NCBI RefSeq assembly: GCF_030814715.1
Contig: NZ_JAUSVO010000001.1
Location: 186,001-250,000 of the forward strand
From: Kaistia dalseonensis
GTDB lineage: Bacteria > Pseudomonadota > Alphaproteobacteria > Rhizobiales > Kaistiaceae
DNA: 64,000 nucleotides
Reading direction: 5' to 3'
How positions within the stretch are numbered: the stretch's first letter is position 1; every line of letters starts with the position of its first letter. Position numbers and translations under genes: made by a program. Below the pieces are notes generated by a model that saw only the letters and a program-made list of their open reading frames with translations, was not told the DNA's origin and did not search any database. Shown here in pieces: positions 1-64,000 of the stretch.

Positions 1-1142
1 TCTCCATTCCCGCCGTTTCGGGCGCCTGGCAATATGAGGGCGGTGGCGCGTTTCATTCCAATAGCGGCATCTTCCATCTCGACAAGACCGCGATCGAGGG
101 GCTGGACCTGCTCGATCCCACCGTGCGCCAGCTCGACCAGTCGCGCACCGGGCCGGTGCTGACGGGCGATGCCGACGCGCTGAAGGGCGGGCCGCCGGTG
201 ACGGCGATGATCGTGCAGAACACCAATCCGGTGACGGTCTGCCCCGACCAGACGCTGGTGAAGCGCGGCTTCGCGCGCGACGATCTCTTCGTCGCCGTGC
301 ACGAGCAGATCATGACCGATACGGCGAAGATGGCCGATATCGTGCTGCCGGCGACGATGTTCCTGGAGCATGACGACATCTACAAGGGCGGCGGCCACCA
401 ATATCTGATCCTGGGGCCGAAGCTGGTCGAGCCGCCCGAGGGCTGCCGCACCAATCATCAGGTGATCGCGGGCCTGGCGCGCCGGCTCGGCCTCGATCAT
501 CCGGGCTTCGCCATGAACGAGCGCGAGCATATCGACGCCATGCTGCAGCGCTCCGGCTGGGGCACGCTGGCGGATCTCGAAGAAAAGCGCTGGATCGATT
601 GCCAGAGCGATTTCGAGACCGCGCATTTCCTGAACGGTTTTGGCCATCCGGACCGGAAATTCCATTTCCGCGTCGACTGGGCCTCGGTCAATAACGAGAA
701 TTACGGCCCGGTCGGCCCCGTCGCCGACATGCCGACGCTGCCGGATCACTGGGCGGCGGCGATCGAAGCGGCCGATGACGCGCACCCCTTCCGCCTCGCG
801 ACCTCGCCGGCGCGGCAGTTCCTCAATTCCTCCTTCAACGAGACGCCGAGCTCGATCGGCCGCGAGGGACGGCCGGAATTGATGATCCATCCCGAGGACG
901 CCGCTTCGCTCGGCATCGCGGCCGGCGATCTGGTGGTGATCGGCAATGCGCGCGGCGAGGTCCGCGTGCATGCGCGGCTCTTCGAAGGGCTGAAGCGCGG
1001 CGTGGTGATCTCCGAAGGGCTCTGGCCGAACAGCGCCTTCGTCGGCGGCAACGGCATCAACACGCTGACCGGCGCCGACCCCGTCGCCCCCTTCGGCGGC
1101 GCGGCGGTGCATGACAGCAAGGTCTGGGTCAAGGCGGTTTAG
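1..1142 (+). CDS. Molybdopterin-dependent oxidoreductase, C-terminal part (5' end outside window)
   Basis: The reading frame is open from the first base and ends with TAG at 1140-1142, so about 380 C-terminal residues are present. They match the second half of the large molybdopterin oxidoreductase family (formate dehydrogenase/nitrate reductase type): the stretch with NTNPVTVCPDQ and DIVLPATMFLEHDD is the MGD-binding domain that precedes the C-terminal beta-barrel. The final 120 residues (RLATSPARQFLNSSF, then HPEDAASLGI and GDLVVIGNARG) are the molybdopterin dinucleotide-binding domain. The substrate cannot be told because the Fe-S and active-site half is missing. The gene converges on the binding-protein gene at 1222. 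Confidence 0.85.
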   Translation, partial: SIPAVSGAWQYEGGGAFHSNSGIFHLDKTAIEGLDLLDPTVRQLDQSRTGPVLTGDADALKGGPPVTAMIVQNTNPVTVCPDQTLVKRGFARDDLFVAVHEQIMTDTAKMADIVLPATMFLEHDDIYKGGGHQYLILGPKLVEPPEGCRTNHQVIAGLARRLGLDHPGFAMNEREHIDAMLQRSGWGTLADLEEKRWIDCQSDFETAHFLNGFGHPDRKFHFRVDWASVNNENYGPVGPVADMPTLPDHWAAAIEAADDAHPFRLATSPARQFLNSSFNETPSSIGREGRPELMIHPEDAASLGIAAGDLVVIGNARGEVRVHARLFEGLKRGVVISEGLWPNSAFVGGNGINTLTGADPVAPFGGAAVHDSKVWVKAV

Positions 1143-1164
1143 ACCGGGACAGGCTCAGCGTCCG

Positions 1165-1200
1165 CTCCCGCAGGCGGGAGAGGGGCGGCCGTTGCGGCCG
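1165..1200. terminator. Hairpins in the convergent intergenic gap
   Basis: CTCCCGC (1165-1171) and GCGGGAG (1174-1180) form a 7-bp stem with a 2-nt loop. A second stem, CGGCCG-TTG-CGGCCG, follows at 1186-1200. They lie between two convergent genes, where bidirectional termination is expected. No clear T-tract follows on either strand, so factor-independent termination is uncertain. Confidence 0.4.
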
Positions 1201-1221
1201 CTCCTCCTTGCCCTGTGCCGG

Positions 1222-2133
1222 TTATTCCGGGGTCTTGATCGGACGGGTGGAGGCGAGGTTGATGCCGGGCTCGGCGAGCTTCAGCAGGTGCAGGTTCCAC
1301 TTGTCGACGATCTTGTCATAGACGCCTTCGGCATAGACCGCCTTCAGGGCCGCGAGCATCGCCTCGGCGAGCTTGGTGTTCGACTTGTCGACGATGGCAC
1401 CCAGATAGATCTTCGGCAAGAGCGGGCTCTCGATCACCTTGATGGGTTGCGTGGCCTGCTTCTGGATGTCGTCCACCGCCGCCGCGTCGCTCAAGGCGAA
1501 GTCGATGCGATTGGAGTAGAGCGCGAGCAGAACCTGCGAGGCGGCCGGGAACTCGGAGACCTCGATCGGTGGCTTGCCATTAGCGACGCAGTGCTTCGAG
1601 AAAATGTTGCGCACCATGTCGCCGAAATCAATGCCGGTCTGGACGGCGGTCTTGAGACCGCAGAGCGAGAGCGGATCTTCGGTGATCTTGGAATTGGCCT
1701 CGACCGCGTAGATCGCCGCGGCGCCATACCAGAAATTGATGAAGGTCACGACCTCTTCGCGCTCGGGCCGATCCGAAAGGCAGGCGAAGGCGGCGTCGGT
1801 ACGCTTGCTCTGCACGCCGGGAATGATGCCGCCGAAATCGATCGAGCTGGCCTCGACCTTGAGGCCGAGTTTCTGCGCGATCGCAGTCCAGACATCAGGC
1901 TCGAAGCCTATGATCGTCTTTCCGTCTTCGGCAAAGAACTCGCAAGGCGGATAATGCGCGTCGGTCGCGACCGTCAGCACGCCGCTCGCGCGGATGTCAT
2001 CCGGCAGCATCGCATTGAGCGCCGGGTCCATCTGGAGCGTCGGAATATCGCTGGCGGCATGGGCCACGCTCGCGGCAAGGGGGAGAAAGCCCATCAGCAG
2101 GGCGAGTATCTGGCAGATCAGTCTTAGTCGCAT
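1222..2133 (-). CDS. ABC transporter substrate-binding protein, amino-acid type (SBP family 3)
   Basis: 303 residues. The start at 2133 was chosen because GGAG lies 7 nt upstream and a typical signal peptide follows (MRLRLICQILALLMGFLPL, cleavage near AHA-AS). The mature protein has the periplasmic binding-protein pattern: VLTVATDAHYPPCEFF near residues 55-70, then GFEPDVWTAIAQKLG, then DAAFACLSDRPEREEVVTF, which resembles the hinge region that binds the ligand alpha-amino group in polar amino-acid receptors. No permease or ATPase lies beside it, so it may be an orphan receptor or serve a transporter elsewhere. An operator-like inverted repeat at 2309-2328 lies in its upstream region and is shared in sequence with the one before the dioxygenase gene. 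Confidence 0.85.
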   Translation of the reverse strand: MRLRLICQILALLMGFLPLAASVAHAASDIPTLQMDPALNAMLPDDIRASGVLTVATDAHYPPCEFFAEDGKTIIGFEPDVWTAIAQKLGLKVEASSIDFGGIIPGVQSKRTDAAFACLSDRPEREEVVTFINFWYGAAAIYAVEANSKITEDPLSLCGLKTAVQTGIDFGDMVRNIFSKHCVANGKPPIEVSEFPAASQVLLALYSNRIDFALSDAAAVDDIQKQATQPIKVIESPLLPKIYLGAIVDKSNTKLAEAMLAALKAVYAEGVYDKIVDKWNLHLLKLAEPGINLASTRPIKTPE

Positions 2134-2308
2134 CGGGATCTCCGGTTCTGTGTAGGTCTCACTTCGGTGCCGCGGGGCGGCAGCCGGACGGGGAAGGCCG
2201 GTGCGACGCTCGCGCGTCGCTTCGGTAGATGCGCTTGGCCATGAGCAATCTCGTCTCTGGCGCAATGCCAACGGAAGATGGATAGCAAGTGACATGCCAT
2301 CGCTTGGA

Positions 2309-2328
2309 ATTAAGCGAACGTTCAATTA
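2309..2328. promoter_or_regulatory. Operator-like inverted repeat, copy 1
   Basis: ATTAAGCGAACGTTCAATTA has a perfect GAACGTTC core with flanking TTAA on both sides. It matches the copy at 2678-2697 in 16 of 20 positions. It lies about 175 bp upstream of the binding-protein start, in the likely promoter region of that gene. The form suits a dimeric helix-turn-helix regulator, for example a TetR-type one. No such regulator gene is in the window. Confidence 0.5.
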
Positions 2329-2644
2329 AATCAGGACGAATAGTGTCGTTGCTGCCGCCGCCGCGATCCATCTGTCGGAGGAATGCGCATGGCGATGATC
2401 AGATTTTGCGCAGTCCAGGCTCGATCACTCGCAAGCTGCGACGTGAGGCATTCAACCCACTTCCGGCCGGAGCGACGCCATGGCGGACGCCGGATTGCCG
2501 GAAAACCTCCACTTCGCCGCGGAATTGCCGGCTCGGAGAGGGAGGAGGGGCGTGCGGTCACCGTGCCCGCATCGATCGCTGGAGCGACGGTTTCATCGGA
2601 TGACGCGGCGACCGTCCTTCATCGAGCGCCCGAATGCGGAGGTC

Positions 2645-2674
2645 TTGACGTCGTTCGCGCACGGACCGTATGGT
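2645..2674 (+). promoter_or_regulatory. Sigma70-type promoter of the dioxygenase-SDR operon
   Basis: TTGACG (2645-2650) and TATGGT (2669-2674) are separated by 18 bp. They sit about 70 bp upstream of the chosen dioxygenase start and directly before operator copy 2, an arrangement suited to repression. Confidence 0.45.
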
Positions 2675-2677
2675 CGC

Positions 2678-2697
2678 ATTAATCAAATGTTTAATTA
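2678..2697. promoter_or_regulatory. Operator-like inverted repeat, copy 2
   Basis: ATTAATCAAATGTTTAATTA is an imperfect inverted repeat (TTTxATTA half-sites) that starts 4 bp after the proposed -10 element, where a bound repressor would block transcription. Its sequence relation to copy 1 at 2309-2328 suggests that one regulator controls both flanking transcription units. Confidence 0.5.
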
Positions 2698-2742
2698 GCA
2701 TGGCGCCTCGGTGCAGGCGCTCGCCTCATGGAAGGATGCGGA

Positions 2743-3594
2743 ATGACAGAGCGCGTCGATATCGCCGGGACGGACTCGGCTCCGGAGCAGGGCTATGTGC
2801 CGACACCGGAGGACATTGATGCCTTCCATCGCGATGGTGTCGTCTGCCTGCGTGGCGCGCTGTCGCCGGAATGGATCGCCACGATCGAGCGCGCGATCGA
2901 TGCCGTCCTCATCGATCCGGGCACCGGGGCCAAATACGCCGACGCCGCACAGAGAGGCTTCTTCCAGGATTCCAACAATTGGCGTCGCATCCCGGCGCTG
3001 AGCGATTTTGTGTGGCGATCGCCGGCCTCGCGTATCGCCTCCGCCTTGCTCGGGTCGCGCAAGATCAATTTTCTGCAGGATCACATCCTCGTCAAGGAAC
3101 CGAATACGGACAAGCCGACGCTCTGGCATCAGGATCAGCCCTACAGCCCGATCGACGGGCCGGACTTCCTGACGATGTGGATCGCCGTCGACAGCGTGCC
3201 GCTCGATCGCAGCCTCCGTTTCGTCCGTGGCTCCCATGCTCCCGGCGTGTGGTATCGTCCGCGCCATTTCGCGACGGGGGCGCTGCGCGACGGCGATGAT
3301 CCACGATGGGTGCCGACGCCCGATATCGATGGCGATCCGGAGGCCTTCCCGGTCATATCGTGGCCGGTGGAGCCGGGTGATATCGTCGTCTTTCAGGGGC
3401 TGACGCTGCACGGAGCGAGCGGAAACAACTCGGCGAGTGCGCGGCGGCGCGTGCTGTCGGCGCGATGGACCGGGGACGATGCGCGCTTCGTGCGCCGTGC
3501 CGGACCCATGTCGCCACCGCCGCCGGAAGCCGATGCACCGATGGATGGCGCCGCAGTTGACTGTCCGGCGTTCCCCGTCGTGCTGGGCCATTAG
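2743..3594 (+). CDS. Phytanoyl-CoA dioxygenase (PhyH) family protein
   Basis: 283 residues from the ATG at 2743, which has GAAGGA 6 nt upstream; an in-frame ATG at 2728 lacks a ribosome site. The protein has the PhyH double-stranded beta-helix pattern of Fe(II)/2-oxoglutarate oxygenases. LWHQDQPYSPIDG supplies the metal-binding H-x-D pair, RSLRFVRGSH is the family's strand after the co-substrate site, and VFQGLTLHGASGNNS carries the distal histidine. Members hydroxylate varied small molecules, so the substrate is not predictable. The SDR gene follows 150 bp downstream on the same strand and may act on the hydroxylated product. The promoter and operator lie at 2645-2697. Confidence 0.85.
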   Translation: MTERVDIAGTDSAPEQGYVPTPEDIDAFHRDGVVCLRGALSPEWIATIERAIDAVLIDPGTGAKYADAAQRGFFQDSNNWRRIPALSDFVWRSPASRIASALLGSRKINFLQDHILVKEPNTDKPTLWHQDQPYSPIDGPDFLTMWIAVDSVPLDRSLRFVRGSHAPGVWYRPRHFATGALRDGDDPRWVPTPDIDGDPEAFPVISWPVEPGDIVVFQGLTLHGASGNNSASARRRVLSARWTGDDARFVRRAGPMSPPPPEADAPMDGAAVDCPAFPVVLGH

Positions 3595-3744
3595 CCACGC
3601 GATCCGCCCATTCGGCCGAACGCTCTCTACGCCCGGAATTGCGCAGGATCCGTCTCCGTGGTTCCGTCAGCGCCGATGACGAGCGCCAGCGCATGCCTTG
3701 GCATGTCTGGCGCGAGCATGGGCGCAATCAACGGGAGATGGACC

Positions 3745-4500
3745 GTGGGGCGAGACCTGAAAGGAAAGACTGCGCTCGTCACCGGCGCGAGCCGGGGCAT
3801 TGGCAGGGCAATCGCAGCGCGGCTCGCCGCCGACGGTGCGCGGGTGGGCATTCACTATGGCCGCAGCCGCGATGCGGCCGGCGCGCTGGCTGATGAAATC
3901 GCCGCTGCCGGTGGCGCGTCCTTTCTGGTCGAGGGCCGGCTCGAAACGCTTGAAGGCGTCGAGGCGCTCGCCGCTGGCGTCGAAGCGGTGCTGGGGGACG
4001 GTGGTGCGCTCGATATCCTCGTCAACAATGCCGGCCATCAGCTTCCCGGCGGCCCGCAGGCGACGGAAGAAGCCTTTGACGGCCTGTTCGCAGTCAATCT
4101 GAAGGCGCCGTTCTTTCTGATTCAGAAGCTCGGGCCCCGGATCGCCGATGGGGGCCGCATCATCAACATCTCCTCCGGCCTCTCGAAGAAGGCGATCCCC
4201 GACGTGATGCTCTACGGCATGACCAAGGCGGCGCTGAACGCGATGACGCGCGCCTTCGCCAAGGAGTTTGGCGCGCGCGGCATCACGGTCAACGCCGTCC
4301 TGCCCGGCATCATCCGCTCCGACATGAGCCGCTGGGTCGACCAGCCGGCCGGCGCCGAAATCGCCAAATCGCGCTCGGTCTTCGACCGCGTCGGCGAGCC
4401 CGAGGACGTCGCCGACATCATCGCCTTCCTCGCCTCGACGGATTCACGCTGGGTCACGGGCGAACTGATTGACGCCAGCGGCGGGCAGTTCGTGGTGTGA
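3745..4500 (+). CDS. SDR-family NAD(P)-dependent oxidoreductase
   Basis: 251 residues from the GTG at 3745, preceded by GGGAG at a 9-nt spacing; an in-frame ATG at 3718 is an alternative that adds nine residues. Classical short-chain dehydrogenase motifs are all present: TGASRGIG for the dinucleotide near the N-terminus, NNAG in mid-protein, a catalytic serine in NISSGLS and the Tyr/Lys pair in YGMTK. The N-terminus DLKGKTALVTG is typical of 3-oxoacyl-ACP-reductase-like SDRs. The substrate is unknown. It probably shares a transcript with the upstream dioxygenase gene. Confidence 0.87.
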   Translation: MGRDLKGKTALVTGASRGIGRAIAARLAADGARVGIHYGRSRDAAGALADEIAAAGGASFLVEGRLETLEGVEALAAGVEAVLGDGGALDILVNNAGHQLPGGPQATEEAFDGLFAVNLKAPFFLIQKLGPRIADGGRIINISSGLSKKAIPDVMLYGMTKAALNAMTRAFAKEFGARGITVNAVLPGIIRSDMSRWVDQPAGAEIAKSRSVFDRVGEPEDVADIIAFLASTDSRWVTGELIDASGGQFVV

Positions 4501-4517
4501 GGGGTGGGAGCGGGCAG

Positions 4518-4643
4518 ATGTCGGCCGTTAAGTCGGTCGATGCCGTGCAGCGTCTTGTAAACCCGCCCTACGCAGATCTCGATTTCACGACATTGGCACG
4601 TTGGATCGTGGCATGGAAACAGAACGAATTGCCGAGGCACTGA
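4518..4643 (+). CDS. Possible small protein of 41 residues
   Basis: An ATG at 4518, preceded by GGGAGCGGGCAG, opens a 41-codon frame ending in TGA at 4641-4643. It overlaps the first 31 nt of the next gene. The sequence (…DLDFTTLARWIVAWKQ…) has a protein-like mix of residues, but I recognise no family. It may be a leader peptide or the remnant of a longer gene. Confidence 0.25.
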   Translation: MSAVKSVDAVQRLVNPPYADLDFTTLARWIVAWKQNELPRH

Positions 4644-5563
4644 GCCCCCTCGCTCTGGGTCGCATCCTTGCGATCAAGGAGATGGCTGGCGGCCAATCTC
4701 CGATCTACAAAATCGAATTCGCATCCGGCCTCGCTGTCATTCTCAAGGGGTATCCGGATGGCGACCCCTATCTCAGTTCGCCAGACAAGGACGCCTTTGC
4801 TTTAGCCCAACTGGCCGACTTCCGTGGCCCGATAAGCCGTCAGCTCCTGAGCGATACGAGCAAGCAAAGGCTGCCATTCTGCTTTGCCGTGACCAACTAT
4901 CTGCCGGGCATGCCGACGGGCAGCTTCTTGAAGCATCCTGACATTGCCAGCATGTACCGTCAGATCGGAAGCTTGCTGCGCTCGCTGCATTCGGTGGCAA
5001 TGCCTGCCTATGGTTCATTTGATGGTCAGGGCATTGTTGCGCCGGTGTCGTCCAACGCCGCCTATGTCGGCGGATGGATCGAACATACTTTCGAGCGGTT
5101 CTCGGCCATGGGGGCCGACGCCATGCTCACCAAGCGGCTTCGCGAGGCTGTCGAGGAGAGATTCGAGGCGGTGGTGCCGCACAGCAAGGGCGCAGCATTT
5201 TGCCATGACGACCTGCATCCCAACAACGTCTTGGCAGTGGAGAACCAGGATGGAACGCTCACGCTCAGCGGCTTGATCGACTTCGGGAATGCTCGCGCCG
5301 CGGATCCGGTATCCGACTTGGCAAAGTGCCTGTTCTGTTCGGAGCATGATGCGCCCGGCAGCAGCCCGCATATCCTGGATGGATACGGCCCTATCGACCA
5401 TCCGGCCCCGAAGGCAGCGCTCGAGTATTACACCTTGCTGCATCGAATGGTCATGTGGTGGTGGCTGCGCCATGTCGGGACCATTCGAACTCCGGATACG
5501 CCCACGACGCTCATCGACGATCTTTGGAACGCGTGCGGCGTCGGCGTGGCGGAGGCGAGGTAG
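4613..5563 (+). CDS. Aminoglycoside/choline-kinase-like phosphotransferase (APH family)
   Basis: 316 residues from the ATG at 4613; a TTG 12 nt upstream is also in frame and neither has a strong ribosome site. The kinase-fold signature is clear: FCHDDLHPNNVLAV is the catalytic loop (H-x-D-x-x-x-x-N) near residue 205, and LIDFGNARAADPVSDLA holds the Mg-binding DFG aspartate. The family phosphorylates small molecules such as aminoglycosides, homoserine, choline or methylthioribose. Nothing here proves antibiotic resistance. Codon use is somewhat less GC-biased than in the flanking genes. Confidence 0.75.
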   Translation: METERIAEALSPLALGRILAIKEMAGGQSPIYKIEFASGLAVILKGYPDGDPYLSSPDKDAFALAQLADFRGPISRQLLSDTSKQRLPFCFAVTNYLPGMPTGSFLKHPDIASMYRQIGSLLRSLHSVAMPAYGSFDGQGIVAPVSSNAAYVGGWIEHTFERFSAMGADAMLTKRLREAVEERFEAVVPHSKGAAFCHDDLHPNNVLAVENQDGTLTLSGLIDFGNARAADPVSDLAKCLFCSEHDAPGSSPHILDGYGPIDHPAPKAALEYYTLLHRMVMWWWLRHVGTIRTPDTPTTLIDDLWNACGVGVAEAR

Positions 5564-5776
5564 GCCTGCGCCAGACCGGACGACCAGACGGCGGCCGTCA
5601 TGGCGGTGCTCTCGCGCGCCTCGGGTCCGCTCGATGCGGCGACGCTGGCCGCATCCTTCCGGCAGGGACGGCGGATCGAGCCGAAGGTCGCCGCGATCCT
5701 CGCAGCCCTGGCCCGCACCGGCACGGCGCTCTCCTCCGATCGTGGCCGCAGCTTCTGGGCGCGCCAGGCGGCATAA
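5564..5776 (+). pseudogene. 3' remnant of a DNA methyltransferase-like gene
   Basis: Directly after the previous stop codon, the same frame stays open for 70 codons to TAA at 5774-5776, with the codon bias of a real gene. The translated segment, DDQTAAVMAVLSRASG and later KVAAILAALARTG followed by a charged aromatic tail, resembles from memory the winged-helix-like C-terminus of large class I SAM-dependent DNA methyltransferases found in this order. There is no start region or catalytic domain upstream, so it looks like the tail of a deleted gene. An ATG at 5600 could give a 58-residue peptide but has no convincing ribosome site. Confidence 0.45.
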
Positions 5777-5866
5777 GGCGCGGGACTGTGGCATGACGGC
5801 TGCTGCCGGCGCCCGCCGCGCGCGATAACATGCTGCCGGAGACCATCATTTCCGGCGAGGACGAGC

Positions 5867-6274
5867 ATGACTGCAACCAGCGAGACCACCGGATCGTGCC
5901 TTTGCGGCGCGGTTCGCTACCAGATTACCGGCCCGTTCGAGCGGTTTTTCCTCTGTCATTGCTCGCGCTGCCGCAAGGGCTCGGGATCGGCGCATGGGGC
6001 GAATATCTTCTCGTCTCAGGCGACGCTCGCCTGGCTCTCGGGAGAGGACAGCATCCGCACCTATCGGGTGCCCGAAAGCCGGCATGCGAGGAGCTTCTGC
6101 GTCGAATGTGGGTCCGGGGTTCCGCAGGCCAAGGGCAATTGGCTGATGGTGCCGGCCGGCAGCCTCGACAGCGCGATCGACATCCGCCCCGACGCCCATA
6201 TCTGCTGTTCCAGCCGCGCGGAATGGGACGCGCATCTGGAAGACGTCCCGAGCGTCGACGGCATGCCGGGATAG
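5867..6274 (+). CDS. GFA / CENP-V family zinc protein
   Basis: 135 residues. The zinc ligands of the family stand in their usual places: GSCLCGAVRY at residues 10-19, CHCSRCRKGSGS near residue 31, and FCVECGSGV near residue 77. The family is named after a supposed glutathione-dependent formaldehyde-activating enzyme, but most members have no proven reaction. The start is supported by GCGAGGA 5-11 nt upstream. A second, divergent member of the family lies at 32097-32513. Confidence 0.85.
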   Translation: MTATSETTGSCLCGAVRYQITGPFERFFLCHCSRCRKGSGSAHGANIFSSQATLAWLSGEDSIRTYRVPESRHARSFCVECGSGVPQAKGNWLMVPAGSLDSAIDIRPDAHICCSSRAEWDAHLEDVPSVDGMPG

Positions 6275-6566
6275 CGTTTTGGGCGGCGACGGCACGCACG
6301 GCAAGCTCTCTCCCCGCTCGTGGGGGAGAGTTGGAGAGGGGGCCTCGCCGGGCGTGGGGTGGTATTCGAGCCGGATCGCATCCGGAAACCCCGCACACGG
6401 CCCCGGCGCTCCCCCTCCCCGGAGAAGGGAAGGCGGCGCTCAGGCGCGGCGGGAGGCGAAGGAAGGCTGCTCCGCCCGGAGGAGAGGGAGGGGCGTGCCG
6501 TTCCGATAGGTTGACCAAGGAAGGGCGGTCGCCACGTGTCTGGCGACGGAAAAGGTCTTGGCCGCC
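6275..6566. repeat. Intergenic region with CTCTCCCC-type palindromic repeats
   Basis: CTCTCCCC (6308-6315) and GGGGAGAG (6323-6330) form an 8-bp stem. Around 6408-6495 a second set of pyrimidine-rich and purine-rich blocks (CTCCCCCTCCCC against GGAGAGGGAGGGG) can pair over a longer loop. Such C/T-rich palindromes are common dispersed intergenic repeats in Hyphomicrobiales. They separate two convergent genes and may also stop transcription. Confidence 0.5.
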
Positions 6567-7235
6567 TCAGCCTTCGATGGCGGGGGCGACGAGCATGTCG
6601 GACATGTCGAGGGGCAGGGCGGAGTGCACCACGAGGCGTTCGTCGCGGACGTGGACGAGCTCGCCGGCGACGAGGGCGAGCGCCAGCGGATAGAGCTGAT
6701 GCTCGGCCGCGAGGACCCGGCGCGCCAGCGTGTCGGGCGTGTCGTCAAAGGCGATGGGAACCGCCGCCTGGCCGATGATCGGGCCCGAATCCATTTCCGC
6801 CCGCACGAAATGCACCGTGCAGCCGGTCAGCCGCATGCCGGCCTCGATCGCGCGCTCATGCGTGTGGAGGCCCGGAAAGAGCGGCAGCAGCGAGGGATGG
6901 ATGTTGATCATCCGGTCGTGCCAGGCGCTGACGAAATCCGCCGTCAGGATGCGCATGAAGCCGGCGAGGCAGACGATGTCGATGCCCTCGACGCCGAGCC
7001 GCGCATTGACGGCGGCATCGAAGGCGGCGCGGTTCGGATAGGCGCGATGGTCGACCACGGTGGTGCGGATGCCGGCGCGGCGGGCGCGTTCCAGGCCGAC
7101 CGCATCGGCCCGGTTGGAGAGGACCAGCGCGATCTCGGCCGGATAGGCCGGGTCGCGCGCCGCCTCGATCAGCGCGGTCATGTTGCTGCCGCGGCCGGAA
7201 ATCAGGATCGCGACGCGCTTGCGGATGGTCGTCAC
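6567..7235 (-). CDS. purN: Phosphoribosylglycinamide formyltransferase
   Basis: 222 residues. PurN catalyses the third step of purine synthesis, transferring a formyl group from 10-formyl-THF to GAR in the cytoplasm. Catalytic residues match the E. coli enzyme with an offset of five: Asn111 and His113 in [10 protein letters not shown], and Asp149 in [11 protein letters not shown]. The N-terminal [12 protein letters not shown] binds the phosphoribosyl group. The start is a GTG at 7233-7235 that overlaps the purM stop by 4 nt (GTGA), so translation is probably coupled. Confidence 0.95.
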
Positions 7236-8305
7236 AGCGCCAGCGTCCCGCTGAAGACCACGCCCTCGCCGTCGCGGGCGGTGAGGCTGCCGAGGCGCAT
7301 CACGCTCTCACCCTGCTCGGCCAGCACCGAGGAGACCGCGTCGACGGCGTCGGGCGCCACGACCACAATCATGCCGACGCCGCAATTGAAGGTGCGCAGC
7401 ATTTCGCGCGTCTCGACGCCGCCCGTCCGCGCCAGCCAGCCGAACACCGGCGGCACGATGACCGCGTCGAGATCGATCGCGGCGGCGAGATGGTCGGGGA
7501 GCACGCGGGGGATGTTGTCGATGAAGCCGCCGCCGGTGATGTGCGCCATCGCCTTGACGCCGCCGGTCTCGCGGATCGCCGCCAGCATCGGCTTCACATA
7601 GATCCGCGTCGGCGCCAGCAGGGCGCGGCCGAGCGAGAGCTCCGGCGCGAAGGGGGCGGGCGCCTCGAAGGCGAGGCCGGAGATCTCGACGATGCGGCGC
7701 ACCAGCGAGAAGCCGTTCGAATGGACGCCCGAGGAGGCGAGGCCGAGCAGCACGTCGCCCTCGGCGATATCGGCGCGCGGCAGCAGGCCGGTGCGCTCGA
7801 CCGCGCCGACGGCGAAGCCCGCGAGATCATAATCGCCCGCCTTGTAGAGGCCGGGCATCTCGGCCGTCTCGCCGCCGATCAGCGCGGCGCCGGCCTGCCG
7901 GCAGCCCTCGGCGATGCCGGCGACGACGGTCGCGGCCTCGACGGGCTCGAGCTTTCCGGTCGCGAAATAATCGAGGAAGAAGAGCGGCTCGGCGCCCTGC
8001 ACCACGAGATCGTTGACGCACATGGCGACCAGGTCGATGCCGACCGTGTCGTGGATGCCGGTATCGATCGCGACCTTGAGCTTGGTGCCGACGCCGTCAT
8101 TGGCGGCGACGAGGAGGGGATCGGTGTAGCCGGCGGCGCGGGGATCGAACACGCCGCCAAAGCCGCCGATCTCGGCATCCGCGCCGGGACGGCGGGTCGC
8201 CTTGACGAGCGGCTTGATCAAATCGACGAGCCGGTTGCCGGCGTCGATATCGACCCCCGCATCGGCATAGCTGAGGCTGTTTCGGGCGGCGGGTTTGTCG
8301 GTCAT
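7232..8305 (-). CDS. purM: Phosphoribosylformylglycinamidine cyclo-ligase (AIR synthetase)
   Basis: 357 residues from the ATG at 8305 ([19 protein letters not shown]). PurM closes the imidazole ring of FGAM to AIR with ATP. Family signatures are present: [45 protein letters not shown] and [16 protein letters not shown]. It is followed with a 4-nt overlap by purN, as in many bacteria. A 190-bp gap separates it from the divergent permease gene and must contain both promoters. Confidence 0.95.
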
Positions 8306-8495
8306 CGATCGGTCCAGCTTGCGTTGCCGAGGGAGGATCACGAGACGGTGGCCGCCGTCAACCGATATTCGCCGGGAAGGGCCGGCTTGCCGCGACGCCG
8401 CGCGCTTGACCCCCCTCCGGCCGAGGCCCTATCTGGAGCATGGTATGCGTGCTCGGCCGGCGAGCCGCGAGAGGTCGGGAACGGAGCGCGCGACG

Positions 8496-9575
8496 ATGAG
8501 CCTGCAGCGTCATATCGGTTTCTGGCTGGGGACGCTGGCCATCTTCCTGCTCTTCCTGTTCGTTTTCCGCGGCGTGCTGCTGCCGTTCATCGCCGGCATG
8601 GCGGTCGCCTACGGCCTCGATCCCGTCGCCGACTGGTTCGAGCGGCGCGGGCTTTCGCGGCTGGCGGCCTCGCTGGTGATCCTCGTCATCTTCATCGTGT
8701 TCCTGGTGCTGCTCTTCGTGCTGTTCGTGCCGATCCTGGCCAATCAGCTCGCGGGCTTCATCGAGCGCATCCCGAGCTATGCGCAGCAATTGCAGGGGCT
8801 CGCGACCAACCTGCTCGATACCCGGCTCGGCCAATTGGTGCGGATCGATCCCGACCAGCTCAAGAGCTCGATGGGGCAGTTCATGACGCAGGGCGCGAGC
8901 TGGCTCACCAGCCTGCTGCAATCGATCTGGAGCGGCGGCTCGGCGCTGATCGACGTGATGTCGCTCCTGGTCGTCACGCCCGTCGTTGCCTTCTATCTGC
9001 TGGTCGACTGGGACCGCATGATCGCGCGCATCGACAGCTGGCTGCCGCGCGATTCGCTGGAGGATGTTCGCCAGATCGCGCGCGACGTCGATACGGCGGT
9101 TGCCGGCTTCGTGCGCGGGCAGGGCCTGCTCTGCATCATCCTCGGCACGTTCTACGCCGTGGCGCTCGCCGCCATCGGGCTCAATTTCGGCCTGTTGATC
9201 GGCTTCGGCGCCGGCATGCTGAGCTTCATTCCCTATGTCGGCTCGACGCTCGGCTTCGTCGTCTCTGTCGGCGTGGCGGTGGTGCAGTTCTGGCCGGAAT
9301 GGCCATGGGTGGCGGTGGTGGTGGCCATTTTCGCCATCGGCCAATTCTTCGAGGGCAATATCCTGCAGCCGCGCCTGGTCGGGCGCAGCGTCGGGCTGCA
9401 TCCGGTCTGGCTGATGTTCGGGCTGTTCGCCTTCGGTGTCCTGTTCGGCTTTGTCGGCCTGTTGATCGCGGTGCCGGCGACGGCGGCGATCGCGGTCTTG
9501 ATGCGCTTCGCGCTCGCGCGCTATCTCACCAGCCCGATCTATCGCGGGGATGGCATTGTCGACGACGAGGAATAG
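8496..9575 (+). CDS. AI-2E/PerM family inner-membrane permease
   Basis: 359 residues from the ATG at 8496. Hydrophobic segments near residues 8-25 and 55-85, followed by at least five more in the second half, fit the seven- to eight-span PerM/TqsA (UPF0118) family. The family includes the AI-2 exporter TqsA and Na+/H+-antiporter-like proteins, and the substrate here is unknown. Its place between purM and hdaA is conserved in Hyphomicrobiales genomes as I know them. Its 3' end overlaps hdaA by 26 nt. Confidence 0.85.
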   Translation: MSLQRHIGFWLGTLAIFLLFLFVFRGVLLPFIAGMAVAYGLDPVADWFERRGLSRLAASLVILVIFIVFLVLLFVLFVPILANQLAGFIERIPSYAQQLQGLATNLLDTRLGQLVRIDPDQLKSSMGQFMTQGASWLTSLLQSIWSGGSALIDVMSLLVVTPVVAFYLLVDWDRMIARIDSWLPRDSLEDVRQIARDVDTAVAGFVRGQGLLCIILGTFYAVALAAIGLNFGLLIGFGAGMLSFIPYVGSTLGFVVSVGVAVVQFWPEWPWVAVVVAIFAIGQFFEGNILQPRLVGRSVGLHPVWLMFGLFAFGVLFGFVGLLIAVPATAAIAVLMRFALARYLTSPIYRGDGIVDDEE

Positions 9576-10269
9576 CCCGGCGCGCCAGTTGGCGCTCACG
9601 CTGCCGCATATGGCGGCGCTGACGCGGGCGGATTTCCTGGTCGGCAGCGCCAATGAGGCGGCGGTGCACCTGATCGACCGTTTCCCCGACTGGCCGAACC
9701 GCGTCGCGCTGCTGATCGGGCCGGTCGGGTCCGGCAAGACCCATCTCGGCCAGATCTGGCGCGAGGCGAGCGGCGCGAGCGAAATCGCGGCGCGCGATCT
9801 TGGCCGCGCCGATTTCGACGCGCTCTTCGCCTCGGGCCGCGTGCTGGTGGAGGATCTTCACGCCGGGCCCGTCGACCAGGCGGCGCTGTTCCATTTTCTC
9901 AACTTGGTGCGCGAGCGCGAGGCCCATGCGCTGCTGACCAGCCGCGAGAGCCCGGCCGCGCTCGGCTTCAGCCTGCCGGACCTCGCCTCGCGGTTGCGCG
10001 CGGCCGTGCCGGTCGTGTTGCAGGAGCCCGATGACGAGCTCCTGGCGCGCGTCATCGTCAAGCTCTTCGCCGATCGCCAGATCGCGGTCGATCCGCCGCT
10101 CGTCGATTTCATCCGCCGCCGCATGGATCGCTCGCTCGAATCGGCGAACCGCCTCGTCGCCCTGCTCGACCAGGAGGCGCTGGCCGCCGGCCGCCCGATC
10201 ACGCGGCAATTGGCGGCGAACGTGCTGGCCCGCGAGCTGGGCGAGGCGCCGGAATCGGATCTCGACTGA
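9550..10269 (+). CDS. hdaA: DnaA-related regulatory protein HdaA
   Basis: 239 residues. It is a short AAA+ relative of DnaA without the DNA-binding domain IV. The N-terminal QLALTLPH is a sliding-clamp-binding motif of the Hda type. LLIGPVGSGKTHLGQIW is the Walker A loop, and VLVEDLHAG stands at the Walker B position. Hda homologues load on the replicative clamp and stimulate ATP hydrolysis by DnaA, which limits re-initiation (shown for E. coli Hda and Caulobacter HdaA). The start overlaps the permease gene. The next gene, ppk, begins 145 bp downstream. Confidence 0.85.
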   Translation: MALSTTRNSPARQLALTLPHMAALTRADFLVGSANEAAVHLIDRFPDWPNRVALLIGPVGSGKTHLGQIWREASGASEIAARDLGRADFDALFASGRVLVEDLHAGPVDQAALFHFLNLVREREAHALLTSRESPAALGFSLPDLASRLRAAVPVVLQEPDDELLARVIVKLFADRQIAVDPPLVDFIRRRMDRSLESANRLVALLDQEALAAGRPITRQLAANVLARELGEAPESDLD

Positions 10270-10414
10270 GGTTCGGTGAGCGGCGCGCTGCCCAAGCGAT
10301 CGAAATGCCGGGAAAGCGGCCCGCCAAATCCGCAATGCTCCCCAAGTCTGCTCAAAACCGTTACAATTCGGGTATATGCTTCGTGACGATGCGGCCCGAC
10401 GTTGGAAGGATGCG

Positions 10415-12610
10415 ATGGATCAGAATAACCCGGAGGCTCAAGCGGCGCTCGCTGTCGCCAATGCTGCCGAGAAGGATGCCAATCGCCTGCGCCACAGCCC
10501 GGAGCGTTTCATTAATCGCGAGTTGTCGTGGCTCCAGTTCAACCGGCGCGTGCTGGAAGAGGCCGGCAACGGCAATCATCCGCTGCTGGAGCGGCTGCGC
10601 TTCCTCTCGATCTCGGCCAATAATCTCGACGAGTTCTTCATGGTGCGCGTCGCCGGCCTGCGCGGCCAGCAGCGCGAGGGCCTGGGCCTCACATCCGATG
10701 ACGGGCTGACGCCGAGCGAACAGCTCGTGCGCGTCAACGAGGAGGTCTCCAAGCTCGCCAGCGACCAGCAATCGCGCTGGAAGGAGCTGCGCGGCGAGCT
10801 GGCGGCGAGCGGCATCGTCGCGACCGATCCGGCTGATCTCAACGAGCAGGATCGCAGCTGGCTCGAGACCTATTTCCTCGATTCGATCTTCCCGGTGCTG
10901 ACGCCGCTGGCGATCGATCCGGCGCATCCGTTTCCCTTCATCCCCAATCTCGGTTTCTCGCTGGTGCTGCAGCTGTCGCGGCCCACGACCGGCGCCCAGA
11001 TGACGGCGCTGCTGCGCATTCCCATGACGCTCGACCGCTTCATCAAGCTGCCGTCGGAGCCGGGCGCGGATCGCTACATCAGCCTGGAGCAGACCGTCTC
11101 GCTCTTCACCGGCCGGCTGTTCCCGAGCTATCAGGTCCAGGGGCAGGGCGCTTTCCGCATCATTCGCGATTCCGATATCGAGTTCGAGGAGGAGGCGGAG
11201 GATCTGGTCCGCGTCTTCGAATCGGCCCTGAAGCGGCGGCGCCGCGGCGAAGTGATCCGCCTCGAGATCGAATCGGCGACGCCGGACAGCCTGCGCAGCT
11301 TCGTCGCCGGCGCGCTGGCCGTGCTGCCGGAGGAGATCTTCCTCGTCGAGGGCATGCTGGCCCTGAACGACCTTTCGCAACTGGTGGGGATTGATCGGCC
11401 GGGACTGAAGTTCCCGCCCTATCAAGCCCGATTTCCCGAACGCATCCGTGAGCATGGGGGCGATTGCTTCGCAGCCATCCGCCAGAAAGACCTGATCGTC
11501 CACCATCCCTACGAGACGTTCGACGTGGTGGTGCAATATCTGCGGCAGGCGGCGCTCGATCCCGACGTCGTCGCGATCAAGCAGACGCTCTACCGCACCT
11601 CCAAGGACAGCCCCATCGTCAAGGCGCTGGCCGAGGCGGCCGAATCCGGCAAGTCCGTCACCGCGCTGGTCGAGCTCAAGGCGCGCTTCGACGAAGAGGC
11701 GAACATCAAATGGGCGCGCGATCTGGAGCGCGCCGGCGTGCAGGTCGTCTATGGCTTCATCGAGCTCAAGACGCATGCCAAGCTCTCGCTAGTCGTCCGG
11801 CGCGAGGGTGGTGCCCTGCGCAGCTATGTCCATATCGGCACCGGCAACTACCATCCGATCACGGCGCGCGTTTATACCGATCTCTCCTATTTCTCCGACG
11901 ATCCGGCGATCGCCCGCGATGTCGCGCGGATCTTCAACTACATCACCGGCTATTCGGAGCCGGCCGAGATCGAGCGGCTTTCCACCTCGCCGCATTTCCT
12001 CAGGAAGCGCATTCTCGACCTGATCTATGCCGAGATCGACCATGTGAAGGCCGGCCGGCCCGGCGCGATCTGGATGAAGATGAACTCGCTGGTCGACGCG
12101 CAGATCATCGACGCGCTCTATGATGCGAGCCGGGCGGGCGTCGACATCGAGATCGTCGTGCGCGGCATATGCTGCCTGCGACCGGGCATTCCCGGGCTTT
12201 CCGAGCGCATTCGCGTCAAATCAATTGTGGGTAGGTTCCTCGAACATGCCCGCATTCTCTGCTTCGGCAATGGGCACGGCTTGCCCTCTCCGGAGGCGAT
12301 TGTTTATATCGGCTCTGCGGACATGATGCCCCGCAACCTCGATCGTCGTGTCGAAGCGATGATCCCGATGCTGAATCCGACCGTGCACGAACAAGTGCTC
12401 GACCAGATCATGGTCGCGAACCTGAAGGACAACCAGCAAAGTTGGGAAATCCTCTCGGATGGCTCGTCACGGCGGATCGTTCCGCGCAAGGGCGAAGAAG
12501 TCTTCAACGCCCATCAGTATTTCATGACAAATCCGAGTCTCTCAGGGCGTGGAAAATCTCTCAAGACGAACTCGCCGCGCTCGATCGGCAACCGTTCCAG
12601 CAAGCATTGA
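10415..12610 (+). CDS. ppk: Polyphosphate kinase 1
   Basis: 731 residues from the ATG at 10415, which has GGAAGGA at a good spacing. Ppk1 makes polyphosphate from ATP at the inner membrane. The N-terminal [18 protein letters not shown] and [14 protein letters not shown] are typical. The two active-site histidines occur as His454 in [10 protein letters not shown] and His611 in FLEHARIL, separated by 157 residues exactly as in the E. coli enzyme (435/592). ppx follows after 37 nt, so synthesis and breakdown of polyphosphate are encoded by one transcription unit. Confidence 0.95.
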
Positions 12611-12647
12611 GCCGAGCGCCGAATCTGTTCAGCCGATCGTGGTGTCC

Positions 12648-14165
12648 ATGACTGAAGGCGAAGAGCATGCCCCCGGCCGTCTCAACGGCTCGGGTCCCGT
12701 GGCGATCATCGATATCGGATCGAACTCGGTCCGCCTCGTCGTCTATGAGCGCATGAGCCGCTCGCCCATGCCGCTCTTCAACGAGAAGGAACTGGCCGGG
12801 CTCGGCCGCGGCGTGGCGACCACGGGCCGCCTCAATGAAGACGCCGTCCAGGCGGCGCTCGCCGCCATCCGCCGCTTCGTCGGCCTGTGCGGGCAGATGC
12901 GGGTCAAGACCATCCATGTGCTCGCGACGGCGGCGGCGCGCGAGGCGACCAACGGCCCGAGCTTCCTCGACGAGGTCGAGACGATCACCGGCGCGCCCGT
13001 CTCGCTGCTGAGCGGACGCGAGGAGGCGCGGCTCTCGGCCATGGGCGTGCTCTCCGGCATCCACAAGCCGAACGGCATTGCCGGCGATCTCGGCGGCGGC
13101 AGCCTCGAGGTCGTCGACATTGTCGGCCAGGAAGTCGGCATCGGCGAGACCTTCCCGCTCGGCGGCCTGCGGCTCGAGGAAGCATCCGAGAAGACGCTGA
13201 AGAAGGCGGCGGCGATCGCCGCCGAGGCGCTGACGCGCTCGACCGTGCTGCCCAAAGGGCAGGGACGGCCCTTCTATGCCATTGGCGGCACCTGGCGCTC
13301 GCTCGCCCGCCTGCACATGCGGCAGAAGGGCTATCCGCTGCATATCATGCACGAATATGCCATTCCGGCCGACGAGGCGCTCGATTTCTGCCGCATGGTC
13401 GCACGACGCGATGCCGAATCGCTCGATTCGATAGAGGCGGTCTCGAAGAGCCGCCGCAACCTGCTGCCCTATGGCGCGATCGTGCTGGAGCAGGTGATCC
13501 GCGCCATGAAGCCGTCGGAGATCATCCTCTCGGCGCTCGGCGTGCGCGAAGGCCTGCTCTATGACCTGCTCGACGCGGAAACCCGGGCAATCGACCCGCT
13601 GATCGCGGCCTCGGAAGAGCTGGCGATCCTGCGCTCGCGCTCGCCCGTGCACGCCCGCGAACTCGGGCCCTGGACGGCGCAGGCCATGAGCGCCATGGGC
13701 TATGAGGAGAGCGATGACGAGGCGCGCCTGCGCATCGCCGCCTGCCTGCTCGCTGATATTGGCTGGCGTGGCCATCCCGATTATCGCGGCGAGCAGAGCC
13801 TCAACCTGATCTCGCACGGCGCCTTTGTCGGCATCGACCATCCCGGCCGCGCCTATCTCGCGCTCGCCACCTATTATCGCCATGAGGGGCTGGCCGACGA
13901 GCACATTTCCTCGCGCATCCGCGAACTGGCCTCGACACGGCTGATGGAGCGCGCCCGCGCGCTCGGCGCCGCCTTCCGCGTCGCCTTCCTGGTCTCGGGC
14001 GCGATGGGCGGCATCATCCCGCAAACCCGGATCGAGGCCCGCGGCGACCAGCTGACGCTGGTCCTGCCGGAAGACCGCGCCATCCTCGCCGGCACCCGTC
14101 TCGGCCGCCGCGTCGCCCAGCTCGCCAAGCTCGCCGGCATGAAACCGGCGATCGTGCTGGAGTAG
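12648..14165 (+). CDS. ppx: Exopolyphosphatase (Ppx/GppA family)
   Basis: 505 residues from the ATG at 12648 (MTEGEEHAPG). The actin-like ATPase-fold motifs are IDIGSNSVRLVVY near residue 20, ATAAAREATN, and GDLGGGSLEVVD near residue 147. The C-terminal half carries the HD-like helical domain typical of the longer Ppx enzymes. The enzyme removes terminal phosphates from polyphosphate or from pppGpp. It lies directly after ppk. In related genomes rnd tends to come next, but here the polysaccharide region intervenes. Confidence 0.93.
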   Translation: MTEGEEHAPGRLNGSGPVAIIDIGSNSVRLVVYERMSRSPMPLFNEKELAGLGRGVATTGRLNEDAVQAALAAIRRFVGLCGQMRVKTIHVLATAAAREATNGPSFLDEVETITGAPVSLLSGREEARLSAMGVLSGIHKPNGIAGDLGGGSLEVVDIVGQEVGIGETFPLGGLRLEEASEKTLKKAAAIAAEALTRSTVLPKGQGRPFYAIGGTWRSLARLHMRQKGYPLHIMHEYAIPADEALDFCRMVARRDAESLDSIEAVSKSRRNLLPYGAIVLEQVIRAMKPSEIILSALGVREGLLYDLLDAETRAIDPLIAASEELAILRSRSPVHARELGPWTAQAMSAMGYEESDDEARLRIAACLLADIGWRGHPDYRGEQSLNLISHGAFVGIDHPGRAYLALATYYRHEGLADEHISSRIRELASTRLMERARALGAAFRVAFLVSGAMGGIIPQTRIEARGDQLTLVLPEDRAILAGTRLGRRVAQLAKLAGMKPAIVLE

Positions 14166-14366
14166 GGAGCGGATGCGGGGGTGAGGCAATGCCCCAGCCC
14201 GTGCATGCGACGAAGCAAGGAATTGCGGAATATTGAGGGGCGGTCGTCGAGGGGGGGCGCTTTGGCTCCTCCTGCGCCTTTTTGGGTCGTGCGCGCTCGG
14301 CTGCTCTATGCCGTCCATGCTTGAATTGATCATGAGAGGCAGTCAGGGACCGCGCTGCCTCGCACG

Positions 14367-16349
14367 TCAGTTCCTTTGTCCGACGCTCCCGCTGGTGCCT
14401 ATCTGCGCTCGTTCACGTGCTTCGAAGAACCGCTGTGGCAACCGACTGGCAACATAGAGCGCGCCTTCAGTCGTCAAATGCCCGTAGTCCCATGACATGA
14501 AACTCGCCGGCTCCGACGTGGCCCGCGTCTGGCAGCCTTGGGGATTGCACAAGAGGTCAACGAGAGAGAAATACTCCACGCTCATCGATGCTACGAACTC
14601 CTTCATTTTGAGATCAACGGTTCTGATCACAGGGTTGAGCCCATAGCTCATATAAAGAGGCGGCGGAACTTCGTCATTGTCCCACGCATATTTCAGGACA
14701 GTGTCCGGTAGTGCACCAAGCCATTGCGGGTTCGGTCCGACGAGAAGGATATCTTCTACTCCAGCGGCCCTGATAGCTCGGATGGTAGCCTTAAGTTCAG
14801 AATAGAATCTATCGTTGTGAAGCTGGTCGTTCCAGTTTTCATTGTAAACATTCCAGACGGCGAACATTATAACGGTGTCTGGTTTGTATTGTTCGATCAG
14901 TGAGATAATGTATTCATTGCCGTTCCTGCAATTGTCATAACCAATTCCAAGGATTGGGGCGCAGCCATCTCGATTCAGGGGCGCCATTTCCGCTTGCTCG
15001 CCAAACCGCAGGAGCAGTCCGGGAAAGAGCCTTGCGGCGTGTGAGTCTCCCCAGACCAGGACTCTGGGCCGATTTCTGTCATCGGGCTTCAAGGCATCGG
15101 TGCAGGATGGGGCGAAGTCATTCTTCTGGCCGGCCCTCATCCAGCATTCGACCCTGGCATCCTTCGTATAGTCATACTTGTATGTCGCGATCGGCCTTAA
15201 ATCCGGGGGCAATCGAAAGGCCGCCCCGTTCGTGCTGAACACGATGGAGGCCGCGGTTGCTACAAGCGCCATCATTGCCATTGAGACGAAGGCTGGCCGT
15301 GCTGGAGAGCGCGTGGTTCGTAGAGGACGCTCGATCAGACGGTAGGTGATCCAGGCGAGCAGAACGGATAGCCCAGCGATGGCGACACGCGTAGCAGGGG
15401 AAAGCGGTCCCGCCTCGACTATGCGCGCCAAGGACAATAGCGGCCAGTGCCAGAGATAGAGCGGATAGCTGATCAGCCCGAGCCAGATCATCCCGCGGTT
15501 TGCCAGGATGTGCCTGTTGAAGAAGTTGGACGGGCCGGCAGAGAGCACCAGCACGGTGCTGGCGACTGGCAGTAGCGCCCACCACCCGGGAAACGCCATG
15601 TTGCTGGCCAGGCAGAAGCCAGAGCCCACTATGCCGCCGAGCCCGACGAGTGAGGCGGCCAGGCTGAGCCATTGCTTTGACCGCGCATTGCCAAAGCGCG
15701 ACAGGGCGTCCTTGGGCTGAGATAAGGCGCGTACTGCAAGCCAGCCACCCGCCAGCAATTCCCAGAATCGCGTCTGTGGCAAGAAGAATGCGCCGACCGG
15801 GTCGCTATCGATCATGGTGACATTCAGGCCGAACGAGATGAGTGCCAGAGCACCAATCGCCATGCCTGGACTTACCTTAAATCGATTTGCCAAGATCAAT
15901 AGTGCCGGATAGATTAGATAAAACTGTTCCTCAATAGATAAAGACCATAGGTGCATGAGCGGCTTGGTCTCGGAAGCAGTGTCGAAATACCCAGATTCAC
16001 GCCAAAGCGATAAATTCTGAACGAATATAGATGAGAATATAGTCGCTTGGGCAAGATTCTGGAAATCCTTCGGCCAGAGAGCAAGCCATCCAATAAGGAG
16101 CGTGGTCAAGAGCACAAGGATCAGTGCTGGGAATATTCTCCGAATGCGCCGCCAGTAGAAAATATAAATGTCGAATACATTGCGGACGATTTCGTTAAAT
16201 ATTATGCTCGTAATAAGAAATCCTGAAATTACAAAGAAGACGTCTACGCCAATAAATCCGCCCGGTGCCTGTTGTGGAAATAAATGAAAGACGACGACGA
16301 AAGCAATCGCAAGGCCACGAAGGCCATCTATATCGGGCCGATATTTCAT
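14367..16349 (-). CDS. Membrane acyltransferase with C-terminal SGNH domain (OafA/YrhL-like)
   Basis: 660 residues from the ATG at 16349, with GGAAA just upstream. The N-terminal half is an acyltransferase-3 domain with about ten membrane spans: YRPDIDGLRGLAIAFVV, VFFVISGFLIT and RRIRRIFPALILV are its hallmark segments. The C-terminal half, from about residue 400, is a periplasmic SGNH hydrolase-like domain with VLVWGDSHAARLF (nucleophile Ser) and DYGHLTTEGALYVA (the D-x-x-H pair). Such proteins O-acetylate lipopolysaccharide or exopolysaccharide sugars. It is divergent from the acyltransferase at 16383 and shows lower GC than the core genes. Confidence 0.88.
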   Translation of the reverse strand: MKYRPDIDGLRGLAIAFVVVFHLFPQQAPGGFIGVDVFFVISGFLITSIIFNEIVRNVFDIYIFYWRRIRRIFPALILVLLTTLLIGWLALWPKDFQNLAQATIFSSIFVQNLSLWRESGYFDTASETKPLMHLWSLSIEEQFYLIYPALLILANRFKVSPGMAIGALALISFGLNVTMIDSDPVGAFFLPQTRFWELLAGGWLAVRALSQPKDALSRFGNARSKQWLSLAASLVGLGGIVGSGFCLASNMAFPGWWALLPVASTVLVLSAGPSNFFNRHILANRGMIWLGLISYPLYLWHWPLLSLARIVEAGPLSPATRVAIAGLSVLLAWITYRLIERPLRTTRSPARPAFVSMAMMALVATAASIVFSTNGAAFRLPPDLRPIATYKYDYTKDARVECWMRAGQKNDFAPSCTDALKPDDRNRPRVLVWGDSHAARLFPGLLLRFGEQAEMAPLNRDGCAPILGIGYDNCRNGNEYIISLIEQYKPDTVIMFAVWNVYNENWNDQLHNDRFYSELKATIRAIRAAGVEDILLVGPNPQWLGALPDTVLKYAWDNDEVPPPLYMSYGLNPVIRTVDLKMKEFVASMSVEYFSLVDLLCNPQGCQTRATSEPASFMSWDYGHLTTEGALYVASRLPQRFFEARERAQIGTSGSVGQRN

Positions 16350-16382
16350 ATTTCCACGCAAGGTTGCGAATGGTATTCGCTC

Positions 16383-17594
16383 ATGCTGGCATCACTTCGC
16401 GATCTGTCGCGTCGCACTTGGCGAAGTCGCGACGGCGGTGCACAAAACCTGACCGCAGAGAAGTCGGAGATTGGAAGAGGCTTGTCATCTGACGACAGAA
16501 TCGGGTTCTTAGATGGGATGCGGGGATGGGCCGCCGTTGTGGTTGTGCTCTATCACGTTTATTGCGGCGGGTTCCCGTTCAGCGAGCGATTTGCAGTCGT
16601 TTTGGTGGCCTTGCCGCCATTTAATGGCGGCCTCGCAGTCGGGATATTCTTCCTCGTTTCAGGCTTCGCACTGAGTATAGCGTTTCAAACGACCGGCAGT
16701 GGTGCATCCCTGGTTCGGATAGCGGCGGGGCGCTATGTGAGGCTTGCGGTGCCAATCTTTGTTGCGTGCGCAATCATGCATGCTTTCCTTGTCGCCGGAA
16801 TTGTCGATATCTCCGCCTTGCCGCGAAAGTTTGACGGAATGTTCGAATTTCGACCGACAATCGAACATCTGCTTCGTGCTTCGCTGTTCGAGAGTTTCTT
16901 TTCTTACTCCTACTCGACGAGCTACATCGGCCCTCTTTGGACGATTCCTATCGAGTTTGCTGGTTCATTTCTCGTAATCGCTGTTCTCTTGGCTGGTTGG
17001 AAGCGCTCCTTGACCTGGCCGGCCTACGCGTCGATCTTCGCATTATTCTTGTACATGGAGAGCGTTTACACGCTCTTTGTTGCAGGTGTGATGCTCTGCA
17101 GGCTCTACTGCAATGGCTGTTTCGATCGGCCCGTTGTCGCGAAGCTTGGACCAATCGCGATCATGGTCGGGATTGCCATTTCAATGGTGCCGCCCCTCGA
17201 CTTCAATTTCCAACTGCTGTTCGGGGCGATGCTGCTGTCCTTTGGCGTCATCGCCACGCCAGCGACTCGGAAATTGCTATCGGCGCCTCTTAGTCGACGG
17301 CTTGGAGATTGGTCCTTCCCGATCTATCTGATGCACACAGTGACTCTCGTGGTGATAGGCGTTCCCATCATGAGATTCGTTCAGGCAAGCTATCCAGGGT
17401 CTCTTTCGGCCTATCTTCTCGCAACGGTGTTTCTCGTCTTGGCCTCTATCGGTAGCGCGGCGCTACTGATCCCCAGCAATCATCTCGCCATTGTCTGGTC
17501 GCGGCATTTGGGTCGGCTGGCCGATACGGCTCAAAGAACATTACGCGCGAGATTCTGGCCCAAAGGGGCCGCGGAGACCGATGCGTGCAAATAG
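16383..17594 (+). CDS. Acyltransferase-3 family membrane protein
   Basis: About 403 residues from the ATG at 16383; the frame also has an ATG at 16284, inside the divergent neighbour, and a TTG further down, so the start is uncertain. The family core is clear: RIGFLDGMRGWAAVVVVLYHVY is the conserved Asp/Arg/His segment, and FFLVSGFALSIAF follows. About ten hydrophobic spans are visible and there is no SGNH domain. It probably acylates a surface-glycan sugar. Only 33 bp separate it from the divergent acyltransferase start, so the two promoters must overlap coding sequence. Confidence 0.8.
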   Translation: MLASLRDLSRRTWRSRDGGAQNLTAEKSEIGRGLSSDDRIGFLDGMRGWAAVVVVLYHVYCGGFPFSERFAVVLVALPPFNGGLAVGIFFLVSGFALSIAFQTTGSGASLVRIAAGRYVRLAVPIFVACAIMHAFLVAGIVDISALPRKFDGMFEFRPTIEHLLRASLFESFFSYSYSTSYIGPLWTIPIEFAGSFLVIAVLLAGWKRSLTWPAYASIFALFLYMESVYTLFVAGVMLCRLYCNGCFDRPVVAKLGPIAIMVGIAISMVPPLDFNFQLLFGAMLLSFGVIATPATRKLLSAPLSRRLGDWSFPIYLMHTVTLVVIGVPIMRFVQASYPGSLSAYLLATVFLVLASIGSAALLIPSNHLAIVWSRHLGRLADTAQRTLRARFWPKGAAETDACK

Positions 17595-17699
17595 GTTCCG
17601 TGGTCGCAATTGCGCCCGACTGGAGCGGACCTCGAGCTAAGGCATGGCCCATCGCGGTTCGTTCAAGGCCGTAGTCGGTCGAGTTCCAGTGTGCATTTG

Positions 17700-20600
17700 C
17701 TACCAGGTCGAGCCGGGCGCGCGCAGGCCCGCAATGCTGTAGGATTGCGACGCCGTGACGAAGGGCACGATGCGCTCGATCGCATGCAGCAGGCTGCCAT
17801 CATAGGGCACCGGCTCCTTGGGATAGTCTTCCCAGGCTAGATCGAGATCGAACAACGGACGCAGGGCCTCTGGCCGGAACCAGAACATGGTGCCGAGCGG
17901 GAAATCGAAGAACTCCGGGAATTCGGACGAGAGCCCCATCCGTTCGGCGAGCGCTTCGGCATTCCGGCGATTGCCATCCCATCCGACCAGATGGGGGTCC
18001 TCGGCGAAAGCGAGCCCGAGATCCGGGTTGGCGGCGAAAGCGGACGCCGCCACGTCGAGCATGGGAAATTCCCGGCCGATCAGATTGTCCCAGGCAAACG
18101 TCCGCCAGATGTCGCCGAGGTCCGCATCAGCAGAGGCAGTCGAAGCGCTCTTCTTGCCGTGGACATGACCCCAGAGATCGTAGGCCCCGGAGGCGATTTC
18201 CTCGCGGAAGCCGGTCAGCATTGGGCCGATATCGCGACCGAGGTTAGGCATGACGCGAATTGTCACCGCACCATCATGCTCGGAGAAGGCGCGCTGCAAA
18301 TACTGCGCCTTGGCTTCCGTGTCAGTGGAGATGAACAAGTCGCATGGGGTACCATTCCCGTTCAGTCTCAGGGCCAACTCGCCGGCATGATCGGTATAGT
18401 GGAAGTGCGCGTGCAGAGCGACGCGGAGCGGTTGTGTCACCTTGGCCGGCTTGTTATCAGGCGAAAACACCGGATGCAGCCAGGAGCCCTTCGGGCGGCC
18501 TTGCCTGATCCAGTGTGCAGTCGGATCCTGTCCGCCGGGACCGCAATCCTCAATATGGTCGACAGCGTAAGCCTGCGGATGGAAGCCCGGTATCGCGCGG
18601 CGGAAATAGGCGTTCCTGTGCTGATCCGGGCTCAGGCCGACAACGGTCGACTGCACAAGAACGATCTGTTCGACAGATGCCGACTCAGGCAGAGGCAGTG
18701 CCGCACGCCGTGGCAGCGCGAGTTCAGGTTCGACCGCGCCGGATTTGAGCAGGGTTTCCAAATCAGCGGCAGACAAAGCGGCGGCAGCCTCGCGACCCCA
18801 TGTATCTATCTTGGTTGCGTAGACCTCACCATTGAAGGCGCTGCGGCCCACGCGTTGAACCGCGCGCCTCATGGTCTGCAGCAAGGCCGGATCGGTCGCG
18901 AGCTGGCAAATCGCCTGAGCGGCGGCTTCCACGTCGAGATGTGGGACCACCAAGGCGCGTGTTTCGGGATCGCTGGCAAGAACCTCGCCCGTGCCGCTGG
19001 CGCCCTCGAAGCAAATCGTCGGAAGCCCAAGTGTGATCGCGTCGATACCCACATTGGGCTGCGGATCGAGCCGTGACGACATGAAAAAGACGTCCGCCGT
19101 CCGATAGGCCGGTTCAAACTCTGAAACGTGATCGAGGAAAACGACGGAGTCGTCCAGGCCCGATTTGTTGATCTGCTCGCGGAGATAGACCGAATAGGAA
19201 GCATCCTCATCCGGCTTGTAGCCATCGCCCACCCAGATGAACTTGAAGCGAACACCTGGTGCGTGCCGTCGTGCAGCGGCAGCGACCGAAAGAAACAGGT
19301 CGACACCCTTCCGAATGTGAACGTATCCGGCGCCGAGGACGATGAACGTGTCCGCCTCGTCCGCCGATCGCATCACTTCGCCGATATCGGGTTCGGCCTC
19401 GCCCTCTGCCTCGGATGTCCCGTCCGGCACGAGCTGGCGCCCTTGGGCGAGAACGTGGACGCCGCGACGCATCTCGAAACCCGGGAAGTTCTCGTAGGCG
19501 GACTTCGCCACGACATGCGCGGGAAATACGATGTGCGCCGCCCAGTCAAGGGCGGGGCGCATCCAGCTGAGCGGGCGTGTATAGGACGCAAATTCATGCA
19601 CGAGCGCGACCGAGGGGACGCCCAAGGCGGCGAAAGGGGGCACCAAGGGGCTTGTCACGATGCTGTTGGCGACGGCGTAGAGGGGCTTGTAGGCTTGGGC
19701 GATGCGCTCTGCGAGGAATGCGAATTCGGCGGGATGCCATTCCTCTTCCGTCAAAGGTCCGACAACCAGATCGCTTTCGGCGGCGAAATCGTCCTGCAAG
19801 GCGCCGCCACGCATGAGCAACGTGATGACCGGATGCTTCTTGCGCAGATCGCGAACGAGGTTCCACCCCAGGATCGGCGCGCCGGTCCGAGATGCTTCGT
19901 GGCATATGACCAGGATCGGCTGCCGCTCGTCCTGCAACGGCGCGAAGCTGAGCCGCCGCGTCGATTGCACGCCGCGGCGGCCTTCGGCTCGTCCATAATT
20001 CTGGAAGTGCAGGAGTGGGGTGACTTTTGCCACCTTCAGGTCCGGATATCGTTCGAAATAGAACTTGGGATCGAAGGAATCCGAGGGTGCCCAGCCCAGG
20101 TTTTCGCCAACGATGACATAATGCAGCGCCGCGTCCATATCGCTCGGCAACCGGCGGCCGTAGAAATCGGCGTCGAAATACGGACTGACGCGGACTTCCG
20201 CGGCCATCTGTTTCGCCTCTGCGATGGTGGCGGGAGGCGCAGCCCCGTTCTCTGACAGCTTTCGCCAGATACGAATGGGATTGCCGATCTGTCCGGCGGC
20301 CGCATAGAACGGCCGGACAAAGGCGGCATCGACATGGGGGCCTGCGCTTCGCAGGCGGCGGCCTTCGCTGAGGCCATGTCTGAGAAAGTGAAACAGCGGG
20401 TTCATGGTCGACGCTGCAACGTCGGGATTGGCCAGCAGGTACTGCTTGGTGTCGAAGATCGGCCCGGGATTTCGCGCCTCGGCTGCACCGAGACCCAGAT
20501 AATGCAGGATCGGGTCTAGCTGCAGGGCGGCCACATCGGGATAGGTCGCAAGATACCATTCGGCGTCGAAGAGATGCGACGACAGGATGAGACGGTAGGT

Positions 20601-21794
20601 CCGGGCCAGACGCCGTTTCCGCTTGATGATCAAACGGCTAATACCATCCAGTTCACGCGGAAGCTTGGCGCCGGCGGCCGACTGCATTCTTGTGAACAGC
20701 CGGAGCGATTGTTCCTGGAATTCGGTCCGCAGATCTGAATCAAGGTCTGCCAAGGCAAGAGCGTGCTGAGCGTGTAGCCGCGCGATTGTCGCTTGTTCGA
20801 CATCGAGTTTCGCTCTTGTCTGCGTGAGCGTGTCCTGCGCGGCAGCGAGTTCTGCCCGTATCCGTGTGGCCGTCGCCTGCTCCTCCGCCAGATTCGCTCG
20901 CAGGGAGGCCTCGATAATTGCCATGTTCTGGCGGGACTGTTCGGCCTCGGCCAGATCCGCTCGCAGGGAGGCTTCGATAATCGCCATGTTCTGGCGGGAC
21001 TGTTCGGCCTCGGCCAGGCGCCTGTCGATCTGCTCCCGGTAGAAGTCGGCGTGGAGGACGCTGGGAGATGCGGGAGGAATCGGGACGCGCGCCGCGAGAG
21101 CAAGGAAATAGGGCGCTTGCGGCACGCCGGCGACCCGCTCAAACAACTGGCCGTCACGTGTGGTGTAGCCTTCCACGCCGCCGGCCTGCTCTCCGGGAGG
21201 CGGCAAGATAACAGAGCCGATGACGGCAGCCTGCTCGAACAGACGGACATGCGGAAAGCGGGTCGACAGCAGGTCGACGAATTCCTGCCTGTTCAGTTCG
21301 TGAACATGGAAGGGGTTCTGGTAGTCCTGAGCATCCGAGTAGATCTCCCGGTTGGGCGAGGACATGATGACGATGCCGCCCGGCCGAAGGACACGATCGA
21401 TCTCGGCGATGAACTCCGACTGGCCCGCAAAGTGCTCGATCGTCTCGAAGCTGACGACGACATCGACGGAGTGGTCATCGATCGGAAGCTTGGTGGCATC
21501 GCCCCGCCGGTAACTCACGCGCTCGGAGATATAATTCTTGTTGGCGAAATCGACGGTCTTCTGGTCGATGTCGACGCCGATTACACTTCGTGCGACCTGT
21601 CCCAGCAGAAAGCTGCCATAGCCTTCCCCACTAGCAACGTCCAGAACGTTAAAATCGGCACAGTAGCGCAGAGCGAAAAGGTAACGATGATAGTGTTCGC
21701 GCTGAATGGTGCCTTCAATTCCTGATGTATACCGTTCGCCATCAAATGGCATCACCTGTTCAGGATGGGGGAACTTGAAGGTCGAACGATTCAT
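17700..21794 (-). CDS. Multidomain glycan protein: methyltransferase, coiled coil, GT4-type glycosyltransferase and RgpF-like domain
   Basis: 1364 residues from the ATG at 21794, with AGAGGA upstream. Residues 1-200 are a SAM methyltransferase (FNVLDVASGEGYGSF near residue 50, VVSFETIEHF, then LRPGGIVIMSSPNR). Residues about 250-390 are a coiled coil holding two almost identical 21-residue repeats. Residues about 405-600 contain repeated units of the type YLATYPDVA…HYLGLGAAE, often seen in giant glycosyltransferases. From about 620 to 970 is a GT-B glycosyltransferase (VICHEASRTGAP at its start, VFFMSSRLDPQPNVGIDAI and CFEGASGTGEV at the nucleotide-sugar site). From about 1120 to the end is a rhamnan-synthesis RgpF-like domain (HAHFHYTDHAGELALRL, MPNLGRDIGPML, GHVHGKKS). 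It probably assembles and methylates a surface polysaccharide at the inner membrane. No membrane segment is evident. Confidence 0.85.
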   Translation of the reverse strand: MNRSTFKFPHPEQVMPFDGERYTSGIEGTIQREHYHRYLFALRYCADFNVLDVASGEGYGSFLLGQVARSVIGVDIDQKTVDFANKNYISERVSYRRGDATKLPIDDHSVDVVVSFETIEHFAGQSEFIAEIDRVLRPGGIVIMSSPNREIYSDAQDYQNPFHVHELNRQEFVDLLSTRFPHVRLFEQAAVIGSVILPPPGEQAGGVEGYTTRDGQLFERVAGVPQAPYFLALAARVPIPPASPSVLHADFYREQIDRRLAEAEQSRQNMAIIEASLRADLAEAEQSRQNMAIIEASLRANLAEEQATATRIRAELAAAQDTLTQTRAKLDVEQATIARLHAQHALALADLDSDLRTEFQEQSLRLFTRMQSAAGAKLPRELDGISRLIIKRKRRLARTYRLILSSHLFDAEWYLATYPDVAALQLDPILHYLGLGAAEARNPGPIFDTKQYLLANPDVAASTMNPLFHFLRHGLSEGRRLRSAGPHVDAAFVRPFYAAAGQIGNPIRIWRKLSENGAAPPATIAEAKQMAAEVRVSPYFDADFYGRRLPSDMDAALHYVIVGENLGWAPSDSFDPKFYFERYPDLKVAKVTPLLHFQNYGRAEGRRGVQSTRRLSFAPLQDERQPILVICHEASRTGAPILGWNLVRDLRKKHPVITLLMRGGALQDDFAAESDLVVGPLTEEEWHPAEFAFLAERIAQAYKPLYAVANSIVTSPLVPPFAALGVPSVALVHEFASYTRPLSWMRPALDWAAHIVFPAHVVAKSAYENFPGFEMRRGVHVLAQGRQLVPDGTSEAEGEAEPDIGEVMRSADEADTFIVLGAGYVHIRKGVDLFLSVAAAARRHAPGVRFKFIWVGDGYKPDEDASYSVYLREQINKSGLDDSVVFLDHVSEFEPAYRTADVFFMSSRLDPQPNVGIDAITLGLPTICFEGASGTGEVLASDPETRALVVPHLDVEAAAQAICQLATDPALLQTMRRAVQRVGRSAFNGEVYATKIDTWGREAAAALSAADLETLLKSGAVEPELALPRRAALPLPESASVEQIVLVQSTVVGLSPDQHRNAYFRRAIPGFHPQAYAVDHIEDCGPGGQDPTAHWIRQGRPKGSWLHPVFSPDNKPAKVTQPLRVALHAHFHYTDHAGELALRLNGNGTPCDLFISTDTEAKAQYLQRAFSEHDGAVTIRVMPNLGRDIGPMLTGFREEIASGAYDLWGHVHGKKSASTASADADLGDIWRTFAWDNLIGREFPMLDVAASAFAANPDLGLAFAEDPHLVGWDGNRRNAEALAERMGLSSEFPEFFDFPLGTMFWFRPEALRPLFDLDLAWEDYPKEPVPYDGSLLHAIERIVPFVTASQSYSIAGLRAPGSTW
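20891..21016. repeat. 63-bp tandem duplication inside the glycan gene
   Basis: Two head-to-tail 63-bp units (20891-20953 and 20954-21016) differ at only three positions. They encode two copies of a 21-residue stretch containing AEQSRQNMAIIEASLRA. Three heptads per unit mean that the duplication lengthens the coiled coil without changing its register. Confidence 0.95.
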
Positions 21795-22829
21795 GAAGTC
21801 CTCTTCGGCCAATCCGTTCGGCACGATTTGCGTTCGTAGGCCCAATCAACGATCAGTGTAGCGTCATCAAGGGCAATGATACCGAGTTCGATAATGGCTC
21901 AATGGTCTGCATGAACACGCCCAATGTCTTTCCTTCGATATTGTTGCTTCAGCGACGCGCCAATCCAGTAAGCCGCACCGCCTCCGTATCCGAGTTGTCG
22001 CAAGAGCTTCATCTACATCAGTCGCGCACCAAAGGCCTTGGCTGCCTCGTCGGAACCACCCCTGGCGGCATCGGTTCGGCGCGGCCACGGCACGACGCGA
22101 ATGGCATGGACCCGAACCGTCGGTCCAGCCTTCGGCAGGCGTCGTGCTGTCGACATGTTGCCACCACCGAGCGTGTCGGAACTCCCCTCAACTGACCATA
22201 GTCGTGCCTTCACTATCAGAATTGATGCCCAGACCAAGGTCACAGTAGTGTTGGAGCGCTCATTTCCATGGACAAGACAGGACCATGTCTCCGTGGGAAG
22301 CGGTATCATCGCGCTGGCGGCACATTCAAGAAGAACTTCGTCAGCGCTAAAAGTCTGTCCAGTTCAATCAGTCGCCACGATCCGCGGTCTGGTGGCGGTG
22401 TCGGACCTGGATTCTGGGTCGCAATCCGGCCGCGACGATCGGGGCGCGCTGCTGCTGATCTCGGCGCGACACGATCGTGTGTCAAACTAGGACAGCGGGC
22501 GCCATTGCGATCAGGGGAGCCGGATGTTCGAAAGCTGGGAACAGAACGATCGCGGCGAAGACTCGCGTCCTCACTCTCTATACAACAGCAAGAGCCGATC
22601 GGATGGCTGACCCGGCCGGCTAGGTCAACTCAATCTGCGTATTGCTTCTTGAGACAGTCAGCCTGCGCTCTTGCCGCCACCGCCCGCATTGGGAGTGACC
22701 TCGATCACACGCACGCAATATTATGGTGCCATGGGCTAGCAACACCGGATAGGGTGGCGCGATAAGTGCATCGAGCTTTCCAAGAACGTGCTAGGGCATT
22801 GGGTGTTCACCTGGACGAAGAAGAGATAG
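21795..22829. other. 1-kb region without a convincing gene
   Basis: Short open frames on both strands overlap each other, lack ribosome sites and have no family character. One small frame on the minus strand (21899-22012, 37 codons, ending …YRRKDIGRVHADH) reads like the tail of a lost protein. The base composition is less GC-rich than that of the core genes. No inverted-repeat ends or transposase motifs were found. It lies between the divergent glycan gene and the epimerase gene, so it must hold both promoters. It is probably decayed DNA left by rearrangement. Confidence 0.4.
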
Positions 22830-23795
22830 ATGATCCTTATTATCGGTGGTTCGGGTTTTCTTGGTCGACATTTTCGTGATCTCCTCGTGGCAAGAGGCGA
22901 GGAGAGCATCATCGTCACGCGAAACGTTGCTCGCGCCAGGGAATATGCGATGGCGGGGGAACGCTTCGTCAGCTCCGAGGAGTTCGGCGGGCGATATGCG
23001 GAGGATATCGTTTCCGATGCGAGCGTGATCGTCTATCTCGCGACGGGATCCACGCCCGCGACATTCGCCGATCGGCCATGGCTGGAGATTCCGCAGGTCG
23101 TCGCACCCGTGTCGGAGTTCATGCTCAGATTCGCCTCCGTCAACCCGACGGCCAAGCGGATCTTCGTCTCATCGGGGGGGACGATCTACGGCAATCCGCA
23201 GGTCCACCCGGTCGATGAAGACCAGCCGAGCATGCCCATTTCCGCCTATGGCATGGGCAAGCACATGATCGAGGAGTCCGTTCAGTTCGCTGGTCGCACC
23301 TACGGGCTGAACTACAACATCCTTCGTGTTTCGAACCCCATTGGCCGTCATCATCAGAGCGCGGCCCAGGGCGTTGTGTCTGCCGCCATCCGCAGCCTTG
23401 TGACGGGCACAGAGTTCAACATGTATGGCGATGGCACGTCGGTCAGGGACTACGTCGATGCGGACGATGTCGCCGAAGCGATATGGGCCGCTTGCCGTGA
23501 TACGTGTTTCAACGATCGCATCTGGAACGTGGGGTCCGGCGTCGGCCATTCGCTCACCGACATCCTGGAACTCGTGGAAGAGGTCACCGGTCGGAAGCTC
23601 AGGGTGAAGCACATTCCGAGCCGGAAGATCGACGTGCAGAAAGTGATCCTGAATTGCAGCCGGGTGGCGGCTGATATTGGCTGGGTCGCGCGGCGGGACA
23701 TCGCGCGCACGATCGAAGATATCTGGATGGGGCATATCCGCAGCATGGACTTGGACGAGCGACGGATTGCCTACGCCATTCCGGGGCGCTTCTGA
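22830..23795 (+). CDS. NAD-dependent nucleotide-sugar epimerase/dehydratase
   Basis: 321 residues, with AAGAAGAGAT just before the start. It is an extended short-chain dehydrogenase: ILIIGGSGFLGRHF binds NAD at the N-terminus, IFVSSGGTIYG supplies the catalytic Ser/Thr region, and YGMGKHMIEE holds the Tyr/Lys pair. RVSNPIGRHH and YGDGTSVRDYVDADDVA are signatures of the UDP-glucose 4-epimerase subgroup. The exact sugar is not predictable. It would supply a sugar nucleotide for the neighbouring glycosyltransferase. Confidence 0.87.
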   Translation: MILIIGGSGFLGRHFRDLLVARGEESIIVTRNVARAREYAMAGERFVSSEEFGGRYAEDIVSDASVIVYLATGSTPATFADRPWLEIPQVVAPVSEFMLRFASVNPTAKRIFVSSGGTIYGNPQVHPVDEDQPSMPISAYGMGKHMIEESVQFAGRTYGLNYNILRVSNPIGRHHQSAAQGVVSAAIRSLVTGTEFNMYGDGTSVRDYVDADDVAEAIWAACRDTCFNDRIWNVGSGVGHSLTDILELVEEVTGRKLRVKHIPSRKIDVQKVILNCSRVAADIGWVARRDIARTIEDIWMGHIRSMDLDERRIAYAIPGRF

Positions 23796-24134
23796 CGCGC
23801 CTCAGACAGGCGAGGGGACGGAAGACGTTCGCCTGGCTTCCTCCAGATTGGGCGGAACCCCTCGAGCAAAAGCATAGATCTTTGAAGGGCTCGCGCTTCC
23901 GGCAGGTCAGATCTCAAGCATGCCAGGCGAACCGGCCGCCCCGGGGGACCGTGTCTGTCGGTCCATCGCCAATGCATCCGTATTGAAACGCCCGGGTCAT
24001 GGCGGCAAATCGGGGAGGGCGAGGCCGGCATATGGCAGGCCCGGCTCGCGACGGAGCCTTACAGTCCACGGCTATTTGCCTTCATAGACAGGCAGCGCGG
24101 CTTGCGATCGGCCCAGTTCATGGGGAGCGCAAGA
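23796..24134. other. Intergenic region, nothing recognised
   Basis: 339 bp between the epimerase gene and the end of the convergent three-gene unit. I see no gene, no strong hairpin with a T-tract and no repeat. Confidence 0.5.
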
Positions 24135-24329
24135 TCATCGCCTCTGTTTGTCTGCGATCGCATCCTCGCCAAGGTTGTCCTGTTTCCTCGTAGCGCTCAG
24201 CAGAGCTTTGAGTTCCTCAAGTTCGGCTCGTAGTGTCGCGTTTTCGCCGAGTACGGCGGCAAGCATATCGTGTGCGGCGTTTCGTTGGCCGGAAATCGTC
24301 TCGATGATCGTTCTCGTTCTCAGATCCAT
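24135..24329 (-). CDS. Small coiled-coil protein coupled to the exported pair
   Basis: 64 residues from the ATG at 24329; a GTG immediately before it (24330-24332) is also possible. The start region overlaps the stop codon of the upstream gene (GTGA/ATGA type), which points to coupled translation. The sequence is charged and helical, with a heptad pattern through ENATLRAELEELKALLSA, and has no signal peptide or cysteine. I do not recognise a family. As the last gene of the unit it may be a cytoplasmic chaperone or oligomerisation partner, which is inference from position. Confidence 0.55.
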   Translation of the reverse strand: MDLRTRTIIETISGQRNAAHDMLAAVLGENATLRAELEELKALLSATRKQDNLGEDAIADKQRR

Positions 24330-25639
24330 CACTCGTTACCTGTATCGTCCGAAATAAGGCCCAACGCGTCCAACGCCGCGAGCAATTTCTTAAGTGTCGC
24401 GCCGTACTCGATTTTTCCTGATATCGACGGTTTTGGTTGCGGGGAGGCTCCGAAGAAGCCGACACCTTCAACGCCCACGCTCAGCCCGATCGTGCCGTCA
24501 CCCACAACTTGCAGCGCGCGCGCATCGGCTGCATAAACGACGCGACTGCGCCCAATGCTGGCGGCATGCCAGCGGTGCATTGGATGAATGGTCTCGTCCA
24601 CGCTCCCGTCGAAATAGACGCCGTCGCCGCGCTTCAATACAAGCGCCGCACCCTCAAAGCCAGGGTATTCGAAGTATGCCTGCGTTAAGTCGATCCCGAC
24701 TCGCGAGTGGCCGTACGCAGTGTAGAACACATTCCATGGTTTGGTGCCGTCAACCGATTTGGCAACATAGCCCATCCAGACCGCGTGATTTGCACCTGTG
24801 TCATTGGTTCGCACGCCACGCGTTACATGGCCGACATAACCGACATCATGCCCCTCGTCGAAGCCGAGGACCTCATATGGCTCCAAGAATACGCCATCTG
24901 CCCTCGCATGAACCTGACCATGGATGATATGACCTGACGCATTGGCCAGGAAATCGGTAGATCCTGGCATCCGGCCCGACACGTTAATATACGCGCTATA
25001 GGCGGCGGCATCGCCTTGTCCAAATTGATCCAGCTTGACGTGATGGGCCGCCGCCACGGTTCGTCCCAGCCCATAATCGGGATAGTCGTTATATCCGCTC
25101 TTGTTGAGCAAATAGGTGAAGTGCGGATAGGCTTCAGGCGTATAGAGCCGATCCCATTCCATATCACCGAAGCTCTTCCATGATGGCGTTCCGAGCGTGT
25201 CTTTGCCCGAGATGATATGTTCCGTGGCGAACTGTATGTGTGACACGTCGCCGTCGAACGCCGTGTAAATAGTTGTCTGATCGCCTGTCTGAGGGCGATC
25301 AGAAACTTGGGAATAGAAGGGCGCTGTCTTTCCTGTTGTCGTCTTAATCTGCCCGAGGCCAAGAAGCCGAGACCTCAGCTCGTCCACGGGCTTGTCGAAG
25401 TGAAATATGCCGGGTGGAATGAAGAGGATGTGATCTGCGGGCAAGGTCGCATGCGTGCCCGACCGCACCTCCGTATTGGCGCGTCCAAACGACCCGAACT
25501 CGACAATATTGTCTAGCCAGGAGGTGGTGTTGCCCCCGTCTGACGCCGCCGGTTCTGCAAGCGCCGATGCAACCGGGGCGGCCGTGCCCAGAGCAAGGAG
25601 GCCCCATATGTCCCGTCTATTCAGCATCGGTGAATCCAT
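24329..25639 (-). CDS. Exported protein with phage-tailspike-like C-terminal module, paralogue 2
   Basis: 436 residues (432 if the ATG at 25627 is used). The N-terminus MLNRRDIWGLLALGT, ending ASALA before EPAAS, is a signal peptide with a twin arginine, so Tat export is possible. The body has ILFIPPGIFHFDKP and RSRLLGLGQIKT, a pattern found at the start of right-handed beta-helix domains of tailspikes and pectate-lyase-like proteins. The end, GFFGASPQPKPSISG followed by LLAALDALGLISDD, is the short module that ends many phage tail proteins. It aligns throughout with its neighbour at 25680-27011. A role in binding or trimming the cell's own polysaccharide is an inference. No catalytic residues can be named. 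Confidence 0.6.
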   Translation of the reverse strand: MDSPMLNRRDIWGLLALGTAAPVASALAEPAASDGGNTTSWLDNIVEFGSFGRANTEVRSGTHATLPADHILFIPPGIFHFDKPVDELRSRLLGLGQIKTTTGKTAPFYSQVSDRPQTGDQTTIYTAFDGDVSHIQFATEHIISGKDTLGTPSWKSFGDMEWDRLYTPEAYPHFTYLLNKSGYNDYPDYGLGRTVAAAHHVKLDQFGQGDAAAYSAYINVSGRMPGSTDFLANASGHIIHGQVHARADGVFLEPYEVLGFDEGHDVGYVGHVTRGVRTNDTGANHAVWMGYVAKSVDGTKPWNVFYTAYGHSRVGIDLTQAYFEYPGFEGAALVLKRGDGVYFDGSVDETIHPMHRWHAASIGRSRVVYAADARALQVVGDGTIGLSVGVEGVGFFGASPQPKPSISGKIEYGATLKKLLAALDALGLISDDTGNE

Positions 25640-25679
25640 AAGAGAATCAGGCCACGTCTCCGGGCCGCCTGGTCGAACG

Positions 25680-27011
25680 CTAATCGACGGTTAGGTCCTC
25701 AACCAAGTTTAATTCAACCAGAGCGCCTATCACCGCGCCAAGCAGTCGGCCAGTGTCGGACCTGCTTCCCGATATCTTGGGCTGCGACGCCGGCGGAGCT
25801 CCAAACAGGCCAAGATTTCCAGTGAGAGCCAAACCGTCCTGGCTGAGGCTAAGCGTCGATTGATCACCGTTTCTGATCGTAATCGACTTATCTGCTGAAT
25901 CGTAGCCTATCCAAATATCGCCAGGATCCTCGCATTTCCAGCGGCTTTCCGCAGGAATGTTCATATCGAGATGGCCATCGAAATAGATCCGTTGGCCGCT
26001 GGAAAGGACCATCGCAGCGCCCTCGAAGCCCTCGGACTCAAAATACGCCTGAGTAAAATCAATGCCGATCTTCGAAGAGCCATAGGCTGTATAAAAGACG
26101 TCCCAAGGCTTGTCGCCACCAACCGATTTCGCAACGTAGCCAATCCAGTTGGCGTACTTCTCTCCGGTATTGTTTGTGCGCCGTCCGAGCAGCAGATGCC
26201 CTACGGATCCCACATCAAAGCCCGAGTCCGTGTAGGCGGATTCAACAGGCAGAAGGAATACGCCATCGGCCTGCGCTCTGATCTCGGAGACAAAACCCAT
26301 GCCCCAGGCATTGTTGATCACATGCTCGGAGTCCGGGTTTTGGCCGGAGACCCGGCTGCGGGCAACGTAGGCGGCGGAATCGCCGCGGCCGAGATGCACA
26401 ACATCCGTAAGATGTGCGGTCGCCATTGTGGCGCCGCGCATATCAGTCCTGCCACCGAGATCTCGACTGCCACTCTCATTGTGAAGAAAAGTGACCGTCG
26501 CGTAGGCTTCCGGAGTGTAAACGCGAAGGACGTCGGGAGAGCTGTCGGATGCATGACCAAGTGTGTCAGCCCCTTTGATCACATGACCGACAGCGAAATT
26601 CACGCGCGATATATCGCCTTCGAATGCGGATCCGATCGTCTTGCCATCAACAGATTGCGGGCGTTCATCAATCATCGAGTAGTATGGTGGCGTTACGCCA
26701 TCCGTCGCTCGAATCTGGCCCAAGCCATGAAGGCGTGACCGGATAAATTCCATGGGCTTGTCAAACAGGAACTCGCCATATGGAACATAGACAGGGGACG
26801 GTTGGCCAAGATTTGAGAGCACATCTACTGTGTCCTCTCCATCTCCCTGAGTTGCTGTATTCAGATTGGCGACAAGGACGGGGTCGACAATCAGAGGTTC
26901 GGCTGCTGCAACTGTCGAAAATAGATAGTTTTCGGAGACGGCGGCGATTGAGCCCAGTGCCAGCGCGTCAAGTATCTGGCGCCTATTCTTCAGTATCTGC
27001 GAGCCGAGCAT
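25680..27011 (-). CDS. Exported protein with phage-tailspike-like C-terminal module, paralogue 1
   Basis: 443 residues from the ATG at 27011; the ribosome site is weak. The signal sequence contains NRRQILDALALGSIAAV and ends VAAAEP, again with paired arginines. It shares most landmarks with paralogue 2: VYVPYGEFLFDKP, RSRLHGLGQIRA, VYTPEAYATVTFL, ADGVFL, GYVAKSVGGDKPWDVFYTAYG, TQAYFESEGFEGAA and YFDGHLDM. The C-terminus GLFGAPPASQPKISG with LLGAVIGALVELNLVED is the tail-protein module. The next gene starts 40 bp downstream. A phage origin followed by addition of a signal peptide and duplication is the simplest reading, but no phage genes surround it. Confidence 0.6.
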   Translation of the reverse strand: MLGSQILKNRRQILDALALGSIAAVSENYLFSTVAAAEPLIVDPVLVANLNTATQGDGEDTVDVLSNLGQPSPVYVPYGEFLFDKPMEFIRSRLHGLGQIRATDGVTPPYYSMIDERPQSVDGKTIGSAFEGDISRVNFAVGHVIKGADTLGHASDSSPDVLRVYTPEAYATVTFLHNESGSRDLGGRTDMRGATMATAHLTDVVHLGRGDSAAYVARSRVSGQNPDSEHVINNAWGMGFVSEIRAQADGVFLLPVESAYTDSGFDVGSVGHLLLGRRTNNTGEKYANWIGYVAKSVGGDKPWDVFYTAYGSSKIGIDFTQAYFESEGFEGAAMVLSSGQRIYFDGHLDMNIPAESRWKCEDPGDIWIGYDSADKSITIRNGDQSTLSLSQDGLALTGNLGLFGAPPASQPKISGSRSDTGRLLGAVIGALVELNLVEDLTVD

Positions 27012-27476
27012 AATAGAGGATCCAAACTACACGGTAAGGAGAAGCAGGAGTTGACAACAGCAGGCGCCGCCCAGGATGGCACGCGATCGACCATCAAGGA
27101 TTGCGCTCCCGGACTTGAATAGCAAGCTAGACTGCGTGCGTGTGCTTCATTGTGTGCGGTTTCGCGCTCAGCGTGCCCGTCGACGTCGGCGCTGGCTATC
27201 CGGTATTGATTGGGCTTGGTGCGGGGCGATACGGGGGGCAGCTGTTTGGTCCCCGGACTTTGATCGTGCACTCTCGTTGCAGGAATTGAGCGATGCACTA
27301 TGGGCCAGGTTCCACACGGGGGGGCACAACGACAGCGGCGGTCCATCAAGCGATACCGCATAGCCAAGAGAGCCTGAACGCCGCAGCAATTGGCAGGTCA
27401 GCACTCTGGAAATCGCCGGCCATGATGCAGCCGAGGTCAGGCGCGAGCAGATCGACATCTGAAGGCTGTTGCGCGG
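27012..27476. other. Intergenic region upstream of the exported pair
   Basis: 465 bp between the start of the leftward exported-protein gene and the stop of rnd. Open frames here are short and mutually overlapping. The promoter of the exported-protein unit should lie near 27020-27100, but I see no confident -35/-10 pair. The region marks the right boundary of the AT-richer polysaccharide segment. Confidence 0.4.
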
Positions 27477-28640
27477 CTAAACCCTGATCGCCTCGCCCAC
27501 GACCGAAACGCGTCGGCCTTCCAGGCGGAGCGCGATTTCGCCGCGTTTCAGGCGGAGCGCGTGCTCGCCGAAGAGTTCGCGACGCCAGCCATGGAGCGGG
27601 GGGACGTCGGCATTGTCGTCGCCGGCGATCGCTTCCAGCTCGTCGACTGTCGCGATCACGCGCGCGGCGACGCCGTGCTCCTCGCTCGTCATCTTGAGCA
27701 GGACCTTCAGCAGGTCGACGGCCGCGCCATTGCCGTCCGCGGCCGGGCGGGACTTGGGCAGGCGGGGGAGCTTTTCCTTCGGCAGCTCGGTCGCGCGCTT
27801 GACGGCGGCGAGGATCTCCTCGGCCGTGCGCGAGCGTTCGAAGCCCTTGGGAATCGTGCGCAGGCGTCCGAGCGCGTCCGGCGTCGTCGGATGCTGTTCG
27901 GCGATCTCGTAGATCGCGTCATCCTTGAGCACGCGGCCGCGCGGCACGTCGCGGCCCTGCGCCTCGCGCTCGCGCCATGCGGCGACTTCCATCAGCACTG
28001 CGAGCTGCAGCGGCTTCTTGATCCGCATCTTCAGCCGCTTCCAGGCGTGCTCGGGCTCGACCTGGTAGGTATCGATCGAGGTCAGGATGTCCATCTCCTC
28101 GCGCACCCATTCCGAGCGGTGCTGCCGCTCGAGCTTGGTCTTCAGCGCGAGATAGACGTCGCGCAGATGGGTCACATCGGCGATGGCATAGTCGATCTGG
28201 TGTTCCGTCAGCGGGCGACGGCTCCAGTCGGTGAAGCGCGAGGATTTGTCGATCGGATGACCGGTGATCCGGCCGACCAGCTGGTCGTAGCTGATCGATT
28301 CGCCGAAGCCGCAGACCATGGCCGCGACCTGCGTATCAAAGATCGGATGGGGGAGAATGCCGCCCAGATGCCAGACGATCTCGATGTCCTGGCGCGCGGC
28401 GTGGAAGACCTTCATGACCTTCTCATCCGCCATCAGCGCGAAGAAGGGCGCGAGATCGAGCCCGGGCGCCTCGGCATCAATGATGACGGCTTCCACGGTA
28501 CTGGCGATCTGAATGATGCAGAGCTTCGGCCAATAGGTCGTCTCGCGCATGAATTCGGTGTCTACGGTGACGAATTCAAACTGGGCGAAACGTTCACAAG
28601 CAGCGGCGAGGTCGGCAGTCGTAGTAATTATGTCGGTCAT
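27477..28640 (-). CDS. rnd: Ribonuclease D
   Basis: 387 residues from the ATG at 28640 ([18 protein letters not shown]). It is a DEDDy 3'-5' exoribonuclease that trims tRNA and other stable RNA precursors. Asp27 and Glu29 in VTVDTEF, the Asp in FHAARQDIE, and the Tyr/Asp pair in [14 protein letters not shown] are the metal-binding residues. The HRDC domain starts near AWKRLKMR at about residue 215, and a second helical domain makes up the C-terminus. It is divergent from aspS with a 410-bp gap, as in related genomes. Confidence 0.93.
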
Positions 28641-29050
28641 GGAAACTTCTAATAGCGCAGCCAGACCAGCTTGTCGCGGGGGGAAAAAGAAAGCCCAGGC
28701 TCCGGTGACGAGGAGGCAGGAGATACCTCGCTTCATCAGCTACGGGCCTGGGCGATCCGAATTCCGCGCCAACGTCGGCGGCTTTCCGGAAAAGCCGCCA
28801 ACAGACCGGGCCGGAGTACATCCGTCCTGACCCGATCATGAGGGAAGCGGCGCGTTACCGCGCGCATTCCCGTTTCTGCTGGCTGGGATAGACGATAAAT
28901 GGTGTGGGCGGACGCCATTGCAAGGGCTGGACGGCGCAAAAGCGCGGCTTGCTTGACAAAGGCTGACCCCCATGCGTTTTTCCGCGCGCGTATGCGACAA
29001 TCGCAGCAGCGCCATGCCTTTTCGAAGACCCAAGTTCCGGATCCAGCACC
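28641..29050. other. Divergent rnd/aspS intergenic region
   Basis: 410 bp holding the promoters of rnd and aspS. A TTGACA at 28953-28958 is a possible -35 element for aspS, but no good -10 follows at 16-18 bp. A perfect 9-bp hairpin, GGCGGCTTT-CCGGA-AAAGCCGCC, occupies 28777-28799 without a T-tract and could be a leader structure or a terminator remnant. No gene is evident. Confidence 0.45.
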
Positions 29051-30832
29051 ATGCACCGCTACCGCTCCCACACCTGCGGCGAACTTCGCGAGACCCATGC
29101 GGGCGAGACCGTCCGTCTCTCCGGCTGGGTCCATCGCGTGCGCGATCATGGCGGCGTGCTGTTCATCGATCTGCGCGATCATTACGGGCTGACCCAGGTG
29201 GTCGCCGATCCGGATTCGCCGGCCTTCAAGGTGGCCGAGACGGTCCGCGCCGAATGGTGCATCAAGATCGACGGCTTCGTGAAGAAGCGCACGCCCGAGA
29301 CGGTGAACCCCAACCTGCCGACCGGCGCGGTCGAACTGTTCGCGACCGAGATCGAGGTGCTGAGCGCGGCCAAGGAGCTGCCGCTGCCGGTCTTCGGCGA
29401 GCCCGACTATCCGGAGGATATCCGCCTCAAATATCGCTTCCTGGATCTGCGCCGCGAGAGCCTGCACGCCAACATCGTCAAGCGCACCAAGATCATCGCC
29501 GCCATGCGCCGCCGCATGGAGATGATCGGCTTCACCGAATATACGACGCCGATCCTGACGGCCTCCTCGCCGGAGGGCGCGCGCGATTTCCTCGTGCCCT
29601 CGCGCATCCATCCCGGCAAGTTCTATGCGCTCCCGCAGGCGCCGCAGCAGTTCAAGCAGCTGCTGATGATGGCGGGCTTCGACCGCTATTTCCAGATCGC
29701 GCCCTGCTTCCGCGACGAGGACCCGCGCGCCGATCGCCTGCCGGGCGAATTCTACCAGCTCGATCTCGAAATGAGCTTCGTCACCCAGGAAGACGTCTGG
29801 AACACGATGGAGCCGGTGCTGCGCGGCATTTTCGAGGAGTTCGCCGAGGGCAAACCCGTCACGCAGAACTTCCGCCGCATCCCCTATGATACGGCGATCC
29901 GCACCTATGGCTCGGACAAGCCGGACCTGCGCAATCCGATCGAGATGCAGGAGGTCAGCGAACATTTCGCCGGCTCCGGCTTCAAGGTGTTCGCGCGCAT
30001 GCTGGAGAGCGACCCGAAGGCCCAGGTCTGGGCGATCCCGGCCAGGACCGGCGGCAGCCGCGCCTTCTGCGATCGTATGAACTCGTGGGCGCAGCAGCAG
30101 GGCCAGCCGGGCCTTGGCTACATCTTCTGGCGCACCGAAAACGACGCGCTCGAGGGCGCCGGCCCGGTCGCGAAGAACATCGGCCCGGAGCGGACCGAGG
30201 CGATCCGCCTGCAGCTCGGCCTGGAGGAGGGCGATGCCGTCTTCTTCGTCGCGGGCGATCCGAAGAAGTTCTACAAATTCGCCGGCGATGCGCGCACGCG
30301 CGTCGGCACGGATCTGAACCTCGTCGACACCAACCGCTTCGAACTCTGCTGGATCGTTGATTTCCCGTTCTACGAATGGGACGAGGAGGCGAAGGCGCTC
30401 GACTTCGCGCATAATCCCTTCTCTATGCCGCAGGGCGGCATCGACGCGCTCAACAGCCAGGATCCGCTGACGATCAAGGCCTATCAGTATGATGCGGTCT
30501 GCAACGGCTTCGAGATCGCCTCGGGCTCGATCCGCAACCAGCTGCCCGAGACGATGATCAAGGCGTTCGAGCTGGTCGGGCGCTCGCGCGAGGATGTCGA
30601 GACGAATTTCGGCGGCCTCTACCGTGCCTTCCAGTATGGCGCCCCGCCGCATGGCGGCATGGCGGCCGGCGTCGACCGCATCGTCATGCTGCTCTGCGGC
30701 GCGCAGAACCTGCGCGAGATCACGCTGTTCCCGATGAACCAGCAGGCGCAGGATCTGCTGATGGGCGCACCGAGCGAAGCGACGCCGAAACAGCTGCGCG
30801 AGCTCAGCATCCGCCTCAATCTGCCGAACTGA
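29051..30832 (+). CDS. aspS: Aspartyl-tRNA synthetase (bacterial type)
   Basis: 593 residues. The N-terminal OB-fold anticodon-binding domain ([17 protein letters not shown]) is followed by the class II catalytic core and the bacterial GAD insertion domain in the middle. [20 protein letters not shown] is motif 2, and [13 protein letters not shown] is motif 3 with its invariant Arg. Full length for the bacterial type. Many alphaproteobacterial enzymes also charge tRNA-Asn and depend on GatCAB, which this window cannot settle. Confidence 0.96.
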
Positions 30833-30950
30833 GCCGGGAAAGAATTCGAATGGCCTGTGGATGAAACGAGATTCTTCCATTCCGGGCTTCTCAAAGCCGG
30901 ATAGGCCCACTATATCACCACTGCGCGACGACGAAAGACGCCGCGCTTGC

Positions 30951-31027
<77 letters not shown>

Positions 31028-31043
31028 ACGCTCCCATACTTTT

Positions 31044-31080
31044 ACGGCCCTGTTCTTCACTGAACAGGGCCGTAATCGTT
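31044..31080 (+). terminator. Terminator after the initiator tRNA
   Basis: A perfect 12-bp stem (ACGGCCCTGTTC at 31044-31055 with GAACAGGGCCGT at 31062-31073) encloses a 6-nt loop and starts 16 nt after the tRNA CCA end. It is followed by AATCGTTT, a weak T-tract. Confidence 0.8.
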
Positions 31081-31221
31081 TAAGGGCCGCGCCCGGCGCC
31101 ATCCATATTCATCGTCATTCGAATGATCGTGACGCCTCCGATTCCGGCGCTGATCCTCCTGCAATCGCAGACGTGATCCGCATCTGATTGGGAGCCGTTC
31201 CGCTTCGCCGATCAACCTGAT

Positions 31222-31251
31222 TTGACAGGCAGGTAATTACCTGCATATTAT
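31222..31251 (+). promoter_or_regulatory. arsR-type promoter with embedded perfect palindrome
   Basis: TTGACA (31222-31227) and TATTAT (31246-31251) are separated by 18 bp. The 16-bp perfect palindrome GCAGGTAATTACCTGC (31229-31244) fills the spacer. This is the classic position for autorepression by an ArsR-family dimer, and the arsR-like gene starts 24 bp downstream. Confidence 0.75.
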
Positions 31252-31274
31252 GCCTCCACGGATGAGCGAGATCG

Positions 31275-31595
31275 ATGGACGCTGACAAGGTTTTCAAGGC
31301 GCTGGGTGATCCGACTCGCAGGAAGCTGCTCGATCTCCTCTGTGAGAGGAACGGCCAGACCTTGGGCGAGCTCTGCGAGAATCTGGACATGGCCCGGCAA
31401 TCGGCCACGCAGCACATCGAGATCCTGGTGGCGGCGAACCTCGTGAGCACGGTCAGGCGTGGCCGGGAGAAGCTGCATTTCATCAATCCCGTGCCGCTGC
31501 ACGAGGTCTATGAGCGGTGGGTCAGGAAGTTCGAACGCCAGCGGCTGAGCCTGCTGCACGATCTGAAGCGAGAACTCGAAGGAGAGCAGGAATGA
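31275..31595 (+). CDS. ArsR-family transcriptional regulator
   Basis: 106 residues. The winged helix-turn-helix covers nearly the whole protein: VFKALGDPTRRKLLDLL is the family's N-terminal helix, MARQSATQHIEIL the recognition helix, and VRRGREKLHF the wing. No cysteine pair for metal sensing is visible, so it belongs to the non-metal ArsR subgroup that commonly sits with SRPBCC genes. It probably binds the palindrome at 31229-31244 and controls its own three-gene unit. Its stop overlaps the next start by 4 nt. Confidence 0.9.
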   Translation: MDADKVFKALGDPTRRKLLDLLCERNGQTLGELCENLDMARQSATQHIEILVAANLVSTVRRGREKLHFINPVPLHEVYERWVRKFERQRLSLLHDLKRELEGEQE

Positions 31596-32056
31596 CCAGG
31601 GAGACGACCAGCTTTGTCTATGTGACCTATATCCTCTCGACGCCGGAGAAGGTGTTCGAGGCGATCACGCGGCCGGAGGTCGCCCGGCGCTATTGGGGAC
31701 ATGAGAATGTCTCGGACTGGAAGCCCGGCTCGAAATGGGAGCATGTGCGCGCCAATGAAGGGCGCAGCGTCGAGCTCGTCGGCAAGGTCATCGAGATATC
31801 GCCGCCGAAGCGCCTCGTCATCTCCTGGGCGAATGCCTCGCAGGCCGATGATCCGAACAGCGCCAGCCGGGTGACGTTCGAGATCGAGGACTATGAGGAG
31901 ATGGTGCGGTTGACCGTCACCCATGACGAACTGGAAGCCGGGAGCGGCATGGCGAACGGCATCAAGCGCGGCTGGCCGGTTGTCCTCTCCAGCATGAAAT
32001 CGTTCCTGGAAACCGGGCGGGCGATCGACGTCTTCGCCAAGCCCAAGGCGGCTTGA
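31592..32056 (+). CDS. SRPBCC (AHSA1-like) family protein
   Basis: 154 residues from the ATG at 31592, which overlaps the regulator stop (ATGA) and has GGAGAGCAGG as ribosome site. VTYILSTPEKVFEAITRPEVARRYWG is split in the usual START/AHSA1 way: YILSTPEKVFEAIT opens the helix-grip fold, and a tryptophan-rich strand and VTHDELEAGSG lead to the long C-terminal helix. These proteins bind hydrophobic ligands in a deep cavity. The role in ArsR-linked cassettes is not established. Confidence 0.85.
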   Translation: MTRETTSFVYVTYILSTPEKVFEAITRPEVARRYWGHENVSDWKPGSKWEHVRANEGRSVELVGKVIEISPPKRLVISWANASQADDPNSASRVTFEIEDYEEMVRLTVTHDELEAGSGMANGIKRGWPVVLSSMKSFLETGRAIDVFAKPKAA

Positions 32057-32096
32057 TCGCGATGTTGGTCCAGCCTTCCGACGCGGGAGCGAGGCG

Positions 32097-32513
32097 ATGA
32101 CGGGGCTCTATGCCGGCGGATGCGCCTGTGGTTCGATCCGCTATGAAATCGCGAGCGAACCGATCGCCGGGCTCCATTGCCAATGCCGCCATTGCCAGAT
32201 GCGCAGTGGCACGGGGCACAGCTCCTATCTGGTCTTCGCCGGGCGGTCCGACATGGCGAGCACGGGCGAGCCGAAGAGCTGGCGGGTCGCGGGCGACAGC
32301 GGCAATGAGAAGATCCATGCCTTCTGTCCGGATTGCGGCACACCGGTCCACCTGACCTTCGCCGCCATGCCGGATCTGGTCGCCGTTCACGCGGCGAGCC
32401 TCGACGACGCCAGCCGCTTCATGCCGCAATTCGTCACCTACGGCATGCGCGGCCTCGCATGGGATATTCTGGATCCCGCTTTGCCGGTGTTCGAGACGAT
32501 GCCGCCCGGCTGA
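32097..32513 (+). CDS. GFA / CENP-V family zinc protein
   Basis: 138 residues. Cysteine ligands appear as GGCACGSIRY near residue 8, CQCRHCQMRSGT near residue 28 and FCPDCGTPV near residue 76, in the same order as in the protein at 5867-6274, but overall the two differ strongly. It follows the SRPBCC gene by 40 bp and probably belongs to the arsR-controlled unit. The reaction is unknown. Confidence 0.82.
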   Translation: MTGLYAGGCACGSIRYEIASEPIAGLHCQCRHCQMRSGTGHSSYLVFAGRSDMASTGEPKSWRVAGDSGNEKIHAFCPDCGTPVHLTFAAMPDLVAVHAASLDDASRFMPQFVTYGMRGLAWDILDPALPVFETMPPG

Positions 32514-32547
32514 AGCCGGACGGCCGGTTGCTTGCCTGTCGCCCGCC

Positions 32548-34281
32548 TCAGCGCGGAAGCAGGTTTTGCTTGGCGAGGTCGATGACTTCGTCGCCGCGAC
32601 CACTCATCACCGCGCGGAGCAGCCAGAGGCTGAAGCCTTTCATCTGCGCCGGCTCGATCGTGGGCGGCATGGAGAGCTCGTTCTTCGCCGTGACGACGTC
32701 GAGCAGGGCAGGGCCGTCATGGGCGAGAATATCCGCCAGGGCCTTGGGCAGGTCGCCCGGGTCCTCGACACGCAGGGCATGGATGCCCATGGCGCGCGCC
32801 ATCGCCGCGAAGTCGGGGTTTTCCAGATCGACGCCGGTATCAACGAAGCCGCCGGCCTTCATCTCCATGGCGACGAAGCCGAGCACGCCATTGTTGAGCA
32901 CGATCACCTTCACCGGCAGCTTGTGCTGGGTCAAGGTGATCAGATCGCCCATCAGCATGGTGAAGCCGCCATCGCCGCTGAGCGAGATCACCTGGCGCTC
33001 CGGCTGTGCAGCCTGAATGCCGATCGCCTGCGGCATGGCATTGGCCATGGAGCCGTGCGCCAGCGAGCCGACCAGCCGGCGATGGCCGTTCATCTTCAGA
33101 TAGCGCGCGGCCCAGATGGTTGGCGTGCCGACATCGAAGGTGAAGGCGGCGTCCTCGTCGGCGGCCTCGCTGACGAGCCGGGTCAGATATTGCGGATGGA
33201 TCGGCTTGCGTCCCGGCGTTCCCTCGGCCAGATCGTCCAGCCCCTTGCGCGATGCCGCGTAGCGCTGGAGCGCCGTATCGAGGTGGAAGCTGTCCGATTT
33301 CGGCTCGATGTTCGGCAGCAGGGCGCGCAAGGTCGCGCCGACATCACCGACGAGACCGAGATCGAGCCGCGCGCGGCGACCGAGATTTTGCGGCCGGATA
33401 TCGACCTGCGCGATCTTGCAGTCGGTCGGCAGGAACTGCTTGTAGGGAAAATCGGTGCCGAGCATCAGCAGCACATCGCAGGCATGCATCGCCTCATAGC
33501 CCGAGGCATAGCCGATGAAGCCGGTCATGCCGACATCATAGGGATTGTCGTATTCGACATGTTCCTTGCCGCCGAGCGCGTGCACGATCGGCGCCTTGAG
33601 CGCTTCGGCGAGCTGCATCAGCGGCTCGTGCGCGCCGGCGCAGCCACGACCGCAGAACAAGGTGACGCGTTCGGCGCCGTTGAGCAGTGCGGCCAGCGCA
33701 TCGAGCGAGGCAGCGTCCGGCACGGCGGTCGGCGCGGATGGCAGGAGGCTCTGCGGCGTCGAGAGGCCGCGATCGGGTGCCGTCTTCAGCGCCACGTCGC
33801 CGGGAATGACGATGACCGCGACGCCGCGCTGGCCGACTGCGGCGCGAATGGCGTTTTCGAGCACGAAGGGCATCTGGCTGGGATCGGAGACGAGCTCGCA
33901 ACAATGGCTGCATTCGCGGAAGAGATCCTGCGGATGCGTTTCCTGGAAATAGCCGCTGCCGATCTCGGACGAGGGAATCTGCGCCGCTATGGCGAGAACC
34001 GGGGTGCGGCTGCGATGGGCGTCGTAGAGCCCGTTGATGAGATGGAGATTGCCGGGCCCGCATGAGCCGGCACAGACGGCGAGCGCGCCGGTGATCTGGG
34101 ATTCGCCCGCTGCGGCGAAGGCCGCGACCTCCTCATGGCGTACATGGATCCAGTCGATCCCGCCCTTCTGGCTCAGCGCGTCGGTCAGCCCGTTCAGGCT
34201 GTCGCCGACGACGCCGTAGATGCGTTTCACGCCCGCCTGCTGCAGGGTATCGACCATGAGTGCGGCAACGGTCTGGCTCAT
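32548..34281 (-). CDS. poxB: Thiamine-diphosphate-dependent pyruvate dehydrogenase (quinone)
   Basis: 577 residues from the ATG at 34281, with AAGGAAC before it. It is a pyruvate-oxidase-family enzyme that decarboxylates pyruvate to acetate and CO2 and passes electrons through FAD to ubiquinone. The Glu of [17 protein letters not shown] activates Th[17 protein letters not shown] with the following NN is the ThDP/Mg motif, and the middle domain binds FAD. The end, [20 protein letters not shown], closely resembles the lipid-activated C-terminal tail of E. coli PoxB, which supports this role over acetolactate synthase. Confidence 0.88.
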
Positions 34282-34495
34282 GAAAGTTCCTTCGATCAAC
34301 GATTGGGCTGGGTCGGGACGGCAAGGCAAGGCAAGGGCTTCGACTGTCGCGGCAAGGCGCCAGATCATCTCGCGATCCGAAGGCACGCATCGGCCTGACA
34401 GTGGCGCCGCATCGCGTCTGGACGCGGCGTGTTTTCTTGGGAAGGCCGACAGCGACGTCGGCCAGGTCCATGTCGCTTCTGCGAGCGGGGCTCGC

Positions 34496-35014
34496 TCAGG
34501 CGGTGGTGCGGCTCGCCTCGAACAGGAACCAGGTGCGGCGCTCGGCCTCGTCCAGCCAGTTCTCGATCAGGCTGGTGGAAGCATAGTCATTATGCTCCTC
34601 GCAGACTGCGTGGGCGGCGCGGAGCAGGCTCGCAAAGGTCCGGTTGTCCTGCGCGAGTTCGGCCAGCATGTCCTCCGGCGTCACATAGGCCGCGTCATTG
34701 TCGGGGATGCGCTGTTCGCGGGCGATCTGGCCGATCGAGCGCAGGGTCGTGCCGCCGATCTTGCGGCAACGCTCGGCGACATCGTCGGTGATCGCGAAGA
34801 TCTGGTCGCCCTGATCGTCGAGCAGCAGGTGATAGTCGCGGAAATGCGGTCCGGACATGTGCCAGTGGAAGTTCTTCGTCTTGAGATAGAGCGCGAAGGC
34901 ATCGACGAGCACGCCGGTGAGGGCGGCCGAGATGTCCTTGACGGCGTTCTCGCCGAGATCGGAGGGCGTGCGAAGGGGAGCCGTGCGAACGCGCACAGCG
35001 TCGGAGCTGGTCAT
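34496..35014 (-). CDS. dps: Dps-family ferritin-like DNA-protection protein
   Basis: 172 residues. The four-helix ferritin-like fold has the Dps inter-subunit ferroxidase residues in [17 protein letters not shown] and [12 protein letters not shown]. The N-terminal tail has several arginines and could contact DNA. Dps forms dodecamers that oxidise and store iron and shield DNA in stationary phase or under peroxide. AGGA lies 10 nt before the start. The bicupin gene upstream ends 28 bp away, so the two may be cotranscribed. Confidence 0.92.
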
Positions 35015-35042
35015 GGTCGTAGTCCTTTTGAAGCGGTTCGGT

Positions 35043-36104
35043 TCAGTGCGTCGGATCGACGGGGTTGATCCTGTCGACGATCAGGGGGTCCTGCTCGACA
35101 AGCGGGAACTGCGGCAGGTCGGGCTCGTCGATCCCGAAGGTTGCCGCCAGTACGTCCCGGGAAAACAAGCCGACAAGGGTTCTGAAGCCGATGTCGCCCG
35201 GGTTGGCGCGATCGAAGAAGATCAGAACGTGGAACGTGCCCGTCCCGATATCCTCGATGTGGTGCGGATAGGCGCGGGGGATGAAATAGACGTCGCCCGG
35301 GCCGATTTCATAGGTGTCGATGCTGCCATCCGGGTCGAGGATGGTCATGCGTGCGCGGCCTTCCAGCACATAGCCCATCTCGGCCGTCTCGGGGTGCCAA
35401 TGCGGCTCCCGCATGCCCCGATCCGTGATGCGGACGGAGAACATCGCAATGTCTTCGAGCACCGGCCACAGGGCCGATTTCGTCACATGGGCGCTGCCGG
35501 CCGGCGAGGCGATCTGGGCCGGCGTCGCCTCGGCACTGTATTTCAGCGTCGCGACATGGCGTGCCTGCGGCTCGATCTCCGGCGCGGCGCCGAAGGCGAG
35601 GATCTCGGGCGCGGCCTTTCCGCTGGCGATGGTGCTGAGGGCCGCAAAGGATGAAGCCGGCGCGTCGAAAGTGTTGCCGAGAACAGAAGGAGTCATCGCG
35701 CCGAAGGACGCGCGCAGGCCGAAATCCTCCGGCCGCTCATGGGTGAAGGCGAGGACGAATTCCGCCGTCTCGTCACCGACATTCTGGATCGCGTGCAGGC
35801 TGCCGGACGGCGCGAAGAACATTTCGCCCGGGCCGACCAGGAAGCTCTCGCGCCCGGCATGGTTGGTGCCGATCGTGACGAGCGCCTTGCCGCGGACGCA
35901 ATAGGTCAGCTCGTGGGCATTGGCGTGCCAGTGCGGCTCGCGCAGGCCGCCCCGATCGAGCAGCAGGTGGCGGATCGAAAGGCGCTTCAGGATCGGGAGC
36001 GTATCGGCATCGACGTGGCGGACGGTACCCTTCGGACCTTCGAAGCTCGGCGCCTGGCCTGCCAGGCTGACGACGTGCGGTGATGTCTGCCGTGTGCCGC
36101 TCAT
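35043..36104 (-). CDS. Bicupin, oxalate-decarboxylase-like
   Basis: 353 residues with two cupin domains. The first has the metal motif REPHWHANAHELTYCVRG with its distal His in GSLHAIQNVG. The second has REPHWHPETAEMGYVLEG and YPHHIEDIG. Each matches the G(X)5HXH(X)3-4E(X)6G pattern that binds Mn or Fe. Bicupins of this type include oxalate decarboxylase and oxidase. The flexible lid residues that tell these apart cannot be judged here. There is no signal peptide. GGAAG lies before the start. Confidence 0.82.
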   Translation of the reverse strand: MSGTRQTSPHVVSLAGQAPSFEGPKGTVRHVDADTLPILKRLSIRHLLLDRGGLREPHWHANAHELTYCVRGKALVTIGTNHAGRESFLVGPGEMFFAPSGSLHAIQNVGDETAEFVLAFTHERPEDFGLRASFGAMTPSVLGNTFDAPASSFAALSTIASGKAAPEILAFGAAPEIEPQARHVATLKYSAEATPAQIASPAGSAHVTKSALWPVLEDIAMFSVRITDRGMREPHWHPETAEMGYVLEGRARMTILDPDGSIDTYEIGPGDVYFIPRAYPHHIEDIGTGTFHVLIFFDRANPGDIGFRTLVGLFSRDVLAATFGIDEPDLPQFPLVEQDPLIVDRINPVDPTH

Positions 36105-36348
36105 GAGCTTCCGCCGGTTTCTTTCTGTTTCGTTGGGGAGAGGCTATGCGTCGAAGGAACGGGACGCAATCTGATGCATGTTTCGGTCGCGTCATACCTG
36201 CGTATAAGTGGCACGATCCGTCTGCACATGGCAGTCCTCGCATACGTCGTTTTCTGCGATACAGGCGGACACATGGTTCTTGGCATCGGGCCCATATGGA
36301 CGTCGACGCCAAACTTGACTGTCCGGACCCGAAGCACTGGAGCTCGGC
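36105..36348. other. Divergent intergenic region, nothing specific recognised
   Basis: 244 bp between the leftward bicupin gene and the rightward sensor kinase gene. It must hold both promoters. I see no FNR-type box (TTGAT-N4-ATCAA), no strong hairpin and no repeat. Confidence 0.4.
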
Positions 36349-37875
36349 TTGGAACTGCATCGCAAGGCCCCGTTTGCGCCGTTGGCCGCCACGGCAATCG
36401 CCGCGGCGATCTTTGCCATCGACACGCTGACGTCGTTCGATGTTGCGATCGCCGTGCTCTATGTCTCGGTCGTCATGCTGTCGCTCAGCTTCGCCGACCG
36501 GCGCGGCATGCTGCTGATCGCGGCGGGCTGCATGGGGCTGACGCTGGTCAGTTTCGCCATCTCGCATGGCTTCGGTGCGTCGACCGGTGCCTACGCGCGG
36601 TGCGCGGTCAGCCTGGCGGCCATCGCCATCACGACATTGCTGGCGCTCCAGGTCCGTGGCGGCATCGCCGTGCTCGGCCGTAGCGAGCAGCGCTATCGCA
36701 ACATCTTCCTGGCGAGCGGCACCGCCATACTCGAGATGGATTTTTCCGAGCTGGCCGATGCGCTCGATGGGTTGAAGGCGGCCGGCTTCGTCAACATGCA
36801 GGGTCTGCGCGAGGCACAGCCGAGCTTCGTCCGACGGGCGCTCGGCCTGATGCGGCTCTCCAATGCGAACGACACCACGCTGAAGCTGTTCGGCGCGGCG
36901 AGCGTCGAGGAACTCAGGGCCGCCTTGCCCAGCCTTATCCCGTGCGAGGTGGAGGAAACGATCTGGCTGCTGCTCGAGGCGATCTGGGAGGATCGCACAA
37001 GCTTCGAGGCGGAGAGCAGCATGCAGGCGCTGGACGGTCGGCGGCTCAACGTGGTCGTCACCGTTGCCCTGCCCGAGAGCGTGCCGAAGCTCGGCCAGGT
37101 GCTGCTCAGCATCATGGATGTGACGGCGCGGCGCGAGGCCGAGGCCGCGCTGCAGGCGACGCAGACCGAACTGGCCCATGTCGCGCGCATCTCGACGCTG
37201 GGCGAGCTGATGGCGTCGATCTCGCACGAGGTCAACCAGCCGCTCGCGGCGATCGTGACCAATGGGCAGGCGGGCCTGCGCTGGGTCAGTCGCGATGTTC
37301 CCGATATCGCCGAGGTGCGCAGCTCGCTGGAGCGCATGATCGGTGATGCGAAGCGCGCGGGCGAGGTCATCCAGCGCCTTCGTGCCCTTTCGAGCAACAG
37401 CGCGCCGCTGCAGACGCCGGTCAGCCTCAACGAGATCATCGAAGAGACCCTGACGCTCGTCCAGCGCGAGATCCTGGCGCACCAGATCATGCTGCGCCTC
37501 TCGCTTCTCGAGGACGCGCCGCCCGTCATTGGCGACCGCGTGCAATTGCAGCAGGTTGTCATCAACCTGGTCGTCAACGCCATCCAGGCCATGTCGTCGG
37601 TCGACGAGCGCGCACGGACCCTGACGCTGCGCTCGCGCAGCGCCGACGGCATGATCGTGCTGTCGATCGAGGATACGGGGCCGGGCTTTCCCGGAGGCGT
37701 GCCGGCGAAGCTGTTCACCCCCTTCTACACCACCAAGGCGAATGGCATGGGCATGGGCCTCTCGATTTGTCGTTCCATCGTCGACGCGCATGGCGGCCGC
37801 ATTCGCGCCCGCAGCGGCGCCGTCGGTGGAGCAGTCTTTGAAATTGAACTTCCCAGCTATCAAGAGGCGGCATGA
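36349..37875 (+). CDS. FixL-like membrane sensor histidine kinase
   Basis: 508 residues from a TTG start with GGAG 6 nt upstream. Three to four membrane spans fill residues 10-110, then comes a PAS-like region (RYRNIFLASGTAILEMDF and a later QALDGRRLNVVV). The kinase core has an H-box at His293 (SISHEVNQPLAAIV), an N-box (VVINLVVNAIQAM), and G-boxes (IEDTGPGFPG, GMGMGLSICRSIV). The short H-box of the EVNQPL type is typical of FixL/TodS-like kinases. There is no heme-binding His evident in the PAS region, so oxygen sensing is not implied. The stop overlaps the next start (ATGA). Confidence 0.87.
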   Translation: MELHRKAPFAPLAATAIAAAIFAIDTLTSFDVAIAVLYVSVVMLSLSFADRRGMLLIAAGCMGLTLVSFAISHGFGASTGAYARCAVSLAAIAITTLLALQVRGGIAVLGRSEQRYRNIFLASGTAILEMDFSELADALDGLKAAGFVNMQGLREAQPSFVRRALGLMRLSNANDTTLKLFGAASVEELRAALPSLIPCEVEETIWLLLEAIWEDRTSFEAESSMQALDGRRLNVVVTVALPESVPKLGQVLLSIMDVTARREAEAALQATQTELAHVARISTLGELMASISHEVNQPLAAIVTNGQAGLRWVSRDVPDIAEVRSSLERMIGDAKRAGEVIQRLRALSSNSAPLQTPVSLNEIIEETLTLVQREILAHQIMLRLSLLEDAPPVIGDRVQLQQVVINLVVNAIQAMSSVDERARTLTLRSRSADGMIVLSIEDTGPGFPGGVPAKLFTPFYTTKANGMGMGLSICRSIVDAHGGRIRARSGAVGGAVFEIELPSYQEAA

Positions 37876-38504
37876 GCGCAGAATCCATCCAATCGCCGAC
37901 CATCTTCGTCGTGGACGACGATCAGTCGCTGCGCGAGGCCCTGAGCAGCCTTTTCCGGTCGGTCGGCATGCGCGTCGAACTGTTTGCGTCAGCGGCCGAG
38001 TTTCTCGCCCGCAAGTCGAGCGAGACGGAAAGCTGCCTCGTTCTCGACGTGAGGCTGCCGGGTTCGAGCGGGCTCGATTTCCAGGGCCAGCTCGCCAGGC
38101 TCGGCAACAATATTCCGATCGTGTTCATGACCGGCCATGGCGACGTGCCGATGTCTGTCCGCGCGATGAAGGCCGGCGCCACCGACTTCCTGATCAAGCC
38201 GTTCCGCGATCAGGACATGCTGGACGCGGTCGCCAATGCGCTGGCGCACGACCGCGAGCGCCGTAAGGCCGAAGGTGAACTTTCCGCGCTGATGGCGCGT
38301 TATGAGGGCTTGACGGCGCGCGAGCGGCAGGTGATGGCGCTGGTGACGCGGGGGCTGATGAACAAACAGGTCGCGGGCGAACTCGGCGTCAGCGAGATCA
38401 CGGTCAAAATTCACCGCGGGCACCTGATGGAGAAAATGGGCGCGCGATCCCTGGCCGAACTCGTCAAAATGTTCCAGGCGCTGGAGCCGAACCTTGATAA
38501 GTAG
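37872..38504 (+). CDS. FixJ-like response regulator with LuxR-type HTH
   Basis: 210 residues. The receiver domain has the acidic DDD at 15-17, the phospho-acceptor Asp59 in LVLDVRLPGSSG, the Thr in FMTGHGD and the Lys in FLIKPFRD. The C-terminal LuxR/GerE domain reads LTARERQVMALVTRGLMNKQ, then an HTH (ELGVSEITVKIHRGHLMEKM). Overlap with the kinase gene identifies it as the cognate output regulator. Confidence 0.9.
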   Translation: MSAESIQSPTIFVVDDDQSLREALSSLFRSVGMRVELFASAAEFLARKSSETESCLVLDVRLPGSSGLDFQGQLARLGNNIPIVFMTGHGDVPMSVRAMKAGATDFLIKPFRDQDMLDAVANALAHDRERRKAEGELSALMARYEGLTARERQVMALVTRGLMNKQVAGELGVSEITVKIHRGHLMEKMGARSLAELVKMFQALEPNLDK

Positions 38505-38601
38505 CTTGTCGTAAACCTCTGTATGATTTTCGCATGACACTCGACAGCGTAGATCAGCGTTGAAAGGAGGGCGACTCTTTGCGTCGCCCAAAGGAAATGC
38601 A

Positions 38602-38973
38602 GTGCCTCATGATGCCAAATGCATAGCGATCGTCGATGACGACGCCTCGGTCCGCGACGCCACGGGCAGTCTCATCCGGTCGCTCGGCCTCAAGGTTCGC
38701 ACCTTCTCTTCGGCTGCGGATCTCCTCGCGCTGCCGGATCGGGATGCGATCGACTGCCTGATCACTGATGTCCAGATGGATCCGATCGGCGGGGTGGAAC
38801 TGTTTCAGCGCCTGCGCGACGAAGGCATCGCCATGCCGGTGATCTTCATCACCGCCTTTCCCGACGCGCGCATTCGCGACCGGATGATGACTGCCGGCGC
38901 ATTGGGCTTCTTCGCCAAGCCGTTCGACGCGCAGGCTCTGATCGACTGCGTGGAGGCGGCGATCGCGCCATAG
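38602..38973 (+). CDS. Stand-alone receiver-domain protein
   Basis: 123 residues from a GTG at 38602, with AAGGAA at good spacing; a TTG at 38560 would add 14 atypical residues. It has a complete receiver (VDDDASVRD, Asp56 in LITDVQMDP, Thr in FITAFPD, Lys in FFAKPFD) and no output domain. It follows the FixLJ-like pair by 97 bp. Its receiver resembles the FixJ type. It may compete for phosphoryl groups or relay them, which is inference from context. Confidence 0.82.
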   Translation: MPHDAKCIAIVDDDASVRDATGSLIRSLGLKVRTFSSAADLLALPDRDAIDCLITDVQMDPIGGVELFQRLRDEGIAMPVIFITAFPDARIRDRMMTAGALGFFAKPFDAQALIDCVEAAIAP

Positions 38974-39066
38974 GCGCAATCTCGCAAACACGAGAAAGCG
39001 GCGCGCCGTCGGCGCACCGCTTCTCCTCATGCCCAGGACGCTCCGCTCCCGGGACATCTCGATCGG

Positions 39067-40344
39067 CTAGAGGCCGATGACGACCTTGCAGAGCTTGACC
39101 AGACCGTCATCGAAGGCGGCAGGGTCGCGCAGGATGGTCGGGCAGCGCTTTTGCGCAGCCTTCATTTCCGAGTGGCTGATGCCGCTGGCGCCGGCATCGC
39201 CGGCGAACGAGATCGGGAGCCCGGGCCTGTTGCCGGGGCGGCCCTCATCGCCGTTGCCACGATTATTGACGATGATCGCGCCACCATTGTTGCCGCCGCC
39301 ATTATTCCCCCCGCCGGCATTGCCGCCACCATGACCGCCGCCGCTGTTGCCGCCCGTCCGGGCGGTTGTCCCGCAGGAGCCGCCGACGCTGAGGCAAAGG
39401 TTGAGCAGCGTGGACGGGCTGAGCACGGCGAGCCTGGTGTCGATTGCGCCCTGCACCTGGCTGCGATTGCCATTGCCGCATGTGCTGCCGCCGCCGGCAT
39501 TGACGCAAAGCCGCGCCAGCTCATCCCGCGAGAGCACCTTGGCCTTGGCGTTGATGTTGCCGATCAGGTTCGACCGAACCCGCGCATTGGCGACCTCCTT
39601 CGGGCTGAGCACCTTGGCGGCGACCTTGGTGGTTCCGGCCTTCGGCTGGGCGCAGCTTGCGCCGATGCTGACGCAGGCATTGGCGAGCTGGCGCTTGGAC
39701 AGGAGACCGAGCCGTGCGTCGATCAGCTTCTCGACCTGCCGCCGCTCGCCGCCACATCGGGGCCCGCCGCCGACATTGAGGCAGAGGCGGACCAGCTCGC
39801 TCTTGGTCAAGACAGCAAGCCGCGCATCGATCGCGCCACGCAAGGTCGATCGCGATACGCCTTTGAGCGCGCTGTCGCTGATCGCGCCATCCGATGCGGC
39901 GCCCCCGGCATCGCCGGTGCTCGCAAACATGCCGAGCAGTCCGTAGCCTGAATTGCCGGTGCGAGGCGCGCTGCCGCTCGAATTGCTCGCGGAGCCGCCG
40001 AGCGTGTTGCCGACGGAGCTGGTGAGCGTATTCACCGTGCCGCCGGCGCCGCTCGCTACCGTGCCGACCGCCGTCCCCGCGCCCGAGGCGACATTTCCAA
40101 CGGTGTAGCCGACCGAGCCGGCGGCATTGCCGAGCGCATTTCCGGCATTCGTCGTCACCGTGTTGACGCCTGGGCCGGCCGTATTTGTAACGGTGCCAAT
40201 CGTATTGGCGATGTCGGCGAGCGTATTGCCGAAATTGTTGGTGGGGCCCCCCACCAAGCCGCCGATCAGCCCGTCGGCATGGGCGGCCAGCGGCGCACTG
40301 CCGGCCAGGAACAACGCAATTGTCGCCCTTAAAATCAGTTGCAT
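39067..40344 (-). CDS. Exported Gly/Asn/Ser-rich protein with repeated Cys units (unknown family)
   Basis: 425 residues from the ATG at 40344, 6 nt after GGGAGG; a second ATG lies one codon earlier. A signal peptide (QLILRATIALFLAGSAPL, cut after AHA) is followed by about 120 residues rich in Gly, Asn, Thr and Val with recurring GTVASGAG and GNTLG-like steps. Then come four units of the form IDARLAVLTKSELVRLCLNVGGG…C (about 39750-39840, 39650-39733, 39475-39560 and 39368-39450), each with a Cys pair that may form a disulfide. A glycine-rich GGGNNGGGNNGG linker leads to a C-terminal segment with two more cysteines. I recognise no family. It looks like a secreted surface or matrix protein. Confidence 0.75.
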   Translation of the reverse strand: MQLILRATIALFLAGSAPLAAHADGLIGGLVGGPTNNFGNTLADIANTIGTVTNTAGPGVNTVTTNAGNALGNAAGSVGYTVGNVASGAGTAVGTVASGAGGTVNTLTSSVGNTLGGSASNSSGSAPRTGNSGYGLLGMFASTGDAGGAASDGAISDSALKGVSRSTLRGAIDARLAVLTKSELVRLCLNVGGGPRCGGERRQVEKLIDARLGLLSKRQLANACVSIGASCAQPKAGTTKVAAKVLSPKEVANARVRSNLIGNINAKAKVLSRDELARLCVNAGGGSTCGNGNRSQVQGAIDTRLAVLSPSTLLNLCLSVGGSCGTTARTGGNSGGGHGGGNAGGGNNGGGNNGGAIIVNNRGNGDEGRPGNRPGLPISFAGDAGASGISHSEMKAAQKRCPTILRDPAAFDDGLVKLCKVVIGL

Positions 40345-40644
40345 CATCAGCCTCCCAATCAATAGTTCTATTGACCCATCGATATAAGCGCTAACCAATC
40401 TGCCCTTTGATTGCCCCAACGTAGCGTGGCGCCAATAGGTTTCGTCGTGAAGTAAAAAAACTGAGAGAAATGCAAATCGGTCAAATAATTGGTTTAGTTA
40501 CACTGAAATTATTGGTTAAGATTGGATCAATCAGCCCGAGTACTGCGAAATGATCGTTGTGCATCGCAAGAGCCATGCAGATTCCACGCGTCTCCGTGCC
40601 GCCGCGGGTTTTGGCCCACGGCGCTGGATTTTTTCGGTGTCGCC
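40345..40644. promoter_or_regulatory. AT-rich upstream region of the Cys-repeat protein with repeated AATTGGTT-type boxes
   Basis: The 300-bp gap contains an AT-rich stretch unusual for this window. AAATAATTGGTTTA (40483-40496) and AAATTATTGGTTAA (40506-40519) are direct repeats matching at 12 of 14 positions and spaced 23 bp start to start, about two helical turns. A related CTAACCAATC lies at 40391-40400. This arrangement suggests cooperative binding of a regulator upstream of the leftward gene. Confidence 0.4.
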
Positions 40645-41454
40645 TTATGGGCGCGTGGCGATGAGGGCTGTCGATGAGACGATCTCGGTCAGCAGGCCAT
40701 TCGCGGCAAAGGGTGCCATCTCGACACGGATCGCAGCCGCGAGCTCATCGGCTCGTGCGCCGAGGCGGGCGGGCGCGGTGCTCGACATCGAGTGGGCCCG
40801 CAGCACCAGCGTCTCGATATCGATCTGCCGGCGCTCGAACACGGCGATCTGGTCGAGCGAGGCAAAGGGCGAGGCGAGCAGGACCCCTTCATGGCTGACC
40901 CAGTCGGCGCGGATCTTCTTCTCGGCCTGGTTGGTGGCAAAGCGCTCGATGATCGCCTGATAGGGTTGGTACCAGCCATTGTCGGGTACGGCGGGGTGGG
41001 TATCGCCCATGAGCACCACGGCGCCGCCCGGCTCGGTCATTCCGTCGAGCCGCTTCAGCGTATCGACGCGATCCATCCAGTGAAAGGAACGGCCCATGGT
41101 CACGAGGTGGAAGCGGCCGAGCGTCGGGGAGAGATCATAGGAACTGCCTTCGATCCAGTCGATATCGAGACCGGCAGCCTCCGCGCTGTCGCGGGCGATG
41201 GCGAGCATGTCCGGTTCCGGATCGAGGCCGACGACCCGCCCGGCATAAGGCGCCAGCGCGATCGCGATCTGGCCGGGGCCGCAGCCGAGATCGAGCACGC
41301 CGTGCTGTTGCTCGAGCCCGCACCACGCGGCGAGCCGGCGAAAGAGCCGCGCCGAATAGGCCGGTCGGCCGGCGAGATAGACCGACGCGGCCGATTGAAA
41401 GCGGCGGGGGGCAAAGGGAATGACGGCGTCGGATGACACGGATTCAGACGGCAT
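40645..41454 (-). CDS. Class I SAM-dependent methyltransferase
   Basis: 269 residues from the ATG at 41454 (MPSESVSSDAV). Motif I GVLDLGCGPGQIAIALAP near residue 53 and an acidic residue in VVGLDPEPDMLAIAR bind SAM. The mid-domain GRSFHWMDRVDTLKRL is typical of the ubiquinone/TAM methyltransferase subgroup, where HWMD follows motif III. The substrate is unknown. It lies 147 bp downstream of hutD on the same strand and may be read through from the hut operon, though a functional link is not evident. Confidence 0.8.
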   Translation of the reverse strand: MPSESVSSDAVIPFAPRRFQSAASVYLAGRPAYSARLFRRLAAWCGLEQQHGVLDLGCGPGQIAIALAPYAGRVVGLDPEPDMLAIARDSAEAAGLDIDWIEGSSYDLSPTLGRFHLVTMGRSFHWMDRVDTLKRLDGMTEPGGAVVLMGDTHPAVPDNGWYQPYQAIIERFATNQAEKKIRADWVSHEGVLLASPFASLDQIAVFERRQIDIETLVLRAHSMSSTAPARLGARADELAAAIRVEMAPFAANGLLTEIVSSTALIATRP

Positions 41455-41600
41455 GGCGCTCGCTCGTGCTGGCGGGAGATGGCGGTTCGGCTGGGGACAG
41501 TCTAGGCGCCATCCAAGACGCTTTGACAAAGCCGAGCACGACCGTGCTGCGCCGCCACGGCGAATTCGGGGCGGTGAAGCGCATGAGCGCCGAGCGGAGC

Positions 41601-42194
41601 CTAATGCAGGAGGCTGATCGCAACCCAAGCCAGCACGCCGGAGCCGGCGACGCCAAGCGGAAGCCCGCGGCCGTCGAAAACCAGCAGCGTCTCGCCCGCC
41701 ACGAGCGCATGGCTCGTCCCGTCGATCGCGACCGTCCACGCGCCGTCGAGCGCCAGAAACACATTGCGGTCCGCAAGCGCGCCGTCCGCCGTCCCGTCCC
41801 TGTGGATGGTGAGCTCGGCCTGGGCCGCGCCGCGCGCGACCATGACGTTGAGATCGCGCGAGGCGCCGCGGACATTCTCCGCCCGCGTCGCCCAGTCGCC
41901 GGAAAAGCGCACCGGAACCAGCGGTTCGATCGGCGCGATCCGGCCATGCGGTCCGAAATCAAGATCGAAGCCGGCGCCCTCGACCAGCGTCAGGATACGG
42001 TCCAGCCCCGGGAAGGGCGAAAAATCACCGTCCTCGTTTACGTCGGCCTTGGAAACCCGCCAGAGCATCGCGCCGGAAGGTTCGTCCTCGCGCGCAATCT
42101 CGACCGTGGTGCCGCGGCCGTTGCGCCAGGGCATGACCCGATAGTCGTTCAGGCGAAGATGCCGGATGACCGGCGCCGCGCCGCTCGCGCTCAT
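41601..42194 (-). CDS. hutD: HutD family protein
   Basis: 197 residues. HutD is a cupin-like protein found only in hut loci. In Pseudomonas fluorescens it is reported to limit hut expression rather than catalyse a step. The family start [20 protein letters not shown] and the segment [20 protein letters not shown] are well conserved. The ATG overlaps the hutU stop by 4 nt (ATGA). Confidence 0.9.
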
Positions 42195-43867
42195 TTGCCG
42201 AGCATGGGCAAGTCGAGGCCCTGCTCGCGGGCGCAGTCGATCGCGATCTCGTAGCCGGCATCGGCATGGCGCATCACGCCGGTCGCGGGATCGTTGGTGA
42301 GCACGCGCTTCAGTCGCCGATCGGCATCCTCGGAACCGTCGCAGACGATGACCATGCCGGAATGCTGCGAATAGCCCATGCCGACGCCGCCGCCATGATG
42401 CAGCGAGACCCAGGTCGCGCCCGAGGCGCAGTTCAGCAGCGCATTGAGGAGCGGCCAGTCCGAGACGGCATCCGACCCGTCGCGCATCGATTCCGTCTCG
42501 CGGTTCGGCGAGGCGACCGAGCCGGAATCGAGATGATCGCGGCCGATGACGATCGGTGCGGAGAGTTCGCCGCTCCTGACCATCGCGTTGAAGGCGAGGC
42601 CGAGCAGGGCGCGCTGGCCGAGGCCGACCCAGCAGATGCGGGCCGGCAGGCCCTGGAAGGCGATACGCTCGCGCGCCATGTCGAGCCAGTTGTGCAGATG
42701 CGCATTATCGGGGATCAGCTCCTTGACCTTCGCATCTGTCCTGTAAATGTCCTCCGGATTGCCCGAGAGCGCGGCCCAGCGGAACGGCCCGATGCCGCGG
42801 CAGAAGAGCGGGCGGATATAGGCCGGCACGAAGCCCGGAAAGTCGAAGGCGTGCAACTCGCCCTCGTCCTTCGCCATCTGGCGGATATTGTTGCCGTAAT
42901 CGAACACCGGCACGCCCATGGCGTGGTAGTCGAGCATGGCGCGCACATGGGTTTTCATCGAGGCCTTGGCGGCGGCGGTGACGGCCTCGGGTTCGGTCTG
43001 TGACCGCGCGCGATAATCTTCCCAGGTCCAGCCGGCCGGCAGATAGCCGTTGAGCGGGTCATGGGCCGAGGTCTGGTCGGTGACGAGATCGGGCCGGATG
43101 CCGCGCTTCACCAGCTCGGGCAGGATTTCAGCCGCATTGCCGAGCAGGCCGATCGAGATCGCCTCCTTGTTGGCGCAATGGGTCGCAACCAGCGCCAGCG
43201 CGTCGTCGAGCGAGGCGGCCTGCTTGTCGAGATAGCGGGTGCGCAGGCGGAAATCGATGCGCGACTGCTGGCATTCAATGTTGAGCGAGACGGCGCCGGC
43301 CATGGTCGCGGCCAGCGGCTGCGCGCCGCCCATGCCGCCGAGGCCGGCGGTCAGCACCCAGCGACCGGCCAGGCTGCCGCCATAATGGCGCCGCCCGGCC
43401 TCGACGAAGGTCTCGTAGGTGCCCTGAACGATGCCCTGCGTGCCGATATAGATCCAGGAGCCGGCCGTCATCTGGCCGTACATCATCAGGCCTTCGCGAT
43501 CGAGCGCGTTGAAATGCTCCCAGTTCGCCCAATGCGGCACGAGGTTCGAATTGGCGATCAGCACGCGCGGCGCGTCGCCATGCGTCTTGAAGACCCCGAC
43601 CGGCTTGCCGGACTGGACGAGCAGCGTCTCGTCCTCCTCCAGCCGTTCCAGCGTCTTGACGATCATGTCGTAGGAGGCCCAGTCGCGCGCCGCGCGGCCG
43701 ATGCCGCCATAGACGACGAGTTCCCTCGGATTCTCGGCGACGTCAGGGTCGAGATTGTTCATCAGCATGCGGAGCGGCGCTTCGGTGAGCCAGCTCTTGG
43801 CGTTGAGCGTGGTGCCGCGCGGGGCACGGATTTCGACATCGCGATAACGGGAATTGCTGAGCATCAT
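42191..43867 (-). CDS. hutU: Urocanate hydratase
   Basis: 558 residues, the usual length. HutU hydrates urocanate to 4-imidazolone-5-propionate, using tightly bound NAD as electrophile. The active-site Cys lies in [12 protein letters not shown]-adjacent [15 protein letters not shown] and the NAD-binding segments are [14 protein letters not shown] and [16 protein letters not shown] start with AGGAGATCGG upstream is clear. A degenerate HutC-type box lies 13 bp upstream of the start (43880-43893). Confidence 0.96.
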
Positions 43868-43879
43868 CCGATCTCCTGA

Positions 43880-43893
43880 CTTGCCTATACAAG
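43880..43893 (-). promoter_or_regulatory. Degenerate HutC-type operator before hutU
   Basis: CTTGCCTATACAAG has the CTTG-N6-CAAG outer half-sites seen in the box before hutF, with one good half (ATACAAG). It also lies in a longer inverted repeat: TTGCCTA at 43881-43887 and TAGGCAA at 43895-43901. A TTGACA on the minus strand (43915-43920) is a possible -35 element upstream. Confidence 0.5.
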
Positions 43894-43940
43894 CTAGGCA
43901 ACAGTTTGGCGGATTGTCAACGTCAAGCTTGCGGCAGGAC

Positions 43941-44696
43941 TCAGCCCTGGCTCGGCCTCTGGCGGCTGCGCAGCCGATAGCGCCCGCCGGGGATCAGCAG
44001 GCGGACGGCGGTGACGACGCGCTCGCCGACGAAGGTGCGCCTGCGGATCAGCATGCACGGGTCGGTGCGGCTCATGGCGAGCAGGCGTGCTTCCCATGCC
44101 GCCGGCAGCACGGCCTCGATCTCGTGCTCCGCCTCCGTCCAGGCGACGACCTCGCTCAGGAAGCGGTTCGGCGTGATCTGCGTGAAGTCCTGGCGGATAT
44201 AGTCCGGCGCGATCCCGGTATTGACATAGCGGTCCTCGAGCTGGACCGGGATCTCGTTTTCGAGATGCACGATGATCGAGTGATAGACCGGCTCGCCCAC
44301 GTCGATATCGAGCGATTCCGCGATTTCCGGTGATGCGCGCAGCGTGTCGAGCACGATGATCCTGGCCGAATGCTGGTGGCCGCGCTCGGCGATCTCGTCG
44401 GCGATGTTGCGCACCTCGACGATGCTCGACTGCCCCTTGCCCTCCGCGACGAACGAGCCGAGACCCTGAACGCGCACGATGATGCCTTCGAGCGAGAGCT
44501 CCCGCAGCGCGCGATTGACCGTCATGCGGCTGACGCCGAGCTCGCTCACCAACTCGTTTTCGGAGGGGATGCGATGGCGCGGCGGCCAGTCGCCGTTTTG
44601 GATCCGGCCGAGGATCATCTGCTTGACGCCGGCATAGAGCGGCGCCGTTCCGGCCCGCTCGGGGGCGGCGCTGTCGCCCTGATCCGTTCTGCTCAC
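43941..44696 (-). CDS. hutC: Histidine-utilisation repressor, GntR family
   Basis: 251 residues from a GTG at 44696 with GGAG upstream; a TTG at 44735 would add 13 residues. The N-terminal winged HTH is [14 protein letters not shown], then [20 protein letters not shown] and the wing [11 protein letters not shown]. The C-terminal UTRA domain (ALVs in [20 protein letters not shown], and FLSEVVAW) is the one that binds urocanate in HutC. Its place between hutU and hutF supports the name. It should repress hut genes until urocanate accumulates. Confidence 0.92.
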
Positions 44697-44741
44697 TTCT
44701 TCATCACTCCGGCCGTCTGAATAATTGGCAGTCAAGAACGC

Positions 44742-44784
44742 TTGCGTCCAGCCTGATTTTGAATATCATACTTGTATGTACAGG
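44742..44784 (+). promoter_or_regulatory. hutF promoter and HutC operator
   Basis: TTGCGT (44742-44747) and TATCAT (44764-44769) form a possible promoter with a 16-bp spacer. TGTATGTACA at 44773-44782, inside CTTGTATGTACAGG, matches the TGTA-N2-TACA box reported for Pseudomonas HutC and lies right after the -10 element. The site also sits in the leader of the divergent hutC gene, so it could serve autoregulation. Confidence 0.6.
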
Positions 44785-44802
44785 TGATGGTGCCTTGAAC
44801 AG

Positions 44803-46182
44803 ATGAATCAGTCTAGTCCCCGATCCATCTTCGCCGAAAGGGCGCTCCTGCCGGAAGGCTGGGCGGTGAATGTCCGTATCGACATTGCCGCCGATGGATC
44901 GATCGGCGCCATCGCCGTCGACGCCGCGCCCGAGGGCAGCGAGATCGCCGCCGGCCCTGTCATCCCCGCTATGCCGAACCTGCATTCGCACGCCTTCCAG
45001 CGCGCCATGGCCGGACTCGCCGAGATCGCGGGTTCGGGAGAGGACAGTTTCTGGACCTGGCGGGAGGAGATGTACCGGACCGTCGGCCTGCTCTCGCCCG
45101 AGGATGTCGAGGCGGTCGCGACCCGGCTCTATGTCGACATGATGAAGGGCGGCTATGGCGCCGTCGCCGAGTTCCATTATCTCCATCACGATGCGTCCGG
45201 AAGCGCCCATGCCGATCCGTCGGAGATGTCGCGGCGCATCCTGGCTGCGGCTTCGACGAGTGGCATCGGCCTGACGCTGCTTCCCGTCTTCTATGCCCAT
45301 GCCAATTTCGGCGGTGCGCCGCCGAGCCCCGGCCAGCGCCGTTTCGTCCATGATGTCGACGGCTTCCTGGCCTTGATCGAGGCGCTCCGCCCGGCCGCAT
45401 CCGAAACGGGCGCGACGCTCGGCTGCGCCTTCCATTCGCTCCGTGCCGCGATGCCCGAGGAGATGCGCGCGATCCTCGGCGGACTTCCGGCATCCGGCCC
45501 GATCCATATCCATGTGGCCGAGCAGCAGCGCGAGGTCGATGATTGTCTGGCCTGGAGCGGCCGTCGTCCGGTCGCATGGCTGCTCGACGAGATGCCGGTC
45601 GATCATCGCTGGTGCGCGATCCATGCGACCCACATGAATGATGACGAGACGCGGCGCCTCGCCGCGAGCGGCGCGGTTGCGGGCCTCTGCCCGGTGACCG
45701 AGGCCAATCTCGGCGACGGCATCTTTCCGGCCGTTGCCTATCAGGCGGCCGGCGGGCGCTTCGGCATCGGCTCCGACAGCGAGGTCTCCACCAGCGTCGC
45801 GGAAGAATTGCGCCTGCTCGAATATGGCCAGAGACTCCGTGACCAGCGCAGGAATAGGCTGGCGCGCGGGCCGGGCCGTTCGGTCGGGCGCGATCTCTTC
45901 GATGCGGCCTGTGCCGGCGGCGCGCAGGCGCTCGGACAGAAGATCGGGGCGATCGAGCCGGGCAGGGCGGCGAGCCTCGTCGTGCTCGATGGCGCCGACG
46001 CGTTCATCGCGGCGGCGACGGGCGATCAGGTGATCGATCGCTTCCTGTTCGCGCTCGGCGATCGCGCCGTTCGCGATGTGATGGTTGCGGGAACATGGCA
46101 GATCCGGAACGGGCGCCATGAACGGGACGAAGAGATTGACCGCGCCTTTGCCGGCGCGGTTCGAAGACTGGCGCAGGGCTGA
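44803..46182 (+). CDS. hutF: Formimidoylglutamate deiminase
   Basis: 459 residues. HutF hydrolyses N-formimino-L-glutamate to N-formylglutamate and ammonia. It is an amidohydrolase-superfamily member with the metal ligands in MPNLHSHAFQRAM, the substrate-binding SFWTWREEMY segment that marks HutF, IHIHVAEQQREVDDC, ATHMNDDE, and GSDSEVSTS with the catalytic Asp. Its presence together with hutG shows the five-step pathway variant. An unusually weak ribosome site precedes it. Confidence 0.94.
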   Translation: MNQSSPRSIFAERALLPEGWAVNVRIDIAADGSIGAIAVDAAPEGSEIAAGPVIPAMPNLHSHAFQRAMAGLAEIAGSGEDSFWTWREEMYRTVGLLSPEDVEAVATRLYVDMMKGGYGAVAEFHYLHHDASGSAHADPSEMSRRILAAASTSGIGLTLLPVFYAHANFGGAPPSPGQRRFVHDVDGFLALIEALRPAASETGATLGCAFHSLRAAMPEEMRAILGGLPASGPIHIHVAEQQREVDDCLAWSGRRPVAWLLDEMPVDHRWCAIHATHMNDDETRRLAASGAVAGLCPVTEANLGDGIFPAVAYQAAGGRFGIGSDSEVSTSVAEELRLLEYGQRLRDQRRNRLARGPGRSVGRDLFDAACAGGAQALGQKIGAIEPGRAASLVVLDGADAFIAAATGDQVIDRFLFALGDRAVRDVMVAGTWQIRNGRHERDEEIDRAFAGAVRRLAQG

Positions 46183-46211
46183 AGGCCCGGCCGAACAGAG
46201 GGGAATTCATC

Positions 46212-47057
46212 ATGAAAGTCACGAAGCTGATCCTTGCCGGCGCCCTGGCGCTCGCGGCCTTCGCCGGTGCTCCGGCGCAGGCGAAGGAATGGAAGACCGT
46301 CACCATCGCGCTCGAGGGCGCCTATGCGCCCTGGAACCTGACCAACCCCGACGGCACGCTCGGCGGTTTCGAGCCCGAACTCGCCAAGTATCTCTGCGAG
46401 CATGCCAAGGTCGAGTGCAAGCTGATCACCCAGGATTGGGACGGCATGATCTCGGCGCTGAACGCCGGCAAGTTCGACATCATCATGGATGCGCTGTCGA
46501 TCACGCCGGAGCGCAAGGAAGTCATCGCCTTCACCGTGCCTTATGCGGCGACGCCCGCCGCCTTCGCGACGCTGAAGGACAGCCCGCTCGCCAACCTCGC
46601 CGGCACCGGCACGACGATCAAGCTGACGGCCGACGTGGCCGAGCAGAAGAAGGCCGTCGAGGCGCTGCGCACGGCGCTGACCGGCAAGACCATCGGCATC
46701 CAGGCCGCGACCGTCTATGCCAAGTTCATCTATGACAATTTCGGCGATGTCGCGACGGTGCGCGAATACAAGACCTCGGCGGATCGCGATCTCGACGTGG
46801 TGGCCGGCCGCATCGACGTCGCCTTCGACGACGGCGTCTACCTGATCTCGGCCTTCGCCAACCCCGACACGGCCGATCTCGCCTTCACCGGCCCGGAAAT
46901 CGCCGGCTCGATCTGGGGCGAGGGCGAAGGCCTCGGCCTGCGCAAGGAAGACACCGAGCTGAAGGCCAAGTTCGACGAGGCGATCAAATCCGCGCTCGCC
47001 GACGGCACGGTCAAGACGCTGTCGCTGAAGTGGTTCAAGGTCGACGTCGCCCCGTAA
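46212..47057 (+). CDS. Histidine/polar amino-acid ABC transporter binding protein
   Basis: 281 residues with a clear signal peptide (MKVTKLILAGALALAAFAG, cut after AQA). SBP family 3 features: VTIALEGAYAPWNL, GGFEPELAKYLCEHAKVECKL, DGMISALNAGKFDIIMDALSITPERKEVIAF and the second-lobe strand DVVAGRIDVAFDDGVYL. Located between hutF and two permease genes, it probably delivers histidine (or a related compound such as urocanate) to the transporter encoded downstream. Confidence 0.88.
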   Translation: MKVTKLILAGALALAAFAGAPAQAKEWKTVTIALEGAYAPWNLTNPDGTLGGFEPELAKYLCEHAKVECKLITQDWDGMISALNAGKFDIIMDALSITPERKEVIAFTVPYAATPAAFATLKDSPLANLAGTGTTIKLTADVAEQKKAVEALRTALTGKTIGIQAATVYAKFIYDNFGDVATVREYKTSADRDLDVVAGRIDVAFDDGVYLISAFANPDTADLAFTGPEIAGSIWGEGEGLGLRKEDTELKAKFDEAIKSALADGTVKTLSLKWFKVDVAP

Positions 47058-47420
47058 GGCGGCACTGCAGTCCGCGCGGCTCCGGCCAGCTTGAGACTTC
47101 GTCGTCTTCCGTCATCCCGGGCGAGGCGCAGCCGAGACCCGGGATCCATTCGGCCTGAGCCCCGATCATCTGCGCCCCGGGCTGTATGGATCCCCGCTTT
47201 CGCGGTGATGACGGAAAGTGGGGGCGGGGATGACGGCAAGTGGGGGCGGAGATGACGAAAAACGGGGCGCAGCGGAAAGCGAGGACGGGGCGGGAAGCCG
47301 GGCGGGGGCGGGACGTCAGTCCGCCGGCAGCCGGAGGGCCGAGCGTCCTCCGCCCGTCCGTCCGCCGCCCGTCCGTCCGCCGAACACCATCCTCTCCCAA
47401 CTCACCGAGGAGCGTCTTGC
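47058..47420. repeat. Repeat-rich spacer inside the hut transporter operon
   Basis: 363 bp without a gene, made of several short repeats. ATCCCGGG (47115-47122) and CCCGGGAT (47139-47146) form an inverted repeat of a kind widely dispersed in alphaproteobacterial spacers. CCGC-TTTC-GCGG (47194-47205) is a short hairpin. A 22-bp unit starting GATGACGG is tandemly repeated at 47207-47228 and 47229-47250, with a degenerate third start at 47251. The 15-bp unit CGCCCGTCCGTCCGC is perfectly repeated at 47351-47380. Hairpins here may protect the upstream binding-protein mRNA. Confidence 0.75.
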
Positions 47421-48143
47421 ATGGCCTTCATTGAAACGCTCGGTTTCGGTTCGACCGGCTGGGGCGGCCTGCTCCTGATCGGCGCGCTGACCACGCTCGC
47501 CGTGACGCTCGCATCGCTTGGCGTCGGCGCCGTGCTCGGCACGCTCGTTGCCTGGGCCAAGCTTTCCGGCAATCGCATCGCGGGTTTCGTGGGCGATGCC
47601 TATACGACGATCTTCCGCGGCGTGCCGGAATTGCTCGTCATCTATCTCGTCTATTTCGGCGGTTCGCATGCCGTCACCTCCGCCGGCAAGGCGCTGGGCT
47701 TCGAGGGGTTTCTCGGGCTTCCCTCCTTCCTTGCCGGCGCGATCGCCGTCGGCGTGATTTCGGGCGCGTACCAGGCCGAGGTCTATCGCGGCGCCTTCCT
47801 CGCCGTGCTGCCGGGCGAGATCGAGGCGGCGCGCGCGATCGGCATGCCGCGCTTGCTGCGCTTTCGCCGCATCATCGTACCGCAGATCCTGCGCTTCGCG
47901 CTGCCGGGCCTCGGCAATGTCTGGCAGTTGAGCCTGAAGGATTCCGCGCTCGTCTCGGTAACGGGCCTTGCAGAGCTGATGCGCACCTCGCAGGTCGCCG
48001 CCGGTTCGACGCGCCAGTATTTCCTGTTCTACATCGTCGGTGGCTGTCTCTATCTCGTGCTGACCAGCTTCTCCGATCGCGCCTTCGGCGCTGCGGAAGC
48101 CCATACCGGCAAGAGCTTTCGCCGCGGCCTCGGGCGGGCGTGA
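47421..48143 (+). CDS. Polar amino-acid ABC transporter permease (HisQ-like)
   Basis: 240 residues with about five membrane spans. The N-terminal TTLAVTLASLGVGAVLGTLVAWAK is split into the first span, FRGVPELLVIYLVYF is the conserved segment after it, and GEIEAARAIGMPRLLRFRRI is the EAA loop that contacts the ATPase. GAGGAG precedes the ATG. With the next gene it forms the heterodimeric channel of a histidine/polar-amino-acid importer. Confidence 0.92.
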   Translation: MAFIETLGFGSTGWGGLLLIGALTTLAVTLASLGVGAVLGTLVAWAKLSGNRIAGFVGDAYTTIFRGVPELLVIYLVYFGGSHAVTSAGKALGFEGFLGLPSFLAGAIAVGVISGAYQAEVYRGAFLAVLPGEIEAARAIGMPRLLRFRRIIVPQILRFALPGLGNVWQLSLKDSALVSVTGLAELMRTSQVAAGSTRQYFLFYIVGGCLYLVLTSFSDRAFGAAEAHTGKSFRRGLGRA

Positions 48144-48152
48144 GGGCAGGCC

Positions 48153-48896
48153 ATGGATTTTCCCTTTCTCATCGACACGCTCGGCAAGCTGATGGCGGCC
48201 CTGCCGACCACGCTCGGCCTGTTCTCGCTCTCGGTCACGATTGGCGGCCTGCTGGCGATCGGCATCGTATGGATGCGCGTCAGCGGCCATTTCGTGCTGG
48301 AGCGCTTCGCGCGGGCCTATGTCTTCGTCTTTCGCGGCTCGCCGCTGCTGATCCAGATGTTCCTGGTCTATTACGGCCTCGGCCAGTTTCCGGCCGTTCG
48401 CCACAGCCTGTTCTGGCCGCTGCTGCGCGAGCCCTTCGCCTGCGCCGTGATCTCGCTCGCGCTCTGCACGGCCGGCTATACGGCGGAGATCTTCCGGGGC
48501 GGCCTGCTCGCCGTGCCGGCCCGCGAGGTCGAGGCGGCGCGGGCGACCGGCATGTCCGGCTTCCTGCTGCTGCGCCGGATCATCGCGCCGATCGCGCTCC
48601 GCCAGGCGCTGCCATCCTATTCGACCGAGATCGTGCTGATGGTGAAGTCGACAGCGCTGGCGAGCCTCGTCACCGTCTGGGAGGTGACAGGCGTGGCGCA
48701 GCGCATCATCTCGCAGACCTATCGCACGATGGAAGTCTTCCTCTGCGCGGCCGCGATCTATCTCGTGCTCAACTTCATCATCGTCCGCCTGATCGGGCTC
48801 TGGGAACATCGCCTGTCGCGCCATCGTCGCGGTATGCCGGTATCGAGCCTGTCCAAGCCGCTTCAAGCCGGCGGAAACCTCGGAGACGCCTCATGA
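48153..48896 (+). CDS. Polar amino-acid ABC transporter permease (HisM-like)
   Basis: 247 residues with about five spans. FRGSPLLIQMFLVYYGL is the family signature, and REVEAARATGMSGFLLLRRI is the EAA loop. It begins 9 bp after the HisQ-like gene, with GAGGG as ribosome site. Its last codons overlap the ATPase start (ATGA). The C-terminal 20 residues extend a little past the usual family end. Confidence 0.92.
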   Translation: MDFPFLIDTLGKLMAALPTTLGLFSLSVTIGGLLAIGIVWMRVSGHFVLERFARAYVFVFRGSPLLIQMFLVYYGLGQFPAVRHSLFWPLLREPFACAVISLALCTAGYTAEIFRGGLLAVPAREVEAARATGMSGFLLLRRIIAPIALRQALPSYSTEIVLMVKSTALASLVTVWEVTGVAQRIISQTYRTMEVFLCAAAIYLVLNFIIVRLIGLWEHRLSRHRRGMPVSSLSKPLQAGGNLGDAS

Positions 48897-49672
48897 CCGC
48901 TACGCCTCCGACCGCCCTGACCGTCAGGGATCTGCGCAAGAGCTTCGGCGATCTGCCGGTGCTGAAGGGCATCTCGCTCGATGCCCGCGAGGGCGACGTC
49001 ATCTCGATCCTCGGCGCCAGCGGCTCCGGCAAGAGCACGTTCCTGCGCTGCATCAACCTGCTGGAAACGCCCGATTCCGGCGAGATCACCGTCGCGGGCG
49101 AGACGATCGCGATGAGAAGGCGCCGCGATGGGCACATGGAGCCCAGCGATCGCAAGCAGGTTGATCGCATCCGTTCCGAACTCGGCATGGTGTTCCAGAA
49201 TTTCAATCTCTGGTCCCACATGACCATCCTCGAAAACCTGATCGAGGGGCCGATCCATGTGCTGAAGCGGTCCCGCGCCGAGGCGATCGCAGAGGCCGAG
49301 GTGCTGCTGGAAAAGGTCGGCATTGCCGATAAGCGCCATCATTATCCGGCACTGCTCTCGGGCGGACAGCAGCAGCGCGCCGCGATCGCCCGCGCGCTCG
49401 CCATGCGGCCCAAGGTAATGCTGTTCGACGAGCCCACCTCGGCGCTCGATCCCGAACTCGTCGGTGAGGTGCTGCGGGTTATGCGCGCGCTTGCCGAAGA
49501 AGGCCGCACCATGCTGGTCGTGACGCATGAGATGGGCTTTGCCCGCAATGTCTCGAACAAGGTCATGTTCCTGCATCAGGGGCTCGTCGAGGCGGAAGGC
49601 TCGCCTGGCGAGGTGTTCGACGAGCTGAAATCGGATCGCTTCCGCCAGTTCATTTCGGGCTTCAAGAAGTAG
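48893..49672 (+). CDS. Polar amino-acid ABC transporter ATPase (HisP-like)
   Basis: 259 residues from the ATG at 48893. It has Walker A GASGSGKSTFLRC, the Q-loop in MVFQNFNLWSHMT, the signature LLSGGQQQRAAIARAL, Walker B VMLFDEPTSALDPE and the switch His in VVTHEMGFA. The extended strand EITVAGETIAMRRRRDGH is typical of HisP/GlnQ-type subunits. It powers the importer made of the preceding three products. The hutH-like gene follows 5 bp later. Confidence 0.94.
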   Translation: MTATPPTALTVRDLRKSFGDLPVLKGISLDAREGDVISILGASGSGKSTFLRCINLLETPDSGEITVAGETIAMRRRRDGHMEPSDRKQVDRIRSELGMVFQNFNLWSHMTILENLIEGPIHVLKRSRAEAIAEAEVLLEKVGIADKRHHYPALLSGGQQQRAAIARALAMRPKVMLFDEPTSALDPELVGEVLRVMRALAEEGRTMLVVTHEMGFARNVSNKVMFLHQGLVEAEGSPGEVFDELKSDRFRQFISGFKK

Positions 49673-49677
49673 GCATC

Positions 49678-51189
49678 ATGCGGACCATTCTCCTCGACCA
49701 GCCGCTCGGCTGGCGCGATATCGCCGCCATTGCCGAGGGCGCGGACATCCTGCTCGCCGATCCGGCCCGCCAGCGGATCGCCACGGCGCGCGCCATCGTC
49801 GAGACCATCGTCGCGCGCGGCATTCGCGCCTATGGCGTCAATACCGGCGTCGGGGCGCTCAGCGATGTCGCCGTCGATCGCGATCATCAGCGCCAGCTCT
49901 CGCGCAATCTGCTGATGAGCCATGCCTGTGGCGTCGGCGAGCGGCTCGGGGCGCGCGAGGTTCGCGCCATCATCGCGGCGCAGGTCAACAATTATGCTCA
50001 TGGCCATTCCGGCGTGCGGCCGGCGGTGGTCGATGGGCTGATCGCGCTGCTCCAGCATGATTGCATCCCCGATGTTCCCGCGCGCGGTTCGGTCGGCTAC
50101 CTCACGCATATGGCCCATATCGCGCTGGTGCTGATCGGCGAGGGCAGGGCGCATCTCGGTGGCGAGGCGCTCAGCGGTGCCGAGGCGCTGGCGCGGATCG
50201 GTATCGAGCCGCTGGTGCTGGAGGCGAAGGAAGGCCTCAGCCTCGTCAATGGCACGCCCTGCGCGACGGGCCTTGCGTCGCTCGCGCTTGCTCGCTCGGA
50301 GCGCCTGCTCGATTGGGCCGATGCAACTGCGGCCATGAGCTTCGAGAATCTTCACGGCCAGCCCAACGCCTTCGACGCGGTGCCGCTGGCGCTCCGCGTC
50401 TCGGCCGGCCTCGCCGAAACGGGACGGAACCTGCGGGAGCGGCTGGCGGGCAGCGAGATCCTCGCCGCGACGGCCGGCGCGCGCACGCAGGATGCGCTCA
50501 GCCTGCGCGCGGTGCCACATGTCCACGGCGCCGCCCGCGACAGTCTCGCCCATGTGGGACGCGCCATCGACCAGGAACTCGCCTCGGTGACGGATAATCC
50601 CGCCATCGCCGGAACGCCCGAGGCGCCGCTGGTCTATTCCGAGGCCCATGCGGTCAGTCCCGCGCTCGGCCTTGCCATGGACAGCCTCGGCATCGCCGTC
50701 GCAGAAGTGGCCGCCATGGCGGAGCGCCGGCTCGACCGCCTCGTCAATCCGCTGGTGAGCGGCCTGCCGGCCTTTCTCGCCGGCAATAGCGGCGTCGGCT
50801 CCGGCTTCATGATCGCGCAATATACCGCTGTCGCGCTCGTCAACGAGAACCGACGCCTGGCGGCACCGGCGAGCCTCGATGGCGGCATCACCTCGGCGCT
50901 GCAGGAAGATCATTTGAGCCATGCGACGCCGGCCGCGACCAAGGCGCTGGCGATCCTCGACAATGCCGAGGCGATCGTCGCGATCGAGCTGATGGCCGCC
51001 GCGCAGGCCTATGAATTCCAGGAACCGGCGCTGAAGCGCGCGCCGGGCACGGATGGGCTCTACCGCGCGGTCCGCGCCATCCTGCCGCCCTATGCCGATG
51101 ACCGTCCGCTGGCCGACGACATGGCCAAGGCGCGCGCGCTGATCCGCCAGGCGCGCCCTGCCGCCGCCCCGCCCTTGGCTGCATCCTGA
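49678..51189 (+). CDS. HutH-like aromatic/histidine ammonia-lyase paralogue lacking the MIO triad
   Basis: 503 residues, homologous along its length to HutH at 52396-53940. The Tyr segment survives ([13 protein letters not shown] for the usual VYGINTGFG), as do [10 protein letters not shown] and [10 protein letters not shown]. However, the Ala-Ser-Gly that cyclises to the MIO electrophile is missing: [15 protein letters not shown] in HutH aligns with [12 protein letters not shown] here, an exact three-residue gap after GSVG. The QDPYCLR motif of HutH reads QDALSLR, losing the active-site Tyr. Ammonia-lyase activity by the known mechanism is therefore unlikely. It may be a regulatory or partner subunit, or have another activity. 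It lies in the middle of the hut operon, coupled tightly to the transporter. Confidence 0.85.
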
Positions 51190-51196
51190 GGACATC

Positions 51197-52399
51197 ATGG
51201 AAACGCTCTATCGTAACGCCCGCATCGCGACGCTCGCGCCCTTTGCCGAAGGGCTCGGCATCATCGAGCATGGCGCGATCCTCCTCTCCGGCGAGCGCAT
51301 CGCCTGGGTCGGGCCGATGGAGGACCTGCCGACGGGCATCAATCCAGCCCGTTCGATCAATCTGGAGGATCGCTGGGTTACGCCTGGCCTGATCGATTGC
51401 CATACCCATCTCGTCTTTGGCGGCGACCGCGCGCAGGAGTTCGAGATGCGCCTCGCCGGCGCCAGCTATGAGGAGATCGCGCGCGCCGGCGGCGGCATCG
51501 TCTCGTCGGTGCGGGCGACGCGGGCGGCAAGCGAGGATGAACTCGTCGCCGCCGCGCTCCGCCGCCTCGATGCGCTGATCGCGGAAGGCGTCACCACGAT
51601 CGAGGTCAAATCCGGCTATGGCCTCGATATCGAGACCGAGCGCCGCCTGCTCGCCGCCGCGCGCCGGCTCGGCCGGGAGCGCGACGTCACGGTGCTGGCG
51701 ACGTTCCTTGCGCTGCATGCCCTGCCGCCCGAGGCGCGGGACGATCGCGCCGGCTTCGTGCGCATGATGTGCGATGAGGCGCTGCCGGCCTTCGCCGCTG
51801 ACGGCCTCGTCGATGCGGTCGATGCGTTCTGCGAAGGCATCGCCTTTTCGCCGGAGGAGACCGCGCGGCTCTTCACGGCCGCGCGCGCCCTCGGCCTGCC
51901 GGTCAAGCTGCATGCCGACCAGCTTTCCAACCTGCATGGCGCTCGGCTCGCGGCAGAATTTGGCGCGCTTTCGGCCGATCATCTTGAACACACCGACGCC
52001 GACGGCGCGGCCGCCATGGCCGCTGCCGGCACCGTCGCCGTGCTGCTTCCCGGCGCGTTCTATTTCCTGCGCGAGACGGTGAAGCCGCCAGTCGAGGCGT
52101 TTCGCGCGCACGGCACGCGGATGGCGATCGCGACCGACTGCAATCCGGGAACCTCGCCGGTCACCTCGCTGCTGACGATCATGAACATGGCCGCGACGCT
52201 CTTCCGCCTGACCGTCGACGAATGCATCGCCGGCGTCACGCGCGAGGCGGCGCGGGCGCTCGGCAAGCTCGGCGAAACCGGGACGATCGAGCCCGGCAAA
52301 TTTGGCGACTTGGCGATCTGGGACATAGAGCGCCCGGCCGAGCTCGTCTACCGCGTGGGGTTCAACCCGCTGCACAAGAGAATCCGGAGGGGACGATGA
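51197..52399 (+). CDS. hutI: Imidazolonepropionase
   Basis: 400 residues. HutI hydrolyses 4-imidazolone-5-propionate to N-formimino-L-glutamate. The amidohydrolase metal site is [19 protein letters not shown], the substrate-binding segment is [14 protein letters not shown], and further ligands lie in [19 protein letters not shown] and ATDCNPGTS. The stop overlaps the hutH start by 4 nt (ATGA). Confidence 0.96.
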
Positions 52400-53940
52400 A
52401 AGAGCTGATGACACTGGAGCCGGGGGCGGTTTCGCTCGCCGCATGGCGCAGCATCTATTTTGGCGCCGAGGCCGTGCTTGATCCGTCCTGCCGACCGGTG
52501 GTCGAGGCGAGCGCCGCCACGGTCGAGGCGATCATCGCCAAGGGTGAGCCCGTCTATGGCATCAATACCGGCTTCGGCAAGCTCGCCAGCGTGCGCATCC
52601 AGGACGCCGATCTCGCGACCTTGCAGCGCAATCTCGTGCTGTCGCATGCGGCCGGCGTGGGCGAGGCCCTGCCGGTGCCGATCGTGCGCCTGATCATGGC
52701 GCTGAAGCTCGCGAGCCTGGCGCAGGGCGCCTCGGGCGTGCGCTGGTCGACGATCGTTCATCTCACGCAATGTCTGGAGCGCGGTCTCGTCCCGGTGGTC
52801 CCCGGGCAGGGCTCCGTCGGCGCCTCGGGCGATCTCGCGCCGCTCGCGCACATGACCGCCGCGCTGATCGGCGAAGGCGCCTTCATCGTCGATGGCGTGA
52901 CGCTGCCGGCCGGAGAAGCGCTGGCGGCGGCCGGCATGGAGCCGCTGGTGCTCGGGCCGAAAGAAGGGCTCGCGCTGTTGAACGGCACGCAGGTCTCGAC
53001 CGGCCTGGCGTTCGCCGGCCTGTTCGAGGCGGAGCGCGTGTTCCAGGCGGCGCTCGTCACCGGCGCACTTTCGACCGATGCGGCGCGCGGCTCTGATGGG
53101 CCGTTCGATGCCCGCGTCCACGCCGTCCGCCGGCATCGCGGCCAGACCGAGGTCGCGGCGACGCTGCGGGCGCTGATGGCCGGCAGTGCGATCCGCGCCT
53201 CGCATCTCCTGGGCGATGAGCGCGTGCAGGATCCCTATTGCCTGCGCTGCCAGCCGCAGGTGATGGGGGCCTGCCTCGATATATTGCGGCAGGCCGGCCA
53301 CACGTTGCTGATCGAGGCGAATGGCGTGTCCGACAATCCGCTCGTCTTCGCGGCCGAGGGCGAGGTGATCTCCGGCGGCAATTTCCACGCCGAGCCGGTG
53401 GCCTTCGCCGCCGACATGATCGCCATGGCGATCTGCGAGATCGGTTCGCTCACGGAGAGGCGGCTCGCCATGCTGGTCGATCCCGTACTCTCTGGCCTGC
53501 CGGCCTTCCTCGCGCCGAAGCCGGGCCTGAATTCCGGCTTCATGATCCCGCAGGTGACGGCGGCCGCGCTCGTCTCGGAGAACAAGCAGCGCGCCTATCC
53601 CGCCAGCGTCGATTCGATCCCGACTTCCGCCAATCAGGAGGATCACGTCTCGATGGCGGCGCATGGCGCGCGGCGGCTGCTGCCGATGGCGGAGAACGCC
53701 GCGAACGTGGTCGGCATCGAATTGCTGGCGGCCGCGCAGGGCTGCGATTTCCACGCGCCGACGCGTTCGAGCGCCGCGCTCGAGCGGGTCCGTGCGCGAC
53801 TGCGCGACGATGTCGCCCATCTCGCCGATGATCGCTTCTTCGCTCCCGATCTCGCCGCCGCCACCGCGCTGGTGCGGTCCGGCGTTATCGCCGCGACGGC
53901 CGGTGCCGACCTGCTGCCCGATCTGGCCGAGGCCGCATGA
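52396..53940 (+). CDS. hutH: Histidine ammonia-lyase
   Basis: 514 residues from the ATG at 52396, with GGAGGGGACG as ribosome site. HutH removes ammonia from L-histidine to give trans-urocanate. The MIO-forming Ala-Ser-Gly is at residues 143-145 in [14 protein letters not shown]. The catalytic Tyr is in [13 protein letters not shown], the Asn in LLNGT, the Tyr/Arg pair in [11 protein letters not shown] and the Glu in [10 protein letters not shown]. All key residues are intact, in contrast to the paralogue upstream. Confidence 0.97.
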
Positions 53941-54758
53941 TGAACGCGACTGAAGAGACAATCGACTGGCTCACGATCCGGCGTGGCGCGGCGCCGCTGC
54001 TGGTGAGCCTGCCGCATACCGGAACGACGCTTCCCGACGCGGTCGCCGCACGGTTGCTGTCGCGCTCGCGCGCGCTCAAGGACACGGACTGGTGGATCGA
54101 CCGGCTTTATGATTTCGCCGCCGCGCTCGACGCCACCATCGTGCATACGGCGATTTCGCGCACCGTGATCGACGTGAACCGCGACCCTTCGGGCGCCTCG
54201 CTCTATCCCGGCCAGGCGACGACGGGGCTTTGCCCGACGACGACCTTCGACGGCGATCCGCTCTACCACGCCGGTCAGGAGCCCGATCAGGCCGAGATCG
54301 AGCGTCGTCGCGACGCCTATTTCGCGCCCTATCATGCGGCGCTCGCGTCCGAGATCGCGCGGCTGCGCGGAAGCCATGAGCGCATCGTCGTCTATGATTG
54401 CCACTCGATCCGGTCCGAGGTGCCGCGCCTCTTCGAAGGCACGCTGCCGAATTTCAACATCGGCACCAATGACGGGCGGAGCGCTGCACCTGAATTGACG
54501 GCGCTGGCGGAGGCGATCTGCGACGCATCGGGTTTCTCGCGCGTCACCAATGGCCGCTTCAAGGGCGGCTGGATCACGCGGAGCCTCGGCGATCCGGCAG
54601 GAGGCGTCCACGCCATCCAGATGGAGCTCGCCTGCCGCGGCTATATGGACGAGCTTGCCGGCGACGAGCCCGCTCCCTATGACGCGGACCGCGCCGCGCC
54701 GATGCGGGCGGTGCTGGTCGAACTTCTCACGGCCCTGAAGGACTGGGCCGGGCGCTGA
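53937..54758 (+). CDS. hutG: N-formylglutamate amidohydrolase
   Basis: 273 residues. It completes the pathway by splitting N-formylglutamate into glutamate and formate. Family motifs are [58 protein letters not shown] and [13 protein letters not shown]. It overlaps the hutH stop by 4 nt and is the last gene of the rightward hut operon. It converges on wspR with a 23-bp gap. Confidence 0.95.
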
Positions 54759-54781
54759 AGCGTCCCCGGCCGCGAGGCGGC

Positions 54782-55801
54782 TCAGCCCTCGCTGGCTTCG
54801 TGGATGACGATACGATCGCGCCCGGCCGCCTTGGCGCGGAAGAGCGCGAGATCGGCCGCGTTGATCAGTTCGTCGGGCATGCCGTCCGCCTCGGGCGTCG
54901 TCGTGGCGACCCCGATGCTGACGGTCAGGCGTTCCGTTCCGTGCTGGATATCGAGCGCATGCACCTCGCGCAGCAGCCGCTCCGCAACCTGATGGGCGCC
55001 GGCGGCCGTAACGTCGTTCAGGATCACGACGAATTCCTCGCCGCCAAAGCGCGCGGCGAGATCGCTCGAGCGGATCACGCCGTCCTTCAGCACATGGGCG
55101 ACCTGCTTCAGCACTTCGTCGCCGGCCAGATGGCCATAGGCGTCGTTGTAGCGCTTGAAATTGTCGACATCGATCATGAGCACGGAAATCGGGCTGCCCG
55201 AGCGCAGCGCGCGCTTCCACTCGGCCGCGATGTATTCGTCGAAATAGCGCCGGTTGCCGAGGCCGGTCAGCCCGTCGATCCGGGTCAGCCGCTCCAGCTC
55301 GATATTGGCCCGCATCAATTCGCGCTGGCTCTCGCGCAGCGCGCGATAGGCCTGGTCGCGCTGGAGGTGATCGAGATAGGCGCGCGTGTGATAGCGGATG
55401 CGCGCGATCAGCTCGATGCGGTCCGGCAGCTTGACGAGATAGTCGTTGGCGCCCGCCTGGAACGCCGCGCTCTTGGTCGCCGGATCGTCCTTGGTCGAGA
55501 GGACGATGACCGGCACGGTGTGCGTCGCCTCTTGCGCGCGATACTGGCGAACCAGATCCAGCCCGTCGACGCCGGGCATGACGAGGTCCTGCAGGATGAC
55601 CGTGGGCTTCACTTCCTGGGCCACGCGAAGCGCATCGAGCGGCTCGGTGCAATAATGAAAATCGAGGTCCGACTGGTTGGCGAGCGCGCGACGCACGGCC
55701 TCGCAGACCATCACCTGGTCGTCGATCAGCAGCACCATGGAGAGATAATTATCGGCGGGAGGCGGCACGGCGGTGTCACTCGAATCGGACGCACTGGTCA
55801 T
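54782..55801 (-). CDS. wspR: Response regulator diguanylate cyclase WspR
   Basis: 339 residues. A receiver domain (VLLIDDQVMV, phospho-acceptor Asp in TVILQDLVMPGVDG, Lys in DYLVKLPD) is joined by a helical stalk to a GGDEF domain with the active motif GGEEF. The product-binding inhibitory I-site RxxD is present five residues before it (RSSDLAARF). In Pseudomonas, phosphorylated WspR clusters and makes cyclic-di-GMP. The N-terminal match to that protein, including the YRALRESQREL stalk, is strong. It is the last gene of the wsp operon. Confidence 0.94.
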   Translation of the reverse strand: MTSASDSSDTAVPPPADNYLSMVLLIDDQVMVCEAVRRALANQSDLDFHYCTEPLDALRVAQEVKPTVILQDLVMPGVDGLDLVRQYRAQEATHTVPVIVLSTKDDPATKSAAFQAGANDYLVKLPDRIELIARIRYHTRAYLDHLQRDQAYRALRESQRELMRANIELERLTRIDGLTGLGNRRYFDEYIAAEWKRALRSGSPISVLMIDVDNFKRYNDAYGHLAGDEVLKQVAHVLKDGVIRSSDLAARFGGEEFVVILNDVTAAGAHQVAERLLREVHALDIQHGTERLTVSIGVATTTPEADGMPDELINAADLALFRAKAAGRDRIVIHEASEG

Positions 55802-55810
55802 GGGGGGCTT

Positions 55811-56830
55811 TCAGTGAGAGCGTTCGCTGAGTTCGATGAGGCGTGGTGCTATCGATGGAAGCGGCAGGATTTCAACTGCTGCACCGATCGCCGCGGCGGC
55901 TTTCGGCATGCCATAGACGGCACTTGTCCCCTTGTCCTGAGCAATCGTCAAATGACCTTTATCACGGAGTGTTTTCAACCCCTTTGCGCCATCTCGCCCC
56001 ATCCCGGTCAACAGCACGCCCGTGACGTCGCCTGGCCACCAGCGCGCCGCGCTCTCGAAGAAGACGTCGATCGATGGCCGGTACACATAGTCGCGCGGCT
56101 CGGCTGTATAGCCGAGTTCCGACGTCGATTTTAAGACGAGATGGTCGGCCGTCGCCGCCACGAACACCGTGCCGGGCTCCAGATGGTCGCCCTCTTCGGC
56201 CGAGCGGATCGAAAGCCCCGAATGCGCGCCCAGCCAGGTCGTCAGGCCAGGCACGAATTGCGGATCGACGTGCTGGACGAGAACGAAGGCGGCGGGAAAG
56301 TCGGCCGGTATGGTGGCGAGGAGGGCGGCAACGGCAGCCGGCCCGCCGGCCGAAGCGCCGATGGCGATCAGCGAGCCGGCAGCGGCCCGCGCCGGGCGCG
56401 CCGTCGGCCGGATCCGCGGAGCCATCGGGCTGTCCTTGGAGAGCTTGCCGATCATCGCGATCTTCGCGAGCAGCGGGCCGGACTGGATGGAGGCCGCGCC
56501 GCCGGGACCAGCCGAGGGCATGTCGACGGCGTCGAGCGCGCCGAAGCCCATGGCCTCGTAGACGCCGGGCACATTGGCATCGATGCTCGCGGTGACCAGC
56601 AGGATGGGGCAGGGCGTCTCCGCCATGATGCGCCGGGTCGCCTCGACCCCGTCCATCTCCGGCATGGTGATGTCCATCAGCACCAGGTCCGGCAGGTCGC
56701 GGCGGCACGCGCTCACGGCCTCGCGCCCATTGCTGGCGATCCAGGCCACCTGATGCTCGGGCACGCTGCCCAAGGCACGCCGCAGCACTTCCACCGCGAT
56801 GGGAAGATCGTTGACGATGCCGATCCTCAC
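55811..56830 (-). CDS. wspF: Chemoreceptor methylesterase WspF (CheB type)
   Basis: 339 residues from a GTG at 56830; an upstream ATG at 56872 would add 14 residues, but VRIGIVNDLPIAVEVLRRAL is the classic WspF beginning. The receiver has its Asp in LVLMDITMPEMDG. The methylesterase triad is the Ser in IGASAGGPAAV, the His in VQHVDPQF and the Asp in GMGRDGAKG. It removes methyl groups from WspA and so lowers signalling. Loss of WspF in Pseudomonas gives wrinkly colonies. It overlaps the end of wspE. Confidence 0.93.
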   Translation of the reverse strand: MRIGIVNDLPIAVEVLRRALGSVPEHQVAWIASNGREAVSACRRDLPDLVLMDITMPEMDGVEATRRIMAETPCPILLVTASIDANVPGVYEAMGFGALDAVDMPSAGPGGAASIQSGPLLAKIAMIGKLSKDSPMAPRIRPTARPARAAAGSLIAIGASAGGPAAVAALLATIPADFPAAFVLVQHVDPQFVPGLTTWLGAHSGLSIRSAEEGDHLEPGTVFVAATADHLVLKSTSELGYTAEPRDYVYRPSIDVFFESAARWWPGDVTGVLLTGMGRDGAKGLKTLRDKGHLTIAQDKGTSAVYGMPKAAAAIGAAVEILPLPSIAPRLIELSERSH

Positions 56831-56852
56831 CGGGAATGCCTTTCGATGCGCT

Positions 56853-59141
56853 TCATTCGGTCGCTTCGCCAATAAGGTCGCCCACGGCGTGGATCAGGGT
56901 CTCGTCGTGAAAGCTGCCCTTGGTCAGGTAGTAGTCGGCTCCGGCATCGAGCCCGCGCCGACGGTCTTCCTCGCGATCCTTGTAGGAAACAATCATGACT
57001 GGAATGGCGCGCAGTTGCACGTCCTTCTTGATGAGTGTCACCAACTCGATGCCGTCCATGCGAGGCATGTCGATATCGGTCACCACGAGGTCGAACGGAT
57101 CGGAGCGGACGGCGTTCCACCCATCCATGCCATCGACGGCGACATCGACCTGATAGCCGTGCTGCGACAGCAGCTTGCGCTCGAGTTCGCGCACGGTGAG
57201 CGAATCGTCGACGACGAGGACGCGCTTGCGCCGCGCCTTGCCGGCGTCATGCGCCTCACCCTGGATCGACCGGACCCGGCCCAGGGAAGCAAGCTTCTCG
57301 ACCGAGCGGACGAGGTCGTCCACGTCGATGATCAGGAGCGGCGAGCCGTCCTCCATCAGCGCCGCCGCGCTGATGTCCTTGACCTTGCCGAGGCGCGGAT
57401 CGAGCGGCCGGACCACGAGTTCGCGCTCGCCCAGGAAGCGATCCACGATGACCCCATAGGCATCGTCATGCTCGCCCACGACGACGACCGATATTTCGCC
57501 TTCCCCCGAGTGCGGCTCGCTTCGCTCCAGAAGTTCATGGGCGGTGACGAGGCCGATCTGGCGGCCCTCGAAACGGAAATGCGGCCGGCCTTCCAGCACT
57601 TCGACCTCGGCATGTCCGAGCCTGAGTGTCCTGATGATGCCGGCGAGCGGAAACGCATAGGGCTCGCCATCGACTTCGACGATGAGGGTGCGGATGACCG
57701 AGAGCGTCAGCGGCAGTTCGAGCTGGAAGCGCGTGCCCGCGCCGAATGTCGAGCTGACGCTCGCAACGCCGCGCACCTGCTTGGCCATGGCCTGGACGGC
57801 ATCGAGGCCGACGCCACGGCCGGAAATGTCGCTGACCGTCCCCTTCATCGAGAAACCCGGCAGGAAAAGGAACTCGAGCAGCTCCGCCTCGCTCAGCTGC
57901 GTTGCCGCTTCCGGCGTGATCAGGCGGCGGTCGAGCACCGCGGTGCGCAACTGATCGAGATCGACGCCATGGCCATCGTCGGCCACGATAATCTGCAACA
58001 GCCCGGCATTGTGGCGCGCTTCGAGGCGGATGACGCCTTCCTCCGCCTTCCCGGCCCGGCGCCTTTCCTCTGGCGTCTCGAGGCCGTGGTCGACGGCGTT
58101 GCGGAGCAGATGGCCGAGCGGCGCGTCGAGCTGGTCGAGGATGTCGCGGTCGATGCTGGTCGATCCGCCGATGATCTCGACACGAACGCGCTTGCCGAGC
58201 GCGCGGCCGAGATCGCGCACCATGCGCGAGAAATGCCGCACGCCGTCCTCGAACGGGCGCATGCGACTTTCGAGCGTTTCGTCGTAAAGCCGGTTGGCGA
58301 GGTCGGTGGCGCGACGGTCGAGTGCGTCGATCTCGGCGAGCCGCTCGACCAGATAGTCCTGGCTGCGGCGCAGCCTTTCCTCGACCTCGGTAAGCGCCTC
58401 CAGCGTTCTCTCGTCCACGCCGCCGGCCGGCAGGAGCGTGCGGACCGCGTCGAACGACTTGGCGACATCAGACTGCAGCCGGCGCAGGCGGAGCAGGCCA
58501 TCGCTGAAGGGGCGAATGCGGCGCGCCTGCATGAGGGATTCGCCGGCAAGACCAAGCAGCCGGTTCAGGCTTTCGGCCGTCACGCGCACCATGCGGTCAT
58601 TGCCATGGTTGCCGGCCAACGGTCCAACCGGATCGCCGGCCTCGACCAGAGGCAGCACGGAGGGCAGGTCGAACTCCGGCTCGGCGACTGGCACGACCGG
58701 AGACCGCAGGGTCGAAGGGGGCTCGCTTGCCGGCGGTGCCGGCTCGGACGCGAGGACCTCGTCCAGGGTCTTCAGGAAAGCGTCGACGTCCCTTTCCGCC
58801 TTGGCTTCATCCAGCTCGGGCGCCGAGGCGATCGCGACGAGCAGGTCGAGCCCCTTCAACAGCGCGTCGATATGGCCGTGATGCAGTTTCAGCCGGCCAT
58901 GCTGGGCGGAAACCAGGCACTCCTCCATCGCATGCGCGACGCGGACGGCCGGTGCCAGATCGATGATCCGAGCAGCACCCTTCAGCGAATGGGCAGCCCG
59001 CATGCAGGCTTCGAGATGATCGGCGGCGATGGGGTCGCGCTCCAGAGCGAGCAATCCGCTGGTCAGCGCCTCCGACTGCGTGTCGAGTTCGGCCTTGAAC
59101 AGGTCGAGCATGGAAAACTGGCTGAAATCCTCGTTGCTCAT
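56853..59141 (-). CDS. wspE: Hybrid chemotaxis kinase WspE (CheA with receiver)
   Basis: 762 residues from the ATG at 59141 (MSNEDFSQFSMLDLFKAEL). Domain order: HPt with phospho-His in RAAHSLKGAARI near residue 45, dimerisation region, HATPase (HLLRNAVDHGLETPEER, DDGHGVD, GRGVGLDAV), CheW-like domain, and a C-terminal receiver (VLVVDDSLTVREL, Asp in LVVTDIDMPRMDG). It should phosphorylate WspR and WspF. Its start overlaps the wspD stop by 4 nt. Confidence 0.95.
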   Translation of the reverse strand: MSNEDFSQFSMLDLFKAELDTQSEALTSGLLALERDPIAADHLEACMRAAHSLKGAARIIDLAPAVRVAHAMEECLVSAQHGRLKLHHGHIDALLKGLDLLVAIASAPELDEAKAERDVDAFLKTLDEVLASEPAPPASEPPSTLRSPVVPVAEPEFDLPSVLPLVEAGDPVGPLAGNHGNDRMVRVTAESLNRLLGLAGESLMQARRIRPFSDGLLRLRRLQSDVAKSFDAVRTLLPAGGVDERTLEALTEVEERLRRSQDYLVERLAEIDALDRRATDLANRLYDETLESRMRPFEDGVRHFSRMVRDLGRALGKRVRVEIIGGSTSIDRDILDQLDAPLGHLLRNAVDHGLETPEERRRAGKAEEGVIRLEARHNAGLLQIIVADDGHGVDLDQLRTAVLDRRLITPEAATQLSEAELLEFLFLPGFSMKGTVSDISGRGVGLDAVQAMAKQVRGVASVSSTFGAGTRFQLELPLTLSVIRTLIVEVDGEPYAFPLAGIIRTLRLGHAEVEVLEGRPHFRFEGRQIGLVTAHELLERSEPHSGEGEISVVVVGEHDDAYGVIVDRFLGERELVVRPLDPRLGKVKDISAAALMEDGSPLLIIDVDDLVRSVEKLASLGRVRSIQGEAHDAGKARRKRVLVVDDSLTVRELERKLLSQHGYQVDVAVDGMDGWNAVRSDPFDLVVTDIDMPRMDGIELVTLIKKDVQLRAIPVMIVSYKDREEDRRRGLDAGADYYLTKGSFHDETLIHAVGDLIGEATE

Positions 59142-59851
59142 GCGAGGCTCCGATCGAATGCCGCGAGCAGCCGTGCCTCGTCGAGGCAACCCACCGTCTG
59201 GTCTTTCCAGGGCAGGGCAGCGATCGAGAATGCCGAGGGAGTCTTGCCAATGGTCGCCGGCACAGGCCGCAATTCGCTTCGGCGATGGCGGAGGATGCCG
59301 TGAACCTCGTCGACGATGAACGCCATGCGCCCTTGGTCATGGCCGATCACGACCAGTCGCCTGAAGCCATTGGCGCGCGCACTGCGCTCGGTGGCGCCCT
59401 GTTCGTCGATGCCGATCAGCGCGGCGAGCGAAGCGCAGACGATGAGTTCGCCCCTCACATTCACGATGCCGAGGATCGCCTTGTTGCGGCGATGCGGCAG
59501 CGAACGGATCGGCCGTGGCTCGGCGATTTCCTCGAAGATCGCCGTTGGCAATGCCAGCCATTCATCGCCGAGCCGGAAGACAACGACCGTCTGGAGCGCG
59601 TCTTCCGCGTCGCCTGTACCAGACCCACCCGTCTCCGGGTTTGCATAATGCCGCGCCCATTCCTCGCGATATTCGGCCGGCAGCGGCCGGTCGAGCAGGC
59701 GCCTGGCGGCCGCCTCGTGCACCGGGCAGTTGCGGCAATGAAGATGCTCGGCCAGCTTGGGACACGAGCGATCGCCACTGACACCGATCCGCCGCCAGCA
59801 AGCATCGATCGGCTGGTCCAGCCGGGTTTCGTCCGCGCCTGTCCCCGTCAT
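59138..59851 (-). CDS. wspD: CheW-like coupling protein WspD
   Basis: 237 residues. The N-terminal 90 residues contain CPKLAEHLHCRNCPVHEAAA, a cysteine-bearing segment characteristic of WspD, and the rest is a CheW domain (VVFRLGDEWLALPTAIFEEI, then ILGIVNVRGELIVCASLAAL). It links the receptor WspA to the kinase WspE. It overlaps both neighbours by 4 nt. Confidence 0.92.
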   Translation of the reverse strand: MTGTGADETRLDQPIDACWRRIGVSGDRSCPKLAEHLHCRNCPVHEAAARRLLDRPLPAEYREEWARHYANPETGGSGTGDAEDALQTVVVFRLGDEWLALPTAIFEEIAEPRPIRSLPHRRNKAILGIVNVRGELIVCASLAALIGIDEQGATERSARANGFRRLVVIGHDQGRMAFIVDEVHGILRHRRSELRPVPATIGKTPSAFSIAALPWKDQTVGCLDEARLLAAFDRSLA

Positions 59852-61119
59852 GCCGGGCTCCCATTGCCGATCCGCCCGAGGCGGCTGCTCAGCGTCTTCG
59901 CCCCGGCAATGTCACCCCGGCGCCTCAGCAGCAGCGCGAGCTGGGCGAGCGTTTCCGCATGGTTCGGCGCGAGATAGAGCGCCTTGCGGTAATATTGGAC
60001 GGCCTCGTCGGAGGCATCGGCCGCCTCATGGGCGAGGCCAAGCAGATAGAAGATCTCGGCCGAAGGGCCGAAGGCTTCGAGATGGGCGAGCGCCGCTTGC
60101 CTCGCCTCGGCGATGCGCCCGGCATTGGCGGACGCCTCGATGGCGGCGAGGCTTGCAGCCGGCAATTCCGGCGCGGGCGCTTGCGCCACGACGGGGGCAG
60201 GGCGGGGTCGTGGTGGAGCTGTGCGCGGTATGGGAACGGTCCTGGTCCCGGCAGGCCTGCTCGCCTTCGCGACCCCGATCGCCTTGGGCGGGGTGGCAGC
60301 CGGCTTCGCAGCCAGCGGCTGAGTGATTATTGCCTCGGCCTTCCGGAAGGCAAACGCCATCGGCAGGCGTGCGGACACGAAGCCATGGGACGCCGGCAGG
60401 CCGGATTCGGCAGGGCCGACGAAGAGCAGTCCGTTCGGCGCGAGCAGGGCGCGGAGGCGCTCGAGGGCGCCGGCCTGTGTGTCACGATCGAAATAGATCA
60501 GCAGGTTGCGGCAGAAGATGACGTCATAGGGGGCCGTCCCGGCAAGGAGCGCCGGGTCAAACAGGTTGCCCGCCCGGAAGCGGACACGACCGCGCACCGT
60601 TGCGACAGGCGTGTGTCCACCCTCGACGGCTTCGAAATAGCGATCGCGGAAATCGAGATCGGCGCCGCGAAACGAGTTGCGCCCATAGACCGCGCGCTCG
60701 GCCTCAACGAGATTGTGGGTCGAGACATCGATGCCGTCGACGGTGAAATCCGTCTCTGCGAAACCGGCGTCGAACATCGCCATGGCGATCGAATAGGGTT
60801 CCTCTCCGGTCGAGCAGGGGAGGCTCAGGATGCTGATCGGTCGTCCGGGCACGCGCTCGGCGCGCGCATGGCGCACCATCGCGGCAAAGGCCTCGCGGTC
60901 GCGGAAGAACCATGTCTCCGGCACAATAGTGGCGTTGATCAGCTCCTGCACTTCGTGCCGCGACGCCTTCAGCAGGTCTCGATAGGCGGCGATTTCGGCA
61001 ATGTCGCAGGCGGCCATGCGCTTGCGCACGGCATGGCGGATGATCGAGGGGCCGACCGTGCGGCTGTCGAGCCCGATCTCATCCTTGAGCAATCGTTCGA
61101 TGGCCGACAGCATGCTCAA
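59848..61119 (-). CDS. wspC: Chemoreceptor methyltransferase WspC (CheR with TPR)
   Basis: 423 residues from a TTG at 61119, with GGAG 5 nt upstream; an ATG two codons later (61113) is the alternative. The CheR catalytic domain shows ETWFFRDREAF, the SAM motif SLPCSTGEEPYSIAMAM and YDVIFCRNLLIYFD. A proline-rich linker (about residues 280-320) leads to TPR repeats (AEIFYLLGLAHEAADASDEA and the next). It methylates WspA glutamates, with the TPR part typical of WspC. It overlaps the wspB stop. Confidence 0.93.
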   Translation of the reverse strand: MSMLSAIERLLKDEIGLDSRTVGPSIIRHAVRKRMAACDIAEIAAYRDLLKASRHEVQELINATIVPETWFFRDREAFAAMVRHARAERVPGRPISILSLPCSTGEEPYSIAMAMFDAGFAETDFTVDGIDVSTHNLVEAERAVYGRNSFRGADLDFRDRYFEAVEGGHTPVATVRGRVRFRAGNLFDPALLAGTAPYDVIFCRNLLIYFDRDTQAGALERLRALLAPNGLLFVGPAESGLPASHGFVSARLPMAFAFRKAEAIITQPLAAKPAATPPKAIGVAKASRPAGTRTVPIPRTAPPRPRPAPVVAQAPAPELPAASLAAIEASANAGRIAEARQAALAHLEAFGPSAEIFYLLGLAHEAADASDEAVQYYRKALYLAPNHAETLAQLALLLRRRGDIAGAKTLSSRLGRIGNGSPA

Positions 61120-61580
61120 TCCGTCTCCGCCCGCCGGAACAATATGTCACGAATGTCGGCCGGCAGAAGCCGCTCGGTCCTGACGCGCTGGATCAGTCCG
61201 CGCGCGTCGGAGGCGACCGGGCCGAGATAGGCCGGTATGCCGGCCTCGACGCCCGAGGCGACGAAATCCGATGCCGCGCGCTCGATCGTCTCCGTCGCGC
61301 GCTCGGCGATGAGCCCGAGGAGATGGATATCACCGTCGGCCGCCGGATAGCGCACGAGGATGATGCGCGTGCTCAGCACCGCCGCGGCCGGGCGGCCGAG
61401 CGTCAGCACGTTGAGATCGATGAGCGGGACCGGGCGGCCGCGATAGTTGATCGCGCCGACGACGCCCCTCGGGGCGCCGGGCAGGGCCTTGGTCGCCATC
61501 AGCGGCAGGATGGCCTCGACTTCGCCCGCGTCGAGCACATAGCGATCCGTGCCCAGGCTGAACATGAGAAACAGCATCAT
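61116..61580 (-). CDS. wspB: CheW-like coupling protein WspB
   Basis: 154 residues, a single CheW domain (MFSLGTDRYVLDAGEVEAIL, then GVVGAINYRGRPVPLIDLNV). It sits between the receptor gene wspA and wspC, the place of wspB in Pseudomonas. GGAG lies 7 nt before the first ATG. The start has two successive ATG codons. Confidence 0.9.
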   Translation of the reverse strand: MMLFLMFSLGTDRYVLDAGEVEAILPLMATKALPGAPRGVVGAINYRGRPVPLIDLNVLTLGRPAAAVLSTRIILVRYPAADGDIHLLGLIAERATETIERAASDFVASGVEAGIPAYLGPVASDARGLIQRVRTERLLPADIRDILFRRAETD

Positions 61581-61608
61581 GCGGCTCCGGCCGGGTGGTG
61601 CGGGCGTC

Positions 61609-63246
61609 TCATGCCCTGACTTTGAAGCGCGAGATGCTGCTGCGCAGGCCGCTCGACACCTGGTTGAGCTCGTCGATGGTGATCGTCGATTGCTGCAGGG
61701 ATTCGACCGTCTGCTGCACGGCCTCGCTCAATTGCGACAGCGCCTCGCTGATCTGGCCCGCGCCGGTTGCCTGCGCCTGCATGCCTTCATTGGCGATCTC
61801 GAAGCGCGGCACGAGGCCCTGGACCTGCTGGATGATCTCGGAGAGCTGATCGCCGACCTGCTGCATGTCGAGCATGCCGCGCCGGACTTCCTCGGAGAAC
61901 TTGTCCATGCCCATCACGCCCGCCGCGACGGCCGACTGGATGTCCTTGACCATCTGCTCAATGTCGAAGGAGGACACCGCCGTCTGGTCGGCGAGGCGGC
62001 GGATCTCGGTCGCCACCACCGCGAAGCCGCGGCCATACTGACCGGCTTTTTCCGCCTCGATGGCGGCGTTCAGCGACAGGAGGTTGGTCTGGTCGGCGAC
62101 CTTGGTGATGGTGGTGACGACCTGATTGATGTTGCCGGCCTTCTCGCTCAGCACGGCGAGCTTCGCGTTGATGGCGCTGGCCGCCTCCATGACGCGGCGC
62201 ATGGTCTCCTCCATGCGTGACAGGCCTGCCTGGCCGCCGCCGGCGAGCGTGGCCGTCTGTTCGGCGACGTCGGAGACCTCGTCCATCGTGCGCACCAATT
62301 CGTGCGAGGTGGCTGCGATCTGCTTGGCCGTGGCGCCTATCTCCGTCGTGGTCGCGGCGATCTCGCTCGCGGTCGCCTGCTGCTGCTTCGATGTAGCCGC
62401 GACCTCGGTGATGGAGGTGTTGACCTGGATGCTCGACCGCTGCACCTGCCCGATCAGCAGCATCAGATCGTCGGCCATCGCATTGACGCCATCGGCGAGC
62501 GTGTTGAATTCGTCCTGGTTCTTGAGCTGGAGCCGCTCGGTGAAATCGCCCTTGCGCATGGTGGCGACGATGTCGACCAGCCGCCCGAGCGGGCGCGTGA
62601 TCGTGCGGAACAGCATAAAGCCGCAGAAGAACGAGAGCAGGAGCGCCGTCGCCGCGCCGATGAGCAGCCCCGTCTCGGCCGAGCGCACGATCGAGACGAT
62701 CTTCTGCGTCGAGCTATCCGCCTCGGCGCGGTTTAATTCCACCATGGATGTGAGCGCCGCCCGGATCTGGTCGGTGATCGGATTGAGCTTGTCCTTGATC
62801 GCGGCCTTCTGGTCATCGCTCTGGAGGCTCGCGAGTGCGCGGCGCTTGGCTTCCAGGATCGCGTCCTCGACCGGAACATAGTTGGCCGAGAGCTGCTGGA
62901 CCGTGACGAGATTCTGGCGGTCCTGGTCCGTGTCGACGGTCTTGTCGAAGGCGGCCGTCAGATCCTTGAGCCGCGCGCGATTGGTCTGGATCGCCTCGCC
63001 GACCTTGTCCATCTCCGCCGGATCGTCCTGGACGACGAATTCCTGCAGCAGGCTCTTCGCCTCCATCCAGCCGGCCATCAGCTGCCCGCTCAGATAGAGC
63101 GCCGGGACGGTGTTCTGCTCGACGCTGGTCGCCTCGCGCTCGGTCCTGAGGAACCAGCGATAGGTGACGGTGGCGATGGCGCTCAGGACCAGAAGGATCG
63201 CCAGGAAGCTCAATATGATGCGCTGACGTATCGTCACATTCTTCAT
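61609..63246 (-). CDS. wspA: Methyl-accepting chemoreceptor WspA
   Basis: 545 residues. The first span is [20 protein letters not shown], a periplasmic helical sensor of about 160 residues follows, then a second span ([19 protein letters not shown]), a HAMP domain ([18 protein letters not shown]) and the cytoplasmic signalling hairpin with its tip at [20 protein letters not shown]. In Pseudomonas, WspA responds to surface contact or envelope stress. There is no C-terminal CheR/CheB tether pentapeptide. It is the first gene of the operon, so the promoter should lie between it and the divergent htpG. Confidence 0.93.
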
Positions 63247-63469
63247 CGGCTCAATCCGTGGTCGAGGCTTTGCGTGGAACGGCCACGCTCCGCGGCACCC
63301 GGCCGGCGGATCGTCGCGGCTGGATGTCCCGGAGGGCCGAAGGACAGAGTGCTCAGCCTAGAAGGGAATTGTTTCATCTCCGTTGAGGCGTGGGATACAG
63401 GGCACTTGAAATCCGGCCCGTCTCCGGCCATCTGGTCCGGCGCATCAACGGACGAGGACAGCCACGATC

Positions 63470-64000
63470 ATGACGACCGCCGAAGCAGCCCCCGAAAGCC
63501 GCAGTTTTGAGGCTGATGTCGCGAAGCTTCTGCACCTGATGGTGCACTCGATCTATTCCGACAAGGATGTGTTCCTGCGCGAGCTGATCTCGAATGCGGC
63601 TGACGCCTGCGAGAAGCTGCGCTACGAGGCCGTCACGACGCCGGCCCTGCTGGGCGACGATCCGCAGCCGCGCATCACGCTCGCCATCGACGCCGAGAAG
63701 CGACTGCTGACGGTCGAGGACAATGGCATCGGCATGAGCCGCGACGAGATGGTCGAGGCGCTCGGCACGATCGCCCGCTCGGGCACCAAGGCGTTCATGG
63801 ACCGCCTCGAGGCGGCGCAGGGCGCCGAGGGCGCGCAACTGATCGGCCAGTTCGGCGTCGGCTTCTATTCGGCCTTCATGGTCGCTGAGCGGGTCGACGT
63901 GATCTCGCGCCGCGCCGGCAGCGATACCGCCGCGATCTGGTCCTCGGACGGCAAGGGCGCCTATACGGTCGCCCCGATCGATCTGGACGCGGCGCCGGCG
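63470..64000 (+). CDS. htpG: Molecular chaperone HtpG (Hsp90), N-terminal part
   Basis: 177 codons from the ATG at 63470 remain open to the window edge. The GHKL ATPase N-domain of Hsp90 is unmistakable: FEADVAKLLHLMVHSIYSDK opens the fold, then FLRELISNAADACEKLRY supplies the Mg-binding Asn and Glu, VEDNGIGMSRDEM is the ATP-binding Asp/Gly loop, and GQFGVGFYSAFMVA is the lid. The rest of the gene lies beyond the window. It is divergent from wspA across about 220 bp. Confidence 0.97.
   Translation, partial: MTTAEAAPESRSFEADVAKLLHLMVHSIYSDKDVFLRELISNAADACEKLRYEAVTTPALLGDDPQPRITLAIDAEKRLLTVEDNGIGMSRDEMVEALGTIARSGTKAFMDRLEAAQGAEGAQLIGQFGVGFYSAFMVAERVDVISRRAGSDTAAIWSSDGKGAYTVAPIDLDAAPA

Follow-up and report, generated by a model that had tools for sequence, protein, structure and literature searches.

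What does a histidine-utilization (hut) operon gain from a second histidine ammonia-lyase (HAL, HutH) gene whose product lacks the residues that form the MIO cofactor? The window analyzed here, that is, the whole stretch of 64,000 nucleotides of Kaistia dalseonensis DNA, carries such a paralogue in a locus where the hut pathway is complete. An enzyme of the MIO type and a MIO-free relative, encoded in a single operon, form a natural pair for comparing how the HAL fold carries out elimination. Our reading, to which we give just short of an even chance, is that the paralogue would be an active MIO-free HAL-fold lyase that converts hercynine into urocanate and trimethylamine, and would thus provide a second entrance to the Hut route.

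In the window, hutU and hutC on the reverse strand are followed on the forward strand by hutF, a binding protein gene, two permease genes, an ATPase gene, the paralogue, hutI, hutH and hutG (Table 1). Five bases separate the end of the ATPase gene from the start codon of the paralogue, in agreement with the tight coupling to the transporter described in the original prediction, and seven bases lie between the paralogue stop and the start of hutI. Given this spacing on both sides, the paralogue is probably cotranscribed with the ATPase gene and hutI on one transcript.

Table 1. Features of the hut locus, in positions of the window.
Feature	Positions	Strand	Basis
hutU, canonical urocanate hydratase	42191..43867	-	TIGR01228 986 bits at 42203-43834
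hutC, histidine-utilization repressor	43941..44735	-	profile match
hutF, formimidoylglutamate deiminase	44803..46182	+	profile match
Substrate-binding protein, polar amino acid ABC importer	46212..47057	+	TIGR01096 221 bits, under cut-off 256
ABC permease, HisQ/ArtQ-like	47421..48143	+	profile match
ABC permease, ArtM/HisM-like	48153..48896	+	profile match
ABC ATPase	48893..49672	+	named from its sequence, without library scan
MIO-free HutH paralogue, 503 aa, ATG start	49678..51189	+	ORF list, PF00221 profile, clade alignment
GSVGY codons (HAL = GSVG-ASG-D), three residues fewer	50086..50100	+	alignment to the window's HutH
QDALSLR codons, Leu274 at HAL Tyr280 position	50488..50508	+	alignment
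hutI, imidazolonepropionase	51197..52399	+	profile match
hutH, MIO-type histidine ammonia-lyase; ASG codons 52822-52830	52396..53940	+	TIGR01225 672 bits, cut-off 539
hutG, N-formylglutamate deformylase	53937..54758	+	profile match

The 503-aa reading frame has a complete HutH/PAL fold assignment, as expected of the full-length paralogue first proposed, and aromatic amino acid lyase (PF00221) is the single Pfam family in it (506 bits versus a cut-off of 27.3). Its GC content by codon position (0.76/0.51/0.83) is of the coding type and matches that of hutH, hutI and hutG alongside. The protein shares 42% identity with the HutH encoded in the window and stays below the cut-offs of two HutH models (TIGR01225, 480.4 versus 539.15 bits; NF006871, 483.3 bits versus 524). 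Relatives in RefSeq plasmid records are nevertheless annotated as hutH or hutHa2, histidine ammonia-lyase.

Alignment to the window's HutH revealed a loop that reads GSVGY---LTHM ([12 protein letters not shown] aligned to [15 protein letters not shown]), with the four HAL residues Ala-Ser-Gly-Asp corresponding to one Tyr. An exact deletion of Ala-Ser-Gly had been claimed at this place; the net loss of three residues stands, but the Asp145 conserved in HAL is also gone, with a Tyr in its position, and a replacement of ASGD by Y fits equally. Similarly, the flanks had been described as aligning without other gaps, which holds for about 120 residues on each side of the motif but not farther out, where small gaps occur. 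The reported QDALSLR in place of QDPYCLR was recovered in the same alignment. Compared with HutH as represented by TIGR01225 and the Pseudomonas putida structure 1b8f, the paralogue shares the fold, the length and most active-site residues, whereas the Ala-Ser-Gly tripeptide, Asp145, Tyr280 and Phe329 of HutH are all absent from it.

Patterns derived from the clade, scanned against species genomes, yielded at least 568 confirmed relatives, the best 80 of which (62-72% identical; not a random sample of lyases) were analyzed together with five plasmid loci, making 85 loci. These best 80 include members of Rhizobium, Paraburkholderia, Labrys, Pleomorphomonas, Phyllobacterium, Ensifer, Agrobacterium and Shinella, as well as two gammaproteobacterial bins. 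The plasmid loci are five places examined among 888 plasmid records that match the protein at E 1e-5, presumably ordinary HutH for the most part. The MIO tripeptide is absent from the window protein and from all 85 relatives, every one of which has the loop GS[VA]GYL[STIV]H and Leu at the HAL Tyr280 position.

Residues were compared between 50 clade members, including the window protein, and 18 MIO-type sequences. Most of the HAL active site is retained in the clade (Tyr53, His83, Gln277, Arg283 and Glu414 in 50/50 each, and Asn195 in 49/50), and Tyr141 and His144 of the shortened loop are fixed (50/50 each). Leu at Tyr280 was found in 50/50 clade members, 5/5 ergothionases and 0/18 MIO types, Val at Phe59 in 49/50, 5/5 and 1/18, respectively, and Ala at Phe329 in 48 of the 50 clade members. 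Tyr53, His83, Asn195 and Glu414 are the equivalents of Tyr52, His82, Asn194 and Glu411 of the Geobacillus kaustophilus enzyme, each of which is described as essential in a passage of PMC11432326, since its mutation abolishes activity. In addition, the Ser-His pair that distinguishes HALs from PALs, according to a passage of PMC3903478, is present as Ser81-His82 and is invariant in the clade alignment, which fits an imidazole substrate.

Comparisons of ten pairs of close relatives gave dN/dS values of 0.025-0.106, indicating strong purifying selection on the paralogue, and this, together with the loop fixed in 85/85 loci, agrees with the retained function that was originally suggested. A sequencing error, a pseudogene or an annotation artefact, for which nothing was found in favor, has next to no probability, as it is ruled out by the same change in 85/85 relatives and by the purifying selection seen in every one of the ten pairs. 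The HAL fold is also retained as judged from the sequence and from an AlphaFold2 monomer model built from 40 sequences (mean pLDDT 90.3, pTM 0.91, with low values at residues 403-409). A Foldseek search of this model against the PDB placed P. putida HAL structures at the top (TM 0.91, rmsd 2.3) and ergothionase 6s7j at rank 20 (TM 0.89, rmsd 2.8). The active site of the HAL fold is assembled from several subunits.

Matches to the protein at E 1e-60 were found in 157 of 297 genomes of the order. Twenty of the 297 were classed as carriers, with best matches 49-100% identical, while the remaining matches reached at most 43% among the matches listed. ASG is absent in all 20 carriers; non-carriers were defined by identity, and in ten of their sequences that were read (L023-L032) ASG or ACG was present in 10/10. 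Within the window's family the spread of the gene is patchy: none of 12 other sampled members had a higher-identity match, and three had one at 40-41%, the level of HutH. Both hutU and MIO-type HutH were present in 20/20 carrier genomes, whereas a HutH-like match at E 1e-60 occurred in 137/277 non-carriers (Fisher p 1.7e-6 for the latter comparison, with genomes taken as independent). The MIO-free gene therefore supplements HutH and accompanies the downstream pathway.

The neighborhoods of the relatives, counted in 85 fetched stretches of mostly 10 kb per side with gene families named from representatives, also pointed to the hut system. A hutC gene was found in 82/85 stretches, so that the second hutH copies foreseen in other hut loci do recur there, in many soil bacteria, as a clade with the same three-residue gap. 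The other hut genes were less frequent within these stretches (hutF in 28, hutU in 24, hutI in 19, hutH in 18 and hutG in 16), and no hut gene was found in the fetched stretches of L055, L069 and L075; among the neighbors scanned for the outlying members L055, L075, L133 and L134, neither hut nor amine genes were present. The polar amino acid ABC importer occurred in 67/85 stretches, 66 of which also have hutC. In 12 other stretches the gene is adjoined by an OpuAC (glycine betaine type) binding protein gene; ten of these are alike, and L097 and L110 make up the rest. A further OpuAC binding protein is encoded in L115, beyond hutU on the opposite strand. This last locus, from Aureimonas, has the operon hutC-hutF-MIO-free gene-hutI-hutG-hutU, and MIO-type hutH is absent from the stretch. 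Directly downstream of the paralogue, 32/85 loci carry an N-methyl-L-tryptophan oxidase family gene, one representative of which was scanned against NCBIfam (L037:11525-12685, 407 bits, cut-off 257).

An importer-then-histidase order has a possible counterpart in Sinorhizobium meliloti, where the hutXWV-hutH2 operon (Boncompagni 2000) reportedly encodes an ABC importer for betaines and histidine upstream of a 'putative histidase'. This order resembles that of our plasmid locus L116, the strain of which is the sole S. meliloti-named plasmid record with a near DNA match.

HAL-fold lyases that dispense with MIO are already known through ergothionase, an enzyme of ammonia-lyase-like structure without MIO that splits ergothioneine into trimethylamine and thiourocanic acid, as stated in a passage of a paper from 2026 (PMC13405746). 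The known ergothionases (PDB 6s7j/6s7q from Treponema denticola, and those of rhizobial ert clusters) resemble the paralogue in having a HAL fold without MIO, Leu at Tyr280 and Val at Phe59, and they retain Tyr53, His83, Arg283 and Glu414 as the MIO-free clade does. On the other hand, they are only 26-30% identical to the paralogue, their loop is [CE]-[AG]-D and one residue shorter than in HAL, whereas that of the paralogue is three residues shorter with a Tyr in place, and the Asn195 column holds Ser in ergothionases (5/5), while the HAL Asn is kept in the MIO-free clade. The neighborhoods differ as well, since rhizobial ergothionases adjoin thiourocanate hydratase and not hut genes, and the MIO-free clade adjoins hut.

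Thiourocanate hydratase was detected over the cut-off in 5/398 genomes of the window's phylum, and a MIO-less HAL-like gene was present in four of the five fetched loci (L124-L127); the fifth, L128 (G236), had thiourocanate hydratase over the cut-off and no HAL-like gene at E 1e-10 within 19.5 kb. The lyase of L125 has 6s7j as its best PDB match (2e-47), and its neighbors over cut-off include the hydantoin-5-propionate amidohydrolase ErtD, the N-carbamyl-L-glutamate amidohydrolase ErtE and a thiohydantoin desulfurase. Three genomes (G023, G187 and G281) carry, besides an ert-cluster MIO-less lyase, a MIO-type HutH and, on a different contig, a member of the paralogue's clade, so that different MIO-less enzymes coexist within one genome. 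In phylogenetic trees the MIO-free clade was separate from the known ergothionases; a single clade with ergothionase was nevertheless compatible with the data (AU p 0.205), and in a tree enlarged with further MIO-less sequences every MIO-bearing row lay on one side of a branch with a support of only 66. In view of these two values, an independent loss of MIO was dropped as a claim.

How could such an enzyme act? In HAL, the amine leaves poorly by itself and is activated for departure by MIO. A trimethylammonium group does not require this activation and, with the precedent of ergothionase, the fold could therefore eliminate without the cofactor, the substrate already bearing a good leaving group. 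Because the downstream hut enzymes are canonical, urocanate is the expected product, and hercynine (N-alpha,N-alpha,N-alpha-trimethyl-L-histidine, or histidine betaine) the candidate substrate. Fungi and some bacteria form this betaine as an intermediate of ergothioneine synthesis. In the proposed scheme, the co-encoded ABC transporter would import hercynine, beta-elimination by the paralogue would split it into trimethylamine, which would be released, and urocanate, and the latter would enter the ordinary HutU-HutI-HutF-HutG route and induce the operon by relieving HutC. For HutC of Pseudomonas aeruginosa, the inducer is described as histidine or urocanate in a passage of PMC12977541.

Some observations count against hercynine. 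Without MIO, the beta-proton should be harder to remove next to an unmodified imidazole than in ergothioneine with its thione ring, and most importers at these loci are of the polar amino acid type (67) and not of the betaine type (12). The N-methyl amino acid oxidase gene is unneeded in the hercynine scheme and may hint that mono- or dimethylated histidines matter too. Genes of trimethylamine catabolism were considered as support and dropped, since their association with the paralogue did not hold at the genus level: TMAO demethylase was found in 9/20 carriers versus 55/277 others (Fisher p 0.02) and in 3/9 versus 31/113 genera, and the glutamine-synthetase-III family of the methylamine route in 11/20 versus 92/277 (p 0.055) and in 5/9 versus 48/113 genera. 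There was no TMAO demethylase match at E 1e-150 in the window's own genome. The same genome does contain a methylamine cluster of the N-methylglutamate type (L143, G000 C3:153000-172500), with a weak glutamate-synthase-like match, a type III glutamine synthetase and soxB/soxA-like genes; its glutamine synthetase had no match at E 1e-140 in 12 other sampled family members.

The same evidence bears on three other explanations. The oxidase gene, next downstream in 32/85 loci, and an importer related to lysine/arginine/octopine systems would suit a lyase without MIO whose substrate is a different N-modified histidine, from which it would release an amine together with urocanate or methylurocanate; candidates are N-alpha-methyl- and dimethylhistidine, histidine betaines methylated on the ring, and histidine opines, for example histopine. 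We regard this as unlikely, because the MIO-free precedent with a solved structure expels trimethylamine, and secondary and tertiary amines leave poorly if MIO is absent. It is quite unlikely in our view that the enzyme is of the ergothionase type, acts on ergothioneine or its sulfonate and lies in hut loci by chance of regulation. The case for this rests on the common fold without MIO, the shared Leu and Val substitutions, the AU value for one clade with ergothionase, and a passage of PMC13405746 that cites a bacterial ergothioneine sulfonate pathway (Yan 2022) and Agrobacterium radiobacter as an ergothionase source, the lyase of which may belong to the paralogue's clade. Yet the neighbors are hut genes, in three genomes the MIO-free gene is accompanied elsewhere by an ert cluster that encodes both thiourocanate hydratase and a separate MIO-less lyase, and no thiourocanate hydratase match at E 1e-240 was found in the window's own genome. 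For an ordinary ergothionase in particular, these ert clusters with a lyase of their own and the differences in loop and neighborhood weigh against it.

A catalytically dead HutH paralogue that serves as a partner, regulator or ligand-binding protein is improbable. The loss of both MIO and Tyr280 speaks for it, as do the full HutH in the same operon and the MIO-type HutH of all 20 carrier genomes. However, residues that are essential in a HAL are nearly or fully invariant, which makes a dead partner subunit unlikely, new residues have become fixed in the shortened loop, and hutH was found in only 18/85 of the fetched stretches, mostly of 10 kb per side. A mere binding or scaffold protein would have no reason to retain all of the essential HAL residues. 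Among the functions offered by the original prediction, the retained residues and the MIO-less ergothionase thus favor the new enzyme over the non-lyase roles, the partner subunit and the binding protein.

The preferred reading, a hercynine trimethylamine-lyase, would if true describe a bacterial breakdown route for hercynine, with trimethylamine release from soil betaines as a practical corollary, and would explain widespread genes named histidine ammonia-lyase although they lack the cofactor-forming residues. At a broader scale, we consider it conceivable, at somewhat less than an even chance, that hut loci of rhizobia, paraburkholderias and their relatives encode MIO-free hercynine trimethylamine-lyases, which would be part of a larger set of MIO-free HAL-fold enzymes, at present annotated as HutH, each of which would act on its own betaine and several of which occur together in some rhizobial genomes. 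Neither a hut-linked clade with the three-residue loss nor hercynine, urocanate and a lyase in one paper was found in the open-access literature searched; hercynine and trimethylamine occur together in passages of PMC13405746 and PMC9732360. In a passage of PMC3903478 the term 'MIO-less' denotes a laboratory Ser-to-Ala mutant of a PAL, and PMC9002059, on the evolution of MIO enzymes, leaves ergothionase unmentioned.

Further PF00221 proteins without MIO were encountered in rhizobia. Those of L171-L175 and L178-L182 (G069, G229, G136, G105, G209, G281) have loops one residue short (GSIGAADL, GSVGAADL, GSIGAGDL), with Leu at Tyr280 in 9/9 rows aligned, Leu at Phe59 in 9/9, and His83 often lost (Arg in 6/9). 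Neighboring genes, scanned in L191 and L192, include aldehyde dehydrogenase, aminotransferase and ornithine-cyclodeaminase-like genes. These families are possibly lyases for other betaines. Since they agree with the paralogue's clade at Tyr280 and differ from it at Phe59 (Leu in place of Val), the shared Leu may simply accompany MIO loss and need not reflect a shared substrate type. One of these MIO-less genes ([14 protein letters not shown], L188:8299-11765) is flanked on one side by a HutC-like regulator gene (44% identity) and on the other by that of an OsmF-type glycine-betaine binding protein (186 bits, under the cut-off of 400). Very diverged PF00221 proteins were also observed in L176, L177 and L185 (G248, G265, G209), where the profile skips the MIO region at positions of about 140-174. 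Finally, PF00221 proteins of a third type, which retain ASG and carry QDVYSLR, were seen in L209-L212 (G198, G121, G150 and G087, genus g55), in genomes with five PF00221 matches each.
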